This document shows, piece after piece, positions 1 to 64,000 of a DNA stretch of 64,000 bases. Source of the stretch: Spirochaeta cellobiosiphila DSM 17781 (lineage in GTDB: Bacteria > Spirochaetota > Spirochaetia > DSM-17781). Both the position numbers and the translations under genes were made by a program. The stretch's first letter is position 1; each line of letters starts with the position of its first letter. The notes under the pieces were generated by a model that had not been told where the DNA came from, made no database searches, and was given only the letters and a program-made list of their open reading frames with translations. The DNA is taken from NCBI RefSeq assembly GCF_000426705.1, contig NZ_AUFW01000007.1, positions 310,001 to 374,000 on the forward strand. The letters run 5' to 3'.

Positions 1-1292
1 ACCTCCCTATCAAGGACCTTATCTTTGTGAGATTTTTTAAGATGTTTTAGTATCTTCTTTTGTAAATCAATAGCTTCAGAACGTAAGTCTTTTATATTTT
101 GGTTGCTAGAAATTCTGGAACCAGTGTGATTTTCCTTTCTTTTTCTCTTATCTATAAAGTCACCCATTCGCCCTAGAAAAGATATACCTAACACGGCAGC
201 AGGGATAATACTCCAGGGAGTACTAGTTGTGATAATATTTATCATCATTAGGAAGGCAGATAAGGAAAGGACATTTATACCATGGCTTAACAGACTCTTT
301 TTTGATTTTGTATATAAGTAATAATGGTAAAAATCCTGGTTTGACATTTGTTTTATAGAGCTTAATTCTTTGAGTTCTTTTTTCCGACTTCTCCCATCAA
401 CCCATTTTCGGAGGAGATCAATAGAAAAGACACTAACAGGAATTAAAGACCAAGGAAAGCCACTACTGAATTGAACATTCAAGAAAACTAGCAAAGCACT
501 AATGCCCACATAAGGACCTAGACGATGAGTCAAACCATGTCTTTTTACAAATTTATTTTCCTGACTTTTCTTATACTCAACAAATAATTCATGTCCCTCA
601 GGATAAGAAAACTCAGAACCTTTTTGTTTCTTACGAATCTCTGATCTGACATAACGAATTCCTCCAAAAGATTGGGACACAAAATCCATTAAGGGATTAA
701 TCTTTGTTTGAGATAAACTACTGAGAATATCATTTAAACTCTGTCCGTTACTTACATAATGACCAAATTTATCAGTAGCATCTTTGATAGTATCTTTTAC
801 GAAAGCAGAGACCTCTTCCTCTGGTGATTTGTCTTTTCTATGCCTACGGAGGGCTTCTTCTTGGGATTCGCGCGTCATTTTTTTACTTGGGGTCAAAGAA
901 AAACGATAGTAACCTTCGGGCAGCTTAATGGCTCTTTTTTTAATAGTTTCATCATCAACTTGTTCAAACAATTCACTATCAATATATATACAATCCACAT
1001 GGGTTTTATGACTTTCTTCTATATCAGTATCATTATTAGTAGTTAGGAATAAGGGCAATCCTGTGTTTTTCAACATTTTCAAGGAATGGAAGAAGGTTTG
1101 TATTTGAAAATAATCTATAGAACATAGATATGTTTTTAAATCCCTACTTTTTTCCTTAACTTCTCCACCAAAATGAATTATCAGTTCTGTTATTCGGGAT
1201 ATAGTCTCATTAACATTGTGACTATCTTCAAAACTTTTGTTGTATAATTTTACATATATCTTATACATTAGGGGTGGCTCTTTTTGTGTCAT
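1..1292 (-). CDS. Tandem 2TM-domain membrane protein, 3' end outside window
   Basis: The minus strand reads without a stop from ATG at 1292 to the left edge, about 430 codons, so the C-terminus is missing. The first 250 residues are hydrophilic and contain no motif I recognise. Two hydrophobic hairpins follow, near residues 256-295 and 337-376. Each is two short membrane spans with an aromatic/Pro-rich turn (SSGFPWSLIP and TSTPWSIIP), like the 2TM domain family. A basic tail rich in Lys and Arg comes after. The start lacks a Shine-Dalgarno but has TTGACA-17-CATATT ending 6 bases before the ATG, so a leaderless message is likely. Divergent from radA. Function unknown; the membrane location is well supported. 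Confidence 0.75.
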   Translation of the reverse strand, partial: MTQKEPPLMYKIYVKLYNKSFEDSHNVNETISRITELIIHFGGEVKEKSRDLKTYLCSIDYFQIQTFFHSLKMLKNTGLPLFLTTNNDTDIEESHKTHVDCIYIDSELFEQVDDETIKKRAIKLPEGYYRFSLTPSKKMTRESQEEALRRHRKDKSPEEEVSAFVKDTIKDATDKFGHYVSNGQSLNDILSSLSQTKINPLMDFVSQSFGGIRYVRSEIRKKQKGSEFSYPEGHELFVEYKKSQENKFVKRHGLTHRLGPYVGISALLVFLNVQFSSGFPWSLIPVSVFSIDLLRKWVDGRSRKKELKELSSIKQMSNQDFYHYYLYTKSKKSLLSHGINVLSLSAFLMMINIITTSTPWSIIPAAVLGISFLGRMGDFIDKRKRKENHTGSRISSNQNIKDLRSEAIDLQKKILKHLKKSHKDKVLDRE

Positions 1293-1298
1293 ATTAAC

Positions 1299-1327
1299 AA
1301 TATGAGACTCACATCCTATTTTGTCAA
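1299..1327 (-). promoter_or_regulatory. Promoter of the 2TM-protein gene
   Basis: On the minus strand TTGACA (1327-1322) is followed by a 17-base spacer and CATATT (1304-1299). The start codon begins at 1292, so transcription should begin at or next to the ATG. The -35 is a perfect consensus; the -10 matches 4 of 6. Confidence 0.5.
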
Positions 1328-1349
1328 TTAACTAAGGAGTTCTTATCCT

Positions 1350-2666
1350 ATGGCAACTAAGAAAAAAATACATTATCTATGTCAAGAATGTGGACATACA
1401 GAACCAAAGTGGCTTGGCAAATGCCCTAACTGTGGATCTTGGAATAGTTTCACCGAATTTAAAGAAGATATTGTTAGTACAAAATATCAGCCACCAAAGG
1501 TTACTGAACAAGTTTCCCTATCAGAATTAAAACAAGAGTCTGTAGAACGTATATCCACTGGACTTAGTGAGTTCGACCAAGTCATAGGAGGAGGACTAAT
1601 GAGAGGCTCCTGTTTGATGATCGGGGGAGAACCAGGAATTGGGAAATCTACATTAATGCTTCAGCTAGCCGGAAAGAAGAACTCAACAACCCTTTACATA
1701 AGCGGTGAGGAATCTGCTCTTCAAATCAAGAACAGAGCATCCCGTATAAATATTTCTCAAGAAAGCATTGATCTACTTTGTACAAACCACTTAGAAGATG
1801 TTCTCTCTCTTATCAACAAAAAGACCTATGACTTTGTTATGATCGATTCGATTCAAACCTTATATTCATCAGAAGTAGGTCCAAATCCGGGAACAGTACA
1901 GCAATTAAAGTATTGTGCCTTTGAATTGATACAACGATGTAAGGCAAAGGGCATTACTTTATTCTTGATTGCCCACATTACAAAAGGGGGAGCCATAGCC
2001 GGCCCCAAAACACTGGAACATATGGTAGACACTGTTTTGTATTTTGAGACCTCCGGTTCAGAATTACGAATATTGCGATCCACTAAGAATCGTTTTGGCT
2101 CTGTTGATGAACTAGGTATATTTTCTATGGAACAATCAGGACTAAAAGAAATAGGTAATCCGGAATCGCTCTTCCTTCCCCAAAGGGAGGATATAATGCC
2201 TACTGGAGTTTCCATATCGGCCGTATATGAAGGAAGTCGGGTGTTCTTAGTGGAAATACAAGCGTTAACAGTGAGTGCCAAAGGTGGTTTAGGGCGAGTT
2301 TATTCGGATAAGATTGAGCAGGCCAGAATAAACAGAATTGCTGCTGTATTAGAAAAACAACTCGGGATAAACCTCAACGATCAAGACATCTATGTGAACG
2401 TTGCTGGTGGTATCAAATTAGGAGAAACAGGTATCGATTTAGCCTTAGCCATAGCCATTTATTCAGCAAAGACAAATATCACTCCACCTGTTAATTCTGT
2501 ATTTGCTGGTGAAATCAGTTTATCAGGAGAAGTTCGGCCAGTATCCCACATGGATAGAAGGAAGAAAGCGGCCGAAAATCTTGGATTCAATAACTTTGTG
2601 GGACCTGATCAGAATACAAAATCCCTTACACTAGTTGATGTCTTTAAAAAATTATTTACCAAGTAA
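1350..2666 (+). CDS. radA: DNA repair protein RadA (Sms)
   Basis: RadA is a RecA-like branch-migration ATPase acting in recombinational repair. The 438-residue protein has the full family layout: a four-Cys zinc finger at the N-terminus (C11, C14, C25, C28), Walker A GEPGIGKST near residues 93-101, the RadA-specific KNRFG motif at 246-250, and a Lon-protease-like C-terminal domain that is structural in this family. AAGGAG at 1334-1339 supports the ATG at 1350. Its last codons overlap the 3' end of the convergent TraB gene by 15 bases. Length and motifs are ordinary for RadA. Confidence 0.97.
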   Translation: MATKKKIHYLCQECGHTEPKWLGKCPNCGSWNSFTEFKEDIVSTKYQPPKVTEQVSLSELKQESVERISTGLSEFDQVIGGGLMRGSCLMIGGEPGIGKSTLMLQLAGKKNSTTLYISGEESALQIKNRASRINISQESIDLLCTNHLEDVLSLINKKTYDFVMIDSIQTLYSSEVGPNPGTVQQLKYCAFELIQRCKAKGITLFLIAHITKGGAIAGPKTLEHMVDTVLYFETSGSELRILRSTKNRFGSVDELGIFSMEQSGLKEIGNPESLFLPQREDIMPTGVSISAVYEGSRVFLVEIQALTVSAKGGLGRVYSDKIEQARINRIAAVLEKQLGINLNDQDIYVNVAGGIKLGETGIDLALAIAIYSAKTNITPPVNSVFAGEISLSGEVRPVSHMDRRKKAAENLGFNNFVGPDQNTKSLTLVDVFKKLFTK

Positions 2667-3830
2667 TGTAGGCAGTACAACCAAAGAGGTAAACGTACCA
2701 ATGGCACTGCCAATACTACTTGCTAAAAAGACGATAAGGATATGTGTTACTCTGTTCTTAAAAAAACCTTTCACAGTCGTTATATCATCTTGAAGAGATT
2801 CAAAATCCTCAACTTTTGGTTTCTTAATAAATGCCTCTGTTAATCCAGCAAACATACCTGCCCCAACAAAGACATTCAAACTAGTGAACGGAGCCAATAC
2901 AAAGCTAACCAGTATACTTAAAGGATGCCCTAAAACGGCCAAAGTAAGAAGAGCACTAAAGCCACCATTGAAGATAACCCATCGTTTAATCATCTCTATT
3001 CCGACTTCTTTTCCACTAAAGAAAAATCCAGCCCCAATGACACCTACAACAATAAGGGGAATGAACCAGGGAAGAATTTTGGATAGGACACTTTTCTTAG
3101 GTAAATGAGAAATCTCTTCCAAATCAGAGCTACGTTTCTTTTCGTGTAAATCATTGAGCCATGTAATGATTCCCGGAGCATGACCAGCACCAATGACTGC
3201 AACAACTTTATTACCCTTTGAATTAAATATCTTTGTCGCTAAGTATTGATCCCTTTCATCGATCAGAACCTTTTTTACAGAGGGTAAATAACCGGATAAT
3301 TCTTCCATCATGTTTCCAAGAGCTGAAGACTCTTTTAACTTCTCGATCTCTTCTTTATCAATTTCTTCATTAGTAAAAATACTTGAGATCAATGCAGCAA
3401 GCATCTTGTTTTTATTCCAAAAATTACTCAAGGCCCAAGCCCTGCGTAAGGTCACCTGAATCTCTCGATCCGATAATTCAAAAGGAATATTAAGCTCTTC
3501 ACAGATCTCAATAGCCTTCACCATTTCCTCACCAGGTTTCGTTCCCAGATCAGCGCCAATCTTTTTCTGAAAGCTGCTCATAGCTAAGTTAGCGAGTAAG
3601 AGAAACCCTTTTTTTTGTTTTAATACCTGACTTATATCAAGTTTAGTCCAGGAGCTTCCTCCTTTGATTCCTTGATAGCGACCAGCATCTAATTCAATAC
3701 AAACTAAATCAGGCCTTTCTTCTTCTATTGTTCGACGAACTTCATCCACACTTTCCTTTGAAACATGGGCTGTACCAATTAAAGTAATTTCACGATCACC
3801 TAATTTAATTTTATGAATATTATCCTTCAC
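2652..3830 (-). CDS. TraB/PrgY-family membrane protein
   Basis: 392 residues from a GTG start at 3830, preceded by AGGAG at good spacing and 13 bases after the upstream stop. A longer reading from 3887 would overlap the DHH gene and adds residues unlike the family. The N-terminal domain has the TraB signature GTAHVSKES and a second conserved His in GAGHAPGI; both belong to the putative metal site of the TraB/PrgY/GumN superfamily. The C-terminal third carries about four hydrophobic segments, as in the PrgY-like branch. PrgY is reported to lower peptide pheromone activity in Enterococcus, but the bacterial family as a whole is poorly understood, so a peptidase-like role is inference only. Lies downstream of, and probably is co-transcribed with, the DHH phosphoesterase and the TPR lipoprotein. 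Confidence 0.85.
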   Translation of the reverse strand: MKDNIHKIKLGDREITLIGTAHVSKESVDEVRRTIEEERPDLVCIELDAGRYQGIKGGSSWTKLDISQVLKQKKGFLLLANLAMSSFQKKIGADLGTKPGEEMVKAIEICEELNIPFELSDREIQVTLRRAWALSNFWNKNKMLAALISSIFTNEEIDKEEIEKLKESSALGNMMEELSGYLPSVKKVLIDERDQYLATKIFNSKGNKVVAVIGAGHAPGIITWLNDLHEKKRSSDLEEISHLPKKSVLSKILPWFIPLIVVGVIGAGFFFSGKEVGIEMIKRWVIFNGGFSALLTLAVLGHPLSILVSFVLAPFTSLNVFVGAGMFAGLTEAFIKKPKVEDFESLQDDITTVKGFFKNRVTHILIVFLASSIGSAIGTFTSLVVLPTLLGK

Positions 3831-3843
3831 TTTTACTCCTAAC

Positions 3844-4812
3844 TTACAAACCGATAATAGAAACAAAACGTTCATACAATTCTTCACGTCCTGGAAAGTT
3901 TTCTATAGGGATAACACCACCCCCCATATGAGTGTGACCACCACCAAAACCAATACCTTCCAGAGCCTGTTTAGTGATGTCCCCTGCTGATTTTCTATTA
4001 TCTTCACTGCGTACTGATATTTTTATCTCTTTTTCTGCTTTAGAAGCAATGACTATAAAATGAATCTCACGATATCTTAAAAAATCATCCGCTATTAAAG
4101 CCAATAAATCTGGTGCACATTCCATATTAATATAAGAAAAGCAAAATTCATCTTTTATTTCTGCATTCCACAAAGCCTGTTTTATTGCTGGGACTTCTGC
4201 TACAGAAAGGCTGTTCTTGAGGATAAAACTTCCCTTATCCCATTGCCCAAATTTATATAGATAATTAAAACCATCCAAATCAAGCTGGCTCACCCGTCTC
4301 GTCAAATAAGCAGTGTCCATCATAATCCCCATCAACAAACTAGTAGCAATATCTCTTTCAGGCTGAATTTGTGTTTGATAGTAGTAATCATATATTAAGC
4401 TTGAACAACTGCCGACATCATCTCTAACATCCCAATAGGGAATATTTAATTCTGTAGGGATGGGGTGATGATCGACAACCCCTATGATTTCCCCGGGTAA
4501 TTTAGCAATATTGGCATTAGAGAAATTACCATCTACTTGGACAATCTGATCCTCAGTACCAAGTTCTAAAGATTCCCAATGATATACGGGGATCTTTAAA
4601 ACCCTGATGGCAACTTTTAAACTATGACTTAAAAGATCTTCGCCATAACAAACAATATTATTGATACCATAGTGATCAAATAAAAAACTAAGCCCATAAG
4701 CAGAGGCAATAGCATCATGATCTGGATAATTGTGAGTCTGGATAATCACCCGTCTCTCTGGATCCAGAGCCGCAATTAAATCACTAAATCTGTTATTTTG
4801 ATTTATTGACAT
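3844..4812 (-). CDS. DHH/DHHA1 phosphoesterase, NrnA-like
   Basis: 322 residues. It shows the DHH superfamily motifs: NYPDHDAIAS for the metal-binding DHD, VDGN, the DHH motif in VDHHP, and a C-terminal DHHA1 substrate-binding motif GGGHTHMGGG. Bacterial relatives of this size (NrnA, or bifunctional oligoribonuclease/PAP phosphatase) degrade nanoRNA or pAp, and some cleave pGpG or c-di-AMP products; the exact substrate cannot be read from sequence. The start overlaps the end of the TPR lipoprotein gene by 20 bases and the TraB gene begins 13 bases after the stop, so the three look like one leftward operon. Confidence 0.88.
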   Translation of the reverse strand: MSINQNNRFSDLIAALDPERRVIIQTHNYPDHDAIASAYGLSFLFDHYGINNIVCYGEDLLSHSLKVAIRVLKIPVYHWESLELGTEDQIVQVDGNFSNANIAKLPGEIIGVVDHHPIPTELNIPYWDVRDDVGSCSSLIYDYYYQTQIQPERDIATSLLMGIMMDTAYLTRRVSQLDLDGFNYLYKFGQWDKGSFILKNSLSVAEVPAIKQALWNAEIKDEFCFSYINMECAPDLLALIADDFLRYREIHFIVIASKAEKEIKISVRSEDNRKSAGDITKQALEGIGFGGGHTHMGGGVIPIENFPGREELYERFVSIIGL

Positions 4813-6133
4813 AATATCGGGCCATTGTTAATTCAGGGAATCCAGACAGACCGCTTTCAGAGATCTCTTCATAATATCTCATGGCAGACTCCTTTAATCC
4901 TTGATCTTCATAAGCCATTGCGATGAAGAACTTCATTCGCATTTGAACACTTTCTTTCTTTATCTTCTGAAGGGTAGCTTCCAACATATAATCACTTCCT
5001 GGCTGAAGATAAAATCGACCTACTTCATAGAATGGATTATCTTTTGGAACTTTGCGAAGTTCTTTCTCCAGGTACTTAAAAGCTTTTTGCTTATTCCCCT
5101 CTTTTTTATAAGTCATAGCAATAAACAAAATCATACTATATTCTGTAGGATAACGTTCATAGACCCAATTAAACTTTTCTCGTGCTTCCCTATACTGCCC
5201 CTTACTGAAGAGGAGATAACAATAGGTATCATAAAGATAATGATAATCGGGCTTTAACTCCAAGGCTCTCTTCATATCCACATAGGCATTGTCCCAATCA
5301 GCCTCTTCTTCATAGATAGAGCCGCGATATACTCGTGCAAAAAAATTATCATCTTGTAAGTCTATAACCTTATTAAAGCTTTCAAGAGCCTCTTCATTCT
5401 TATATAAACTTTTATATTGCAGTTTACCTAATTCCATAAAGAACCAGGGATTGTCTGGATCAAGCTCAGTGGCTTTAACAAGATCTTTTTCTGCATCACC
5501 AAATTTACCTAGTTCAACATTAATCAAACCACGATCTTCATATAAATAAGGACTAGTGTTATCAATAGCTAAAGCTCTGTTAACATATTCAAAAGCCGCT
5601 TTATAGTCTTCATCCTGTTTTGCCAGATTAGATAATCCAATGAGGGACACATAGTCTGGCCGTATAGCAATGGCCTTAGTGAAGAATTCCTTTGCCATAT
5701 CATATTCGTTATTATTGTAGTAGTAGACACCTAAGCCGGAGTAGGCTCTATCGTCTTGATCATCTATCTCAAGGATATTCTCCAAATAGGCTTTATAAGA
5801 AGGCCAATCCTCAGCTTGTTCTGCCAGTAATGCTAAATTGTATAAGGCATCTGTATTGTTTTTATCTTTTTTATTGGCTTCTTGTGCGGCAGATTTTGCC
5901 AAATCATAATCGCCAGCCGCCAATAGCAAGCTAGAGTAGACAGAAGCTTCTTCTCCTGATAAATCCTCTAATTCTTTATTTTGAAAAACAGCTATTGCCT
6001 CTTGAGGGTCCTTTTTTTCAGAATAATTATCGAGTGCTTTATTAATAGTAGCGCTATCTGATACTCCTGTTGTTTGACACGATAATAGTGCAAAAACCAT
6101 TATCACAGGGATGAGCTTTTTGAAAAAGTTCAT
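4793..6133 (-). CDS. TPR-repeat lipoprotein
   Basis: 446 residues with a lipoprotein signal peptide ending in the lipobox LLSC, so lipidation at Cys19 is expected. The rest is a chain of roughly ten tetratricopeptide-type helix pairs with the usual Ala/Gly and Tyr/Pro pattern, for example ALYNLALLAEQ, AYSGLGVYYY and DPDNPWFFMELGKL. Such proteins are scaffolds for protein complexes at the periplasmic face of a membrane. No catalytic motif is visible. AAGGAGTTAAA precedes the ATG. First gene of the leftward set with the DHH phosphoesterase and TraB protein, and divergent from the 6225 gene. Confidence 0.88.
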   Translation of the reverse strand: MNFFKKLIPVIMVFALLSCQTTGVSDSATINKALDNYSEKKDPQEAIAVFQNKELEDLSGEEASVYSSLLLAAGDYDLAKSAAQEANKKDKNNTDALYNLALLAEQAEDWPSYKAYLENILEIDDQDDRAYSGLGVYYYNNNEYDMAKEFFTKAIAIRPDYVSLIGLSNLAKQDEDYKAAFEYVNRALAIDNTSPYLYEDRGLINVELGKFGDAEKDLVKATELDPDNPWFFMELGKLQYKSLYKNEEALESFNKVIDLQDDNFFARVYRGSIYEEEADWDNAYVDMKRALELKPDYHYLYDTYCYLLFSKGQYREAREKFNWVYERYPTEYSMILFIAMTYKKEGNKQKAFKYLEKELRKVPKDNPFYEVGRFYLQPGSDYMLEATLQKIKKESVQMRMKFFIAMAYEDQGLKESAMRYYEEISESGLSGFPELTMARYYVNKSK

Positions 6134-6190
6134 TTTAACTCCTTATTAAACAGGTACCTAATATAAACTGAGAATCTAAATTGAACAAGG

Positions 6191-6219
6191 TTGAACTTTT
6201 ACGGGACCACAAGTAAAAT
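6191..6219 (+). promoter_or_regulatory. Promoter of the 6225 gene (likely leaderless)
   Basis: TTGAAC (6191-6196), a 17-base spacer and TAAAAT (6214-6219). The start codon at 6225 lies 5 bases after the -10, so the transcript would begin at the ATG. The -35 hexamer is part of a direct repeat, TTGAACAAGGTTGAAC, at 6181-6196. Confidence 0.45.
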
Positions 6220-6224
6220 GGCCC

Positions 6225-8060
6225 ATGGTCAACACTAATTATAAGCGACGATTAATACTAACTCCTCTTGTTTTTATGATAGGATTTATCATCATACTTG
6301 TTGTTCAATTTTCAAATGAAAGCCAGTTCTCATCAGAGCATCTTGGGTTAATTTTGTCAGGAACCAGTGCTGGAGAGCAAGCTGGTAAAAAACAAATACA
6401 AGATATAACTATCCAGAAGAGCAACATTGACTTTATTTTCAGTCGAGATATACCTCTTATTTTAAACACCACTGACGGTGTTACTCATAGAATTCGGCCA
6501 GAATCCTACGAACTTAAAGAGGATGGCTTAGATATTTTATTTGAAGACCAGGTTACCTTAAGATTCAGAGTAAGTGAGGAAAATAATCTCAATATTCAGC
6601 CAATCCTCCCAGAAGACCCTGCCAGGATTGAATCGATGATTATTAATTTCTCCCTAGTCCAAGGTTCCGAAGCTCATCCGAGAGAGAATCTTCCTATTAT
6701 GACCATTCAAGGTCAAAAAGAAAATATATATCTGGCCCTCAACTCTGACAGTCGTATAGATATGGACAAAAGGGAGCTTCTCTTAGCTCCTGAAGATAAA
6801 GGCTTTGTTCCTGTTGTCGTGGAAACACTCCCTGCCTCAGTAAATATTAAGAATTATTTAGCTCAACGGAACGAAGATAATGAATTGGTCAATTATGACA
6901 ATACAGTAGACAATTTTATCAATAGGGCTTTCAGACAATGGCAGTCAGCAAGATTTAACTTAGGACAGGGTACCTGGACATCATCAAAAGGCACAAACTT
7001 CTATACAAATATTGCAGTCGCTACGATGGCGGAAAGCTTAGTGACCAACCAATCACAAACGGTTCACCCTATTGTGCAAAATGCGGCTAGCTTATGGCCT
7101 CAGAAGCAAACATGGGAAGGTAGTACATTTTTTGGTGATATTGTTAACAAAGAGACAGATCAACGTGAGTTTATGCTCAACAAATTAGCACAGGACAGGA
7201 GTTTATTGAGGGATCACAATCTTCGTTTTCTCTATGAAGAAGGAGGTTGGGAAGCTGTAGGCCTCTATGGAGATGAAAATGATTTTGCTCAAATCATGTC
7301 GAATATTTCCCATATACAATTAACTCCAAATACCGTTGAAATCCTCCAGCTAGCCCGTAATTTTCTATTGATATCTCAATGGAGATCTGGTTCAACAAAG
7401 AGAATTAGAAGTGTTGCTATTCTCCTTGAGGAACAGTTACTCAAGAGTTTGTATAATCAGAACGACAATGTATTTCTAACAAACCAGTTTGGAGAGCTTG
7501 ATCTCTATGCTTCCCTTTTGGGTGGATGGGTATTCCAGCAAATGGGATCTGTATTGCAAGATGACTCCTATACAAACCTGGGAAAACAACTGGTGCTATC
7601 TTCCTTAAAATATGAAAGAGGAACAGGAAACCTCCCTCTCTACCTTGATGAAAATAATGGGGAGATTACCTGGAATGGACAGGATATCCTGGAACCAGAA
7701 AGGATATATCCGCTGTTAAGGACAACCGCTTATTATCCTCATTATATCAACCTAAAAGAATATCTTGGATACGACAGTTGGATATGGACCTCATCCGATA
7801 TGAACATCAGTAAGAATAGTCAGAATCAATTAGTCATTATATCAAAATATCCAGTAAGACAGACACATTATTTTGTTATCTACGGATTGCGGCCCTTTAC
7901 AGGTATAGTTCTTCACAACATACCCTGGCCAGGTGATTATAGATTCCAAAGGTACTCTGAGGGTTACTACTACAATCCCAACAATACGACATTATACTTT
8001 AAGTTAAGACAGAGACGTACAGAAGATTCTATTGTTATCTCTCTGGGAGCTTCCTCCTAA
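6225..8060 (+). CDS. Membrane-anchored protein of unknown function (611 aa)
   Basis: I do not recognise this family. A single hydrophobic segment at residues 9-27 preceded by KRR suggests a signal anchor, with the remaining 580 residues outside the cytoplasm. Residues 40-200 look beta-rich. Residues 215-480 are mostly amphipathic helix with many Trp and Gln, loosely like the helical barrels of some glycan-active proteins, but no catalytic motif can be assigned. The C-terminal 100 residues are again beta-rich and aromatic. No Shine-Dalgarno; see the promoter directly upstream. The 3' end overlaps the convergent ppk1 gene by 26 bases. Confidence 0.75.
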   Translation: MVNTNYKRRLILTPLVFMIGFIIILVVQFSNESQFSSEHLGLILSGTSAGEQAGKKQIQDITIQKSNIDFIFSRDIPLILNTTDGVTHRIRPESYELKEDGLDILFEDQVTLRFRVSEENNLNIQPILPEDPARIESMIINFSLVQGSEAHPRENLPIMTIQGQKENIYLALNSDSRIDMDKRELLLAPEDKGFVPVVVETLPASVNIKNYLAQRNEDNELVNYDNTVDNFINRAFRQWQSARFNLGQGTWTSSKGTNFYTNIAVATMAESLVTNQSQTVHPIVQNAASLWPQKQTWEGSTFFGDIVNKETDQREFMLNKLAQDRSLLRDHNLRFLYEEGGWEAVGLYGDENDFAQIMSNISHIQLTPNTVEILQLARNFLLISQWRSGSTKRIRSVAILLEEQLLKSLYNQNDNVFLTNQFGELDLYASLLGGWVFQQMGSVLQDDSYTNLGKQLVLSSLKYERGTGNLPLYLDENNGEITWNGQDILEPERIYPLLRTTAYYPHYINLKEYLGYDSWIWTSSDMNISKNSQNQLVIISKYPVRQTHYFVIYGLRPFTGIVLHNIPWPGDYRFQRYSEGYYYNPNNTTLYFKLRQRRTEDSIVISLGASS

Positions 8061-10125
8061 CCTTAAGATTCTTCTTAGAGGCTTCTGAGATTAAGCGTCG
8101 TTTTTGTCTGGCTTCTTTATTAAAATAATCCTGGGCCCGAAAGGGCTCAGATTCTGTATCTGTTATTTTGACATAAGAACCATCAGGTAATTCACGGTGA
8201 GCATTCGTATTGTCTTTGAAAAAGATATCCAGCATCTTTCTAATTTTGATTTTTAATTTGGAATCAAGCACAGGAAACATAATCTCCACTCTTTTTTCCA
8301 GATTCCTGGGCATCCAATCCGCACTTGATAGATACAGATCCTCATGTCCTCCATATTGAAAATAAAAGATACGGCTGTGCTCAAGATATCTATCAACAAT
8401 ACTTACAACTTCTATATTTTCACTCAAACCGGGAACACCTGGTTTTAACATACAGATACCTCTAATATTTAATTTTATCTGTACCCCCATCTGACTTGCT
8501 TTATACAAAGCATCAATAACTTGAGGATGGGCTAAGGAATTCATTTTTACAAGAATTACACCGGGATTCTCATGGGTTGTGTTATCAATCACAACTTTTA
8601 TTAAATCAAGGATTCGTTCCCTGATACCATCAGGACTCATCCATATGTGTTCAAATTGAGGAATAGAGGAATATCCTGTAATAACATTAAAAAACAAGGC
8701 TATTTCATAAGTGAGAGAATCACTACAAGTAATCAAAGAAAGATCTGTATATAGTTTAGCAGTTTTATCGTTATAGTTACCTGTACCCATATGAACATAA
8801 CGCCGTATCCCTTCATTTTCCCTTCGAATGATCATCATCGCTTTAGAATGAACTTTAAGTTGAGCCACACCATAGATGACAATGACACCAGCTCTTTCCA
8901 ATTCACGAGCCCATAGAATATTTCTGGCTTCATCAAATCTTGCTTTCAACTCGACAAGAACAATGACTTGAATCCCATTCATGGCCGCTTCTTTTAGTGC
9001 TTTAATAATAGGACTATCACCACTAGTTCGATAAAGAGTCATTTTTATACTTAATACCATGGGATCAACAGAAGCTTCTCTCACCATACGAATCACAGGA
9101 CTAAAAGAATCATATGGATGATGTAAAACGATATCACCAGCCTGGATTTGACTCCAAATATCTTCTTCCTGTGATAACTCATTAACTGATTTCCATTCTG
9201 GATACTTTAACGCATCGAAACTGGGAACGAATGCTAAAGCCATAAAGTCTTTAAGATTCAGAGGGCCATCAAAACGGTAAACAGAGTCTTCCGTTAGATC
9301 AAATAAGTTCATCAATTGTTTTTCAATATCCATAGAACTATTAGTAATTTCCATTCGAACAGGAGTACTGTGAAGTCTATCAATAAGAATTTCCTCCATT
9401 GCCTCAACGAAATCGTCTCCTTTCTCTTCATCAACCTCCAAATCAGCATCACGAGTTAAGCGGAAATATGTTGATTCTATGATTTGGTGCCCTGGGAAGA
9501 ACACATCTGATTGGCTAGCAATTACTTCTTCTATTAAAGTAAAACAACTTTCTCCATGAATGTCTGGCAACCAAATTATCCTTTGTTGAGCAGAGGGAAT
9601 TTGCAATATGGCTAATTTTAACTCTTCTTTGCCTTCTTCCTTTAATAGATAAGCAATGTTTAATCCTAAATTCTGAATAACTGGTAGATTCTTTTTGTAA
9701 TCAAGTCTAATAGGACTTAAAACGGAAAAGAGTTCTTTTCTAAATAATTCCTTTATAAAAGCACTTTGTTTTCCATCCAAACCATCATTAGGAATATAAT
9801 GTAGTCCATGATTAATTAATGAGTGAATGATGCTATTTAGTTCTTTATACTGAGAACGGTGTATATCCCGAACCATATCTTCAACGAGCTTGAGTTGTGT
9901 AGAAGGTTTTGTGCCACTAGGACAGGAAATCCTATCACCACCTTCATTTATCTGACGCTTAAGAGACGCTACTCGTACCATGAAAAACTCATCAAAATTC
10001 GAACTCACAATCGATAGGAATTTTAACCGTTCCAGAAGAGGAATGTCTTCTCTACAACCTTCATATAAGACTCTCTTATTGAACTCTACCCAGGATATCT
10101 CTCTAGGAATATATTCATTACTCAT
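8035..10125 (-). CDS. ppk1: Polyphosphate kinase 1
   Basis: PPK1 reversibly moves the gamma-phosphate of ATP onto a growing polyphosphate chain through a phosphohistidine. The 696-residue protein has the complete family pattern: N-terminal ISWVEFNKRVL and SSNFDEFFMVRVA, the PLD-like catalytic core with HPYDSF, QLKVHSKAMM (the autophosphorylated His), GTGNYND, the second His in YLEHSRIFYF, and the late DWMPRNLEKRVE motif. AGAGGT precedes the ATG. It follows ppx by 9 bases in the same direction, so the making and breaking of polyphosphate are encoded together. Confidence 0.97.
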   Translation of the reverse strand: MSNEYIPREISWVEFNKRVLYEGCREDIPLLERLKFLSIVSSNFDEFFMVRVASLKRQINEGGDRISCPSGTKPSTQLKLVEDMVRDIHRSQYKELNSIIHSLINHGLHYIPNDGLDGKQSAFIKELFRKELFSVLSPIRLDYKKNLPVIQNLGLNIAYLLKEEGKEELKLAILQIPSAQQRIIWLPDIHGESCFTLIEEVIASQSDVFFPGHQIIESTYFRLTRDADLEVDEEKGDDFVEAMEEILIDRLHSTPVRMEITNSSMDIEKQLMNLFDLTEDSVYRFDGPLNLKDFMALAFVPSFDALKYPEWKSVNELSQEEDIWSQIQAGDIVLHHPYDSFSPVIRMVREASVDPMVLSIKMTLYRTSGDSPIIKALKEAAMNGIQVIVLVELKARFDEARNILWARELERAGVIVIYGVAQLKVHSKAMMIIRRENEGIRRYVHMGTGNYNDKTAKLYTDLSLITCSDSLTYEIALFFNVITGYSSIPQFEHIWMSPDGIRERILDLIKVVIDNTTHENPGVILVKMNSLAHPQVIDALYKASQMGVQIKLNIRGICMLKPGVPGLSENIEVVSIVDRYLEHSRIFYFQYGGHEDLYLSSADWMPRNLEKRVEIMFPVLDSKLKIKIRKMLDIFFKDNTNAHRELPDGSYVKITDTESEPFRAQDYFNKEARQKRRLISEASKKNLKVRRKLPER

Positions 10126-10134
10126 TTATTACCT

Positions 10135-11631
10135 CTACCTCAACAAAACTTTAAGACCAAACACATCTTCGAACATAGCAGCTTTAGCTGATAGACTAAA
10201 ACGTTCAACAGATATATCTCCTTGATGATCACAATGAATGATTAAACGATCATGAGAACGATCAACCTTTATGGAACGAATTCTTTGGGCATGCCCACGA
10301 TCCAAGGCATCAGCAACCCTTAGGATACTTGCTAATTTTAACACGATTAGACGATGTTCTCTATTGAGAGATGTATAAGCAGTATGGTTGCTTTGGGGAG
10401 GATTCTTTCTATGATATCTTACTAAGTTGGCAACAACTTTTAACTCTATTTCATTCAAACCAAATATTTCTGAATTAAGAACCAGGTACATTCCATGTTT
10501 ATGATGACCTGAGCTTTTTACAAATGTACCAATATCATGTAGTATAGAACCGACTTCCAGTAATAGTCTGGATCTTTCTTTTAGACCATGTTCTTCTGTT
10601 AATTGATCAAATAAGGACAATCCCAGTTTTGTGACATGCCTGGCATGGGCCATGTCATAATTATATTTCTTCCCCAAACTAATAGCACTTGCCACTATTT
10701 GACGTGAATATCTTTCTCGTAAAGTATTATCAGCTAATCCCTTTACATCAACAAAAACACCCTCATCCACACTGACATCAGGTATAATGATTTCGTTAGC
10801 CGTCGTTGCTAATACGAATAACTTGAGGATACCGATAGCAGCTTTATAGCCTTCCTCTCTTAAAGAAGATCCCTCAAATATATGATTTGATGTTTTATGA
10901 AATTTATCATTAGAACAGATCTGATATCGTTCATCCTCATTCTTAGGAAGATTTTCTGATATCATTTTTGCATAGGAACCAATCGCAACAATGGTCCTAA
11001 TTGAGGATAAACGCATCTCTGAATCCAGACGTTCCAACTGGGGCCTCATATTTTGTGTCAGAAAATTTTCCAGATTCTCTCCCAAGTGGCCTGAATCATT
11101 CAATATTTGTTGTTCCACTCGAACAGCCCCGAGGGACAGGGAATGGACAGCAGCCATCTTACCCCTGCGAAGTAATATCACCTCCGTGGAACCACCTCCA
11201 ACTCCGATGATAATCGCATTTGTACGACTGAGTTTGGTTTGTACACCCTCAAGTGCATATTGTACAGCCATATAACTGAGGCGAATTTCTTCTATACCAT
11301 CAACGACTTTAATTCTAAATCCAGTTCTCACTTCCACACGATCAAGAAAAGCATCTCGATTCTTTGCTTCCCTTAAAGCACTGGTAGCGATTACCTTCAC
11401 ATCTTCAGGCCTAACATTCCAACCTTTCAACTGCTCTTTAAAGTGTTTTAATATCTCAATGGCCATATTCATCGTTCTTAGTTGAACAAAACCTCCAGTA
11501 AAAACATCTTTTCCCAGGGGAATCATCTTCTCAGAACTATCAATGACCCGATAACCTCTATCTGTAAAAAACTCAGCTATTACTAAGCGAAACTGACTTG
11601 AACCGATATGAATAACAGCGTCTAACTTCAT
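10135..11631 (-). CDS. ppx: Exopolyphosphatase/GppA family protein with HD domain
   Basis: 498 residues. The N-terminal 300 residues are the ASKHA-fold Ppx/GppA phosphatase, with the phosphate-binding loop GVGGGSTEV at 143-151 and ATSALREAKN near 83-91. The C-terminal third is an HD-type domain (HARHV near 329, HD at 365-366, then HHKHG), as in long Ppx proteins that bind polyphosphate or pppGpp. It removes terminal phosphates from polyphosphate and may also hydrolyse pppGpp; sequence does not separate the two. Directly upstream of ppk1. A TATAAT-like -10 lies at 11674-11669 on the minus strand and AAGGG precedes the ATG. Confidence 0.93.
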   Translation of the reverse strand: MKLDAVIHIGSSQFRLVIAEFFTDRGYRVIDSSEKMIPLGKDVFTGGFVQLRTMNMAIEILKHFKEQLKGWNVRPEDVKVIATSALREAKNRDAFLDRVEVRTGFRIKVVDGIEEIRLSYMAVQYALEGVQTKLSRTNAIIIGVGGGSTEVILLRRGKMAAVHSLSLGAVRVEQQILNDSGHLGENLENFLTQNMRPQLERLDSEMRLSSIRTIVAIGSYAKMISENLPKNEDERYQICSNDKFHKTSNHIFEGSSLREEGYKAAIGILKLFVLATTANEIIIPDVSVDEGVFVDVKGLADNTLRERYSRQIVASAISLGKKYNYDMAHARHVTKLGLSLFDQLTEEHGLKERSRLLLEVGSILHDIGTFVKSSGHHKHGMYLVLNSEIFGLNEIELKVVANLVRYHRKNPPQSNHTAYTSLNREHRLIVLKLASILRVADALDRGHAQRIRSIKVDRSHDRLIIHCDHQGDISVERFSLSAKAAMFEDVFGLKVLLR

Positions 11632-11740
11632 ATAAAAACCCTTGTACTATTTGTGACTCTACTACTCTATTATATCAATGTTTGTTTAAATAAAAATACT
11701 GTTAAATTTAGACTAGAGATAAGAAGGTCTTTTCAACCAT

Positions 11741-12556
11741 TTATTCGAGGATAAAGGAATGTAAAACAGCCTGTTCCTGATAAGACAATTTATGTATCAA
11801 GGTTAATTGATCGACTAGATAAGAACTATTGGACCATGAATTGTGATTCGCAGTTATGGCGTATTGTTCTGCTTGATATAGATTTCCAGAATAGAACCGG
11901 CCTAACATATTGATATCAAAAAGAAAAGCTTCAAAATATCTTCCAGAAATAAGGGATGATGCGAAAAGAGCAGCAAAGGAACTATTGAGTAATAACGCAA
12001 GACTTCCCTGCCCCCAATAACCAGAATAATAGTGGCCTAATCCTGGTACATAAGCAAGTTTCCTAGCTAGTTTTGGACTTTTATAATGATCAATAAAAGA
12101 GTCCTCATTTGATTGATCACTGGTTTCATCAAGCAGATTGATAAGCTGCTCTGTTTGACCATTTATATAATAGGATTTGATTAATAAAAGATTTGACCAT
12201 TGTATTACTGCTGGGTTATCAGAGAAAAATCTTAGCTGTCCTAGTATTAATTGGGCTTCTTGTTCTCTTCCGTTCTTACTCATAAACACTGACAATAGCA
12301 AGTTTAATCTATCACTCTCGTCAACACTCTTTATACCGGGAAGAATATAATTGATGTAATTAATTCCATGTTCATAATCCTTCAAATTCCAGTATTTAAG
12401 AATAATACCTAAGGATAGTGTAAAGGAACTATCTTCCCTAAAAAAATCAATGCGAAGCTGTTCTCGTAATTGCTCCTTTTCAAGGGAACTGTTAAAAGAA
12501 TCGGAATAGATTTGTATTGTGAGTAATAACAGGATACTAAGGAAGAATGCTTTCAT
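11741..12556 (-). CDS. Secreted/membrane protein with PGLG-type hydrophobic domain (271 aa)
   Basis: The likely start is the ATG at 12556, which opens a good signal peptide (KAFFLSILLLLTIQIYS); an in-frame ATG at 12580 would put a glycine-lysine stretch ahead of it. Residues 20-160 are helical and TPR-like. A domain beginning VPGLGHYYSGYWGQG then has two or three hydrophobic helices, resembling the PGLGQxYxG domain found in DUF5683-type proteins. The neighbouring gene has the same order of parts. Last of four same-strand overlapping genes that begin with a LolA-like carrier. Function unknown; an envelope role is inferred from the signal peptide and neighbours. Confidence 0.72.
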   Translation of the reverse strand: MKAFFLSILLLLTIQIYSDSFNSSLEKEQLREQLRIDFFREDSSFTLSLGIILKYWNLKDYEHGINYINYILPGIKSVDESDRLNLLLSVFMSKNGREQEAQLILGQLRFFSDNPAVIQWSNLLLIKSYYINGQTEQLINLLDETSDQSNEDSFIDHYKSPKLARKLAYVPGLGHYYSGYWGQGSLALLLNSSFAALFASSLISGRYFEAFLFDINMLGRFYSGNLYQAEQYAITANHNSWSNSSYLVDQLTLIHKLSYQEQAVLHSFILE

Positions 12557-13313
12557 TAACCCTTTTCCAATAATCATCACTCAAGGAATCATAATATTGG
12601 TCATTGTATCTAATGGCTTCCGTATAACCACCATAGATTCCACCAAGATAAAATAAACTTGTTGTGCTGAATGATAATACAAAAGCAGGATTATCCAAGC
12701 CATAATTCTTGTACAATTCCCAACTCACGAGACTGAAAGTACCTGTAACTGCAACTTCCAAAAACATACTTGTCCAATTATGACTATATCCATAACCTAA
12801 ACCAGGAAAGAGGGTACTTAGAAATCCCCCCAATAAAGGACTCTTCTTTTTAAAACCTCTTCCTTCTGCGGCAAGATCTACGATAAAACTGAAGGAAGTA
12901 TTGTCTAATACACTGGACTGATCAATGACAGCATCAAAATTATAAGACAGAAAATCGATAGAACCTGACATCTCAGGAGAGATCTGATCCTGTGAAACTA
13001 ATAATTCATTATTTCCTCTTAAAGAAGACAAAATGGATCTATCCAAGTCACCAGCTAATAAATAATTCTTAGCAGCTAGATCAAACCGTTGTAGTTTATA
13101 GGCTAATATAGCCATTTTGTCATAATAGAGTTTTCGATCTTCCTCAGATTCAGCTATATAAACTAACTTTTCATATTCTCCATAAGCCAGTACTTTTTCA
13201 TCTATGATTTCAAGATATTGGGCAAAGTCTTCCAACTTATCAATAGAATAGAAATCCTGTGAATATAGAACACTGGAGGAGAGCAGACAAAAAGCTATAA
13301 AAAAAAGCCTCAC
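12537..13313 (-). CDS. Secreted/membrane protein with PGLGYGY domain (258 aa)
   Basis: Begins with GTG at 13313 that overlaps the yidD stop by 3-4 bases, with GGAG seven bases upstream, which implies coupled translation. A signal peptide (RLFFIAFCLLSSSVLYSQ) is followed by a helical, TPR-like region and then a domain starting FPGLGYGYSHNW with two to three hydrophobic helices. Architecture matches the following gene, so the two are probably diverged duplicates. I cannot assign a function. Confidence 0.72.
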   Translation of the reverse strand: MRLFFIAFCLLSSSVLYSQDFYSIDKLEDFAQYLEIIDEKVLAYGEYEKLVYIAESEEDRKLYYDKMAILAYKLQRFDLAAKNYLLAGDLDRSILSSLRGNNELLVSQDQISPEMSGSIDFLSYNFDAVIDQSSVLDNTSFSFIVDLAAEGRGFKKKSPLLGGFLSTLFPGLGYGYSHNWTSMFLEVAVTGTFSLVSWELYKNYGLDNPAFVLSFSTTSLFYLGGIYGGYTEAIRYNDQYYDSLSDDYWKRVNESILP

Positions 13314-13645
13314 TTTGTTCTCCCTGGTAGAGGTAAAGGATCTAAATAATGTCCTTCTGAATCAACTTTATAGGGAGATACTTGATACTTATGACATCTC
13401 AATAACCGCTCGGCCCCCATCAAGCTTCCTTTGACAGGGCCATAAAGCTGTATGGCCTGTCGAGTATACTCCGAACAAGTTGGGGAAAAAACACAGGAAG
13501 GTCTATCCTGAGAAGATATATAGCTTTGATACAAATGCATCACTCCTTTGAAAGGAAGGATGGCCACATCCTTTGGACTGAAGGAACTCCCAGAAATCCC
13601 AAGAGAAAGGAAACTACTTAGTAGTAAAATCTTTAATATTTGCAT
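13310..13645 (-). CDS. yidD: YidD-family protein with N-terminal signal sequence
   Basis: YidD helps inner-membrane proteins insert together with YidC. The core is plain: YQSYISSQDRPSCVFSPTCS, then EYTRQAIQLYGPVKGS, RLLRCHKY and a terminal DPLPLPG, with the three conserved cysteines. Usual YidD proteins are 70-100 residues and begin with a short amphipathic helix. Here about 20 residues of clean signal sequence (LKILLLSSFLSLGISGSS) come first, so the domain may sit in the periplasm or be anchored differently. ATG at 13645 is used; an in-frame TTG at 13660 is also possible. The gene overlaps the LolA-like gene upstream and the PGLG gene downstream. Confidence 0.9.
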   Translation of the reverse strand: MQILKILLLSSFLSLGISGSSFSPKDVAILPFKGVMHLYQSYISSQDRPSCVFSPTCSEYTRQAIQLYGPVKGSLMGAERLLRCHKYQVSPYKVDSEGHYLDPLPLPGRTK

Positions 13646-14324
13646 CTTTAGGAATCTCAAACTCTAGAATATCATCAGGTAAGGGTTCATTAAAAATAGG
13701 AGATAAATACTCGATTTCAAATTCAGAAGTACCTTTGGAGGAAACAAATTTAGATAGAATTACCTTGGGAAAATCTGCAACCTGCTCATCAAAGTCAGAG
13801 TATTTTGTTTCATTTGTCACTCTACCATTTTTAGCGATCTCTCTGTAGGCAACGATTTGCCTATTTGCGTACTCTAATTCGACATGATCCAACACTTTTT
13901 TTAAATTATCAGGAGGCAACCAAAAAGTTATCAGATGATCATCCTTCTTTTCTTGATTGTCCAAGACAAAACCAATGCTACTTAGACCCATATCCTTAAC
14001 TTGACGTTGTGTAAATTGATCGATAACGGGACTAGTTTTAATTCCTCCCGGAAAGATATAAACAATATTCTCAGTAGGATAATAAAATTTAATATTATCC
14101 GAATTATATTGAATCACCTGACTGACAGGACTATTTATTTTTATAAGCAAAAAACCAGGATGAGAATAGAAAATCTCCCCCTTAACTATCTGATCCTCTT
14201 TTCCTTCTTCCTTCTGTGTTTGAATAAACTTTACCTGGGCTTGTTGCACATCCTGAGCAAAGAGATTCATACCAACAATAATATACAAGGATAAAAATAA
14301 TATCTTAAGATAATTACTTATCAT
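13614..14324 (-). CDS. LolA-like outer-membrane lipoprotein carrier
   Basis: 236 residues with a signal peptide ending NLFAQ. The mature part is beta-rich and follows the LolA-type pattern of a half-barrel: an early VKGEIFYSHPGFLLIKINSP (substrate groove strands), QVIQYNSDNIKFYYPTENIVYIF, and later DFDEQVADFPKVILSKF. LolA carries lipoproteins across the periplasm to the outer membrane. Overall similarity is at the fold and pattern level, so another LolA-superfamily role is possible. Head of a leftward set with yidD and two PGLG proteins, opposite in direction to the large secreted protein at 14432. Confidence 0.72.
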   Translation of the reverse strand: MISNYLKILFLSLYIIVGMNLFAQDVQQAQVKFIQTQKEEGKEDQIVKGEIFYSHPGFLLIKINSPVSQVIQYNSDNIKFYYPTENIVYIFPGGIKTSPVIDQFTQRQVKDMGLSSIGFVLDNQEKKDDHLITFWLPPDNLKKVLDHVELEYANRQIVAYREIAKNGRVTNETKYSDFDEQVADFPKVILSKFVSSKGTSEFEIEYLSPIFNEPLPDDILEFEIPKDANIKDFTTK

Positions 14325-14431
14325 AATGGTCTAACTCTGAAAAACATCATTTATCATGTTTATTTATCTCCATTTGTTGGTATTATTAAACAAATGTTAT
14401 ATCAATGTAAATATAATTAAAGGATACAAGC

Positions 14432-17197
14432 TTGAATAAAATCAGATATATCATTCTTTTGTTGGTTACAATAAGTATAATTCCTTCTTTTGCACAAACT
14501 CAACTATTCCCTCCTCATAAGAATTGGCAGGAGATAGAAACTGGTCAAATTAGAGTTATTTATCCCCAAGAAATGGAAGAAGAGGCTTTATTACTAGCTG
14601 AGAAATTTCTTTATTTGCAAGAATATTTAGGTGTTTCCCTTAATTCAGAGATTCCCAAATGGCCTGTCATTCTCAATAACGACAGTTTAATCAGCAATGC
14701 TTTTGTTACTGTAGCACCCCATAGATCAGAATGGTATTCTGTCCCCTTTTTAGAATCAGATCTGACTATCCCCTGGTATGATTTATTAGCCATTCATGAA
14801 GGAAGACATATCTATCAGTTTGCCAAAGTTGATAATGGATTAATCAAGCTGGCCCACCTTCTCTTTGGTCAATACGGCCAAGGGGCTATGTCAGGATTGA
14901 ATTTCCCAGCTTGGTTCTATGAAGGGGATGCCGTCTTAACAGAGACACTACTAAGCCAGTCAGGTAGAGGAAGAAGTCCCTCTTTTGAAATGGCACAACG
15001 AGCTATCCTGTTAGAAGGTAAAGACTATAATTATGATCAAGCTTATCTTGGCTCATTCAATGAATACATTCCTAATCATTATGTTCTTGGATATATTCTA
15101 AGTAATCAAATAAGGAGAGATTATGGACTACTCTCCTATGAAGAAACAATAAAAGCCACTACATGGATGCCCTTACTAAGTTATAGTATGGATATGGGAA
15201 GCTTATTTTCAATAAGTACAACTCCCTCCTCAATCTACTATAGAAGTATGTTACATTTATTTGACATATACACTGGTAATACTGCTCTTACGATCCATCC
15301 AATGAAGGAACAGGTATCGCCCCAATCTAATATATGGACTAAATATACCGGACTTAGTGTTAATGATAATAAAATATACTCTCTTCAATCAGAGTTAGGT
15401 AGGACTTCCTCTCTCGCAGCTATTAACACAGAAGAAGAGCCCCCCCTATTAGAACATTTATCCAGTGATGTTAGTTTTGATATGACTAATGGACAACTGG
15501 TAAGAACAGAAATTTCTTATAATCCTAAATGGAGTCGAGAAAGCTATTCCAATATCATCTTGTCAAATATTAAAAAAGGCCAATCAACGACAATAACAAC
15601 AGAAGGAAGATATTTCTTACCTCACTTTATAGGTCCAGACAACAATATTATCAGCCTCTACTTCACAAGGAATAATACGTATGAATATCGAATCTTGGAT
15701 CAAGAAGGCCACTTAGAGGAAAAGCTTCGCCTTGATCCTTCTTGGACTATGTACTCACCAACACCAAGTAATACAGGTCGTAAATTAGTTTTTGTGAGAC
15801 AAAAAGAGGGAATACGCCAACTCGTTTTATTCGACAGAGATACAGATGAACTCCAAGTACTATTAGAATCAGAAACAGAAGGTTTTCGCCACTTATATTG
15901 GGACGAAGAAAACTCAAATATTTATTATTCGTCCCCCTATTCTGGAATTGATAATATTTATGTTCTCAACACAGAAACTCATGAGGAATTTAGAGTCACA
16001 GATTTGAAATATGGTGGATTCAATCCTCTTATACATAAAGGTAAGCTCTATTTTATAGAGTATAAGAACAGTGATGAAGGATATGTAATAAGTGCAATAC
16101 CTACAAAGGATTTAGAACTTCAGCCCAAATATCAAATTACTGTAAAAAGAACTGATTTATTTTCTGATTTACAAAACCAGGAGCCAAAAGTTGATGTTAC
16201 AAGCATTAACACTGTTAAACATGATTTTAAGCCCACAAAATACAACTCCTTCAAGGATACGATCATACCCCATTCCTGGACTTTAACTAGTAGTGTTGTC
16301 CATAGTTCTGATATAGGATTCTTCCTTTATGGTGATGATTTATTTCAAAACTATAGTTGGTCTACTGGTCCTTTATATGACCAAGAGGAAGAAGAATGGG
16401 GTTACTATTTCAACTTAAAAGTAAATCGTTTATATCCCCACCTTTATTTTCAAACCTTTTGGGGAGAAAGAAATTATCAGGATCTAGCCTGGAATCAGTT
16501 AATTCTGTGGGGAGGTCTGGACTTTCCTTTAGAACTATCAAAGGGTGAAAATACTACTTATCTGGATTGGAACAATTCTTTAGCCTATGTTAATGAGGAA
16601 GAAGATATTGATGAAGCTTATTTTTTGTTATCTACAGCCTTCCAATTCCAACATTACTATGGGTATGGAAATAGAAGATTAACACCTCAAAAAGGGTTCA
16701 TACTTAATACAGCATACAAAACAACATCAGAAGGAAGTCTTGGTGCTGATAGATATTTAGCTAGTATCTGGGGATCTATCTTTCTACCTGGAATATTTAC
16801 TGATGCGTCCACTGAAATAACTGGAGGAATAGAAAAAACAGTATATGACCAAATACCATTGGATGAGGTCATTCCTTTGCCCTATGGATACACTGATATG
16901 AAGATTCCAGATGTCCGAATTCAATCAACATTACGATGGAATGTTCCACTTTTTTATCCCAATTGGAATTTCTTGGGAATCAGCTACCTTAAGCGAATAA
17001 GTACCACTTTTTACGCCCAACTACATTCTACTGATAACTATGATGAAGTTTATCCAACCCTAGGCAACGAGATGCATATGTGGATTATTCCGGGTAGAGT
17101 CAAAACGGCTTTGTTAGATTTAGTTATTCGTACAGGATATGCACCACAAAAAGAAAGTCCAATCTTCCTAGGTTTTTTCTTAAATGGGAGCTTCTAA
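14432..17197 (+). CDS. Secreted HExxH metallopeptidase/beta-propeller protein with outer-membrane barrel-like C-terminus
   Basis: 921 residues from a TTG start preceded by AAAGGA. A signal peptide ends PSFAQ. Residues 30-200 form a gluzincin-like peptidase domain: HEGRH at 122-126 fits HExxH and E164 in FYEGDAVLTE is placed as the third zinc ligand 38 residues later. Residues 290-560 have repeated TolB/propeller-style strands such as GRKLVFVRQK and NIYYSSPYSGIDNIYVLN. The last 300 residues show alternating aromatic/hydrophobic strands and end in FLNGSF; a terminal Phe is typical of outer-membrane barrels. Peptidase activity is inferred from the motif. Divergent from the LolA cluster. Confidence 0.82.
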   Translation: MNKIRYIILLLVTISIIPSFAQTQLFPPHKNWQEIETGQIRVIYPQEMEEEALLLAEKFLYLQEYLGVSLNSEIPKWPVILNNDSLISNAFVTVAPHRSEWYSVPFLESDLTIPWYDLLAIHEGRHIYQFAKVDNGLIKLAHLLFGQYGQGAMSGLNFPAWFYEGDAVLTETLLSQSGRGRSPSFEMAQRAILLEGKDYNYDQAYLGSFNEYIPNHYVLGYILSNQIRRDYGLLSYEETIKATTWMPLLSYSMDMGSLFSISTTPSSIYYRSMLHLFDIYTGNTALTIHPMKEQVSPQSNIWTKYTGLSVNDNKIYSLQSELGRTSSLAAINTEEEPPLLEHLSSDVSFDMTNGQLVRTEISYNPKWSRESYSNIILSNIKKGQSTTITTEGRYFLPHFIGPDNNIISLYFTRNNTYEYRILDQEGHLEEKLRLDPSWTMYSPTPSNTGRKLVFVRQKEGIRQLVLFDRDTDELQVLLESETEGFRHLYWDEENSNIYYSSPYSGIDNIYVLNTETHEEFRVTDLKYGGFNPLIHKGKLYFIEYKNSDEGYVISAIPTKDLELQPKYQITVKRTDLFSDLQNQEPKVDVTSINTVKHDFKPTKYNSFKDTIIPHSWTLTSSVVHSSDIGFFLYGDDLFQNYSWSTGPLYDQEEEEWGYYFNLKVNRLYPHLYFQTFWGERNYQDLAWNQLILWGGLDFPLELSKGENTTYLDWNNSLAYVNEEEDIDEAYFLLSTAFQFQHYYGYGNRRLTPQKGFILNTAYKTTSEGSLGADRYLASIWGSIFLPGIFTDASTEITGGIEKTVYDQIPLDEVIPLPYGYTDMKIPDVRIQSTLRWNVPLFYPNWNFLGISYLKRISTTFYAQLHSTDNYDEVYPTLGNEMHMWIIPGRVKTALLDLVIRTGYAPQKESPIFLGFFLNGSF

Positions 17198-17235
17198 GGT
17201 TGACTTAAAATTTAAGCACAAATAAAGTACCTTAA

Positions 17236-18324
<1,089 letters not shown>

Positions 18325-18325
18325 A

Positions 18326-19264
18326 CTATGGTCTAATATCTTCTACGAGTTGATTGAGAAGGGGAAGTGATTCCCCTTCATTAGTTATAAGATCTCTTAA
18401 TTCAATCACAAGACTGAAAACTTCCTCTCGTCCAACATGAATATGACTTGTTAAACCGATTTCCGTAAAGGGTCCTTCCAAACGTTTGCGAATTCGATTT
18501 ATAACCAACCGTCTAGGAAGGAAGCTGATACCATTTAATGGTCGAGGTAGTATTTGAAAATGATGCTTGCGCATCTGAGCAAATATCTCCCTCATAGTAT
18601 TCACTGCTATTAAAATATCGTCATCAGAAATGGCTTTAAAATCACCACCGTGTCGATACAAGGCAGCAGCCAGTTGGCTAACAATAACAACATGGGTTAA
18701 ATGCCAATCCAAAATGTTATTATAGGTGGTCATTTTCAACCCTCTATTTTTCCAAACAGACCTTAACACAGCTATATGTTTATGGGAATCTTCAAAGGGT
18801 GTTCCAATAATGAAACTATCAAAGGGTTTGATATTAGCAGACTTTCGATCAACAATTATAAGTTCATCATTTTCCCATCGTCCACCTATAGAAGTAAAAC
18901 CAGTTAGAATACGATCTTCACCTAAGACTTCTGCTTCTTCATCATATTCCTTTAGTGTATTGCCAATAAAGCAGTAAACCTCGATTCCTTTTAGTGACAC
19001 TAATGTAGATAAAACCGATTCTCGTTGAGTTGATCTTACACAGACTATGACAATATCGAAATATTCCTTAACAGGAGACTCAATGATGGGTACTTTATAG
19101 GTAGAAACTTCACCTGTGATTCCATTCTTAATGGTTATCCCTTTATCAGCTAACCTTTTAGCCTTTTCTCCTCTTGCCAGAAGCTTAATGTCATGCCCCA
19201 CTTCTAACATTCTTGCCGCAGTATAACATCCAATGACACCAGCACCGACAACGAGAAATTTCAT
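18326..19264 (-). CDS. Ketopantoate reductase-like (ApbA/PanE family) oxidoreductase
   Basis: 312 residues. The N-terminus is a clear Rossmann fold, FLVVGAGVIGCYTAARMLEVGH, with a NADP-type LLARGEKAKRL after beta-2. The C-terminal helical domain is recognisable but diverged: where PanE has its W-x-K-L-x-x-N motif with the catalytic Lys, this protein has WHLTHVVIV. The reaction is therefore probably not ketopantoate reduction, or catalysis is altered. AAGGAGATAGTA precedes the ATG. It converges on leuB and is divergent from a small membrane protein. Confidence 0.8.
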   Translation of the reverse strand: MKFLVVGAGVIGCYTAARMLEVGHDIKLLARGEKAKRLADKGITIKNGITGEVSTYKVPIIESPVKEYFDIVIVCVRSTQRESVLSTLVSLKGIEVYCFIGNTLKEYDEEAEVLGEDRILTGFTSIGGRWENDELIIVDRKSANIKPFDSFIIGTPFEDSHKHIAVLRSVWKNRGLKMTTYNNILDWHLTHVVIVSQLAAALYRHGGDFKAISDDDILIAVNTMREIFAQMRKHHFQILPRPLNGISFLPRRLVINRIRKRLEGPFTEIGLTSHIHVGREEVFSLVIELRDLITNEGESLPLLNQLVEDIRP

Positions 19265-19361
19265 TACTATCTCCTTTAGAAAATAAGTAAATTTTCAATA
19301 TATTCAGTATAGATAATTAATATAGGTTATACTAGGATAATTATTATTGAAGGAGTAACAA

Positions 19362-19775
19362 ATGAAGTCAACTAGTCGTTTTGGATCTCTTATGATTTTA
19401 CAAATCGCCCTGGGTGTATTTATCTTCATTCTGGGATTAAATGGAATTATTCATTATAACTCAACTTTCAGTGAAGCATCCCGTGCTGTAAGCCAATTGT
19501 TTGGAGGCGGTAACAATCAGACCTTAAACTTGATTGTAGCTGTTGTTGAGTTAATAGCTGGGGTTATACTTGTTGGAGGAGTATTTCTTCCTATCGACTC
19601 CAAGGCTCTCTTTTTTGCGGGATTTATCGTCTTTATTCTATGGGCCCTTCGAATTGTCATGTTTTCATTCCTTGACGGGTTCCTGAAACCGGATCTTTTA
19701 CCATGGCTACAAAGTCTAGCCCTTGATGTGGTTGTTCTTGTTGGTCTCTGGAGTGTAAGTACAAGCTACAAATAG
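19362..19775 (+). CDS. Small four-TM membrane protein (137 aa)
   Basis: Four hydrophobic helices fill nearly the whole protein (around residues 8-27, 52-77, 80-100 and 112-132). The pattern resembles DoxX/DUF-type small membrane proteins, with Gly-rich turns, but lacks a specific motif. A strong GAAGGAGTAAC precedes the ATG, so it is a translated gene. Monocistronic: a hairpin terminator follows at 19784-19806. Function unknown. Confidence 0.7.
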   Translation: MKSTSRFGSLMILQIALGVFIFILGLNGIIHYNSTFSEASRAVSQLFGGGNNQTLNLIVAVVELIAGVILVGGVFLPIDSKALFFAGFIVFILWALRIVMFSFLDGFLKPDLLPWLQSLALDVVVLVGLWSVSTSYK

Positions 19776-19783
19776 ACTAATAA

Positions 19784-19806
19784 GCTCTCTTCTATATGAA
19801 GAGAGC
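19784..19806 (+). terminator. Hairpin terminator between convergent genes
   Basis: GCTCTCTTC and GAAGAGAGC form a perfect 9-base stem around a 5-base loop. It sits between the stops of the small membrane protein and the YitJ-type gene. Short T-rich stretches follow on both strands, so it may act in both directions, though neither has a long T run. Confidence 0.65.
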
Positions 19807-19814
19807 CCATTTCT

Positions 19815-21659
19815 TCATTTAGAAACCTTTAATACATCTAATGCTGTTTTTATACGGCCAAAGGGGGGACTGATTTGAACACCATTTATGAAGGGTTTCA
19901 TTTCCTTGATGATTTCACGGGATATCTTGATACCATCTTCCCTTGCCTGTTCCTTATCATCATGAGTCTTCATTCTATCTAGGATATATTGAGGGATTGT
20001 AACTCCCGGTACTTCATTATGTAAGAATAAAGCATTGCGATAGGAAGCTAATGGCCATACTCCCAATATAACAGGTACCTTTGTTTCTTTGATTTTATCG
20101 AGAAAAGAAATCATTTTCTCAACATCATAAATGGGTTGGGTAATAAAGTAATCACAACCGGCTTCTGCCTTTTTGTATACCCTTTCTATCTCAGTATCGA
20201 GTGTCGCTGAAGTGGGATTGATCCCTGCTCCTTTAACAAAGTTGGTATTCTGAGGCAACCCCTGTCCCCCTAGATCAACCCCCTGATTCAGACGCTCCAC
20301 AAGACTGGTTAAGCCAATAGAGTCAATATCAAAGACACCAGTGACATCAGGATAACGTCCAACTTTGGGAGGATCACCTGTGATGAGCAACATGTTTCTC
20401 AGACCTAGGGCTTCACATCCTAAAAGCTCTGATTGAAGTCCAATAAGATTCTTATCTCTTGTACACATATGAAAAATAGGTTCTATATGTGTATTCTGCT
20501 GTAGATGTAAACTTGCCACTAAGGCTGATATTCTACTAGAAGCTCTGGGCCCATCTGGTACATTAATAAAGTCAACACCTGCCGTATATAACTCATTAGC
20601 TTTATTTATATAAGTGCTTAAATCTGTTCCCATGGGAGGAGTCAATTCTACAGTTTCAATCCATTTCCCTTCATTAAGATAATGTCCCAATCGACTTCTC
20701 TCATTAAGTGGTTGAGGTGTTTTGGTTTGAACATCTTCAGCTGTAATCTTGAGCTCAATGTGCCGTCGTCCAACGTCCATGGATAAGGCGGCTACTCCCA
20801 TTTTTTGAATGTGTTCCGGCCCTGTGCCACAACATCCACCAATAATGGTAGCACCAGCATCAACAAAACGATTAGCATACTCAGCAAAATAATCAGGAGT
20901 TGCCATATAAATATAGCGGTCTTCTATTTTCTTGGGATAACCAGCATTAGGCATAACTGATATAGGCTTCGTCACATAACTTCTTATGGATAGAAGAACT
21001 TCTAAACTATCTCCTGGACCTACAGAGCAATTAAATCCAATTACATCAACATATTTTGATAATTCTAGTTGTTTAGCAAAATCAATAGCTTGCTTTCTAT
21101 ATTCATCATAGTGATCTAAATTGGGAGTACCCACACTAAATTGGGCTTGTACGGGAATATGAGGGGCTACGTTCTTACTAATCTTAGCCGCTAGCAATAA
21201 TTCATCAATATTTTTAAAAGTTTCCAGAAGTATTAAATCTACCCCACCATCAACCAAGGCTTCCATTTGTTCACGAAAACAAAAGCTTGCTTCTTCAATA
21301 GACAAGGGACCAAGAGGAGCAAGAATTTCACCTGTTGGTCCAACAGCTCCAGCAACATAGACTTCTGAACCTGCAACTTCCCTGGCAACTTTTGCTGCCC
21401 CTAAATTGATATCTTTAACTTTATCATTTAGATTGAAACCTTTTAATTTGATTCTGTTAGCACCAAAGGTGTTCGTTTCTATGGCTTGAGCCCCTGATTG
21501 AACATACTCAGAATGTATTTCCTTAATGAGGGAGGGATTGCTTAAACTCACTTCATCAAAGGAGCGGTTAACAAAGACACCCTTATCATAAAGTCTTGTT
21601 CCCATGGCCCCATCAAAAAGTAAAACACCTTCTTGTAATCTTTCTAAATATGGTTTCAC
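19815..21659 (-). CDS. Bifunctional homocysteine S-methyltransferase/methylenetetrahydrofolate reductase (YitJ type)
   Basis: 614 residues in two catalytic halves. Residues 1-300 are a Pfam homocysteine S-methyltransferase domain with FDGAMGTRLYDKG, ETNTFGANR, GFNCSVGPG and the zinc-binding GGCCGTGPEH. Residues 325-614 are a MetF-like TIM barrel with ETVELTPPMG, FINVPDGPRAS, LLITGDPP and GCDYFITQPIYD. Together they make methyl-THF and pass the methyl to homocysteine, giving methionine without cobalamin-dependent MetH. The start is GTG at 21659 with AGGA upstream, 10 bases after the HisE-like stop. No S-box (SAM riboswitch) precedes it. Part of the pyrC operon. Confidence 0.93.
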   Translation of the reverse strand: MKPYLERLQEGVLLFDGAMGTRLYDKGVFVNRSFDEVSLSNPSLIKEIHSEYVQSGAQAIETNTFGANRIKLKGFNLNDKVKDINLGAAKVAREVAGSEVYVAGAVGPTGEILAPLGPLSIEEASFCFREQMEALVDGGVDLILLETFKNIDELLLAAKISKNVAPHIPVQAQFSVGTPNLDHYDEYRKQAIDFAKQLELSKYVDVIGFNCSVGPGDSLEVLLSIRSYVTKPISVMPNAGYPKKIEDRYIYMATPDYFAEYANRFVDAGATIIGGCCGTGPEHIQKMGVAALSMDVGRRHIELKITAEDVQTKTPQPLNERSRLGHYLNEGKWIETVELTPPMGTDLSTYINKANELYTAGVDFINVPDGPRASSRISALVASLHLQQNTHIEPIFHMCTRDKNLIGLQSELLGCEALGLRNMLLITGDPPKVGRYPDVTGVFDIDSIGLTSLVERLNQGVDLGGQGLPQNTNFVKGAGINPTSATLDTEIERVYKKAEAGCDYFITQPIYDVEKMISFLDKIKETKVPVILGVWPLASYRNALFLHNEVPGVTIPQYILDRMKTHDDKEQAREDGIKISREIIKEMKPFINGVQISPPFGRIKTALDVLKVSK

Positions 21660-21669
21660 TTAATTAATC

Positions 21670-22203
21670 CTACTTCGCTCGATTGGCTAATTCTAGATAT
21701 ACAGATTCCAAGCTTACATTGGTTGCAGTCAAAAGGACAAAAAGATGATATATCAGATCAGCGGATTCATAGGTAATTTCTTTTGCATTGTTGGCCAAAA
21801 TGACCTCTACAGCTTCTTCACCAAGCTTCTTTTTAATCTTCTCAACACCCTTTTCAAATAAATGGGTTGTATAGGAACCTTCTGGTCTAGCTTCATTTCT
21901 ATGCTGAATAACCTGCCATAATCGATCTAATACATCAGGAGTATCAAAAGTTACTTCATCCTGATGGGAAACATTAGTGTTGTTTTCAATCAATATAGCT
22001 GTGTAAAATTCATCCTTCTCAACAAGATCCTTAAAAGGTGGTTCTCCTTCTAATGGTAAAAGTCGTCCTGTAGTATCATGAAGAACCCACAGAACATCGT
22101 TTTCTAATGACTTTCGAAAACCTTTTTCGTTCATTGTTAATACCTTAACAACCTCTTTATTTACATTCATCAAAACAAGAGGTTTTGTATCCTGTGCATT
22201 CAT
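21670..22203 (-). CDS. HisE-type phosphoribosyl-ATP pyrophosphohydrolase with degenerate HisI-like N-terminus
   Basis: 177 residues. The C-terminal 85 residues match HisE: LDRLWQVIQHRNEARPEGSY, then KLGEEAVEVILA and ESADLIYHLFVLL, giving the expected acidic metal ligands. HisE splits PRPP-linked ATP in histidine synthesis. The N-terminal 85 residues follow the length and outline of HisI (VKVLTMNEKGFRKSLE, LWVLHDTTGRLLPLEG) but lack its metal-binding Cys/Asp residues, so cyclohydrolase activity is unlikely. No other his gene is present. AAGGAG lies seven bases before the ATG. Another nucleotide-pyrophosphatase role remains possible. Confidence 0.82.
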   Translation of the reverse strand: MNAQDTKPLVLMNVNKEVVKVLTMNEKGFRKSLENDVLWVLHDTTGRLLPLEGEPPFKDLVEKDEFYTAILIENNTNVSHQDEVTFDTPDVLDRLWQVIQHRNEARPEGSYTTHLFEKGVEKIKKKLGEEAVEVILANNAKEITYESADLIYHLFVLLTATNVSLESVYLELANRAK

Positions 22204-22226
22204 TATAGTACTCCTTATGCCACCAA

Positions 22227-23231
22227 TTATTGGGCTCTATTCCAACTGATACTTTCTCCTGCTCTCATAGGTACAACACCATGTATTTCCTGGGGGCAGG
22301 TCCATGTCTTTTTTTCAAATGTTATTTTTTCTTGATTAAGTTCTAGGTTATAAAAGTTAGCACCATAAGTACTCAAGAAGTTCTCAAGACAATCTAATTT
22401 ATTAGCAGATTCAAATTCTTCAATTACAGTTGGTATTGCTGTGAGAGCAGAATATATTCCTGCAGCTCCTTTTAACTCTTTGTCTCTTTTCTGGTGAGGA
22501 GCTGAGTCGGAACCATAAAAGAATTTGGGATTACCACTAAAGGCAGCAGCTCTAATAGCCTGTCTGTCTTCTGCACTTTTTATGATTGGTTTACAAAATA
22601 GATGGGAGTTTAAACTACCACCAATTACATCATCCAAAGTATAATGAAGATGATGAGCCGTGATCGTACCTGCAAAATTACTTGGTAAACTTAAAACTTT
22701 ATCAATCCCTGCTTTAGTGGAAACATGTTCCAATATTACTTTAAGTTTGGGGAAATTCATCAGAAGCTCATCCAATCTTGACAGATACCGTTCTTCCCGA
22801 AGAAGGACAGGATCATCAGGTTCTTCCCCATGCATAGAAAGAATAAGTCCTTCAGATTCCATGGCCTCAAATACAGAGAAACATGATTTCCAATCAGTGT
22901 TCCCCCCTTTTGAGTTAGTAGTTGCTCCTTGTGGATAGTACTTACCCATAAAAGCTCCAGATTTTTTCAATGCTTTTATATCATCAAATGTTAAGGATGC
23001 ATCTATCTTAAAAACAGGAACAACAACTAATCCTGGAGAAGCCTCTTCTATTACCTTCTTATAATCAAGCATTTGGTTTGCTGTTATTACAGGAGGAACT
23101 GTATTAGGCATAGGAACAACCCTTTTACACCATTTGCCTACATCCTGTGCATAATCCTGTAACAATTCTCCCTGCCTAAGGTGAATATGCAAATCATCAG
23201 GTTTACGAATAGTAATACGATCTATGGCCAT
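22227..23231 (-). CDS. pyrC: Dihydroorotase
   Basis: PyrC closes carbamoyl-aspartate to dihydroorotate in pyrimidine synthesis. 334 residues, class II length. Visible ligands: DLHIHLRQG (two His), GKYYPQGATTNS (the lysine expected to be carbamylated), MHGEE, LEHVSTK and DSAPH. An AAGGGG sits upstream of the ATG. The gene start overlaps the WG-repeat lipoprotein stop by 10 bases and the HisE-like gene follows after 23 bases, so it belongs to a leftward operon that also holds the YitJ-type methionine enzyme. Confidence 0.96.
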   Translation of the reverse strand: MAIDRITIRKPDDLHIHLRQGELLQDYAQDVGKWCKRVVPMPNTVPPVITANQMLDYKKVIEEASPGLVVVPVFKIDASLTFDDIKALKKSGAFMGKYYPQGATTNSKGGNTDWKSCFSVFEAMESEGLILSMHGEEPDDPVLLREERYLSRLDELLMNFPKLKVILEHVSTKAGIDKVLSLPSNFAGTITAHHLHYTLDDVIGGSLNSHLFCKPIIKSAEDRQAIRAAAFSGNPKFFYGSDSAPHQKRDKELKGAAGIYSALTAIPTVIEEFESANKLDCLENFLSTYGANFYNLELNQEKITFEKKTWTCPQEIHGVVPMRAGESISWNRAQ

Positions 23232-23755
23232 ATGATATCCCCTTTTTTATTAATTAATAAGCTTTTGTTATCCTTGGTGACAAGAGCAGCTCCCTTATTG
23301 AAAGGTAGAGCCTCATCATACTGAAAAGGAATGACCGTTCGTCCTAATACATTAATATATCCGGTGTGGCCATTTGTATTTCTTACTAATGCCAAACCTT
23401 CAGAAAAAGGAGCACCATAAGTATACAATAAGGGAATCACCAGCTGACCAGTCCTATCAATATATCCATACTTACCTTCTTTTATGACAATGGCCCGAGA
23501 ATCTTTCAAGCTTCCAATAAAGTCATACTCATCACTTATAACACCTACTCCCAGTTGCCATAAAAGCCAGACATTTTTCTGATAAACTCTAAATACTTTG
23601 CCATCGAATGGCTGAATATCATCAAATTCTCTGGCATCTACTTCACGTCCGCGGGAATCTATAATGCGAGCTGTATCATCTACTTTAACGGGGTAGTACT
23701 GGACAGTACAACTGAGTAAAGTAAGTGTCAGTAAGAATAGTATTATGTTTTTCAT
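23222..23755 (-). CDS. WG-repeat lipoprotein
   Basis: 177 residues with a lipobox LLSC (Cys16). Three or four WG-type repeats follow, seen as KYGYIDRTGQLVIPLLY, HTGYINVLGRTVIPFQYDEA and KSLLINKKGDIIWP. The repeats are thought to be binding modules in envelope proteins; no enzyme motif is visible. It overlaps both the DUF1883 gene (4 bases) and pyrC (10 bases), so it is translated from the same message as a pyrimidine enzyme, an odd pairing that may just reflect shared transcription. Confidence 0.85.
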   Translation of the reverse strand: MKNIILFLLTLTLLSCTVQYYPVKVDDTARIIDSRGREVDAREFDDIQPFDGKVFRVYQKNVWLLWQLGVGVISDEYDFIGSLKDSRAIVIKEGKYGYIDRTGQLVIPLLYTYGAPFSEGLALVRNTNGHTGYINVLGRTVIPFQYDEALPFNKGAALVTKDNKSLLINKKGDIIWP

Positions 23756-24018
23756 TTCTTTCTTACTTTAACGGAAGCTTTTACTTGAGAAAAGGGTAAA
23801 CCTTTCAAATCTAAGACAATATGAAAGCCACCTTTATATGGAACTTCAAACTCAACAATTTTTTTATTTGAAAATCCCCCTTGTCCTTTATAGGCACGAC
23901 CAACTTTATACTTGCTAAAATTCATGGGATCCAATAAATGAACATTACAGTCTGCGTTCTTTTCTACAACTACAATATCTCCAGGAACAACATTGACTTT
24001 ATAATTCAAGAAATCCAT
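23752..24018 (-). CDS. DUF1883-like protein (88 aa)
   Basis: Small beta-rich cytoplasmic protein with a pattern matching DUF1883: a first strand KVNVVPGDIVVVEKNADCNV, then NFSKYKVGRAYKGQGG and a final strand pair GFHIVLDLKGLPFSQVKASVKV. Function of the family is unknown. GGAGG abuts the first ATG at 24024, so the second ATG at 24018, six bases further, is preferred. First gene of the leftward operon that includes pyrC. Confidence 0.75.
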   Translation of the reverse strand: MDFLNYKVNVVPGDIVVVEKNADCNVHLLDPMNFSKYKVGRAYKGQGGFSNKKIVEFEVPYKGGFHIVLDLKGLPFSQVKASVKVRKK

Positions 24019-24060
24019 ATTCATCCTCCACCAAATATTATACCTAGTCCGTTATGTCTT

Positions 24061-24888
24061 TTAAAACAAACTTGGTTCATAGTATTCTAACCTATAATAT
24101 TGAACATTAGGTGCTTTCATGCTTAGAGATTTACGAAACATAGTCGGTGGCTGGATATTATGAGGCATCATATCAAAATGCGCAGGAATAGCAATCTTTG
24201 GATTAATGAGAGCAGTAATCTCTGCGGCCTCCCAGTGGGTTAAATTGTGATATCCCCCATTAATACAGATACTCATCCAATCAATATCAAAACTATTTAC
24301 ATGCTCCAATAGTTCTGTTTTTGCAGTATCACCTGAATTGTAGTACTTCTTACCGCAAGCAAAATGAAGAACAAATCCCATGTGATTTAAATCGGTGAAA
24401 TCTGTAGGTTCTGCAAATGTTCCAGTTATCTTTATTCCTTTCCATTCCCATTGCTCTAAAGGATGAACAAGTTTAACATCCTTTATTCCTGCTTTTTTCA
24501 AGATAGGGACTGCTTGAAAAGGTGCTGCAAAATAAGCACTATCCTTTATGGTCAATCTTTCAAGAGTGTAAGGATCGGCATGATCTGGGTGACTATGAGT
24601 TATAAGGACGATATCAACTTTCAAGTCTTCTGGTTCGATGAAAATGGGCAGGATACGACTTTTTACAGTTGGAACTCCAGTTCTCTTGCTACCACAATAG
24701 TCAGTAAGATAAGGGTCTATTGCAATAATAGTGCCCTCTTCATTCTTGAGTATCCAAGAATTTTGACCAAGGGTCCACATGGCTACTTTATTTATAGGAA
24801 CAGAAAAACGTTCAATGTGTTCCATAAATTCTTTACTTGTATACTTTATATTAACTTCTTTTGGAAAAATGACTTCCTCTGGGATCAT
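24061..24888 (-). CDS. UlaG-like metallo-beta-lactamase-fold hydrolase
   Basis: 275 residues. The MBL-fold metal motif THSHPDHAD is complete, and further ligands are placed in YNSGDTA and IPAHFDM. The spacing and the WSWILKNEEGTIIAIDPYLTD-like opening agree with the UlaG branch (L-ascorbate-6-phosphate lactonase and relatives). No other ascorbate-use gene is nearby, so the substrate is unknown. AAGGAG precedes the ATG. Single gene, divergent from the TtcA-like gene. Confidence 0.85.
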   Translation of the reverse strand: MIPEEVIFPKEVNIKYTSKEFMEHIERFSVPINKVAMWTLGQNSWILKNEEGTIIAIDPYLTDYCGSKRTGVPTVKSRILPIFIEPEDLKVDIVLITHSHPDHADPYTLERLTIKDSAYFAAPFQAVPILKKAGIKDVKLVHPLEQWEWKGIKITGTFAEPTDFTDLNHMGFVLHFACGKKYYNSGDTAKTELLEHVNSFDIDWMSICINGGYHNLTHWEAAEITALINPKIAIPAHFDMMPHNIQPPTMFRKSLSMKAPNVQYYRLEYYEPSLF

Positions 24889-24933
24889 AAATACTCCTTT
24901 TCTATCCTTAACGGATCTATTACTATTCTGATC

Positions 24934-25680
24934 ATGTCAGAGTCTAAAAAGCAAGAACAAAAGCTGGATAAGAAGATCAGTAAGGCTATCTTCAAATATA
25001 ATATGATTGAAGATGGTGATAAAATACTATTAGCCTTGTCTGGAGGAAAGGATTCCTTAACCCTTCTTCATTTTCTCTATAAAAAACAAAAGAACTTTAA
25101 ATTTCCATTTACAGTAGAAGCACTTCATGTTCGATCAGAATTTATCAATCAATCAAAATTAAATATGATGTTAGATTTACTTGCTGACTGGGACATTCCT
25201 GTCAAGATTCTAGATATAAACGTTAAAAACAGATTGAAAAAAAATCAAAAAATGAATTGTTACTGGTGCTCCCTTCAAAGACGGACAGAGTTACTTAATT
25301 ACGCTCAAAAAAATGGCTTTACAAAGATAGCCCTTGGACATCATATGGATGACATCGTAGAAACTTTTTTTATGAATATGATTCAAAAAGGACAACTATC
25401 AACAATGCTACCTCTATTAAAACTGGACGATTATAAACTAAGTTTTATTCGCCCTCTCTGCTTAATAAAAGAACAGGAAATAATAGATTATGTGGAATCA
25501 CAAAACATTCAAAAAGTAACATGTACCTGTCAAATGGATACAACATCAAAAAGGCATGAAGCCTCAGAGTTAATCAAATCCCTAAAAAACATCTATGGTA
25601 CAAAAGCTCTAGACCAAGTCTATAAGTCCCTTCATAATCCACAAGTCAATTATCTAATCAAAGAGAGTCATCATGAATGA
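24934..25680 (+). CDS. TtcA-like tRNA thiolation/PP-loop ATPase
   Basis: TtcA makes 2-thiocytidine-32 in tRNA using an iron-sulfur cluster and ATP. 248 residues. PP-loop SGGKDS near residue 38, then a CxxC in NCYWCSLQRR, the TtcA stretch KIALGHHMDDIVETFFMNM, and late cysteines in VTCTCQM. The frame is open far upstream but the ATG at 24934 begins the conserved domain; the upstream part overlaps the MBL gene on the other strand and is unlike TtcA. No Shine-Dalgarno; TACTAT seven bases ahead of the ATG could be a -10. Overlaps the next gene by 8 bases. Confidence 0.88.
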   Translation: MSESKKQEQKLDKKISKAIFKYNMIEDGDKILLALSGGKDSLTLLHFLYKKQKNFKFPFTVEALHVRSEFINQSKLNMMLDLLADWDIPVKILDINVKNRLKKNQKMNCYWCSLQRRTELLNYAQKNGFTKIALGHHMDDIVETFFMNMIQKGQLSTMLPLLKLDDYKLSFIRPLCLIKEQEIIDYVESQNIQKVTCTCQMDTTSKRHEASELIKSLKNIYGTKALDQVYKSLHNPQVNYLIKESHHE

Positions 25681-25984
25681 ACTATCAGCTAATGATTTAC
25701 AATATATCTTATCATGGAGAAAAAGACCTTTTGAGGAAGATCCAATAGAGCCCATTGTACTAAGTGGACCGATACAAACTTATTGGGGCTTATACGGTTC
25801 GCCTTTATCAAAATACAGGAAAATCAGGATTGGAAAAACAAATGTAACAATTGAAAAAGAATGGTTAAGTCATATTAAAAATGGCTCGGTGCATACCTTA
25901 AAAATATATACAGATGTAAGAGGTGGAGGAGAATCAAGAAAGCCCTCCAAAACTCATCTATTGGTTTTGGAGGTTATTTGTTAG
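25673..25984 (+). CDS. Hypothetical protein (103 aa) after TtcA
   Basis: Small, mostly polar protein with no recognised domain. The start overlaps the TtcA-like stop by 8 bases, so translational coupling is likely. The last codons lie inside a strong hairpin (25944-25973) that looks like the operon terminator, so the C-terminal residues are probably set by that RNA structure more than by protein function. Confidence 0.6.
   Translation: MNELSANDLQYILSWRKRPFEEDPIEPIVLSGPIQTYWGLYGSPLSKYRKIRIGKTNVTIEKEWLSHIKNGSVHTLKIYTDVRGGGESRKPSKTHLLVLEVIC
25944..25980 (+). terminator. Hairpin terminator at end of the ttcA operon
   Basis: CCTCCAAAAC (25944-25953) and GTTTTGGAGG (25964-25973) form a perfect 10-base stem with a 10-base loop, followed by TTATTTG. 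It is inside the last 14 codons of the 103-residue gene. It also lies just past the stop of the convergent ABC ATPase gene and may serve both. Confidence 0.6.
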
Positions 25985-25989
25985 AAAGT

Positions 25990-26721
25990 CTACAGAATGT
26001 GCTTCAGAAATTTTCTCGTCCGTTCTTCTTTAGGATTATCAAATAATTCATTTGGACTAGCAACCTCTATCACTTCACCATTATCCATAAAAACGACCCT
26101 ATCTGCAGCGGCTCTGGCAAAACCCATTTCATGGGAAACGACCATCATGGTCATCCCTTCTTTGGCTAAAGCAAGCATAACATCCAAAACTTCTTTTACC
26201 ATCTCTGGATCAAGAGCACTGGTAGGTTCATCAAATAACATAACTTTAGGTTCCATAGCCAAAGCTCTTGCAATAGCGACACGTTGTTTTTGCCCTCCAG
26301 ATAATTGCTCTGGCCAGGCGTTAGCTTTATCTGCTAATCCAACACGTGTTAACAATTCCATCGATTTTTGAAAGGCAGTCTTCTTATTCAAACCTTTTAC
26401 CTCTATAGGCCCTATACTTACATTATCTACTACTTTCAAATGGGGAAAGAGATTGAAGTTTTGAAAAACCATTCCCACTTCTTCCCGTATCTTACGAATA
26501 TCGGCTTTCGGTTTACTAATTTCTTCACCATCGATCCAAATTTTACCAGAATCAATTATTTCAAGTTGATTAACACTTCTTAGGAGAGTACTTTTACCCG
26601 AACCAGAAGGTCCGATAACAAGAACAACTTCTCCTTTTGCTATATCTAAGGAAGCTTGGCGTAAAGCCTGAACCATTCCAAAGGTTTTAGTGGCCTCTAA
26701 AATCTTAATCATTTCACCCAT
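25990..26721 (-). CDS. Polar amino-acid ABC transporter ATPase
   Basis: 243 residues, complete nucleotide-binding domain of the GlnQ/HisP type: Walker [11 protein letters not shown]-loop [11 protein letters not shown], signature [15 protein letters not shown], Walker [12 protein letters not shown] and the switch His in VVSHEMGFA. Powers uptake of an amino acid by the permease encoded upstream. The ATG at 26721 overlaps the permease stop by 8 bases. Last gene of a leftward three-gene importer operon. Confidence 0.95.
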
Positions 26722-27538
26722 TTGTTTTCATCCTTTCCTCAATTATAGCAACTAGTCTTGATAATATGAGGGTGATAATTAAGTATATCAAAGCAACCAC
26801 TGCCATAGTTTCCAAGGAAAGAAATGTTCTGGCAATATACTCCCGGCCTCGTCTTAAAACGTCTCGTAAAGCAATGACAGAAACTAATGAGGAGTCTTTC
26901 AACATTGCAATGAACTCGTTGCCAATCGCCGGAAGAACAATTTTAATGGTTTGGGGGAAAATGATTTTCCTCATCGCTTTTGAATGACTCATACCCAGAG
27001 CTAAAGCAGCTTCCATCTGTCCCGTATCAACAGCTTGAATACCAGCACGGAAGATTTCCCCCATATAAGCACCATAACAGATAGATAGAGCAATAATAGC
27101 AGCTAAGACCCCTTCAATGCGAAGGAATCTTCCCAAAGCAAAATAAATAAATATTAATTGTACTAAGAGAGGAATTCCTCGAATCAATTCTACATAAACA
27201 CCTGCTATTAAATTAAAGATCTTTATTCTCGTAACTTGTCCTAAGCCAGCGAAAACACCAATAAAAACAGATCCTATGATAGCAAAAATAGTAACTTCGA
27301 AAGTAACAGGTAATCCTTTAATCACAACCTGTATTATCTCCAAGTATAGATGCCCTACCTCACCATTAGGCTTTTTTACTTGAGCTATAAGTGCTATTGC
27401 CAACAAAAGAAGGGCCAACCCAAAGGTGACCCTCCATGAATCCAATATGCGTCTGTTGCTTTTATTAGGTATCAAAGCTCCATCATGAACTTCAATTACC
27501 GTTTTAACATCAGTTTTTTGTGGATCTATCTCAGCCAT
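26714..27538 (-). CDS. Polar amino-acid ABC transporter permease
   Basis: 274 residues with an extra cytoplasmic N-terminus of about 30 residues, then five or six membrane helices. The EAA loop that docks on the ATPase is visible as [21 protein letters not shown]. HisM/GlnP family. Overlaps the binding-protein gene upstream by 13 bases and the ATPase gene downstream by 8 bases. Confidence 0.94.
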
Positions 27539-28275
27539 TTATTGATTAACTCATCTCTTTTTCCAGAAGCGATTACTTCCTCTAAAGCAGCATTTAATTT
27601 CTCAATTAACTCAGCATTACCTTTCTTTACAGCAATTCCGAAATATTCATCAGTAAAAGGTTCACCAACAACTTTAAGTTTACCATTATAATTCTCATTT
27701 CCAGAAACGTAATCGGCAGCCACAACGGAGTCAACAACAACACCATCAACGTTACCATTAATCAAATCTTCGAAAGCGAAGGGAATTTGGTCATAAGACT
27801 TTTTCTCAATATTTTCATAGTCAGATACGGTAAAATCGGCTGTTGTTCCAATCTGAACACCTATTTTCTTACCATTAAAATCATCCAGGGAAGTTAATCC
27901 TTCACTTTCAGTCTTGACAACAAGAACCTGTCCTGCATTGATATAAGGAGCGGTAAAGTCCATTTGAAGTTTTCTTTCATCAGTAATAGTTACAGAAGAG
28001 ATAACAGCATCATAAGCACCATTGGCTAATCCGGCAAAAATACCATCCCAAGCTGTATTTTGAACTTTGTATTCAAAGCCACCGACTTTTGCAAGTTCAG
28101 CAAGCATATCAATATCAAAACCAACCATATCACCATTTTCATCGACATATTCCATTGGTGCATATGCCACATCAGAAGCAAATACAATAACATTATCTTC
28201 TTGACTACCTCCAGCATATGTTTGCCCTACAAACAAAGCCAGTAGTACAGTAAAAAAAACGATTCCTTTTTTCAC
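27526..28275 (-). CDS. Amino-acid ABC transporter substrate-binding protein
   Basis: 249 residues beginning with GTG at 28275 after GGAGATCAATT. A signal peptide ends TYAGG and has no lipobox Cys, so the protein is probably periplasmic. Family 3 solute-binding fold: FASDVAYAPMEYVDENGDMVGFDIDM and, later, FDGKKIGVQIGTTAD-like strand, DFNGKKIGVQIG. The ligand is a polar amino acid. The divergent LysO exporter hints at a basic one, which is inference. First gene of the importer operon. Confidence 0.93.
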   Translation of the reverse strand: MKKGIVFFTVLLALFVGQTYAGGSQEDNVIVFASDVAYAPMEYVDENGDMVGFDIDMLAELAKVGGFEYKVQNTAWDGIFAGLANGAYDAVISSVTITDERKLQMDFTAPYINAGQVLVVKTESEGLTSLDDFNGKKIGVQIGTTADFTVSDYENIEKKSYDQIPFAFEDLINGNVDGVVVDSVVAADYVSGNENYNGKLKVVGEPFTDEYFGIAVKKGNAELIEKLNAALEEVIASGKRDELINKWLR

Positions 28276-28314
28276 AATTGATCTCCTACTTAAAATCTAT
28301 CTTTTCATGATATC

Positions 28315-28337
28315 CTATATGTGCATAATTATGTCAA
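28315..28337 (-). promoter_or_regulatory. Importer -35 box with overlapping CATAATTATG palindrome
   Basis: On the minus strand TTGACA lies at 28337-28332 and a weak GATATC -10 17 bases on. The perfect 10-base palindrome CATAATTATG (28324-28333) overlaps the end of the -35 and the spacer. It also places CATAAT as a possible -10 for rightward lysO. One bound protein could therefore switch both divergent units; the regulator is unknown. Confidence 0.35.
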
Positions 28338-28368
28338 GCGTCGCATATATATTCTTTAAAGGAAGATC

Positions 28369-29304
28369 ATGAACTACATATTTTCTATTGGTATTCTTAT
28401 TTGTCTCATTTCTGTAGGATTTATACTAGGAAACATGGTAAAAGGCAGGTTTAAAAACCAAATTCAAAACTTCATAAATATTATTTTATACATGCTGTTA
28501 TTGTCTATGGGTATTAGACTTGGAACCAACCCCGATGTCTTGAAAAAGTTGGGTAGCATAGGTATCGTTAGTTTAGCCTTTGCCTGTATGACAATTATAG
28601 GCACTATAATCGTTAATATTGTATTTTCCATAAAAAAGAATAAATGTATTAATTGTTATGAGGAGACAAGTAGTTCTCATCAAACTATACAAATCAACTT
28701 CAAAGAGCCTCTAACACTTATTACCATTGTTCTTGTAGGAATATTCACCGGTTATTATTTTCAAGTTTTTTTAGAAGAACTTCCCATAGATACGATCTCA
28801 ACCTATATTCTGAATTTTCTTTTATTTGGTGTTGGATTCCAAATGGGATCAGAAGGTAGTGATATTAAAAGTGCCCTAAAAAATAAAGAAGCAATCTTTC
28901 TACCTATCAAGACAGTAATAGGATCTTTAGTCGGAGGGCTTTTACTAACCCCTTTTTTTGGACTTTCCCTGGGAGATTCATTGGCTATTAGTGCAGGTTT
29001 TGGGTGGTATAGTTTAAGTGGTGTCATGCTTTCAGATTTGGGCACACCTTATCTAGGCTCGATTGCCCTGCTTAGTAATATCATGCGTGAGACAATTGCC
29101 ATTATTTTAATACCATTCCTGAGTCGAACATTATATCCTAATCTGTCCATTGCCATTGCAGGAGCTACAAGCATGGATGTTACTCTCCCGTTGATAAGTC
29201 ATTATGGAGGGAGGGATAAAGCTCCCTTAGCGATTATGCATGGCTCCTTACTTTCTTTAGCAGTCCCCATATTGGTACCAAGCTTTTATATTATCTTTAA
29301 CTAG
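28369..29304 (+). CDS. lysO: Lysine exporter LysO family
   Basis: LysO (YbjE) exports lysine and some analogues in Escherichia coli. 311 residues with about eight membrane helices and both halves of the family: an N-terminal DUF340-type part with LSMGIRLG and a C-terminal half with the signature GFGWYSLSGVMLSDLG, then LLSNIMRE. A polar loop near residues 95-115 joins the halves. AAAGGAAGATC precedes the ATG. Divergent from the amino-acid importer. Confidence 0.9.
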   Translation: MNYIFSIGILICLISVGFILGNMVKGRFKNQIQNFINIILYMLLLSMGIRLGTNPDVLKKLGSIGIVSLAFACMTIIGTIIVNIVFSIKKNKCINCYEETSSSHQTIQINFKEPLTLITIVLVGIFTGYYFQVFLEELPIDTISTYILNFLLFGVGFQMGSEGSDIKSALKNKEAIFLPIKTVIGSLVGGLLLTPFFGLSLGDSLAISAGFGWYSLSGVMLSDLGTPYLGSIALLSNIMRETIAIILIPFLSRTLYPNLSIAIAGATSMDVTLPLISHYGGRDKAPLAIMHGSLLSLAVPILVPSFYIIFN

Positions 29305-29331
29305 TTATGAGGTAATAAAATAAAGTTTTAT

Positions 29332-29360
29332 TTGACTACTCTTGAGAATTTGCTTATGGT
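29332..29360 (+). promoter_or_regulatory. Possible internal promoter after lysO
   Basis: TTGACT (29332-29337), a 17-base spacer and TATGGT (29355-29360). If used, it would give a transcript of about 90 bases ending at the terminator at 29431-29455. The -10 is a 4 of 6 match, so this is tentative. Confidence 0.3.
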
Positions 29361-29430
29361 GATAATAGAGGTTCTAGTAGTAATATTTATCATCTTGGAA
29401 ATGACTTTATATACAATCTCCCTCCTTTTT

Positions 29431-29455
29431 CCGGCTGTATGTCAGCCGGTTTTTT
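29431..29455 (+). terminator. Rho-independent terminator after lysO
   Basis: CCGGCTG and CAGCCGG form a perfect 7-base GC-rich stem with loop TATGT, followed by six T. It is about 125 bases past the lysO stop. The T run overlaps the stop codon of the convergent DtxR-family gene. Confidence 0.9.
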
Positions 29456-30146
29456 ATATACCTATTGTTTCAATGTCTATATAAGAAGCAAAGAGATTAT
29501 TTATTACCCCCCTCGCATCATCACTAACGCGTACAAGGTTTAGATTCTCTTCATTCTTCTCTTTTACAAGGAATATTTCATTAGGACGAATACCAAATTC
29601 ATGGCAAGCATGTAACAATCCCGGGATTTCTTCACCTTCTTCAGTAATACGTTGAACACGTACAACTTGACCTAACTCAGCATGATGTAAGCGTGTAGAT
29701 TTAACTATAGTTTTTTCAGCTTCTGAACCGGGCATGGGGTTACCATGTGGACAACGATCGGGCCTTCCTAATTTTTCGTATAAATGATTTGTAAATTCAG
29801 TAGATATTTTGTCTTGTAGGTTCTTAGCTTCAACATCACTTTTTTCCCAAGGATATGCCAGCATGTCAACCAGCAAATGTTCTATGAGATAGTGCCTTCT
29901 CAAAACACTTGAGGCATAGTTTTCACCTTTTTCTGTCAACTTAATCAAACCATATAAGTCCTGATCTACCAAATCCAAGCTTTTTAATCTCTTTACAGCC
30001 TGTGATACAGCAGGACGACTAACTTCCATCCTTTCTGCTAATTTAGCATTAGTTACTTTTTCATAATCCCTTCGAATTAAATATATCGTTGACAAATATT
30101 CACTCGCTGCTGGAAATTTAGCTGCTAATTCTAATAATTTTTCCAC
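29454..30146 (-). CDS. DtxR/MntR-family metal-dependent regulator
   Basis: 230 residues. N-terminal winged helix: NAKLAERMEVSRPAVSQAVKRLKSLDLV. The dimer and metal-binding domain follows with SVLRRHYLIEHLL, the conserved Cys-His in PDRCPHGNPMPGS, and a C-terminal SH3/FeoA-like part. Such proteins repress manganese or iron uptake when the metal is bound. No metal transporter is in this window, so its targets are elsewhere. GTG start at 30146 with AAGGA seven bases upstream. The promoter region holds an 11-base inverted repeat. Confidence 0.92.
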   Translation of the reverse strand: MEKLLELAAKFPAASEYLSTIYLIRRDYEKVTNAKLAERMEVSRPAVSQAVKRLKSLDLVDQDLYGLIKLTEKGENYASSVLRRHYLIEHLLVDMLAYPWEKSDVEAKNLQDKISTEFTNHLYEKLGRPDRCPHGNPMPGSEAEKTIVKSTRLHHAELGQVVRVQRITEEGEEIPGLLHACHEFGIRPNEIFLVKEKNEENLNLVRVSDDARGVINNLFASYIDIETIGI

Positions 30147-30266
30147 TTTAGTATCCTTTGACGATCTTTCCTACATAATAACCTTAATAGAGAACAAATA
30201 CAGATCAAATTGTTTAAAATGACCAATAACTTAACATATGAGAGCTATTTCGTTAACACTTTCCTT

Positions 30267-30300
30267 CCTTTATTAAGCTTTTGTTTTTACTTAATAAAGG
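30267..30300. repeat. 11-base inverted repeat between dtxR-family gene and terB-like gene
   Basis: CCTTTATTAAG (30267-30277) and CTTAATAAAGG (30290-30300) are perfect arms around 12 T-rich bases. No T run follows on either strand, so an operator or mRNA hairpin fits better than a terminator. It lies about 120 bases before the GTG of the regulator and 43 before the ATG at 30344. Confidence 0.6.
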
Positions 30301-30343
30301 ATTACTGTTAATATAGCCCCTATAATATAAAAAGGAGTCCTTA

Positions 30344-30688
30344 ATGGCAGATGTGCAGACATTAAATGACAAAGAAAAGCAATTTTTGGCTGGTAGTATA
30401 AAGAGTATGGTTCTAGCCGATGGTCAAATAGACGATGAAGAAATCCAGGAGATTACTAAAATAACAAATGAGCTGAATTTCTCAGATTTTGATCAAAGTC
30501 TAGAACAGTTTGAGATTATAGTTAAAGATCAAGAAACCTTCTGGGATTTGTCTAAAACTATTACTGATACAAGTAAACAAGATATTATATTGGATATATT
30601 ATATGATTTAAGCTTACAGGAAGGATATAGCCATTTATCCCAAAACAAATTGATTAATAAAATTAAACAAATATGGGGACGAGACTGA
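30344..30688 (+). CDS. TerB-like protein (114 aa)
   Basis: An all-helical acidic protein. The opening LNDKEKQFLAGSIKSMVLADGQIDDEEIQEI has the TerB pattern: an alanine/aspartate turn (ADGQIDDEE) between the first two helices, likely a metal site. TerB-like domains occur in stress and signalling proteins. A -10-like TATAAT sits at 30321-30326 and AAGGAG precedes the ATG. Overlaps the prsW start by 16 bases. Confidence 0.75.
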   Translation: MADVQTLNDKEKQFLAGSIKSMVLADGQIDDEEIQEITKITNELNFSDFDQSLEQFEIIVKDQETFWDLSKTITDTSKQDIILDILYDLSLQEGYSHLSQNKLINKIKQIWGRD

Positions 30689-31371
30689 TAGCTTTTGTTT
30701 TAGCTCTTATCCCAGGTATTCTCATAATCATCCACTTTTATAAGAAGGATTCTACTCAACCTGAACCAAAAAGACTTGTACTTAAGGTCTTTTTGGGAGG
30801 TGTGTTATGCACTCTACCTGCATTGATACTAGAACTATTTTTTGGTTTTGTGGCCAATTCTATGAGCCTAAAACCACTGATCCAAGTTCTTTTTAATTCT
30901 TATATCATAGCAGGATTCAGTGAAGAAATTATGAAATTTTTGGTGGTTTGGATATTTATTTATAAAAGCGATGATTTTGATCAAGTCATTGATGGAATCG
31001 TTTATACAGTGGCTGCCAGTATGGGATTTGCCTGTTTAGAAAATATCCTATATGTCAATACGGGGGGAATAGGTGTAGCACTTATTCGAGGATTAACTTC
31101 TGTGCCTCTTCATGCCTCTGCTTCAGGAATAATGGGGTTTTATCTTGGAAGAGCAAAACTTACAGGTAACTTGTATGAAAGAAATCGACTGATACAATTC
31201 GGATTACTTTGTGCCATCCTTATTCATGGGACTTATGATTTCGTACTTTTCGTACAACCAATCACTCCTTTGCCTACTAGTTATCTATCTATTTTCATTG
31301 TTATTGTATCTATGATGATATTAAATGGATTAATAAAAAAAACAAAGCAATACGATATTGCAAGCTATTAG
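30673..31371 (+). CDS. PrsW-family intramembrane metalloprotease
   Basis: PrsW makes the first cut in anti-sigma factors at the membrane in Bacillus. 232 residues, about seven helices, with the family metal motifs: GFSEEIMKFLVVW (EExxK), ASMGFACLENILY, SVPLHASASGIMG and the late His in ILIHGTYDF. All proposed catalytic residues are present. No anti-sigma gene is adjacent, so its substrate is unknown. The start overlaps the TerB-like gene. Confidence 0.9.
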   Translation: MGTRLIAFVLALIPGILIIIHFYKKDSTQPEPKRLVLKVFLGGVLCTLPALILELFFGFVANSMSLKPLIQVLFNSYIIAGFSEEIMKFLVVWIFIYKSDDFDQVIDGIVYTVAASMGFACLENILYVNTGGIGVALIRGLTSVPLHASASGIMGFYLGRAKLTGNLYERNRLIQFGLLCAILIHGTYDFVLFVQPITPLPTSYLSIFIVIVSMMILNGLIKKTKQYDIASY

Positions 31372-31407
31372 ACACAACCAACCTTATTTGGTATCCTTCT
31401 CTTACCC

Positions 31408-34371
31408 ATGAGAGTCGAAATAATCTATAAAAAACCAGGCCAAGACGGTAGGGCTAAGCGGACCCTAAATAGTCTTAAAAAGACGGTTTCATCAACAATT
31501 GAAGATCTGATAATTGCTGATGGATTTCTTATTGATAATGTTCCCAGTTTAGATGAGAACACTGCTGAATTAATTTTTTCAGATCCTGTCGCGCAAGACG
31601 TTTTTATTAATAATGATGTGGGAGATAAGCTACCTCCATGGAATTATGTAATCGAAGTTACCTATAAAGCAGGAGTAGCAGATCCTACTGTAATCACTTG
31701 TAAAGAAGCAATGGAAACGGCTCTAAGTAAAAAACTTGAAAATAATGCCATAATTAAAACAACAAGAGCTTTTTACTTTAAGGGAAAAATTGAAAAAGCT
31801 GATTTGAAAAAACTAATTTCAAAACTTCACAATCCACTTATTCAACAAGCATTCACCTTAACAAATAAGGAATGGAAAGAAGGAAAACGGCTACCCTTAA
31901 GTTATCAAACAGCTGTACCTGAAAGCTCTGTTGAAGTGAGATCAATTTCTATTACTGATATTGCCGAAGACTCAAAATTAGCTGAATTATCAAAAACACG
32001 TTTGTTGGCACTCGAAAAAGATGAAATGAGAGCTATTCAAAGACATTACCAATTAGATTCAACTAAGGAATTAAGGAAATCAAAAGGTTTAACCATTGAA
32101 CCTACTGATGTAGAATTAGAAATGATTGCACAAACATGGTCTGAACATTGCAAACATAAAATATTCGCAGCAGATATCGAATATAAAGATCAAGATTCAA
32201 TAACAAACATTAGTTCCTTATATTCCACTTACATCAAAGATACAACCAAAACAATATCAAAAGAGAGAACATATCTAAGATCTGTTTTCCATGACAATGC
32301 AGGAGTAGTTCAATTTGATGAAGACACACTACTCTGTTTTAAGGCGGAAACACATAATAGTCCAAGTGCCTTAGATCCTTATGGTGGAGCTATAACTGGA
32401 ATTGTCGGGGTTAATCGAGACATATTAGGAACAGGAAAGGGCGCTAAACCCATCTTTAATACTAATGTACTATGTTTTGGTGACCCAAATATAGAGGAAA
32501 AGGAGATACCTACTGGTCTACTTCATCCAAAACAAGTCATGGAAGGAGTCCATCACGGAATAATTGATGGGGGGAACCAATCTGGCATTCCTACTGTAGG
32601 AGGAGCCTTTGCTTTTGATGATTCTTATATAGGGAAACCACTAGTATTTGCCGGTACAGGAGGAATATTACCTGCAAAAATTAATGGAGAAGAGTCCTGG
32701 ATCAAACATATTGATAAAGGAGACCTCGTTGTAATGTTAGGAGGTCGAATTGGAAAAGATGGTATTCATGGCGCTACTTTTAGTTCTCAAGCTCTAGATG
32801 AAGAGTCTCCAACTTCTGCTGTACAAATTGGAGATCCAATCACCCAAAAAAAGATGACCGATTTTTTACTGGAAGCTAGAGACCTTAATCTGTATAAAGG
32901 CATTACTGATAATGGAGCTGGTGGCCTCTCATCAAGCCTTGGAGAAATGGCAGAATCTTCTGGTGGTGTATTAATAGAACTTGATAAAGCACCATTAAAG
33001 TATAATGGATTAGCTCCCTGGGAAATCTTGGTTTCAGAATCACAGGAAAGAATGAGCCTGAGTGTAGATCCAGAACAGCTTAGTTCTTTCCTTCAATTAG
33101 CTCAAAGACGAGATGTTGAAGCTACAGTGATTGGTGAATTTACAGACTCTGGTTATGTTGAATTAAAATATAATAATTCTCTCGTTGGCCTACTAGATAT
33201 GGACTTCCTTCATAATGGTTTACCAACTATGAAACTAAAAGCCAAATGGATAGAACCAAAACGAGAGAATCAAAAGCTAGATGATAATCATGGTAAAAAG
33301 TGGTTACTAAGACTTTTAGAAGATCCTACAATTGCCAGTAAAGAAAACCTTGTCAGACAGTATGACCATGAAGTCCAAGGGAACTCAGTCATTAAACCTT
33401 TTACCGGCATTAAAGCAGATGGACCTAGTGATGGTGCAGTAATACGCCCAAAAGCAACAAGTCTCAAAGGGGTCACAGTAACTCATGGGATATGTCAAAG
33501 AATATCTGATGGGGATACTTATCATATGGCAATGAATGCTGTTGATGAAGCCTATAGAGCCCATATAGCATTAGGAGGCAATCCTGATGAAGTATCAGCT
33601 CTAGATAATTTTTGCTGGCCTGACCCAATAGAATCTGAGAAGACCCCAGACGGTCAATATAAACTAGCTCAACTTGTTAGAGCTTGTCAGGGACTACAAA
33701 AAGTCTGTCTTGATTACAAGATTCCCTTAATTTCAGGCAAAGATAGTATGAAAAACGATGCCATACTGGATAATAAGAAAGTATCAATCAGGCCTACATT
33801 ATTAATTTCACTAATGGGAACTATAAATGATGTAAGAAAATCAGTATCGACAGATTTTCAAAAAGCTGGGGACCTAATATACATACTGGGAGCAACTTCT
33901 TCTGATACAGGAGGTAGTAGCCTTGAAAAGATTTTAGACTGTGAACTGGGAAAGGTTCCCGAAGTACACACACAAAAAGCTTTATCCCTATATACTACTC
34001 TCCATAAAATTATGGAAGATAACCTTATACACTCCTGCCATGATCTATCAGATGGAGGATTAGGAGTAGCTCTTGTTGAATCATGTATTGGTGGTAAAAT
34101 AGGGGCTCAAATAGATATATCCAAAATCCCTGTGGTTTCAACAAATATGGAAAAAACTCGAATTCTATTCACAGAAACTCCAAGTAGATTTCTTGTCTCT
34201 ATCGCGCCTTCGGACAAAGAAAAGTTCGAAGAGCTTTTAAAAGACAATACACATGCCTTAATTGGAGAAGTATTAAACACAACAGATATCGTTTTTAATA
34301 CAAATGAAGATGAAAAATGGTTTTCAGCTTCTATGGAGGAATCAGAAAAAGCTTGGAAAAGTTTGCATTAA
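31408..34371 (+). CDS. purL: Phosphoribosylformylglycinamidine synthase, long catalytic subunit
   Basis: PurL uses ATP and glutamine-derived ammonia to make FGAM in purine synthesis. 987 residues: a PurS-like and linker N-terminus, then two AIRS-type ATPase halves with TWSEHCKHK, FKAETHNSPSALDPYGG, TDNGAGGLSSSLGEMAE, SGKDSMKND and SCHDLSDGGLGVAL. It is longer than PurL of the three-subunit PurSLQ type yet lacks the glutaminase domain, which is the next gene. No Shine-Dalgarno; TAGACA-17-TATCCT ends 10 bases before the ATG, so a very short leader is possible. Confidence 0.95.
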   Translation: MRVEIIYKKPGQDGRAKRTLNSLKKTVSSTIEDLIIADGFLIDNVPSLDENTAELIFSDPVAQDVFINNDVGDKLPPWNYVIEVTYKAGVADPTVITCKEAMETALSKKLENNAIIKTTRAFYFKGKIEKADLKKLISKLHNPLIQQAFTLTNKEWKEGKRLPLSYQTAVPESSVEVRSISITDIAEDSKLAELSKTRLLALEKDEMRAIQRHYQLDSTKELRKSKGLTIEPTDVELEMIAQTWSEHCKHKIFAADIEYKDQDSITNISSLYSTYIKDTTKTISKERTYLRSVFHDNAGVVQFDEDTLLCFKAETHNSPSALDPYGGAITGIVGVNRDILGTGKGAKPIFNTNVLCFGDPNIEEKEIPTGLLHPKQVMEGVHHGIIDGGNQSGIPTVGGAFAFDDSYIGKPLVFAGTGGILPAKINGEESWIKHIDKGDLVVMLGGRIGKDGIHGATFSSQALDEESPTSAVQIGDPITQKKMTDFLLEARDLNLYKGITDNGAGGLSSSLGEMAESSGGVLIELDKAPLKYNGLAPWEILVSESQERMSLSVDPEQLSSFLQLAQRRDVEATVIGEFTDSGYVELKYNNSLVGLLDMDFLHNGLPTMKLKAKWIEPKRENQKLDDNHGKKWLLRLLEDPTIASKENLVRQYDHEVQGNSVIKPFTGIKADGPSDGAVIRPKATSLKGVTVTHGICQRISDGDTYHMAMNAVDEAYRAHIALGGNPDEVSALDNFCWPDPIESEKTPDGQYKLAQLVRACQGLQKVCLDYKIPLISGKDSMKNDAILDNKKVSIRPTLLISLMGTINDVRKSVSTDFQKAGDLIYILGATSSDTGGSSLEKILDCELGKVPEVHTQKALSLYTTLHKIMEDNLIHSCHDLSDGGLGVALVESCIGGKIGAQIDISKIPVVSTNMEKTRILFTETPSRFLVSIAPSDKEKFEELLKDNTHALIGEVLNTTDIVFNTNEDEKWFSASMEESEKAWKSLH

Positions 34372-34381
34372 GGAGATAGAG

Positions 34382-35140
34382 ATGACCGTTCATGCATGTA
34401 TAATAACAGGATATGGAATAAATTCAGATCTTGAGTTAGCGGAAGCTTTTGAAATGTCTGGAGCTAAGGCTGATCGTATTCACATAAATGATTTGATAAA
34501 AGATTCAAGTAAAATTCATGAATATCATATTATTGGTTTTCCTGGTGGTTTTTCTTTTGGTGATCATATTGGATCTGGAAAAGTTTTTGCCCATCTCTTT
34601 AAAAAGAACCTAAAAGAAGATTTAGACAAGTTTATCAAAGCAGGAAAATTGATTATTGGTATTTGCAATGGATTTCAAGTCCTTGTAAAAATGGGTGTAT
34701 TACCAAATACGGAAAGTGATTGGATACCACAAACAAGTTTGATCCATAATGACTCGGGAGAGTTTATTGATAAATGGGTGAGAGTTAAGTTTAACCAGAA
34801 TAGTCCCTGTATTTGGACACGAGGATTAACAGAAATGGATTTACCCATCAGACATGGGGAAGGTAAATTTATTTATTCTGATATGTACATTAGAAAATTG
34901 ATAAATGAATCAAATCTTGTAGCTTTGCAGTATATTAATGAGAATCCTAATGGATCAGAGGATGATATTGCCGGAATTACTGATATTACAGGGCAGATCT
35001 TGGGTTTAATGCCCCATCCTGAAGCCTATAGATTTGAAACTAATCATCCACTGTGGAGACGAGGTATGGTTAATTCAGACCTGGGCATAAAGATCATTAA
35101 AAAGGGTGTGGATTTTATCGCCAAAGCTAATATAATTTAA
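34382..35140 (+). CDS. purQ: FGAM synthase glutaminase subunit
   Basis: Class I glutamine amidotransferase that feeds ammonia to PurL. 252 residues from the ATG at 34382, which has AAGGAG upstream; an earlier in-frame start would lie inside purL. The nucleophile Cys is in GICNGFQ, the oxyanion GGFSFGD loop is present, and the His-Glu pair is in MPHPEA. The gene follows purL after 10 bases; the two summed equal the length of the fused clostridial-type enzyme. Confidence 0.95.
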   Translation: MTVHACIITGYGINSDLELAEAFEMSGAKADRIHINDLIKDSSKIHEYHIIGFPGGFSFGDHIGSGKVFAHLFKKNLKEDLDKFIKAGKLIIGICNGFQVLVKMGVLPNTESDWIPQTSLIHNDSGEFIDKWVRVKFNQNSPCIWTRGLTEMDLPIRHGEGKFIYSDMYIRKLINESNLVALQYINENPNGSEDDIAGITDITGQILGLMPHPEAYRFETNHPLWRRGMVNSDLGIKIIKKGVDFIAKANII

Positions 35141-35155
35141 TGTTGTATTCAATGT

Positions 35156-35178
35156 AGGAAGCCTATGGCTTCCTGCTT
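35156..35178 (+). terminator. Hairpin terminator or attenuator after purQ
   Basis: AGGAAGCC and GGCTTCCT form an 8-base stem around TAT, followed by GCTTTT. The T run is only four bases and I see no promoter between this hairpin and the next gene 19 bases on, so partial read-through into the diguanylate cyclase operon is likely. Confidence 0.65.
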
Positions 35179-35196
35179 TTAAAAATAAAGGACAAT

Positions 35197-36225
35197 ATGG
35201 ATAGGGTCAAATATGAAGACCTTGAAAAACAAGTTTATGATCTCAAGCAGTTATTAGAAATCAGTAAAAGCCTTAATTCAACATTGGATTACAGTCTTCT
35301 TATAGATTCAATTCTGTATACTTGTATGGGACAACTTAAAGTAATCAAGGCAGGAATTTTAACTCGAAAATCAATTGATAATGCAGATCTCGTGCTCTAT
35401 AGAAATCATATTGGATTTGATATTGAGTTAAGTAAAGATTATATAATTCCTGATAATCATCCCATTTTAGATATTCTGAATAAGGATGATCAATGTTTTC
35501 CACCATCTATATTAAAGCCCTTTATTCAAGAAAATTCTCCTATTAATAATATTTATGATCTCAATCCATCTATTATGGTTCCTTTAAAGGCAAAGGGCAT
35601 CATACATGGTCTGCTTATCTTAGGAGAACGTATTGGAAATACTCCATTTAATTCTTATGAAAAGGATTTCCTTCTTAATCTATCTATTTTTGCGGCTATA
35701 GCAGTTCATAATGCATTTCTCTTTGAAATGACTACTACCGATATGATGACAAAATTAAAGTTGAAGCATTTTTTCTTATCTTCTCTTAAAGAAAAGATAG
35801 ATTTAGCTATAGATACCGGAGGTCATCTGTCATTAATGATGATAGATATTGATCACTTTAAAAACTTCAATGACACCTATGGCCATACTTATGGTGATTG
35901 CATTTTAGTAGAGATAGCCCAAATTATTCTCAATAATGTTCGCCAAGGAGATATAGCGGCACGATACGGTGGTGAAGAATTTGCTGTCATATTACCTGAA
36001 GCATCCCTATCAACAGCACAAGCTGTAGCAGAAAGAATCAGAACTGATGTGGAAGATTGTGTTGTGCGTTCACACAATGAATCATTAAAAGTAACATTAT
36101 CCATTGGTGTTGCCGAGTTTGATACTAAAAAAGACAAACAAGAAGTGAATTTCATTGATCGTGCTGATAAAGCACTATATACATCTAAGACTGAAGGAAG
36201 AAACAGGACTACAATAGCAGTATAA
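35197..36225 (+). CDS. GAF-GGDEF diguanylate cyclase
   Basis: Makes c-di-GMP from two GTP. 342 residues: a short coiled coil (1-30), a GAF-like sensor (about 30-175) and a GGDEF domain (185-342). The active-site loop GGEEF is at 258-262 and the inhibitory I-site RxxD is intact as RQGD at 249-252, so the enzyme should be active and feedback-controlled. No EAL domain. AAAGGACAAT precedes the ATG. Its stop overlaps the ferredoxin start by one base, which ties it to the following ferredoxin, nuclease and alpha-glucan genes. Confidence 0.94.
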   Translation: MDRVKYEDLEKQVYDLKQLLEISKSLNSTLDYSLLIDSILYTCMGQLKVIKAGILTRKSIDNADLVLYRNHIGFDIELSKDYIIPDNHPILDILNKDDQCFPPSILKPFIQENSPINNIYDLNPSIMVPLKAKGIIHGLLILGERIGNTPFNSYEKDFLLNLSIFAAIAVHNAFLFEMTTTDMMTKLKLKHFFLSSLKEKIDLAIDTGGHLSLMMIDIDHFKNFNDTYGHTYGDCILVEIAQIILNNVRQGDIAARYGGEEFAVILPEASLSTAQAVAERIRTDVEDCVVRSHNESLKVTLSIGVAEFDTKKDKQEVNFIDRADKALYTSKTEGRNRTTIAV

Positions 36226-36530
36226 TGGCGTCGATTACACTATTGAATACTAATACAACCATTAAAACCTCACCAGCAATATCCATACTAAATTCACTAC
36301 TAAGAGAAGGTATATTCATTAACCATCTTTGCGGGGGCAAAGCAGGGTGTGGGACGTGTCAGATTAAAATCATCAGCGGGCATAAATATTTAAGTAAAAA
36401 AACAGAAAGAGAGAAACTTAGGCTAGTTAAAGTGAAAGCCCAAAAAGATATTCGCCTAGCTTGTCAATGTCATACTTTTGGAGATATCACAATAGCCATA
36501 AGATTCAAAAAAGCTTCCATCAAACATTGA
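36225..36530 (+). CDS. Adrenodoxin-type 2Fe-2S ferredoxin
   Basis: 101 residues. Four cluster cysteines at C36, C42, C45 and C80 with the spacing C-x5-C-x2-C of vertebrate/ISC-type ferredoxins (LCGGKAGCGTC and RLACQ). A one-electron carrier. No partner reductase or oxygenase is next to it. Start and stop of neighbours overlap (TAATG), so it is translated directly after the diguanylate cyclase; what it reduces cannot be told. Confidence 0.9.
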   Translation: MASITLLNTNTTIKTSPAISILNSLLREGIFINHLCGGKAGCGTCQIKIISGHKYLSKKTEREKLRLVKVKAQKDIRLACQCHTFGDITIAIRFKKASIKH

Positions 36531-36571
36531 AAGTTGAAATTAAATACATAGAATTTAGATGGGAGACGAAT

Positions 36572-37117
36572 ATGCTTGTTGCTGCTGAGATATGGACGGT
36601 AGCAAGAACAAACCAAGGAAATGCAGTTGTTGTTAAAGCAATAAATACTGAGAAGGCTATACCAATACTGATAGGTAATTTAGAAACACAGTCTATTCTC
36701 ATTGGCTTAGGTAAACTAAAAATACCCCGTCCATTAACACATGACCTATTTATATCTCTTTTGGATCAATTACATGTTGATATACAACAAGTAGAAATTT
36801 ATAAGTACTCAAATGAAACATACTATGCGAATATTGTATATATGTGTTCCGATGAAGTTCATAAATTGGATTGCCGTCCATCAGATGCTCTCAGTCTAAT
36901 GGTTCGACTTAAAATTCCATTACTCATCGAAAGTGAAATTTTTGAAGCACAAGGTGTAGAAATATTTACATTTGAAGAGGACATGCAAATAGAATCACAC
37001 CCTAATAAGAAGATTATGTTGGAAGAGAAACTAAAGGACTGTGTCGAACAGGAAAAATATGAAGAAGCTGCAGTAATCAGAGATTTATTAAAGGAGATTG
37101 ATGATTTAACAAAATGA
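36572..37117 (+). CDS. Bifunctional nuclease-domain protein (DUF151) with UvrB/UvrC motif
   Basis: 181 residues from the ATG at 36572, which has GGGAGA upstream and begins the conserved domain. Residues 1-135 are DUF151/BFN: IPILIGNLETQSILIGL, TYYANI and DCRPSDALSLMVRL. Plant members have RNase and DNase activity. The tail (about 145-181) is a UvrB/UvrC-type helical hairpin, EEKLKDCVEQEKYEEAAVIRD, which binds partner proteins. This combination is common in bacteria. Its stop overlaps the GH77-like start by four bases. Confidence 0.9.
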   Translation: MLVAAEIWTVARTNQGNAVVVKAINTEKAIPILIGNLETQSILIGLGKLKIPRPLTHDLFISLLDQLHVDIQQVEIYKYSNETYYANIVYMCSDEVHKLDCRPSDALSLMVRLKIPLLIESEIFEAQGVEIFTFEEDMQIESHPNKKIMLEEKLKDCVEQEKYEEAAVIRDLLKEIDDLTK

Positions 37118-39075
37118 ATACATCTGTGAAAAATATCTATAAAACGTCTGTCAGCATCCCTCTGTTTTCTCTTTCATCAGAATCTTCTGTGGGATGCGGT
37201 GAATTTCTTGATTTGATTCCATTTGGAAATTGGTGTAAGCAAGTAGGCATAGATAACATACATCTACTCCCCGTTAATGATACTGGATGTAATAAATCTC
37301 CTTATTCAACAATTAGTACTTTTGCTCTTAACCCAATATATATTCAATTGCAAGTGTTAGCTCATTATGAAAATATTAAGGATGATGTAGAAAAGAGTTT
37401 TAAAAAAATAACTTTTAAAGAACATATAGACTATAGCGCTGTTAGAAATAAAAAAATAAAAATACTGAGACAATTGTACCATTTATTACCAAAGACATGG
37501 TCAGAAGGACCTGAAATCAATAATTGGATAAATGACAATACATGGGTGAAAAGCTATAGTTTGTTCTGTCATTTATTACAAAAACAACATAATGACCCAT
37601 GGAAAGGGTGGAAGGAATACCGAACTTTAGAAGAGGAAGAGTGTTTTTCACTATGGAATAAAAAACAAAATAAACAGGAACTATACTTTTATATTTGGGT
37701 TCAATATGAATTAGATAAACAGTTTAAAAGTGCAGTGAAGCATCTTGAAAACCTAGGAATAACATTGCAATGCGATCTATCTTTATTAGTACCCGAGGAC
37801 AGTTGCGATGTTTGGTATCATAGAGAAATTTTCAAACCACGCTTACATGCAGGAGCTCCCCCAGAAAAAAACCTTCCCTCAGGACAAAATTGGGGGTATT
37901 CCATATATAACTGGAAAAATTACCGTCACGAGGTTTATAACTATTGGGATAAAAGATTAAATTGTTTATCTCAATATTTTCACTCCATTAGAGTAAGTCA
38001 TGCTCAAGGATTGTTTAGAATCTGGTGTACACCAGAATATAATTACTCTGGAATACTAGGATATTACACACCAGCAGTGTACATAGATCATAAGAAATTA
38101 ATGGAATTTGGTTTCGATGATACACGAATCAAATGGCTCAGTTTACCCCATATTGAGGGATCAAAACTTTTTGGAATCTTAGGCCAAGAAGCATCAAAGG
38201 TCATAGAATTAGCCCTCAATCAATTGCCTAATGAAGATCTTTACCTTTTCAAACCATTTATTAAGGGAGAAAAAGTAATTAGGGAATTGCCCCTGAGTAA
38301 GGAAGCAAAGAAATTCCTCACTAGTGAATTTAACAGTCGTTGCTTAATAGAAGTATCTAAAGACAAGTATGCTCTGGCATGGAATTATAAATACTCTCCC
38401 TCCTATCTTTCCTTAAGTTCATTAGAAAAAAATACACTTTTAGCCTTAAGCGAGGAATGCCAAAGAGATTCACAAGTATTATGGAAAAAACAAGGAACAA
38501 ATACACTTCAATATCTTATTTCAAAAGACTTGGATATATCTGTAGAGACTTTAGGCGTAAGCCCTGAAGGGATATATGATGTTCTTAAAGATATGAATAT
38601 CGAAAATACAGTAGTGTTAAAGTGGCATAGGGAATGGAACAAATACGGTTCTCCCTTTCTTAAAAGTAACCAATATACATACTTATCCAGTTGTACATTA
38701 AGCACTCATAATACGAACACAGCTAAACAATGGCTCAGGAATGAAGTATTGAGTGATTTACAAAAAGAAAGCTTAAACTTACCCTTAGGAGAGAATCAAA
38801 CGAGCTTCAATAGTTATAAGAGTCTCATCAAGCATCTACTTTCTATAAAATGTAGGAATGTACTCCTTAATATCCAAGATATCATCAACCTGGATGAAAA
38901 GAATTTCCATAACATCAATGACATTATCATAAATGATGCAAATACAAATAATGAATTGAATTGGTCCTATAAAATTCCAATAACTATTGAAGAATTGAGT
39001 AACAATAATGACCTAAATACTTATCTAAAAAGAAACATACAGATACGAAGAGGTATGGAAGATGCATCATTTTAA
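37114..39075 (+). CDS. GH77 (4-alpha-glucanotransferase/DPE2-like) homologue with altered catalytic residues
   Basis: 653 residues of MalQ/DPE2-type fold. Family landmarks are SIPLFSLSSESSVGCGEFLDL, NKSPYSTISTFALNP, SGQNWGYSIYNWKNY, and SIRVSHAQGLFRIW, followed by GILGYYTPA. MalQ moves alpha-1,4-glucan chains by a D-E-D triad. Here S295 replaces the nucleophile Asp of RIDH, N533 replaces the third Asp of the HDxxT motif (THNTNT), and only E478 (VETLG) is kept. So it is probably not a normal glucanotransferase; a binding or regulatory role is likely. Translated from a 4-base overlap with the nuclease gene and followed by the GH13 gene. Confidence 0.85.
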   Translation: MNTSVKNIYKTSVSIPLFSLSSESSVGCGEFLDLIPFGNWCKQVGIDNIHLLPVNDTGCNKSPYSTISTFALNPIYIQLQVLAHYENIKDDVEKSFKKITFKEHIDYSAVRNKKIKILRQLYHLLPKTWSEGPEINNWINDNTWVKSYSLFCHLLQKQHNDPWKGWKEYRTLEEEECFSLWNKKQNKQELYFYIWVQYELDKQFKSAVKHLENLGITLQCDLSLLVPEDSCDVWYHREIFKPRLHAGAPPEKNLPSGQNWGYSIYNWKNYRHEVYNYWDKRLNCLSQYFHSIRVSHAQGLFRIWCTPEYNYSGILGYYTPAVYIDHKKLMEFGFDDTRIKWLSLPHIEGSKLFGILGQEASKVIELALNQLPNEDLYLFKPFIKGEKVIRELPLSKEAKKFLTSEFNSRCLIEVSKDKYALAWNYKYSPSYLSLSSLEKNTLLALSEECQRDSQVLWKKQGTNTLQYLISKDLDISVETLGVSPEGIYDVLKDMNIENTVVLKWHREWNKYGSPFLKSNQYTYLSSCTLSTHNTNTAKQWLRNEVLSDLQKESLNLPLGENQTSFNSYKSLIKHLLSIKCRNVLLNIQDIINLDEKNFHNINDIIINDANTNNELNWSYKIPITIEELSNNNDLNTYLKRNIQIRRGMEDASF

Positions 39076-39121
39076 TAGGCAAATAATAGTAACGAGAAGT
39101 CAATCTCAACAAGGTCGATCT

Positions 39122-42100
39122 ATGGAGTTTCACATTTCAAAAGAAACACGTGATAAATATCAATTTGATAATGAATTATTTACTACTAATGGTAACGTCA
39201 TTATCACGAACCTTAATGGAGCTAGACAATTAGCTTTCAAATTAAATGAAAATAAAGATCTATTAACAAATCCTGAAGAGGAAATTAAAGCAGCACAAAT
39301 TTTCACAATGGGATTAATTGATGAAATATTACATTACGTGTGTCATTTATATCGAACAGAAAAAGGCGCTGATACATTTGATAATGTCATTCCCCATTTA
39401 GTACAAGCACTGGGACAAGAAGAACTTAATAAAGTCCTTTATGAATTTACGAATCTTTTCCCTCCTAAAGCAGTGTATCAAAATACCCAAACTAGTGAAG
39501 AATACTTATCAACATCTACTGATACCATAGACAACAATATCATTTCCATTGAAGAAATCATGCTATTATGGTTAGCAAACCAAAACCAAGCTTTTAAACC
39601 TTATAAAGAATTGTTTGATGATTCTAAATTAATAGAGAATACAAAATACACTCTGCTTATGGGACAATTAGATATTTATTTTAAGGGCCAAGATTTCTTT
39701 GGTCCAGAAAATTTAGACTTATTAGGATTATTGCAAAGTCCATCAAAACATCATCCTACGTCACTAAGAAAACAGTTAGAGTATATAAAAAATAATTGGG
39801 GGCATTGGCTAAGTGAGTATTTATTGCGATTGTTGAATGCATTGGACTACATGAATGAGGAGGACAAGTTTTTCCTGAGACCTACATCATTTAACCCGCA
39901 GCCCTCCATTCCCTCCTATAGTGGACTATCAGAACGTGAGGGATTTACGGAAGACAAATCTTGGATGCCTAATGCCATTGTATTAGCAAAAAATACTTTA
40001 GTTTGGTTAGAACAGTTAAGCAAAAAATATCAAAAAGACATTCATACTTTAGACAAAATCCCGGACGAAGAGTTGATTAATTTATCGAATTTTGGTTTTA
40101 CAGCTATTTGGTTTATTGGATTATGGGAACGCAGTAAGGCCAGCCAGACTATAAAACAAATTAATGGAAACTTAGAAGCAACGGGATCAGCTTATTCTGT
40201 TGCTCATTACGATATTGCACAAAATCTAGGAGGCTGGGAAGCATTATATAATCTTAAAAAGAGAGCCTCTCATTATGGTTTGAAGATTGCTAGTGATATG
40301 GTTCCAAACCATACCGGAATTGATGCTAATTTATTATATGACCATCCTGATTGGTTTATACATTGTGAATATTCCCCTTTTCCCAATTATAGCTTTAATG
40401 GAATTAACCTATCCCAATCATCAAATGTAGGTATTTTTCTAGAAGACCATTATTATGACCATACAGATGCTTCTGTAGTATTCAAACATATCGAATATTC
40501 AAACAATAAAATTCGATATATCTATCATGGAAATGATGGAACTTTTATGCCCTGGAATGATACGGCACAGCTTAACTATTTATTACCAGAAGTTCGTGAG
40601 TACGTTATAGACCAAATAATAAAAATAGCCAATATTTTTCCTATTATCAGATTCGATGCTGCTATGACCCTAACAAAAAAACACATTCAACGGCTGTGGT
40701 TTCCAGAACCAGGTACAGGTGGTGCTATTCCCAGTAGAGCAGAACATAGCTTAAATAAACATGATTTTGATCAATTAATACCTGAAGAATTTTGGAGAGA
40801 AGTGGTCGACCGAGTTCAAAAAGAAGTACCTGACACTTTATTAATAGCAGAAGCCTTTTGGATGATGGAAGGATATTTTGTTAGGTCATTAGGTCTACAT
40901 AGAGTATATAACTCAGCTTTTATGCATATGTTACGAGATGAGAAAAATGGAGAATTTAGGACCCTCATCAAAAATACATTATTATTTGATGCTGATATAC
41001 TGAAGAGATTTGTAAACTTTATGAACAACCCAGATGAAGAGACGGCAATTGAACAGTTTGGTGATGGTGATAAGTATTTTGGAGTTTGTACTCTATTAGT
41101 AACACTACCAGGAACACCAATGTTTGGACATGGTCAGATAGAAGGTTTCAAAGAAAAATATGGAATGGAATACGTAAGACCTTTATGGGATGAAAATCCT
41201 AATCTTAGTCTTTTAAATAGACACCAAAATGAAATATCGCCATTGATGAAGAAACGATATTTATTCTCTGGTGTTAAAAATTTTTATTTATATGATCTCT
41301 GGTCAACAGAGGGATTTGTCAACGAGAATGTCATTATATTTTCCAATAAACTAAACAATGAAAATGTCTTAGTTCTCTATAATAACTGTCATCAAAATGC
41401 TCAAGGCTGGATTAATCAAACAGTTGGATACAAAGATAAATATCAATCAGATGATCACATAAAGCAAAGAAAATTGGGAGAGGTGTTAAATCTATCTCTT
41501 GCACAAGATAGATATGTGATCTTCAGAGAGTATTTTTCTAATTTATGGTATATCAGAAGCTGTTATGATTTTTCCTCAGAAGGTCTTTTTATTAGTTTAA
41601 ATGGCTATGGTAAACATATTTTTACAGATTTTTATGAAATCCAAGATGATCATAATAGACATTATAATAGTCTTTGTTACTACTTAAATGGACATGGTGT
41701 TTCTAATATCCAGAAAGCTTTAGGAGCCATGGTAATAGCGCCGATCGGATCAGCAATTCTTAACTTTATGACCGAAGGATATAATGTCATTAATAGAGAA
41801 AACAATTTTGAAGAAAGGTTAAATGAAATCACAGGACTTTATTCTACTTTTGTAAATGATCTCAACAAACACTTTCATCAAAATTTAAATTATAAATGTG
41901 ATATTACAGGACTTGTTAAAATTCTCGAATTCGAAAAAATATTCAAAGCAAGTAAGTCACGAAAAGTAAATACAATTATCGACTTTATAAACAAAGAGAC
42001 TGTTATAAGTATCTGGATAGTTTTTGCTGCCAAAACTCTTTTAGATAATATTATGACCAATGTGATAGAAAAACCTGAGTATCTTTATATAAAGGATTTA

Positions 42101-42553
42101 ATACTAGAAGCTATCATTGAAGAATATTTCCTTCCCTACTGTAACACACATAATATCAAAATTGATAATTTGAGTTATTTATTGAGAGTACTAACACAGG
42201 AGAGGATCTGCTTTATTCATAAGAATGAATCTACCAATAGTTATAAAGTCTTAACAAGACTTTTTAGAGATACTGATTGCCGTCAATTATTTGGAGTCAA
42301 TCAGTTTGATGGAATATTATGGTATAATAAGGAAAAATTTATAAATACATCAATGTGGTTAACCATTAATAGTCTTATTACAAATATCAACAATATGCCC
42401 ATTGATAAGAACGTCTATAAAAAGATTATTGATCATAGTATTAAAATAATTGAACCTTGGATAAATAATTCTGATTTAAGTGAGTTCAGGGTAAAGAAAT
42501 TACTAAGACTTGTTATGGAGTGTTCAGATCAAAAATCAGCTCAAGTAAACTGA
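39122..42553 (+). CDS. Large alpha-amylase-family (GH13) protein
   Basis: 1143 residues from the ATG at 39122 (AAGG seven bases before); a possible start at 39062 with GAAGAGG would overlap the GH77 gene. The barrel lies in the middle. Region I DMVPNHTG, region II IRFDAAMTLTKKH (nucleophile D512) and region III LIAEAFW (acid/base E577) are present. Region IV is altered: canonical His-Asp reads Met-Asn in FVNFMNNPDEE, though D638 is close. The N-terminal 280 residues and C-terminal 400 residues are unassigned and helical. It likely acts on alpha-glucan or maltooligosaccharide. Its 3' end overlaps the convergent regulator gene by 41 bases. Confidence 0.85.
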   Translation: MEFHISKETRDKYQFDNELFTTNGNVIITNLNGARQLAFKLNENKDLLTNPEEEIKAAQIFTMGLIDEILHYVCHLYRTEKGADTFDNVIPHLVQALGQEELNKVLYEFTNLFPPKAVYQNTQTSEEYLSTSTDTIDNNIISIEEIMLLWLANQNQAFKPYKELFDDSKLIENTKYTLLMGQLDIYFKGQDFFGPENLDLLGLLQSPSKHHPTSLRKQLEYIKNNWGHWLSEYLLRLLNALDYMNEEDKFFLRPTSFNPQPSIPSYSGLSEREGFTEDKSWMPNAIVLAKNTLVWLEQLSKKYQKDIHTLDKIPDEELINLSNFGFTAIWFIGLWERSKASQTIKQINGNLEATGSAYSVAHYDIAQNLGGWEALYNLKKRASHYGLKIASDMVPNHTGIDANLLYDHPDWFIHCEYSPFPNYSFNGINLSQSSNVGIFLEDHYYDHTDASVVFKHIEYSNNKIRYIYHGNDGTFMPWNDTAQLNYLLPEVREYVIDQIIKIANIFPIIRFDAAMTLTKKHIQRLWFPEPGTGGAIPSRAEHSLNKHDFDQLIPEEFWREVVDRVQKEVPDTLLIAEAFWMMEGYFVRSLGLHRVYNSAFMHMLRDEKNGEFRTLIKNTLLFDADILKRFVNFMNNPDEETAIEQFGDGDKYFGVCTLLVTLPGTPMFGHGQIEGFKEKYGMEYVRPLWDENPNLSLLNRHQNEISPLMKKRYLFSGVKNFYLYDLWSTEGFVNENVIIFSNKLNNENVLVLYNNCHQNAQGWINQTVGYKDKYQSDDHIKQRKLGEVLNLSLAQDRYVIFREYFSNLWYIRSCYDFSSEGLFISLNGYGKHIFTDFYEIQDDHNRHYNSLCYYLNGHGVSNIQKALGAMVIAPIGSAILNFMTEGYNVINRENNFEERLNEITGLYSTFVNDLNKHFHQNLNYKCDITGLVKILEFEKIFKASKSRKVNTIIDFINKETVISIWIVFAAKTLLDNIMTNVIEKPEYLYIKDLILEAIIEEYFLPYCNTHNIKIDNLSYLLRVLTQERICFIHKNESTNSYKVLTRLFRDTDCRQLFGVNQFDGILWYNKEKFINTSMWLTINSLITNINNMPIDKNVYKKIIDHSIKIIEPWINNSDLSEFRVKKLLRLVMECSDQKSAQVN

Positions 42554-44156
42554 AGTCATCTTCAAAGAACTCAAGTTCCGAAGTCTTTTTTATATTTAAA
42601 TACAAAGGTTGAACACTGGTATCACCTTTAGAAATTGATTGAACCAATATCCTTTTAAAATCTGAGAACTCCAACATTTTGCCATTACTCTGGCGTATTT
42701 CAAACACACCATCAGAAAATAAGTAGATCCTATCTCCAGGTTGTACTGTTGTAGTGCATGTCTTATATTTATACTCAGTATCTAGTCCAATTATCATATC
42801 ACCTGATGCCAATTCCTCTAGTTGAACTTCATCACCTTCATTAAAACTTACCAACATAGCAGGAGGAGCACCAGCACTACCATATTCCATCACATTTGTT
42901 TTGATATTTAAGACACCGTACCAAACAGTAAAATACATGTTATTTTGTTTTTCCATCTGGAAATTATTGCTTAAGGCTCGTAAAACATCAGAAGGTTCAT
43001 GAAAATTTGTCTGTGGTAAACTTTGCGTTCTTAATACATTCATGACGGATACTGAGAGTAACGCAGCCCCAATACCATGACCACTAACATCTAATAAATA
43101 GAATGCAAAATGATCCTTATCCAGCTTGTGATATCCAAAAGAATCTCCACCTAATTGTGTTGAAGGAATAAAAACCCAGTTTGTTTTAATACCACCTTCT
43201 GTTATAGGAGGAGGGAGTAAACTTGTAACATAGGAAGCTGCTTCTGCTAATTCACTTTCAAGGTTTTCCTGACTTTCAATCAATGCAGATATATACATAG
43301 CTTCTTGATCACGAAGTTGTTTCTTTTCTAGACAGGCTCCTATACGAGCTTTTAATAAAATAGGATCAAATGTTTTAGGTAAGTAGTCTTCAGCACCCAT
43401 TTGAATACATCGAATAACACTTTCCATTTCATCAAGTGCAGATATCATTATCACTGGTATAAATCTAGTTTTGGGAGAATTTTTTACCTCTTCTAAAACC
43501 TGATATCCGTTTATATCTGGCATCATAATATCCAGTAGAATTAGATCAACTGAAGATTTATGTAGCAGATCAAGAGCTTCACGTCCACCTTCAACGGAAA
43601 CGACCTTATGCCCTTGTCTTTCCAAATGACGAGACAGAATATCTCTGTTTAATGCATTATCATCTACAATAAGAATTTTACCAGTTATCGTAGGAAAATC
43701 TGTAGCCAATGTTGCTGATTCAAAATTGGGAATTACTTTCTGCGGAACATCTATAGGTACAAATTCCTTTGCAGTATTTGTGGGAGCAATAAAGAGTTGA
43801 AGTAAACTATTAGCTGATTGTACGATCTTATTTAAATCTGTTACAAAAAAATCCGTATTTGTTTCATGAGCTATGTCAATAAGCCCCTCTGTTAAGCCTA
43901 TTATTGTGTATATAGGAGAATGAATACTTTTTGCAAACCTATTTAATTGCGGATCAACTCCATCATCACCATAAAAAAAATCCTGAAGTAACTGTTCGAG
44001 ATTCACGCCTTCCTTATGAACTCGTTGTATATCAGGAATCATTGATGGTATTTGAACATCCTTTATGTCATCTTCAAGAAGTTCACTATAAGCAGTAATG
44101 TGATTCACAAAAGTGCGAACTTCATGTCTAAGCTCTGCAATTGAATCTTGTGTCAT
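42513..44156 (-). CDS. Response regulator with PP2C (SpoIIE/RsbU) phosphatase output
   Basis: 547 residues. Residues 1-150 hold two HisKA-like helical segments (ELRHEVRTFVNHITAYSELL and FAKSIHSPIYTIIGLTEGL). A receiver domain follows (about 165-290: KILIVDDNALNRDIL, phospho-acceptor in DLILLDIMMPD, PVIMISA, AEDYLPK). The C-terminal 240 residues are a PP2C phosphatase with QLGGDSFGY and LLDVSGHGIGAAL. Such proteins dephosphorylate anti-sigma antagonists (STAS proteins); one lies at 62196 but a link is conjecture. GGGAG precedes the ATG. No kinase gene is adjacent. Confidence 0.93.
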   Translation of the reverse strand: MTQDSIAELRHEVRTFVNHITAYSELLEDDIKDVQIPSMIPDIQRVHKEGVNLEQLLQDFFYGDDGVDPQLNRFAKSIHSPIYTIIGLTEGLIDIAHETNTDFFVTDLNKIVQSANSLLQLFIAPTNTAKEFVPIDVPQKVIPNFESATLATDFPTITGKILIVDDNALNRDILSRHLERQGHKVVSVEGGREALDLLHKSSVDLILLDIMMPDINGYQVLEEVKNSPKTRFIPVIMISALDEMESVIRCIQMGAEDYLPKTFDPILLKARIGACLEKKQLRDQEAMYISALIESQENLESELAEAASYVTSLLPPPITEGGIKTNWVFIPSTQLGGDSFGYHKLDKDHFAFYLLDVSGHGIGAALLSVSVMNVLRTQSLPQTNFHEPSDVLRALSNNFQMEKQNNMYFTVWYGVLNIKTNVMEYGSAGAPPAMLVSFNEGDEVQLEELASGDMIIGLDTEYKYKTCTTTVQPGDRIYLFSDGVFEIRQSNGKMLEFSDFKRILVQSISKGDTSVQPLYLNIKKTSELEFFEDDFSLLELIFDLNTP

Positions 44157-44265
44157 GGATGTCTCCCTTCAAACTTTACCACTAGGCTATTATAACCCTA
44201 AGAAGTGAGAAGCCAATTGTCAAGTTCAGTAAAACACTTTACTCGAAGGGTATTATTTGATGGCA

Positions 44266-44841
44266 TTATGATTTCATAAAAAAGTGTTTATATATACCCT
44301 TTCTGATAAAATCTATTTTTTGTTTTACTTCTTTTTTTTCTACAACAGATAATTCAAATAGAATTCCACATATATAGGTCTCAAGTTGAAAACTTCGTAA
44401 TTCTGGATCATCAGATATTACAAAAATGCCTTCAGCCTGACCTGCCAAAAACAATGGTTGAATAGCATTGATTGTCTGTTTTAAGTGAAATGTAAGCATT
44501 GCTCGTCTTTCTGCAGTAGAAAGCATACTGCCCAATAGATAGTGAGCCTTATAAAGTAGCTCTAAACCAAAATCTATTGATTCCATAAATTTTGTTTCAA
44601 AATCCCAGTCTTCATTAGAAATGTTTATAGTTCTTTCAATATATCTATTCCACACATCGTCTATAGTCGCTACAAAAAGTGTGGTTTTATCATTAAAGTA
44701 AGTGTAGATTGAACCTGGAGCAATTTCTGCCTTTGTGGCAATATGTTTGATAGTGGTTTTCTTATAACCAAGCTCACCAAAAGCCTCTAGAGACGCTTCC
44801 AAAATCTTTCTCTTCTTATTCTGATCTGGATGTCGTGACAT
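44266..44841 (-). CDS. TetR-family regulator
   Basis: 191 residues. The N-terminal helix-turn-helix is typical: ILEASLEAFGELGYKKTTIKHIATKAEIAPGSIYTYF. The C-terminal helices hold the ligand site and are unassigned. AAGGGG lies six bases before the ATG. Divergent from the SDR-like protein and the symporter, which are its likely targets because they start 140 bases away. Confidence 0.93.
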   Translation of the reverse strand: MSRHPDQNKKRKILEASLEAFGELGYKKTTIKHIATKAEIAPGSIYTYFNDKTTLFVATIDDVWNRYIERTINISNEDWDFETKFMESIDFGLELLYKAHYLLGSMLSTAERRAMLTFHLKQTINAIQPLFLAGQAEGIFVISDDPELRSFQLETYICGILFELSVVEKKEVKQKIDFIRKGIYKHFFMKS

Positions 44842-44948
44842 GAATTCCCCTTATTTATTTATGAATTTAGAGAATAATGATAAGTTCTTCAACTACTACC
44901 TTATTAATAACTGAATATTATGCCATGTTTTTTCAATTAATTGTTATG

Positions 44949-44977
44949 TTGACCGTGATGATGTTTAAAGCTAATAT
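44949..44977 (+). promoter_or_regulatory. Promoter of the SDR-like gene (leaderless)
   Basis: TTGACC (44949-44954), a 17-base spacer and TAATAT (44972-44977). The ATG at 44985 is seven bases after the -10, so the transcript should begin at or near the start codon. No Shine-Dalgarno is visible. The spacing decides the start of a frame that is open further upstream. Confidence 0.5.
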
Positions 44978-44984
44978 GATTTTC

Positions 44985-45629
44985 ATGGCTAGGAACGTAC
45001 TTTTAACAGGTTATGATACACATCTTGGATATGAAATCGGTTCATTCTTAAATAAGGAAGGATATAACGTATTAGCTACAGTTGAAACATCTCTAGAAGA
45101 CAAACAAAATGAAGAAGACGTTAATACTATTTCCTGGAAACCTTCCTCTTCTATTTCAGCAAAAAACCTACTTTTACAAACTAGAACATTTTTTGAAACT
45201 GTGGATGAAATTATAACTATATATAGACCTATTAAAGAGGGTATTCGATTTCAAGATTACACCAATCAAGAAATAAGTAATATCCTCACAAATTACTTAT
45301 TCAGTTCACTGTACCTGTGTAAAGAATCATTGCAGTTATTAAGAAAACAGAAACAGGGGAACCTTACAATCATTATATATGAAGAAACAGGTGATTCTCA
45401 CAATAAAGCCATTGATGCCTGTGTGTATGAAGGCTTTAGAGGTTTTGCAACATCTCTGATTGGTGAATATACCGATAAAAGGGTAACTGTTTTTGATTCA
45501 AAAGCTTCAGAAACTGATAGCTTTTTAGAATATTATTATGACTTAATACGATCAATGCCTAAGAAATATCCTTATGGTAAATATGTTAAACACAAAGATC
45601 GAAGAAATTTTTTCTGGAATAATAAATAG
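44985..45629 (+). CDS. SDR-like (Rossmann-fold) protein with degraded active site
   Basis: 214 residues. The opening ARNVLLTGYDTHLGYEIGSFLNKEGYNVLATVE has the SDR N-terminal pattern but TGxxxGxG reads TGYDTHLG. The catalytic Ser is not found in IIIYEETGD and the YxxxK site reads YEGFR (Lys replaced by Arg). So it may bind a dinucleotide without normal dehydrogenase activity. In-frame reading extends upstream to 44877, but those residues are unlike the family. It precedes the symporter by 11 bases and is divergent from TetR. Confidence 0.65.
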   Translation: MARNVLLTGYDTHLGYEIGSFLNKEGYNVLATVETSLEDKQNEEDVNTISWKPSSSISAKNLLLQTRTFFETVDEIITIYRPIKEGIRFQDYTNQEISNILTNYLFSSLYLCKESLQLLRKQKQGNLTIIIYEETGDSHNKAIDACVYEGFRGFATSLIGEYTDKRVTVFDSKASETDSFLEYYYDLIRSMPKKYPYGKYVKHKDRRNFFWNNK

Positions 45630-45640
45630 CAGGAGTACAA

Positions 45641-46861
45641 ATGAAAATTTGGATCAAATATCTTATTGGAATACTGGCAGGTGTTATATTAGGAGTTTTT
45701 ATTCCCAATACATCATTTTCACTAATATCTGAAATTAGCGATTTAGTTATCCGAATTGGGAAGTACGCTGTTTATCCCTTAGTGTTTTTCTCTTTCTCAA
45801 TTGCTGTCTATAAAATGATGGAAGAAAAAGATAGTATAAAAACTTTTTTATATTCCCTCTTCTTTATTGTATTTAACACATTTGTTGTTTTATTAATTGG
45901 GGCAACTGTAGCGTTTATAATAAATCCTAGACGTATCCCAATAATCACAGAAGAAGTAGCTCAAGTACAGGCTAGTAATTGGATTGATGTATTTAAATTG
46001 CTTATACCAGATAATGTATTTAATGTCTTTTTAGGAGCAAATGCTCTCCTGCCTATTTTATTTTTTAGTTTTATGATTGGTATTCATTTAAATTATGATA
46101 AAAGAGAAACCTTAATTATAAAAGATGTGTTAGATACTCTAGGTAAATTATTCTACCAAATGAATAGTTTAATTGTTGAACTTTTAAGCTTAGGAATGAT
46201 TGCTTTAGGAACATTTTATACAATTCAATGGAAAATGGTTGAAGACATAACCCCCTATTTACAAGTTGTATTAATTATTGGAATATTCACAGTCTTTCTT
46301 CTATTCGTTATTTATCCCCTACTAACTATGTTAATTACTAAAACAAAAAATCCATATCAATTATTAAGAGGGTATATTGGTTCAATAATGGCTGCTTTGA
46401 TATCTGGTAATTCTATATTTGCATATGGAACTATTGTTAAAGAAAGTAGAGAAAACCTGGGTATTCCCAGAAAAATAGGAGCTATACACCTTCCTTTGAA
46501 TATTTTATTTGGACGGCCTGGTACAGCGGTTATCACAGCAGTAAGTTTTTTTGTAATTCTAAGATCTTATTCAAGTCTAGAAATTACTATTTTTCAATAT
46601 TTATGGACTTTTGGATTCTCATTTCTCATTTCATTCACACTACCCTTTCATTCCTATGGAGCATCATATGTTGCCCTTTCTATGCTTTGTGGCTTATACG
46701 GCAAGGGGATGGAAGACGGTTTCTTAAATTTACAACCAATTCTATTTGTGTTATCTAGTTTTGGAGCCTCTATTGATGCCGGATCAGCTTTAGTTAATGG
46801 ATATTTTACCTCTGATAAACTTGGAAGAACTCACAAAATTAATCCTAAATATTATATTTAA
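45641..46861 (+). CDS. DAACS-family dicarboxylate/amino acid:cation symporter
   Basis: 406 residues, SDF (GltP/DctA-type) transporter with about eight membrane helices and hairpin loops. Visible landmarks are IGKYAVYPLVFFSF near residue 40, GNSIFAYGTIVKE, where classical members have a Ser-rich hairpin, and ALSMLCGLYG with DAGSALVNG at the end. It is divergent from characterised members, so the substrate is open. AGGAGTAC precedes the ATG. Lies with the SDR-like gene opposite TetR. The 3' end overlaps the next convergent gene by 17 bases. Confidence 0.85.
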   Translation: MKIWIKYLIGILAGVILGVFIPNTSFSLISEISDLVIRIGKYAVYPLVFFSFSIAVYKMMEEKDSIKTFLYSLFFIVFNTFVVLLIGATVAFIINPRRIPIITEEVAQVQASNWIDVFKLLIPDNVFNVFLGANALLPILFFSFMIGIHLNYDKRETLIIKDVLDTLGKLFYQMNSLIVELLSLGMIALGTFYTIQWKMVEDITPYLQVVLIIGIFTVFLLFVIYPLLTMLITKTKNPYQLLRGYIGSIMAALISGNSIFAYGTIVKESRENLGIPRKIGAIHLPLNILFGRPGTAVITAVSFFVILRSYSSLEITIFQYLWTFGFSFLISFTLPFHSYGASYVALSMLCGLYGKGMEDGFLNLQPILFVLSSFGASIDAGSALVNGYFTSDKLGRTHKINPKYYI

Positions 46862-47453
46862 AGGAAATACCGCACTTAATGGTTAAGTTATCAAATGGAT
46901 CAACCTTAGAAATTAATAGAGGGTAATAAATGGCAAACTGACTTTCAATATCCCATTTATTACTAATTTCACTTTCAAAGCCAAAACCAACTCCTGGGTA
47001 AAGAAAATGTCCACTTCCATTAAAATTAGTAAAAAGACTAGATCTGTATTTTTCACCTTCGCCATAACTTATTAATGGGATTCTAAAAACAAAAGCTGGT
47101 GAAAGAAATAGATATGGTTTAATAACTGTTTTTAAATCTATGTGGTACAGAAACTGTGGATCCAACATCACCGTCAAGACACTAATAGCATCTTTATATT
47201 CTATTTCTACAGGAACTGTCCTATTATCAATATTAGAATAGTCATTTATCCAAAAAATCATATGCGGTTCAAAAACAACATACTCATTAATTGGTCTATT
47301 TCCATACACATCAAATGCTGTTAATAGAGGACTAGGTGCACTATCTTCATGACTATTATGTATATACACACTATTTAAACCTGCACCAATTTGCCATTGA
47401 CTAAAGCTAAGTGTTGAGACCAGCATTAATATAAATATACCAAATAAACGCAT
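46845..47453 (-). CDS. Secreted beta-rich protein, probably outer-membrane (202 aa)
   Basis: The ATG at 47453 opens a signal peptide (RLFGIFILMLVSTLSFSQ) and is preferred over an in-frame TTG at 47471. The mature chain shows alternating hydrophobic/aromatic strands and repeated Gly/Asp turns, ending GISFKYNI. It fits a small outer-membrane barrel, though I cannot name the family. It begins 8 bases after the lipoprotein gene upstream and converges on the symporter. Confidence 0.65.
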   Translation of the reverse strand: MRLFGIFILMLVSTLSFSQWQIGAGLNSVYIHNSHEDSAPSPLLTAFDVYGNRPINEYVVFEPHMIFWINDYSNIDNRTVPVEIEYKDAISVLTVMLDPQFLYHIDLKTVIKPYLFLSPAFVFRIPLISYGEGEKYRSSLFTNFNGSGHFLYPGVGFGFESEISNKWDIESQFAIYYPLLISKVDPFDNLTIKCGISFKYNI

Positions 47454-47460
47454 ACTAATA

Positions 47461-48531
47461 TTATATATCAAAATAGTAATAAGGAAGGTAGATTATTCCA
47501 CTATTGCCAACTTTATAAAAGTCCTGTTCTTCCCACAAGAGATAATATCCCTGTTCATTCCAGATAATATTGGTAATTCCAATATTACTTGGCATATTTG
47601 GTATACTATAAAAGTCACTAACAGAACCATTTTCATACAAGAAGATAACCCTTCCTTCAGGTAAATAAATAAAAAGACTGTTACCTAGAGCATAAGCCAG
47701 GATTTCTTTTAATTCTGAGTTACCAGACAGCAACTCTCTTGTTGAACCTATTTGGTATCTTTCAGGAGCCTTTTGATCTTTACTTCTAATTGTCAAATGT
47801 TCCACACTTGATTTACCATAAAAATCGTTCAATTTGGCTATTAATTCTGTATATATTCTTGGAGCCTCTGGCGGTAAAATAAAATCATAACTAGCTCTAT
47901 ATTCACTTATAGATATAGATTTAAATTGCTCTAACCCTGGATGATATAAGAAATAATCAAAGTAAATTCTGTCTCGTTGATTTCTTTTTACTTCTATAGC
48001 CCAATCACCTGATTGCCTTTGGACAAGCCCAGTCATTTCTTCTGCATTATTAACTATAAACGGTAGAGGTCTCACACTATATTGACCATTACTGAACTGA
48101 AGCCAATTAACTCTATCGAGATGTGGTTTGCTATGTCCAAATACAGTGTTGTAGTAGATATGAATATTAATTTTACCCCCATACCTAAACATGTTCACAG
48201 CACTTCTTTCTGTAAAAAGTATATCTGGAAAATAGGAAAATTCAAGATCTTGGTTGATTTGCTTGATATTTATCAATCCATAATGGTTAGCAAGCCCCCA
48301 GATATCATTATCTGACTCAATGATATCTACTAATCTATCTTTTTCAGACCACGCTAACCACGAAGCAGGCTTCCTATTACTCCAGCTTGTCAACCTTTGT
48401 AATTTTTTATCCTGCCATATATAAATAAAATGATCTTTTTGGGGTTTATCATCAATATCTTTTTTCTCGACAGATTGATAGCAACTTAAAAGAGACAATA
48501 GAGATAATATAAGTATTAAAAAACGAATCAT
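47461..48531 (-). CDS. Lipoprotein of unknown function (356 aa)
   Basis: Signal peptide ends in the lipobox LLSC (Cys17). The rest is beta-rich with many Trp, Tyr and Asp, somewhat like a propeller protein (IYIWQDKKLQRLTSW, WLAWSEKDRLVDI, IIWNEQGYYLLWEEQDFY), but repeats are not regular enough to count. No enzyme motif. Sits between the DUF2259-like gene (7 bases away) and the small barrel-like protein on the same strand, so the three look co-transcribed. Confidence 0.75.
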   Translation of the reverse strand: MIRFLILILSLLSLLSCYQSVEKKDIDDKPQKDHFIYIWQDKKLQRLTSWSNRKPASWLAWSEKDRLVDIIESDNDIWGLANHYGLINIKQINQDLEFSYFPDILFTERSAVNMFRYGGKINIHIYYNTVFGHSKPHLDRVNWLQFSNGQYSVRPLPFIVNNAEEMTGLVQRQSGDWAIEVKRNQRDRIYFDYFLYHPGLEQFKSISISEYRASYDFILPPEAPRIYTELIAKLNDFYGKSSVEHLTIRSKDQKAPERYQIGSTRELLSGNSELKEILAYALGNSLFIYLPEGRVIFLYENGSVSDFYSIPNMPSNIGITNIIWNEQGYYLLWEEQDFYKVGNSGIIYLPYYYFDI

Positions 48532-48538
48532 TAAATGG

Positions 48539-49240
48539 CTATTTCAAACTTACAGTCTCAACCATATATCTAACTCCGCCGCCCTGGGCTTCAGATAAAT
48601 TCTTTTCGATAACAAAAACAAGCGAATTACCATCAGGACTTTTAATAATTCTATTGATCCTATAGCTACTTATTCCAGGTCGATAATAATTAGGCAAACC
48701 AACAGTTTTTCTTATTTTGCCACTATTATTAAGAGTGATATCTAGCTGTATAAAAAAAGATGACCTTTCTTGTTTTCCAGTGCCTTCTTTTTTCTGATCA
48801 ATATTCACCTGATAATTATCTTTAGTTACAAAATCAGTAAAATTAATACCAGAAAGGTCTTTAGAAACATCATTAGGTTCCATAACTCTTACAAAAATTA
48901 ATCGACCTTGATTAAGATATTGAATGCCATATTTCTTTCTTTGAGGAACCATTTCCTCCAATAGAGAATACAAAGCCCCCTGCGCTGTTCCACCCAAGCT
49001 GATTGTCGAATTGAATTCTTTCTTTCTCACACCATCATTTAAGAATTGATTACTTGAGACATCGACTAAATACACTTCACCATAAGGGTTATGATTTTCA
49101 TCGGTTACACCATACTGACCGAAATAAAAATACCTTCCATCTGCAGAAAAACCTAAATTGACAAAATCTGCCACATCTCCAGCAAACACCCCAACCTGTA
49201 CAAATCCATATAATAAAAGTAGCAATATAGTTTTTTTCAT
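48539..49240 (-). CDS. Secreted DUF2259-like protein
   Basis: 233 residues from the ATG at 49240, which opens a signal peptide (KKTILLLLLYGFVQVGVFAG) and has GAGGTG seven bases upstream; an earlier in-frame ATG at 49270 is not needed. The pattern NLGFSADGRYFYFGQYGVTD, EVYLVDVSSNQF and SPDGNSLVFVIE agrees with DUF2259, a family of predicted secreted proteins of unknown role. First gene of a three-gene leftward set. Confidence 0.72.
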   Translation of the reverse strand: MKKTILLLLLYGFVQVGVFAGDVADFVNLGFSADGRYFYFGQYGVTDENHNPYGEVYLVDVSSNQFLNDGVRKKEFNSTISLGGTAQGALYSLLEEMVPQRKKYGIQYLNQGRLIFVRVMEPNDVSKDLSGINFTDFVTKDNYQVNIDQKKEGTGKQERSSFFIQLDITLNNSGKIRKTVGLPNYYRPGISSYRINRIIKSPDGNSLVFVIEKNLSEAQGGGVRYMVETVSLK

Positions 49241-49299
49241 TAGTCTGCACCTCACTATTACTATCGACAAATAACAAACAAGATTAAAGTATTTTTCCT

Positions 49300-49328
49300 T
49301 TGACCTAGTTACTCGTATAGTGTTTAAT
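49300..49328 (+). promoter_or_regulatory. Promoter of the 49337 gene (leaderless)
   Basis: TTGACC (49300-49305), a 17-base spacer and TTTAAT (49323-49328). The ATG at 49337 is eight bases after the -10 and has no Shine-Dalgarno, so transcript and coding start should coincide or nearly so. Confidence 0.5.
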
Positions 49329-49336
49329 TCTAGTAT

Positions 49337-50179
49337 ATGACATTGGCCCTTAGAAGTACTTTTACATTATTATCAGTTATTCTATCATTACTTTTATCAA
49401 TTTTAGGTATTTATATATTTGCTCAACTCCTTTATCTTCATGGTCTGTCATTTTTTGAACAACTTAACTTGTCCAGTTCCTGGATTTGGTGGTTTCTAAC
49501 AGATGAATCACCTGTTATGCCAAAACAAGCTTTCCAAACTTCTATCTCTGCCATTATCCTTAGCTTGATTGCCTTCATTGCGCTTGTATTATTTAGAATG
49601 TATTTCCGAAAAACATCATCACCAGAAGTCTTTTTCTTTTCCTTATTTCTTTTAACTTTATCTTTTAATGTTTTAAGAATTTTAAATCTGTATATCTATA
49701 GTGAAAATTATATAATTAACTTTATAGAACTGAACACAAGAATTATCCTTATGTCTCGTATATCAGGTTGCCTGTTCTTATTGTCAGCCTCTTTATATGC
49801 AGCGGACTTTAAATATCAAGATTATGGAATACTCATATTATTAAATATAGTATTGTCTTTTCTAATAAGTGCGAATATCCCAATTAATGATATGAAAATA
49901 TCCTCTAACCTGCTTAACACACCAGGAGATCTTCCCTATTTTGTCATATTTCTTCTTATAATAGAACTATTAGGAATACTTAATCTTATTGTTGCGTTTC
50001 TCATTAAGAATAATCAGGATTACTTATATTTAGCTGTGAATTTATTATTTGTTTATCTAGGTATTGAATTAGTATTCCAACCCTTGCCTATCCTGATAAA
50101 CGTCTTGGGATATGTACTTTTAATTATTGGAACAATCAGATTCGGAATCCGATTCCATAGAATATATCTTTGGATCTAA
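49337..50179 (+). CDS. Multi-spanning membrane protein (280 aa)
   Basis: Eight hydrophobic helices cover most of the chain, with short polar loops. There are few charged residues beyond an RMYFRK loop and the C-terminal FGIRFHRIYLWI. It resembles the sensing region of 7TM signalling proteins without an attached output domain, but I find no family motif. The downstream neighbour converges with the stops adjacent. Function unknown. Confidence 0.7.
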   Translation: MTLALRSTFTLLSVILSLLLSILGIYIFAQLLYLHGLSFFEQLNLSSSWIWWFLTDESPVMPKQAFQTSISAIILSLIAFIALVLFRMYFRKTSSPEVFFFSLFLLTLSFNVLRILNLYIYSENYIINFIELNTRIILMSRISGCLFLLSASLYAADFKYQDYGILILLNIVLSFLISANIPINDMKISSNLLNTPGDLPYFVIFLLIIELLGILNLIVAFLIKNNQDYLYLAVNLLFVYLGIELVFQPLPILINVLGYVLLIIGTIRFGIRFHRIYLWI

Positions 50180-50800
50180 TTAGGCCATTATTATCAAAGA
50201 AAATAGCCCTGTTAGTACAGGAATAGCTATATTATCAAAATCTCTTAATGGAAAAATTTCTACAAATCCGCAAAACAACGCTATAGCGATACTCAAAGAA
50301 ACATCATTAGTAATAAAAAAAACTGCTATTAAAACTGCTATTATACCAGCCAAAGTTCCTTCAAAAGTTTTTCCACCAGTAAATGGGATTTTTATAATAC
50401 CAAAATATTTACCAACCAGACTGGAAATACCATCTCCAAAGGCCAAAGCATATATTCCAATAGAAGCTGATGGTTCAGGATATAATAACAAACATAACAT
50501 AGTCCCCAATCCTAGGGTAATGGGTCCTAAGACCATCTTACCAGAATCACGCTTTCTGGCTGCCATCACTGTCACCTTACTTAATACAGGTATATTTATT
50601 CCGTTAGTTCTTAACATCTCACTAACAGAATAAAAAATGGTTCCTAATGCCAACAAAACCATAGTTAAATTTAAATTAATTTTAGCGAATAACGGAACTA
50701 ATGCAATAGTCATATGAATAGACTTGCGAACTAGTTCAGTACGTAATTCTGAACGATCGCTTTTCTTAACTAAACTCACTGTTCCAATCACTTGTTCCAT
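50180..50800 (-). CDS. Dolichol/phytol kinase-type CTP-dependent lipid kinase homologue
   Basis: 206 residues from the ATG at 50800, which has GAGGA seven bases upstream; a start at 50821 sits on its own AAGGG. About six membrane helices. The family pattern is VRKSIHMTIALVPLF, then AFGDGISSLVGKYFG (CTP-binding acidic site), FTGGKTFEGTLAG and FVEIFPLRDFDNIAIP, as in the SEC59/VTE5/phytol kinase branch of CDP-diglyceride synthetase relatives. It phosphorylates an isoprenoid or other lipid alcohol, most likely; the substrate is not known. 138 bases follow without a gene. Confidence 0.8.
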   Translation of the reverse strand: MEQVIGTVSLVKKSDRSELRTELVRKSIHMTIALVPLFAKINLNLTMVLLALGTIFYSVSEMLRTNGINIPVLSKVTVMAARKRDSGKMVLGPITLGLGTMLCLLLYPEPSASIGIYALAFGDGISSLVGKYFGIIKIPFTGGKTFEGTLAGIIAVLIAVFFITNDVSLSIAIALFCGFVEIFPLRDFDNIAIPVLTGLFSLIIMA

Positions 50801-50959
50801 ATTCAAATCCTCATCACTCATCCCTTACATATTATGCAATTATTTTGCCAACAATAAAAATATTACTTATTTATATAATATATATAGAATTAAACACCAC
50901 TAATATAGTTTATCTAATGAACCAACCTTATTTGTGTATACTATTTAATACAAACTAAT

Positions 50960-51598
50960 TCATTTTTTACTATGAATTTCTTTTTTAAGATCTTCTAGGT
51001 CAGTTCTTAAATCATTTATTTGTAGCTTTAGCTTTCTTTGGGCATGGGCAGTGTAAATCATTCGCAATAGAGTTACAGGGATATAGGATAGAATCGCTAT
51101 CAAAACTTTGTTGATAAGAAAATCAGATTGAAAACTCGAATTCTCAGGACTTATATAAGGCCATATAGATTTTAGAAGGTCTATATTCTTCGCCTCTTCC
51201 ATTAAATATATCACAGGAATCAAAAAAGGAGGATAAAGCCTAACACTAAACAAAACTATTAGACTCACTATTGAAATCAGTAAATAGGATATTGTGATAA
51301 GAACGAAGGAGCGCCTATAACTTTTGGGTCCTCTAAGACTGGATATCTTCAATAATATTGATAATGTTAATATCAATATTATCTGTAATACCATACCAAT
51401 TATGTCTAATGGAATAACAATATTGTTAGAAAAACCAGAAAACATAGTCAGCAAGAAAATAGAACTCGGTGTAACCATTAATAAAAAACGCCAAGGGCTG
51501 TCTTCTGCATAGTTTAAAGGATGTTCCCATTGTTTATACAAATATATTGACCATGACACAATTATCAAAAAGGTAAGAATATAAATTAACCAAATCAT
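50960..51598 (-). CDS. Membrane protein with C-terminal coiled coil (212 aa)
   Basis: The ATG at 51598 overlaps the transglutaminase-like stop in ATGA, with TTGGAG ten bases upstream; a start at 51631 is possible but lies inside that gene. Six hydrophobic helices are followed by a charged helix at the end (LKLQINDLRTDLEDLKKEI) that should form a coiled coil. No family recognised. Translational coupling suggests it works with the transglutaminase-like protein or Lgt. Confidence 0.7.
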   Translation of the reverse strand: MIWLIYILTFLIIVSWSIYLYKQWEHPLNYAEDSPWRFLLMVTPSSIFLLTMFSGFSNNIVIPLDIIGMVLQIILILTLSILLKISSLRGPKSYRRSFVLITISYLLISIVSLIVLFSVRLYPPFLIPVIYLMEEAKNIDLLKSIWPYISPENSSFQSDFLINKVLIAILSYIPVTLLRMIYTAHAQRKLKLQINDLRTDLEDLKKEIHSKK

Positions 51599-52707
51599 CT
51601 TGAGCGGCTCCAAAAGGATACGCCTAACCATTTACTAGGATCAGCTACATTACTCCCAATCAAACCAATGGATACAGATTCTGTAGTTTCTGCTACTACA
51701 TATTTTCTAGAATTAAAATTAAATTGGGCTCCAGTATAATCCATACTTATACCGACCATAGCATGAGAATACTCTTCAGATACCATCAATATTGATTCCA
51801 CCCCCCAATGCTCTAAAATACTTATAATGAGTAAGGATCGCGAATCACAATCACCACTAAACTCATAAGCTGTAGCTACAGGTGACAATAGATCTGAGAA
51901 AAGTTCAGATCTTGTATACTTAAAATTTTGAACCCATGACACTAGTTTCTGAATTCTTTCAGTCTCTGAGTACTCGGACCAGTATATATCAAGAAAAGAA
52001 GACAAAACATCAAGTCGTTCATAGTTATCTTCATATATAAGCTGATAATATCTAATCCATGCTTCAGTAAAATCATTTTTACCATAAGAGGCCAGTATCC
52101 TTGCTTCCCGTTCAATTATAATCTGACTAACCTTAATAGAATTTTGATCGTAAAAAATATATCTGTTATCTAAAACCAAACCTTTTTCATTATCTTGTTT
52201 AAAATGAGAAGCAACACTAATAATTCCTGCACAATTTTGAATAGGGAGGATACGGACACTATCAATGGTGGATAGTATAATGTCAGAGGCATTATCAAAA
52301 TCGTTCTGAAGGGTAAAGCAAGAAATACCAAGAAATCCATCTTTGGTTTCAACAAAGGCAAAAACACCAGTCATATCTATAGCATTAACTACAAAATCAT
52401 AAAAACCCAATACACCTTTATATGAACGATACTTAAAATCTGTTGAGTCTCCAACTAATACAAATTGATCTGAATACAAATCAACCAACTGATTTAAACC
52501 TTGTATTTCTTTTGAAGTATAATACCCAATTTGACAGGCAATCTTTCCATCTGAAGAGCTAAAAGACCACAAAAAATCATTAGTGTTATCCACAATTTTC
52601 CAGCCCACTGGTAAGTAAATAGAATATTGACCTAACTGATTTATTATAGGATCTGCTCCTAATCTCTGAACAATTATAAATAAGAACAGGAGCAGTAGCT
52701 TTTTCAT
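51595..52707 (-). CDS. Secreted transglutaminase-like protein
   Basis: 370 residues with a signal peptide ending LGADP. The C-terminal 130 residues hold the cysteine-protease-like transglutaminase core: Cys in SGDCDSRSLLIISILEHWG, His in YSHAMVGISM, and an Asp or Asn nearby in the next strand. The N-terminal 250 residues are beta-rich and unassigned. It could be a periplasmic protease or cross-linker. ATGA overlap with lgt upstream and with the next membrane protein downstream shows one transcript. Confidence 0.78.
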   Translation of the reverse strand: MKKLLLLFLFIIVQRLGADPIINQLGQYSIYLPVGWKIVDNTNDFLWSFSSSDGKIACQIGYYTSKEIQGLNQLVDLYSDQFVLVGDSTDFKYRSYKGVLGFYDFVVNAIDMTGVFAFVETKDGFLGISCFTLQNDFDNASDIILSTIDSVRILPIQNCAGIISVASHFKQDNEKGLVLDNRYIFYDQNSIKVSQIIIEREARILASYGKNDFTEAWIRYYQLIYEDNYERLDVLSSFLDIYWSEYSETERIQKLVSWVQNFKYTRSELFSDLLSPVATAYEFSGDCDSRSLLIISILEHWGVESILMVSEEYSHAMVGISMDYTGAQFNFNSRKYVVAETTESVSIGLIGSNVADPSKWLGVSFWSRSR

Positions 52708-53654
52708 TTTTTTGTCTTTCTATCCACTTGAACAAAAGCAATATAAGAAATAATTCCACCTAAAATCATTAGAAAACATAAAATCTGACCAGTAGTAAAA
52801 TTAAATAAGCTTTGAAAAAGATAGTTAGGATTATTTTGCACACCAAACATAATGGGGAAATCCATACCTACATCTGGTTCTCTAAAATATTCAATAACAA
52901 AGCGGAAGAATCCATAGCCTATCAAATAAAAACTAATCAGGCCTCCTCTAACTTTTACAAAACGGGGAATGACAAACCAAAGCAACAGCCAAAGAATCAC
53001 ACCTTCAAACAAAGCTTCATACAACTGAGAAGGATGTCTTGGTAGATTGATTTTATCCATGTTGTTCGCAATAGTAATATTCAATCTATTCATAGTATCT
53101 TTAACCCAGGGCTGATTAACATCAAACTTTTCAGCATTTGGAAATATAACACCCCATGGAGCAGTGGTTACTCTCCCATATAGTTCTCCATTCAAAAAAT
53201 TACCTATCCTTCCAAATGTATACCCTAATGGAATAGAGGTTACTAACATATCGCCCCAAACCAGAACATCCATTTTCTTGATCTTTGAGAAGATAACAGC
53301 AGCAATGGTTCCTCCAATTACACCACCATGATAACTCATACCAGCCAAGCCAGTAAAATGACCATTTTGAAAAGGCCAAAATATTAACCAGGGGGCAGTC
53401 CAATAACGGCCAGAAGTATCATATACCAAAGTAGCAAAGATTCTTGCCCCAACAATAACTCCAACAATGACCCAAGTAACATAATCACTTACAATATCTT
53501 TTTGCGTATTCAATTTTTTCTGTTTTATTTGATAATTCAATAAATAATACGCTATAGCAAAAGCAACCAAATACATAAGTCCATACCAACGTATTGGTAG
53601 CCCAGGAATTATTTCAGGTTTAATCCATGAGGGATAATTTAAATATGCCAGCAT
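52704..53654 (-). CDS. lgt: Prolipoprotein diacylglyceryl transferase
   Basis: Lgt moves diacylglycerol onto the lipobox Cys of prolipoproteins, the first step in their maturation. 316 residues with seven membrane helices and the Lgt signature GRIGNFLNGELYGR, the YHGGVIGG loop, RHPSQLYEALFEG and FREPD. AAGGAG precedes the ATG, in a leftward run after FapA. Several lipoproteins in this window are its expected substrates. Confidence 0.97.
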   Translation of the reverse strand: MLAYLNYPSWIKPEIIPGLPIRWYGLMYLVAFAIAYYLLNYQIKQKKLNTQKDIVSDYVTWVIVGVIVGARIFATLVYDTSGRYWTAPWLIFWPFQNGHFTGLAGMSYHGGVIGGTIAAVIFSKIKKMDVLVWGDMLVTSIPLGYTFGRIGNFLNGELYGRVTTAPWGVIFPNAEKFDVNQPWVKDTMNRLNITIANNMDKINLPRHPSQLYEALFEGVILWLLLWFVIPRFVKVRGGLISFYLIGYGFFRFVIEYFREPDVGMDFPIMFGVQNNPNYLFQSLFNFTTGQILCFLMILGGIISYIAFVQVDRKTKK

Positions 53655-53663
53655 CTTAACTCC

Positions 53664-56537
53664 TTATATTGATTCATATTTAATATGACCTGTTTCTTTT
53701 TCAAAATAAAATTTTACATTTTTTAACTTTGTTTCAACTACATATTCACGACCGTGGCTTTCTAGAACAACTCCTGGAAAAATACTACCCCAAATAACAA
53801 CATCAGATTCGAAATGTTCTTCGTATTTTTCTCTAAGATTAAAAACAGCTAAAGTCTTCTTTTCCATTTTTTTCATAATATCTACTTTTTGCTTTCGAAT
53901 TTTATCCAAACCTTCCTTTTTTTGATTCTTTTCATAGGCTACCATTATTTGATCTATCTTTAATATAGTTTGTTTCAACTTCTCAATATCCCGCTCTTCT
54001 GCTGCAATTTTATTTTCAACTAAGTAATCTTGACCAAAAGAGACCCTGGTTGTAACAGCAGATTCAGAACCTAAGTTTAAGACTTCTAAACCTCTTCTAC
54101 TCTTGATCACTCCACCAACAAGTGAAGACTGAGTTTTATTTAAAAAAATACGGCCATTGCAATTAATATTAACTCTCAAACATGACTTTGTTATATTAAC
54201 ATTACCTACAGACATAAGAGTCGAGTTTTCCACAAAAGATAAATTAATATGCTTCTTGGCCCTCAAAACCCCCTTACCAAGACCTCTCACTCCCATTTTG
54301 ACGATAATTGATCCATCTGCTGAAAGAAGAGCACTTTGAACTCCTTGATAGACATGAATATCACCTCCTGCAATAGCAACAGAACCAGGTGTTATATCAC
54401 CCTTAATAATAATCGATCCAGGAAAACGTAACTTTCCTTTTGATCGGGTAAGGTTTCCATCTATATACTCTGAATCCCGTATATAAATACGTTGATCCTC
54501 ATAAATCAACTCTCCAGCATTTTCTGCAAATAAGGAATAAACACTATCAGAGTCCTCTCTAGTAATATTTCTCCCTATTTCTATAGAGAAATCTTCATCA
54601 CTTATACCAGGTATTGGGCGATTATAGACATCTTTGCCTTCAACAATACTATCAGAAAGCCTAACATCAATAAGATGCTGGCCTTTTTTTACAGGGATGT
54701 TGAATTTGTTATCTTTTCGTAACAGGCCTTTAATATCTGGAAATTGGTAGATTATTCTACCTTCAAAACTATTAGAAGGAGGAGTTCCCTGTGCGATTAA
54801 AAAATTACGAACTTCTCCTCCTGCTATAAAAATATCTAAAGCTTCTTCTAATCTTGATTTGTCTACACCATTATTTACTTTAGCCTTAGTTAACGTATTT
54901 GTTAACATTTCCATATCTATACCCAGGCCACTACCTTCTGGTCTATCAATATTAAGAAAAGCTCTAAGCCTATCTTCACTTACTATGATTTCTATATTTG
55001 CATTCTTATAACTTGTTACCAATAAAAAGATACTTTCTTCTTTTTCTGCTATCACTAACAGTCCATCAGTTGAAGCAATAAGATGATTACCATTCATTCG
55101 AAGACCATCGACGATCACAATATCAGGATCATTTCCTGGCATACCTGGAATCTCTTTACCAAAAATATCACGGCCAGTTGTTCCCACAACTTTTGCTCCA
55201 CTAGGAACAGAAAATTGTGCTAATTGTTTACCTTTTGTAACATATGATGCTTTAGTTAAATAATTTATAGGAAAATTTTTATTTTCAATTCTTATTTTGC
55301 TAAACTCTTTCTGGCTCATAAAATCAAGCTTAAATTCTAAAAACCTCGATTCTCCTTGGGTTGGAGCTATTCCTTCTACAATAACATAGTTTTTTAACAC
55401 CATTTCTTTGGATGATATAAAATTTTTTAGATCCCTATTGATCTTGTCAAAATCAACATCTTTAAATTGATACGATTGTATTAGGGTTTTTAGCTTTTTT
55501 ACATCAAGAGGACTTCCTTTGCCCACACCTTTATGTAGATTTAGATATGCAATTACTTTATCAGTAGAAATATCTACAGAAACTTCACAATCTTTATCTT
55601 GAGAAATGCATACCTTTTTATAACTTTTCCTATTCTGTATGGACTTGATTATTAAAGCATAAATCTTATCTTCATTTTTTAAGAACTCTTTGGGATATTT
55701 AAGAGAATGAAGTGAAGTCAGAACTTTTTCTTTGGATGGAAGACTACTTTCGGGAGAACCAGTTGTGATAGATAAATAACAGGTACTATTATCTTCTGAT
55801 AAATAAAAATTAAATGCGTGAGGAGAAAAGGGAACAACATCCACCCAGTTACTACCTATTCTAGCAAAACCTCTTGTCTTAGCTATTATTGAGTGCTTAC
55901 TAACTTCAACGCCATTACCAGGAAGAATGCTATCATCATTTAAAGAGGGAGCGGGAATTGGCCTACCAAATACATTCTTACCAGGAGAACCAGGAGAACC
56001 AGGAGAACCAGATACAATATTTGCAATAATATCGTTAGTATCAACATAAAAAGCATTTACAACTGCATCATTCACAGTTACAGCTTCTTTGATCTCTTTT
56101 TTCTCTATAAAGGAAACTTTTTCCTGTTTAGCTTTTAAGAAAGGCAAAGATTTCTTATCAACTAGTTTTTCTTTTTTTACTTTTTCTATAATGATTTTGT
56201 AAACCGCAGGAGCTTTTGCAGCACCTAAGAGAATATCTTGTTCAACTTGCAATTCCGGTGGAGTTTGCTGCTCTGTCCAATTGACTACTGTTTTAACAGG
56301 TTCTGTGGGTGCGGTCCCAGAAGCAGCCAATACCCTTTTGTCCTTTCTTAAAACCTTTAGGTAATCATCATAAACGCTAGTGTCTGATTCTAAGATGACA
56401 CCTTTTTTTTTAAGATGCTCCATAAGGGTCTGGGAGGTAATGTCATCACCATCAGGATCCTCAACAAAAATTAGGTAGGCTTCTAATTCTTTATCATCAA
56501 CTTCTAAAGTAAGAAACCCCTTCAATTTATCAGCCAT
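53664..56537 (-). CDS. fapA: FapA/DUF342 flagellar-assembly-type protein
   Basis: 957 residues, about double the usual FapA. Three copies of the family element appear: GKNVFGRPIPAP (residues 187-198), GRDIFGKEIPGMPGNDPD (mid-protein) and GKDVYNRPIPGISDEDF (late), each followed by a beta segment. The C-terminal part has repeated beta-helix-like strands (IIKGDITPGSVAIAGG and IIVKMGVRGLGKG) and then a coiled coil. FapA helps place polar flagellar proteins in Vibrio; the role here is unknown. The (GSP)3 tract at 177-186 is encoded by a 9-base direct repeat. It is followed by lgt and preceded by the MinD gene. Confidence 0.85.
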   Translation of the reverse strand: MADKLKGFLTLEVDDKELEAYLIFVEDPDGDDITSQTLMEHLKKKGVILESDTSVYDDYLKVLRKDKRVLAASGTAPTEPVKTVVNWTEQQTPPELQVEQDILLGAAKAPAVYKIIIEKVKKEKLVDKKSLPFLKAKQEKVSFIEKKEIKEAVTVNDAVVNAFYVDTNDIIANIVSGSPGSPGSPGKNVFGRPIPAPSLNDDSILPGNGVEVSKHSIIAKTRGFARIGSNWVDVVPFSPHAFNFYLSEDNSTCYLSITTGSPESSLPSKEKVLTSLHSLKYPKEFLKNEDKIYALIIKSIQNRKSYKKVCISQDKDCEVSVDISTDKVIAYLNLHKGVGKGSPLDVKKLKTLIQSYQFKDVDFDKINRDLKNFISSKEMVLKNYVIVEGIAPTQGESRFLEFKLDFMSQKEFSKIRIENKNFPINYLTKASYVTKGKQLAQFSVPSGAKVVGTTGRDIFGKEIPGMPGNDPDIVIVDGLRMNGNHLIASTDGLLVIAEKEESIFLLVTSYKNANIEIIVSEDRLRAFLNIDRPEGSGLGIDMEMLTNTLTKAKVNNGVDKSRLEEALDIFIAGGEVRNFLIAQGTPPSNSFEGRIIYQFPDIKGLLRKDNKFNIPVKKGQHLIDVRLSDSIVEGKDVYNRPIPGISDEDFSIEIGRNITREDSDSVYSLFAENAGELIYEDQRIYIRDSEYIDGNLTRSKGKLRFPGSIIIKGDITPGSVAIAGGDIHVYQGVQSALLSADGSIIVKMGVRGLGKGVLRAKKHINLSFVENSTLMSVGNVNITKSCLRVNINCNGRIFLNKTQSSLVGGVIKSRRGLEVLNLGSESAVTTRVSFGQDYLVENKIAAEERDIEKLKQTILKIDQIMVAYEKNQKKEGLDKIRKQKVDIMKKMEKKTLAVFNLREKYEEHFESDVVIWGSIFPGVVLESHGREYVVETKLKNVKFYFEKETGHIKYESI
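55981..56011 (-). repeat. Short tandem repeat in fapA encoding GSPGSPGSPG
   Basis: The plus strand reads CCAGGAGAA three times in a row (55981-56007) and starts a fourth. A 9-base unit keeps the frame, so slippage would add or remove Gly-Ser-Pro. Confidence 0.85.
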
Positions 56538-56558
56538 ACTACTCTATTCCCGCTGTAA

Positions 56559-57701
56559 CTAAACTTTAAAGCCCTGTTTAGCAGCCCTCAGGATTTTAGA
56601 CTTCAGCAATAAATTCTCTTTTTTAATCTGATTCAATTCTAATTGTTGAACTCTTATTGTTTCAACAAGATCTCCCATGGTAAGAGCACCTGTATTTAAT
56701 AAGGCTTCCACATCTTGTAATTTTGCATTGAAATCAACCTCCGCTTCATAAGCCGCTTCAAGATAGGTATCATCAATTGAATCAATTTCGAAATTTCCAT
56801 CATCCTCTTCTGCTAACTGGAGAACTTTATCGGCGATTCTGTACATAGCTTGTGCAACAATTGATTGGGGTTTATATACTATTATCGGTAAACGACTACC
56901 TAAGGCCGTTTTTTGAATCTCATCTCGATAGATAATACCAAGGTGTTCTAGATCAACGCCTAAATATTCTTTAGTACTTCTTCGAATTTTGTCTGCTTTA
57001 TCCACATCCTTTGGATCATCAAGCATATTGAAGACTAATCTTGGTCGAAAATGCTTTATTTTTTCATAAAATTTATTATAACTTTCAGGATCTTCCTTTC
57101 TAATGGTCTCTAGGAATTTAGGCAAATATATCTTCTGTAAACCAGAAATCGATTGAAATGCCTTATCTAATTGATCAGCTGCAATAGACCCTTTTTTAAA
57201 GGAAGCCGATAATATCCTGAATACTGTATTCTTTAGAAACAAGTAAGCATTAAGAGTGGCTGTTAAGGTTGGTGTTGATACTATGATACCATGACTGGAC
57301 ATTAAGAAAAAATCCAGCGTATTAAAACTACTACCAGCCCCCAAATCAAGTATCAAAAAGTCACAATCCAAGCCCTTAAGAGCTTTTATTAAACGACTCT
57401 TTTGACTAGCCTTAAGATTGGCTACACCCGGAATTTCAGAGTCTCCTGGTAAAAAGAATAAACCAGCATACTCCGTTTCCATAACCAAAGAATTAAGAGC
57501 TAACTTAGAATTACTTAAAAAATTGCCAATACCCTGAGGAATGGCTCTTATTCCTAAAATATGATGTAAATTAGAAGCTCCTAAATCCAAGTCAGTCAAA
57601 ATAACTTTTTTACCTGTTTCTGCTAAAGCAATAGCTAGATTGGCAGACAAAGTTGACTTACCAACACCCCCCTTACCACTCGCTATGGGTATAATATGCA
57701 T
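56559..57701 (-). CDS. MinD/FlhG-type ParA-family ATPase
   Basis: 380 residues. The deviant Walker A is SGKGGVGKSTLSANLA, followed by LTDLDLGASNLH and LILDLGAGSSF, typical of MinD/FlhG. The last 100 residues are acidic and then coiled coil (ETIRVQQLELNQIKKENLLL), longer than in classical MinD. It probably sets the position of polar structures or flagella together with the FapA protein encoded next. Start overlaps the upstream stop (TGATG) and GGAGG is present. Confidence 0.9.
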   Translation of the reverse strand: MHIIPIASGKGGVGKSTLSANLAIALAETGKKVILTDLDLGASNLHHILGIRAIPQGIGNFLSNSKLALNSLVMETEYAGLFFLPGDSEIPGVANLKASQKSRLIKALKGLDCDFLILDLGAGSSFNTLDFFLMSSHGIIVSTPTLTATLNAYLFLKNTVFRILSASFKKGSIAADQLDKAFQSISGLQKIYLPKFLETIRKEDPESYNKFYEKIKHFRPRLVFNMLDDPKDVDKADKIRRSTKEYLGVDLEHLGIIYRDEIQKTALGSRLPIIVYKPQSIVAQAMYRIADKVLQLAEEDDGNFEIDSIDDTYLEAAYEAEVDFNAKLQDVEALLNTGALTMGDLVETIRVQQLELNQIKKENLLLKSKILRAAKQGFKV

Positions 57702-58165
57702 CAGTCATCCTCCAAAGGTGTTTCTGTCCAATCAGGTAATTGATTCGTATCCATTTTATCTATTTTGGGATCAGATACTTTAAATAATAGTGCTGTCATT
57801 AACAATAGGTCAAAGGCCACAATACCTAACAAAGGTAAGATGTTAATAAATAATATACCATTATTTGTAATTCTTAGCATAAAGGCTCTATATAAGCCAA
57901 GTATTAATGAAAATTCAGTTATTACAGATAGGGCTTTAGAAAAGACTAATATTCTATTATATTTGAACAACTGACTTCTAACGAAACAAGTAAAGAATAA
58001 AAGAGCAGGTGTGACCAGTTGAGGAACCCCGACAGTTAGTACGATTGTAGATAGGATAGTATTTCCTTTTGGGTTGATATAGCCCATGGCCCATTGAAAT
58101 AACATAATGGTCCTTAACAAATCTACAATAGCAATGATGAATCTTTGTGTTGATTTTGTGCTCAT
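57701..58165 (-). CDS. Small four-TM membrane protein (154 aa)
   Basis: Four hydrophobic helices with a polar tail ending TPLEDD. No recognised domain. No Shine-Dalgarno: TTGACC-17-TAAACT ends nine bases ahead of the ATG, so a leaderless transcript is likely. It is translated just before the MinD gene (stop and start overlap by one base), and so heads the run through FapA and lgt. Confidence 0.65.
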   Translation of the reverse strand: MSTKSTQRFIIAIVDLLRTIMLFQWAMGYINPKGNTILSTIVLTVGVPQLVTPALLFFTCFVRSQLFKYNRILVFSKALSVITEFSLILGLYRAFMLRITNNGILFINILPLLGIVAFDLLLMTALLFKVSDPKIDKMDTNQLPDWTETPLEDD

Positions 58166-58174
58166 GTGTACTAA

Positions 58175-58203
58175 AGTTTATGCAGGAACCCCTCTACGGT
58201 CAA
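58175..58203 (-). promoter_or_regulatory. Promoter of the leftward MinD/FapA/lgt run (leaderless)
   Basis: On the minus strand TTGACC (58203-58198), a 17-base spacer and TAAACT (58180-58175). The ATG at 58165 is nine bases after the -10. It overlaps the region upstream of ctpA, which is read in the other direction. Confidence 0.5.
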
Positions 58204-58226
58204 GGCTGTAAAATCAGGAGTATTTG

Positions 58227-59708
58227 ATGAAGCTAAAAAATGAAAAATTCTTATGGATGGGCATCACTGCATTTTCAGTTTTATTTATAGCCCTTTTAAT
58301 GTTAACACCAAAAGCATTCGCCCAGAGCCAGAATGATAAACAAGAGAACATATATAATTATGGAACCATGTTTCAAAGTGTTTTTAACTTTGTTTTGAAC
58401 AATTACGTTGATGAAATGGATCCAGAAGTTCTATTTGAAGGAGCTATGAAAGGATTGTTCGAATCTATGGATGATCCCTATACGTTATTTCTGACAGAAG
58501 ACGATATGTCAGATTTTGCCGATACCACAGAAGGAACTTTTGGAGGAGTAGGTCTGTATATATCAAAGCCAGATCCCAGAGCTGTAAAATTAAGAGAAGC
58601 TGCTCTTGAAAAAGAATTAATAGAAAAAGGAAAAGACTTTGATATTAAAAAACTTGATCCACAATATCGGGAATATCCAGACTATGTAGAAATAGTATCA
58701 CCTATTGAAGATACGCCCGCTTTCAGAGCAGGATTAATGACTGGCGACTACATCACACAAATTGAAGGGAAGCCCATTAATGACCTAACTGTTGATGACG
58801 TGATTAGTAAATTAAGAGGAGAAGCTGGCACCTCTGTCAAAATAACCATACTTAGACACGGTACAATATCCTTTGATGTTGAGTTAAAACGAGCATTGAT
58901 TGAAGTTCCAACAGTAAAACATGCCATGATCAATGACATCGGATATATAAGAATAATACAGTTCACACCATACACCGCAGACAGGGTCAAAGAAGCACTA
59001 AAAGAATTCAAAGATAAAAACTACAAAGGGCTTATTATCGATTTAAGAAATAATCCTGGAGGATTACTGGATGCAGTTGTAAAAACTGCTGACTATTTTT
59101 TTAGTGACGGTATCATCGTGAGCACTAAAAGCAGGATAAAAAGTGAAAACCATATATATAAGGCATCAAAGACCAAAATTGTTAATGACAATATTCCCAT
59201 AGAAGTACTTATAGATGGAGGAAGTGCTTCAGCAGCAGAAATATTATCAGGAGCTTTAGGCGATAGAGATAGAGCAGAATTAGTTGGAAAAACAACCTAT
59301 GGGAAAGGTTCTGTTCAGCAGATTATCCCTTTTGGAGAAGAAGGCTTTAAGATGACTGTGGCAAGATATTACACACCTAATGATGTTAATATTGATAAGA
59401 TTGGTATCAATCCTGATATTGTTGTAGAGGAACCAGAGATGAGTGAAGAGGAATTAAAAAACTATCAGACATTATTACAAGATAATCGAATCGCTCAATT
59501 CATAGAAGCAAATCATAACCCGACTACACAGCAGATACATAATTTCTATGAAAACCTTGTAGAAGAAGGGATTAATCTAGAAGAGCGTCTTATAAAAAGA
59601 ATGATACTTGTTGAAAATAGTCGAGTGACAAATGAACCACTCCCTGTTTATGATATGGAATATGATATCACTCTCCAAAAAGCAATGGATAGAGTATTAA
59701 GTAGATGA
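58227..59708 (+). CDS. ctpA: C-terminal processing protease (S41, CtpA/Prc)
   Basis: 493 residues. A signal anchor ends PKAFAQ, then a PDZ domain (about 90-215) and the S41 peptidase. The nucleophile Ser is in IDGGSASAAEILSGAL and the general base Lys in GKTTYGKGSVQQ. NNPGGLLDAVV precedes it. The enzyme cuts periplasmic proteins near their C-termini. AGGAG lies six bases before the ATG at 58227. yjbQ overlaps its stop by four bases, so they are translated together. Confidence 0.94.
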   Translation: MKLKNEKFLWMGITAFSVLFIALLMLTPKAFAQSQNDKQENIYNYGTMFQSVFNFVLNNYVDEMDPEVLFEGAMKGLFESMDDPYTLFLTEDDMSDFADTTEGTFGGVGLYISKPDPRAVKLREAALEKELIEKGKDFDIKKLDPQYREYPDYVEIVSPIEDTPAFRAGLMTGDYITQIEGKPINDLTVDDVISKLRGEAGTSVKITILRHGTISFDVELKRALIEVPTVKHAMINDIGYIRIIQFTPYTADRVKEALKEFKDKNYKGLIIDLRNNPGGLLDAVVKTADYFFSDGIIVSTKSRIKSENHIYKASKTKIVNDNIPIEVLIDGGSASAAEILSGALGDRDRAELVGKTTYGKGSVQQIIPFGEEGFKMTVARYYTPNDVNIDKIGINPDIVVEEPEMSEEELKNYQTLLQDNRIAQFIEANHNPTTQQIHNFYENLVEEGINLEERLIKRMILVENSRVTNEPLPVYDMEYDITLQKAMDRVLSR

Positions 59709-60112
59709 AAATGATAGTAAAGACTCTAACAACTGATCACCATGATCAGTTGTTAGATATTACAAAAACTGTTGAAACATATGTACAAAATTCAGGTATA
59801 AGAGAAGGTTTATGTGTTGTGTATAGTCCTCACACCACTGCTGGAATTACAATAAATGAAGCCTATGATGGGGATGTCAAAAAAGACATTATCTATCTAT
59901 TTAATAATGTAGCACCCTGGAATGACAATAATTACAAACATAGTGAAGGAAATTCAGCAGCCCATTTTAAGACTTTATTGACAGGAACAAGTGCTACAAT
60001 CCCTTTTGTTGATGGAGGCCTTACTTTAGGAACTTGGCAGGGTATTTATTTCTGTGAATTTGATGGGCCTCGTCACAGACAGTATCATATTAGTCTCCTT
60101 GGAAATTATTAA
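59705..60112 (+). CDS. yjbQ: YjbQ family (secondary thiamine-phosphate synthase-like)
   Basis: 135 residues, the standard YjbQ/UPF0047 length and motifs: SPHTTAGITINE, HSEGNSAAHFKTLLTG and GTWQGIYFCEFDGPRHR. Some members can replace thiamine-phosphate synthase weakly; the true substrate is unknown. A perfect 15-base inverted repeat sits in codons 7-18. Overlaps ctpA and rsmE by 1-4 bases. Confidence 0.93.
   Translation: MKMIVKTLTTDHHDQLLDITKTVETYVQNSGIREGLCVVYSPHTTAGITINEAYDGDVKKDIIYLFNNVAPWNDNNYKHSEGNSAAHFKTLLTGTSATIPFVDGGLTLGTWQGIYFCEFDGPRHRQYHISLLGNY
59725..59757 (+). repeat. Perfect 15-base inverted repeat inside yjbQ
   Basis: TCTAACAACTGATCA (59725-59739) and TGATCAGTTGTTAGA (59743-59757) flank CCA. 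The stem begins 20 bases after the yjbQ start codon, and codes for LTTDHHDQLLD. No T run follows, so it is not a normal terminator. Confidence 0.95.
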
Positions 60113-60858
60113 TGAAACAACTTTTGATTCCCTCAGATAAAATAATCAAAAATACAATCACCTTAAATAAAGAAATATATCACTATTTGATAAATGTCAG
60201 AAGATATTCTATAGGACAAGAACTTAAAGGCATTGATGATAAGGATCAAGAATACAGTCTCATCATTCAAGATATCAGAGAGGGAGAAGTCCAACTTTCA
60301 ATACACAAACTGGATAAGAATAAAACAAATACAACAAATATCATATTAGTACCCTTCCTTCTTAAAGGAAAAAAACTAGAGGATGTCATTCGTCATGCCA
60401 CTGAAATGGGAATAAATATAATCCAGCCAGTAGAAGGACGATATTGCATTGCCAAAATTAGCGATAAAGAAGAATCGAAGCTAAAGCGTTGGCAAAAAAT
60501 AAGTATAGAAGCTGTACAACAATCAGGCTCTTCAAAAGTCCCTACTATAAGACAGACAATAAAATTTAGTCAATTAAATGAGCATATACCAGATAACTAT
60601 TTAAAACTATTTTTCCATCAAGAACCACTTGAACAAGAAAGCCTACATAGCTATCTTTCCCAAAGCTACCCAGGTATTGCTCTCATCATAGGTCCCGAAG
60701 GAGGCCTTGCTGCTGAGGAAGTTAATGAAATGCGTTCATGGAATTACAAACCAGTATTTTTAGGATCAAATATCCTAAGAGCAGAAACGGCTAGTTTATA
60801 CGCCACTGCAGCAGTTAAAACAATAATACAGGAGAAAAGTAGTTGGAAAACATTATAG
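60112..60858 (+). CDS. rsmE: 16S rRNA m3U1498 methyltransferase
   Basis: RsmE methylates U1498 of 16S rRNA using SAM. 248 residues, SPOUT fold with the deep trefoil knot motifs IIGPEGGLAAEEV and LGSNILRAETASLYA, and a PUA-like N-terminus. LLKGKKLEDVIRHATEMGI matches the family. It begins with the last base of yjbQ and overlaps the next gene by 16 bases. Confidence 0.95.
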   Translation: MKQLLIPSDKIIKNTITLNKEIYHYLINVRRYSIGQELKGIDDKDQEYSLIIQDIREGEVQLSIHKLDKNKTNTTNIILVPFLLKGKKLEDVIRHATEMGINIIQPVEGRYCIAKISDKEESKLKRWQKISIEAVQQSGSSKVPTIRQTIKFSQLNEHIPDNYLKLFFHQEPLEQESLHSYLSQSYPGIALIIGPEGGLAAEEVNEMRSWNYKPVFLGSNILRAETASLYATAAVKTIIQEKSSWKTL

Positions 60859-61598
60859 AGGCAAAGCGAGTTTATTTCTTAAGAATACCCATTGATATTG
60901 TTCCACCTGATGCTTTGGAACCTATTATTCTTAATTTGTTAGACAAAAAAGAACACCAACAAATAATATTTCTGTCTTTTTCTGATTTCATGAAGGCTAG
61001 AAGAGATAAAGAATACTTTAGAATGTTAGAAAATGCAGGATTAGTCATACCTCTTTCCAAGAGTTTGCAAAATGGTATGAAGTTTTTAAAACTCGATATA
61101 CCCCAACAATATGAACCTTTTCATTTTGTCATCAGAACATTAGGTATCTTAGAAAATTATAGACGCTCCTTGTATATTTTGGGTGGAAAAAAACAAGTAA
61201 CCCAAATATCAGACAACAATCTAAGGAGCAGTTTTCCCGGTATAAGTATGGTAGGAAGATACTCTGGATACTATCCTAAAAATATGGAAAAGGATATAAA
61301 AACAGCTATACAAAAGAGTAATCCAAGTTTTCTTTTAATTGGGGATGGTATTAAGAAAGCTAATTCCTGGGTCTACCAAAACCGCAAGCACCTAAATGAA
61401 GGATTATCATTATATGTAAAGTCTATCTTTCAAATCATTGCAGGTAGAAAAAGACGTCCTGATCGTGAAAAATTTCTCAAGGGCCAAAGCAATATAGGAA
61501 AAACTATTCTTAATCCTTTAAAATACTATAGATTATTTCAATACATTTATTACTATATATTATTGTTTATTAGCAAAATAAGATCCCCAAAAAACTAA
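60843..61598 (+). CDS. WecG/TagA/CpsF-family glycosyltransferase
   Basis: 251 residues from a TTG start with AGGAG eight bases ahead, inside the rsmE end. GT26 pattern: an early IVPPDALEPIILNLL, SLYILGGKKQV, FPGISMVGRYSGYY, and the late SFLLIGDGIKKANSWVYQNRK and IAGRKRRPD. The usual GxxKQExW reads GDGIKKANSWV. Such enzymes add N-acetylmannosamine or a related sugar to a lipid-linked glycan. It converges on a secreted-protein gene. Confidence 0.8.
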   Translation: MENIIEAKRVYFLRIPIDIVPPDALEPIILNLLDKKEHQQIIFLSFSDFMKARRDKEYFRMLENAGLVIPLSKSLQNGMKFLKLDIPQQYEPFHFVIRTLGILENYRRSLYILGGKKQVTQISDNNLRSSFPGISMVGRYSGYYPKNMEKDIKTAIQKSNPSFLLIGDGIKKANSWVYQNRKHLNEGLSLYVKSIFQIIAGRKRRPDREKFLKGQSNIGKTILNPLKYYRLFQYIYYYILLFISKIRSPKN

Positions 61599-62038
61599 GG
61601 GATGCGTTTTATCAACGAACCTGATAATAAGGGAATATTCTCATCATCATAACCTACAAATCGACAAAGAACTAAGACTTCATCATTAGTGGATATTTCA
61701 TTAATGGTAGGAGTCCTAGATCTTCGTGGAGGAAAATTCAAAAGAAATTCCTTCCCTTTAAATTGAACATAACACTTATACAACTCTACAGTTTCACCAC
61801 TCCATTCTCCATCATATAACTCAACAAGAACTGTATAACTATCTTCATTACGATCAATCAAATTTACCGAATATACTCCTGCAATAAGAACTAACCACTT
61901 ATCTTCCTGGAAATCCGTATTATGTAAAGATTTAATATCATAATCAAAACTTATCCTATCCAAAATATCACTACTACTTTGTGCAAACACTATAATAGGA
62001 ACAAAAAACATGATCAGAGTTAATAACTTTTTTTCCAT
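61595..62038 (-). CDS. Secreted protein of unknown function (147 aa)
   Basis: A signal peptide ends IIVFAQ. The mature part is beta-rich, with WLVLIAGVYSVNLIDRNEDSYTVLVELYDGE and SGETVELYKCYVQFKG, suggesting a small beta-barrel or OB-like fold. No family recognised. AGGAGAAGG precedes the ATG. Its promoter faces that of the STAS operon and shares a 15-base element with it. Confidence 0.72.
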   Translation of the reverse strand: MEKKLLTLIMFFVPIIVFAQSSSDILDRISFDYDIKSLHNTDFQEDKWLVLIAGVYSVNLIDRNEDSYTVLVELYDGEWSGETVELYKCYVQFKGKEFLLNFPPRRSRTPTINEISTNDEVLVLCRFVGYDDENIPLLSGSLIKRIP

Positions 62039-62061
62039 TAACCTTCTCCTACAATTACTTA

Positions 62062-62092
62062 ATATTATTTAGTCAAAGTATGCCATGGTCAA
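62062..62092 (-). promoter_or_regulatory. Promoter of the 147-aa secreted gene with shared element
   Basis: On the minus strand TTGACC (62092-62087), 19 bases and TAATAT (62067-62062), inside AAATAATATTAAGTA. The same 15-base string covers the -10 of the divergent STAS operon. Confidence 0.35.
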
Positions 62093-62126
62093 GGGTTGCA
62101 TTTATTCAAAAAAAAACCTAATACAT

Positions 62127-62155
62127 TTGACAAAGGTCTAAGCACCAAATAATAT
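62127..62155 (+). promoter_or_regulatory. Promoter of the STAS/YbjN/PspA operon
   Basis: TTGACA (62127-62132), a 17-base spacer and TAATAT (62150-62155). The -35 is a perfect consensus. The -10 lies inside AAATAATATTAAGTA (62147-62161), which is repeated in mirror orientation at 62056-62070. Confidence 0.6.
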
Positions 62156-62195
62156 TAAGTACTGACTATTTATACTATTTTTTTGAAGGGGAACC

Positions 62196-62747
62196 ATGAA
62201 TAACAACGATATTGTACCTGGATTCGACGATGAGAAGGACGATTCCCTAAAAATCCGTCTACAGAAAATTGATCAGGTGGAAGGTTGCCTCGTCTTGTAT
62301 CTTACGGGATACATCGATACTTACAATTCTAATTTTTTCCAGAAAAGAGTAACAAAGGCAGTAGAAGCTGGATATATAAACATGATATTTCATTGTGGTG
62401 GTCTAAATTATGTATCTAGTACAGGGATTGGTTCTTTTACAGCATTTTTAAAAGCTGTAAAGCCACGTGGTGGAGATTTAGTACTTTTAGAGATTCAACC
62501 CAAAGTCTACGAAGTCTTCCAGTTGTTAGGATTTAGTCAATTTTTCAACATAAAAGAAAATTTAGACGAAGCTGTTGAGTACTTTTCCCATGATGACAAG
62601 GCAGGAGCGACAGGGACTTTTCCAAAGATCTTTAAATGTCCCATATGCTCAAAAAAGTTAAAAGCAACAAAACCTGGACGATTTAGATGTTCTGAATGCA
62701 AAACAATTCTGGCGATCGATAACTCAGGTCAAGTTTTTCTTGGTTAG
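62196..62747 (+). CDS. STAS-domain anti-sigma antagonist with zinc-ribbon tail
   Basis: 183 residues. Residues 15-125 are a STAS domain of the SpoIIAA/RsbV type (GCLVLYLTGYIDTYNSNFF, HCGGLNYVSSTGIGSFTAF, where the phosphorylatable Ser is expected in SSTG). The tail has two CxxC pairs, KCPICSKKLK and FRCSECKTIL, a zinc ribbon. Such proteins switch anti-sigma factors. GAAGGGG precedes the ATG. It is followed by YbjN and PspA genes. Confidence 0.9.
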   Translation: MNNNDIVPGFDDEKDDSLKIRLQKIDQVEGCLVLYLTGYIDTYNSNFFQKRVTKAVEAGYINMIFHCGGLNYVSSTGIGSFTAFLKAVKPRGGDLVLLEIQPKVYEVFQLLGFSQFFNIKENLDEAVEYFSHDDKAGATGTFPKIFKCPICSKKLKATKPGRFRCSECKTILAIDNSGQVFLG

Positions 62748-62789
62748 TTAGTTAAAATTAATAAAAGATCGTCCCGTATGGGAGGTAAT

Positions 62790-63173
62790 ATGGATTATAA
62801 AAACAAAGTAGAGTCATATCTTATAAATCTAGATTGTACGTTTGAAAATCTTGATGACAGCATGTGGCTTATAACAGATGAGGAAAAAGGCCTAAACAAC
62901 ATAATATTAATGCTTGAAGAACCAATATTGATTGTTAGAATTAATGTTATGAGCCTACCTACAAAGAAACGTGAAGATTTATATAAACAAGTACTAACAT
63001 TGAATGGTTCAGATCTGATGCATGGTGCTTATGCTATTGAAAATGAGAATCTTATCTTGATCGATACCCTGGAAATAGCTACTTTGGATTTAGAAGAGTT
63101 ACAAGCTTCATTAGATGCATTTGGACTTGCTCTAGCACAACATTTTAAAGCATTAAGCAAGTATCGGGATTAG
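62790..63173 (+). CDS. ybjN: YbjN-family protein
   Basis: 127 residues from the ATG at 62790, which has GGGAGG five bases upstream; the ATG at 62778 would be ahead of that site. The fold is that of secretion chaperones and YbjN: LDDSMWLITDEEKGLNNI, LLVR-like strand in ILIVRINVMSLP, and ENENLILIDTLEIATLDLEEL. YbjN affects motility and stress responses in E. coli; its partner is unknown. Nine bases before pspA and part of its operon. Confidence 0.82.
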   Translation: MDYKNKVESYLINLDCTFENLDDSMWLITDEEKGLNNIILMLEEPILIVRINVMSLPTKKREDLYKQVLTLNGSDLMHGAYAIENENLILIDTLEIATLDLEELQASLDAFGLALAQHFKALSKYRD

Positions 63174-63182
63174 GAGGACAAG

Positions 63183-63863
63183 ATGGGATTGTTTGACCGT
63201 ATAAAGAGAGTATTCAAATCGAATATCAATGACATAATAAGCAAAGCTGAAGATCCACAAAAAGTTTTAAACCAGATCATTATTGATATGAATGAACAAC
63301 TCATTGAGAGCAAAAAAAGTGTTGCATCAGCGATTGCTGATGAGAAAAAATTAGAACGACAGATGAACGAACATCTTTCTCAATCTCAAGAGTGGGAGAG
63401 AAAAGCTATGCTTGCAGTAAAGGCTGAGAAAGATGATTTAGCAAAAGAAGCTTTAATTCGTAAGCAAGATATAGACAAAATTGCAGTATCTTACAAGGGG
63501 CAATGGGAAGCCCAACACAAAACTGTTGAACAGTTAAAATCCAGCTTACGCCAACTGCAACAGAAGATAGAAGAGGCTCAAAGAAAGAAAAATTTACTTA
63601 TAGCCCGTGCTAAGAGAGCTGAAGCTCAACAGAAAATCAACTCTACCCTATCAAAGATGAGTAATAATTCCGCGTTTGATGCTTTTGATAGAATGTCCGC
63701 TAAGGTAGATCAGATAGAAGCAGAAATTGATGCTACCCAAGAACTTGAAGATTTAACATCAGGAGACACTCTTGATAAGCAATTTGAAGCTCTAGAGGAT
63801 CCTAGTTCTGGAGCAGAATTATTACTGGAACAGTTAAAAGGCAAAATGGAAAAAGAAAGCTGA
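63183..63863 (+). CDS. pspA: Phage-shock protein A (PspA/IM30 family)
   Basis: 226 residues, almost all helix. N-terminal amphipathic helix GLFDRIKRVFKSNINDIISKAEDP binds membranes, followed by the long coiled coil of ESCRT-III-like PspA/Vipp1. It stabilises damaged inner membrane. GGAGG precedes the ATG. It ends the STAS/YbjN/PspA operon and has a strong terminator after it. No pspF or pspBC is present, so control must differ from E. coli. Confidence 0.95.
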   Translation: MGLFDRIKRVFKSNINDIISKAEDPQKVLNQIIIDMNEQLIESKKSVASAIADEKKLERQMNEHLSQSQEWERKAMLAVKAEKDDLAKEALIRKQDIDKIAVSYKGQWEAQHKTVEQLKSSLRQLQQKIEEAQRKKNLLIARAKRAEAQQKINSTLSKMSNNSAFDAFDRMSAKVDQIEAEIDATQELEDLTSGDTLDKQFEALEDPSSGAELLLEQLKGKMEKES

Positions 63864-63886
63864 CGAAATTCTATTTTGAATAATAA

Positions 63887-63918
63887 AAACCCACTTCTAG
63901 AAGTGGGTTTCTTTTTTT
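63887..63918 (+). terminator. Rho-independent terminator after pspA
   Basis: AAACCCACTTCTAGAAGTGGGTTT is palindromic across 63887-63910, giving a 10-base stem with CTAG in the loop; CTTTTTTT follows. A run of T also follows on the minus strand, so it may work in both directions. Confidence 0.92.
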
Positions 63919-64000
63919 ATAACCTAATTTATTTTTTAAATCACATACATCTTTAGGTATTAAGTTTCTATTGTCTGAAAGAGTAGGAATTATGATATTG

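Follow-up and report, generated by a model that had tools for sequence, protein, structure and literature searches.

Glycoside hydrolases of family GH77 act by double displacement, with D293 as the nucleophile, E340 as the acid/base and D395 as the transition-state stabiliser in Thermus numbering (PMC8875642; PMC8465469). The triad has been described as conserved though its surroundings vary (PMC11046441), and mutagenesis of plant DPE2 indicated that all three residues are required (PMC3789958). In plant DPE2 and the DPE2-type proteins of Bacteroidota, GH77 is split by an insertion between the nucleophile and the acid/base, as in the protein described here; in plant DPE2 this insertion has 173 aa (PMC8875642). 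Among plant isoamylase subunits, ISA2 is non-catalytic and is bound to ISA1 (PMC12510319). A GH77 pseudoenzyme was not found in the literature that was searched, a search whose coverage excluded most subscription journals, and the protein encoded at the present locus would be one. It lies in a window of 64,000 nucleotides from the genome of Spirochaeta cellobiosiphila DSM 17781.

Fold and catalytic positions of the long GH77 protein

The gene occupies positions 37114-39075 on the + strand, starts with ATG and is open for 653 codons with zero internal stops. Its product of 653 aa, P0001, is a DPE2-type protein and a predicted pseudoenzyme. Its Pfam match is GH77 (PF02446, 304.8 bits, E 1.4e-90), which covers residues 15-622 and positions 1-460 of the profile. 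The AlphaFold model, built with 48 sequences, reached a pLDDT of 90.4 and a pTM of 0.90, and all of the top 20 PDB matches to the first model were GH77 amylomaltases, with Z of about 30-32. By descent and fold the protein is a GH77 member, and the (beta/alpha)8 fold of the amylomaltases is predicted for it with confidence. In the predicted structure, the strand 291-295 ends at S295 and the strand 474-478 ends at E478. The codon periodicity of the gene (GC1-GC3 of 0.11) is at the low end, inside the range of the window. Elsewhere in the window, a 405-aa open reading frame (24463-25680, + strand) has a flat codon-position GC (0.36/0.28/0.36), overlaps an opposite-strand frame of 275 aa (24061-24888) and is possibly non-coding. 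An Rfam search of the whole window gave zero matches.

The catalytic positions depart from those of active GH77 enzymes at two points of the triad. The nucleophile Asp, which stands in R[IVL]DH in active members, is replaced by S295 (AGT) in the motif RVSH (residues 293-296; 37990-38001, + strand). The acid/base Glu is retained as E478 (GAG) in the motif ETLG (residues 478-481; 38545-38556, + strand), where the adjoining Asp is lost (D479T). The transition-state Asp, part of an HD pair in active members, gives way to N533 (AAT) in the motif HNTNT (residues 532-536; 38707-38721, + strand). No compensating Asp or Glu was seen within these motifs. In a sequence search of solved structures, RVSH lined up with the strand bearing the nucleophile in Thermus amylomaltases, and in an alignment with a Bacteroidota DPE2-type protein S295 and N533 again fell opposite the nucleophile and the transition-state Asp. 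Misalignment of the motifs was ruled out by several alignments, which took in the solved structures, the class orthologues, the named loci and the Bacteroidota protein. The preliminary description of this DNA had assigned S295, N533 and the kept E478 in the same way, and the codons and alignments confirm it; realignment does not overturn the assignment of S295, which stays opposite the nucleophile Asp in every alignment. The loss of two catalytic carboxylates from a retained GH77 fold, as claimed there, is likewise borne out by alignment, and what had been missed was D479T, the intact orthologues and the second, intact GH77 of the genome.

Orthologues and the extent of the losses

Orthologues of P0001, taken at E <= 1e-60, are present in 146 of the 395 same-class genomes, its own genome counted, and occur also in Fibrobacterota and Nitrospirota. 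They can be aligned with P0001 over the full length at 29-39% identity. Plasmid records held just distant DPE2-type or MalQ homologues. The D/E/D triad is retained in 126/126 orthologues taken from whole class genomes (29 + 97) and in 79/79 readable named loci, two sets that may partly overlap in species. The nucleophile Asp, acid/base Glu and transition-state Asp were found in 108/108 sequences (29 class orthologues and 79 named loci) and then in 97/97 further class genomes, which took in the most divergent matches. The Asp after the acid/base, which is Thr at position 479 of P0001, is invariant in the same sets (29; 108; 97). The combination S/E/T/N at positions 295, 478, 479 and 533 occurs in P0001 alone among the sampled orthologues, and no other triad-deficient long GH77 was present among the sequences read from the matches in the 395 class genomes, divergent ones included. 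The source genome is the sole member of its order among the genomes compared, and a single-protein scan of genome contigs returned no close relative of P0001. The question of whether S295 and N533 are fixed in other Spirochaetota, which the preliminary description had raised, can be answered in the negative: within the sequences compared, the substitutions are confined to the lineage of P0001.

The spacing between the nucleophile and the acid/base positions is 183 residues in P0001, 180-203 in its orthologues, 191 in a Parabacteroides protein and 47 in the canonical MalQ of the same genome, and by this spacing P0001 has the DPE2-type insertion. The Parabacteroides protein, which consists of two CBM20 domains and GH77, matches P0001 over the full length in BLASTP (E 3e-59). 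GH77 is the sole Pfam match of P0001, with no CBM20, and CBM20 was also absent from the two orthologues that were checked; this absence is probably a feature of the clade and not a loss in P0001. The protein is DPE2-like in its catalytic domain and is not a full DPE2.

The damage reaches beyond the triad. P0001 breaks 22 of 79 near-invariant columns of the family, of which any other member breaks at most 3 (median 0). The regions for two comparisons were picked after the list of columns had been seen, so their p-values are descriptive: 12 of the 22 broken columns lie within 8 residues of D221, S295, E478 or N533, compared with 11 of the 57 kept ones (Fisher p 0.005), and residues 1-210 have lost 1 of 21 columns. 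The protein retains D221, R293, H296, E478, H532, Q258 and W260, the NDTG..SPYS region of the N-terminal part and most of the AGAPP..GQNWG loop. The 250s-type loop (residues 240-260, ..AGAPPEKNLPSGQNW; 37831-37893, + strand) is largely retained in the alignment of orthologues. Read from the aligned columns, the losses cluster at the active site, and the N-terminal part, the 250s loop and the remaining pocket are mostly retained.

The candidate GH13 partner and the gene neighbourhood

The upstream gene (36461-37117, + strand) encodes a bifunctional nuclease domain and UVR, and its stop codon lies in a 4-nt overlap (37114-37117) with the start of the GH77 gene. Downstream lies P0002, a GH13 gene on the + strand (39122-42553) with an intact triad, D532/E597/D658. 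The mechanical open reading frame begins at 39062, and the start is most likely at 39122 (M21), because the orthologues begin there, after AAGG. An overlap with the GH77 gene is therefore unlikely, and of the overlapping run of genes that had been described before, the upstream overlap stands and the downstream one probably does not.

The GH13 partner family is present in 81/118 class genomes. GH13 was found in 48 named loci, always on the strand of GH77 and downstream of it; in 40 of these it is within 200 nt, often with a short overlap. At least 21 loci lack it, although their sequence extends more than 4.4 kb downstream of GH77. In locus L064 (Spirochaetaceae bacterium UBA1318; 2661-6507), the two are joined in one open reading frame, in which GH77 spans residues 13-670 and GH13 runs from 681 up to the end of the contig; this fusion comes from a single MAG contig, in which an assembly slip is possible. 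Because of the conserved linkage and the fused frame, the GH13 protein would be the best candidate partner of P0001. Many class genomes have GH13 without a long GH77 neighbour, so GH77 is not obligatory for it.

The GH13 partner family is itself unusual in its architecture. Its members are about 1150-1250 aa long and occur class-wide in spirochaetes. In the partner (39122-42553), the Pfam Alpha-amylase match (32 bits) covers the middle third alone, and no Pfam domain falls in the remaining stretches of about 290 residues at the N-terminus and 260 at the C-terminus. A close solved relative was not found. Its region IV reads NNPDE in place of NHD, and P657 and D658 are invariant in 63/63 paired relatives.

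Elsewhere in the source genome there is a second GH77, a canonical MalQ with an intact triad, together with one glycogen phosphorylase, one glycogen synthase-type GT5 and several GH13. As judged from this gene content, the organism has alpha-glucan metabolism, disproportionation included, even without P0001, and disproportionation would be carried out by the intact MalQ.

Expected loss of activity, alternative readings and comparison with known systems

P0001 would be a former DPE2-type GH77 that has lost its 4-alpha-glucanotransferase activity and has been retained as a non-catalytic protein. From the GH77 mechanism and the DPE2 mutagenesis, it can be expected that no glucosyl-enzyme would form without the nucleophile Asp, and that the oxocarbenium-like state would be left unstabilised without the transition-state Asp. 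With an S/E/N triad, inactivity is therefore expected, and from the sequence it is nearly certain that P0001 lacks glucanotransferase activity. A sequencing, assembly or alignment artefact behind the substitutions is scarcely credible. The assembly is a draft of 29 contigs with 2.3% contamination, which would favour an artefact, but D295S (GAY to AGT) and D479T (GAY to ACT) need two nucleotide changes each, all 653 codons are open, and the gene lies on a 394-kb contig beside its conserved GH13 partner. It is also very improbable that P0001 is still an ordinary glucanotransferase in which another carboxylate stands in. Nothing beyond the retained fold speaks for such an enzyme; both Asp positions are invariant in the 126 other class genomes, the DPE2 mutagenesis requires each triad residue (PMC3789958), and the motifs offer no Asp or Glu in compensation. 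A changed chemistry, in which E478 would serve as the acid/base of a different reaction in a polar S295/N533 pocket, for example with an external nucleophile, could draw on the retention of E478, D221, R293, H296 and H532, but D479 beside the acid/base is lost as well, and a substrate or cofactor signature was not found in the protein. We know of no GH77 or GH13 member that works by an external-nucleophile scheme of this kind, and this reading is improbable.

A more serious alternative, although still an unlikely one, is a relict in early decay, redundant beside the intact MalQ, which lost its function so recently that no stop has appeared yet. The presence of the second GH77, the 22 broken columns, the low codon periodicity of the gene and the complete absence of a long GH77 from many relatives would all fit such a course. 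P0001 sits on a long branch, as does the adjacent GH13, which marks the entire lineage as fast-evolving. The GH77/GH13 tree-distance ratio is 1.73 in the source genome and 1.60 +/- 0.13 in 63 others (rank 8 of 64); the distance of P0001 relative to its partner is thus not raised, which speaks against a general acceleration of the GH77 gene over the GH13 gene. In the paired set, the GH13 partner loses 13/201 near-invariant columns and the GH77 loses 25/84. In 500 runs of a neutral simulation, each continued until 22 of the 79 columns had changed, a mean of 15.8 stops arose (minimum 5) and no run remained open, compared with zero stops in the actual gene. When just the three Asp losses were counted as having followed inactivation, 38/500 runs were still open, which leaves some room for very recent decay, but in view of the other broken columns such a late inactivation is improbable. 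The conserved N-terminal residues, too, have been retained. As no close relative shares the substitutions, the case for selection after the loss rests on the relative rate and the neutral simulation, which support the earlier view that the intact frame does not reflect simple decay. There is good reason to believe that P0001 has been kept as a functional protein.

The reading preferred here is that of a non-catalytic protein that probably binds glucan and scaffolds its GH13 partner, and as a whole it is favoured by a modest margin over being wrong. The rest of the cleft is retained, so glucan binding is likely; the kept pocket and channel (D221, R293, H296, E478, H532, the 250s loop and the SPYS region) would serve to bind alpha-1,4-glucan. 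The conserved linkage and the fused frame suggest that P0001 may partner the downstream GH13 enzyme, by binding glucan or as a scaffold, a role whose chances are put slightly above even. In glycogen metabolism it is probably a non-enzymatic partner. The locus warns against annotation of such a protein as an active 4-alpha-glucanotransferase.

Among known systems, the closest are the DPE2-like GH77 proteins of spirochaetes, Fibrobacter and Nitrospirota (e.g., that of Breznakiella homolactica, L078), which have the same insertion and full-length homology with P0001; most spirochaete loci also have the same GH13 neighbour. These orthologues keep D/E/D, whereas P0001 has S/E/N together with D479T. 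Plant and Bacteroidota DPE2 carry an N-terminal CBM20 pair; P0001 lacks this pair and, in addition, two of the three catalytic carboxylates. The amylomaltase of Borrelia burgdorferi is likewise a deviant spirochaete GH77 and has been placed in a group of its own (PMC8465469). According to the title of the paper on it (cited in PMC8875642), only the catalytic triad is conserved in that enzyme, which is active. P0001 is its opposite; as far as that title goes, P0001 reverses the GH77 pattern, with the triad lost and most other pocket residues kept. Like P0001 in the reading preferred here, ISA2 is a non-catalytic paralogue in alpha-glucan metabolism and a partner of a catalytic GH13 enzyme (PMC12510319). 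Unlike P0001, it belongs to GH13 and to plant starch, and its partnership has been demonstrated, while that of P0001 is deduced. The chances are about even that P0001, by analogy, serves the adjacent GH13 as a glucan-binding subunit or as a regulator and is hence a bacterial counterpart of ISA2. With the GH13 partner, the intact paralogue and the intact orthologues as ready controls, P0001 would lend itself to a clean test of whether pseudoenzymes of glycogen metabolism are retained in bacteria as glucan-binding subunits, as ISA2 is in plants.
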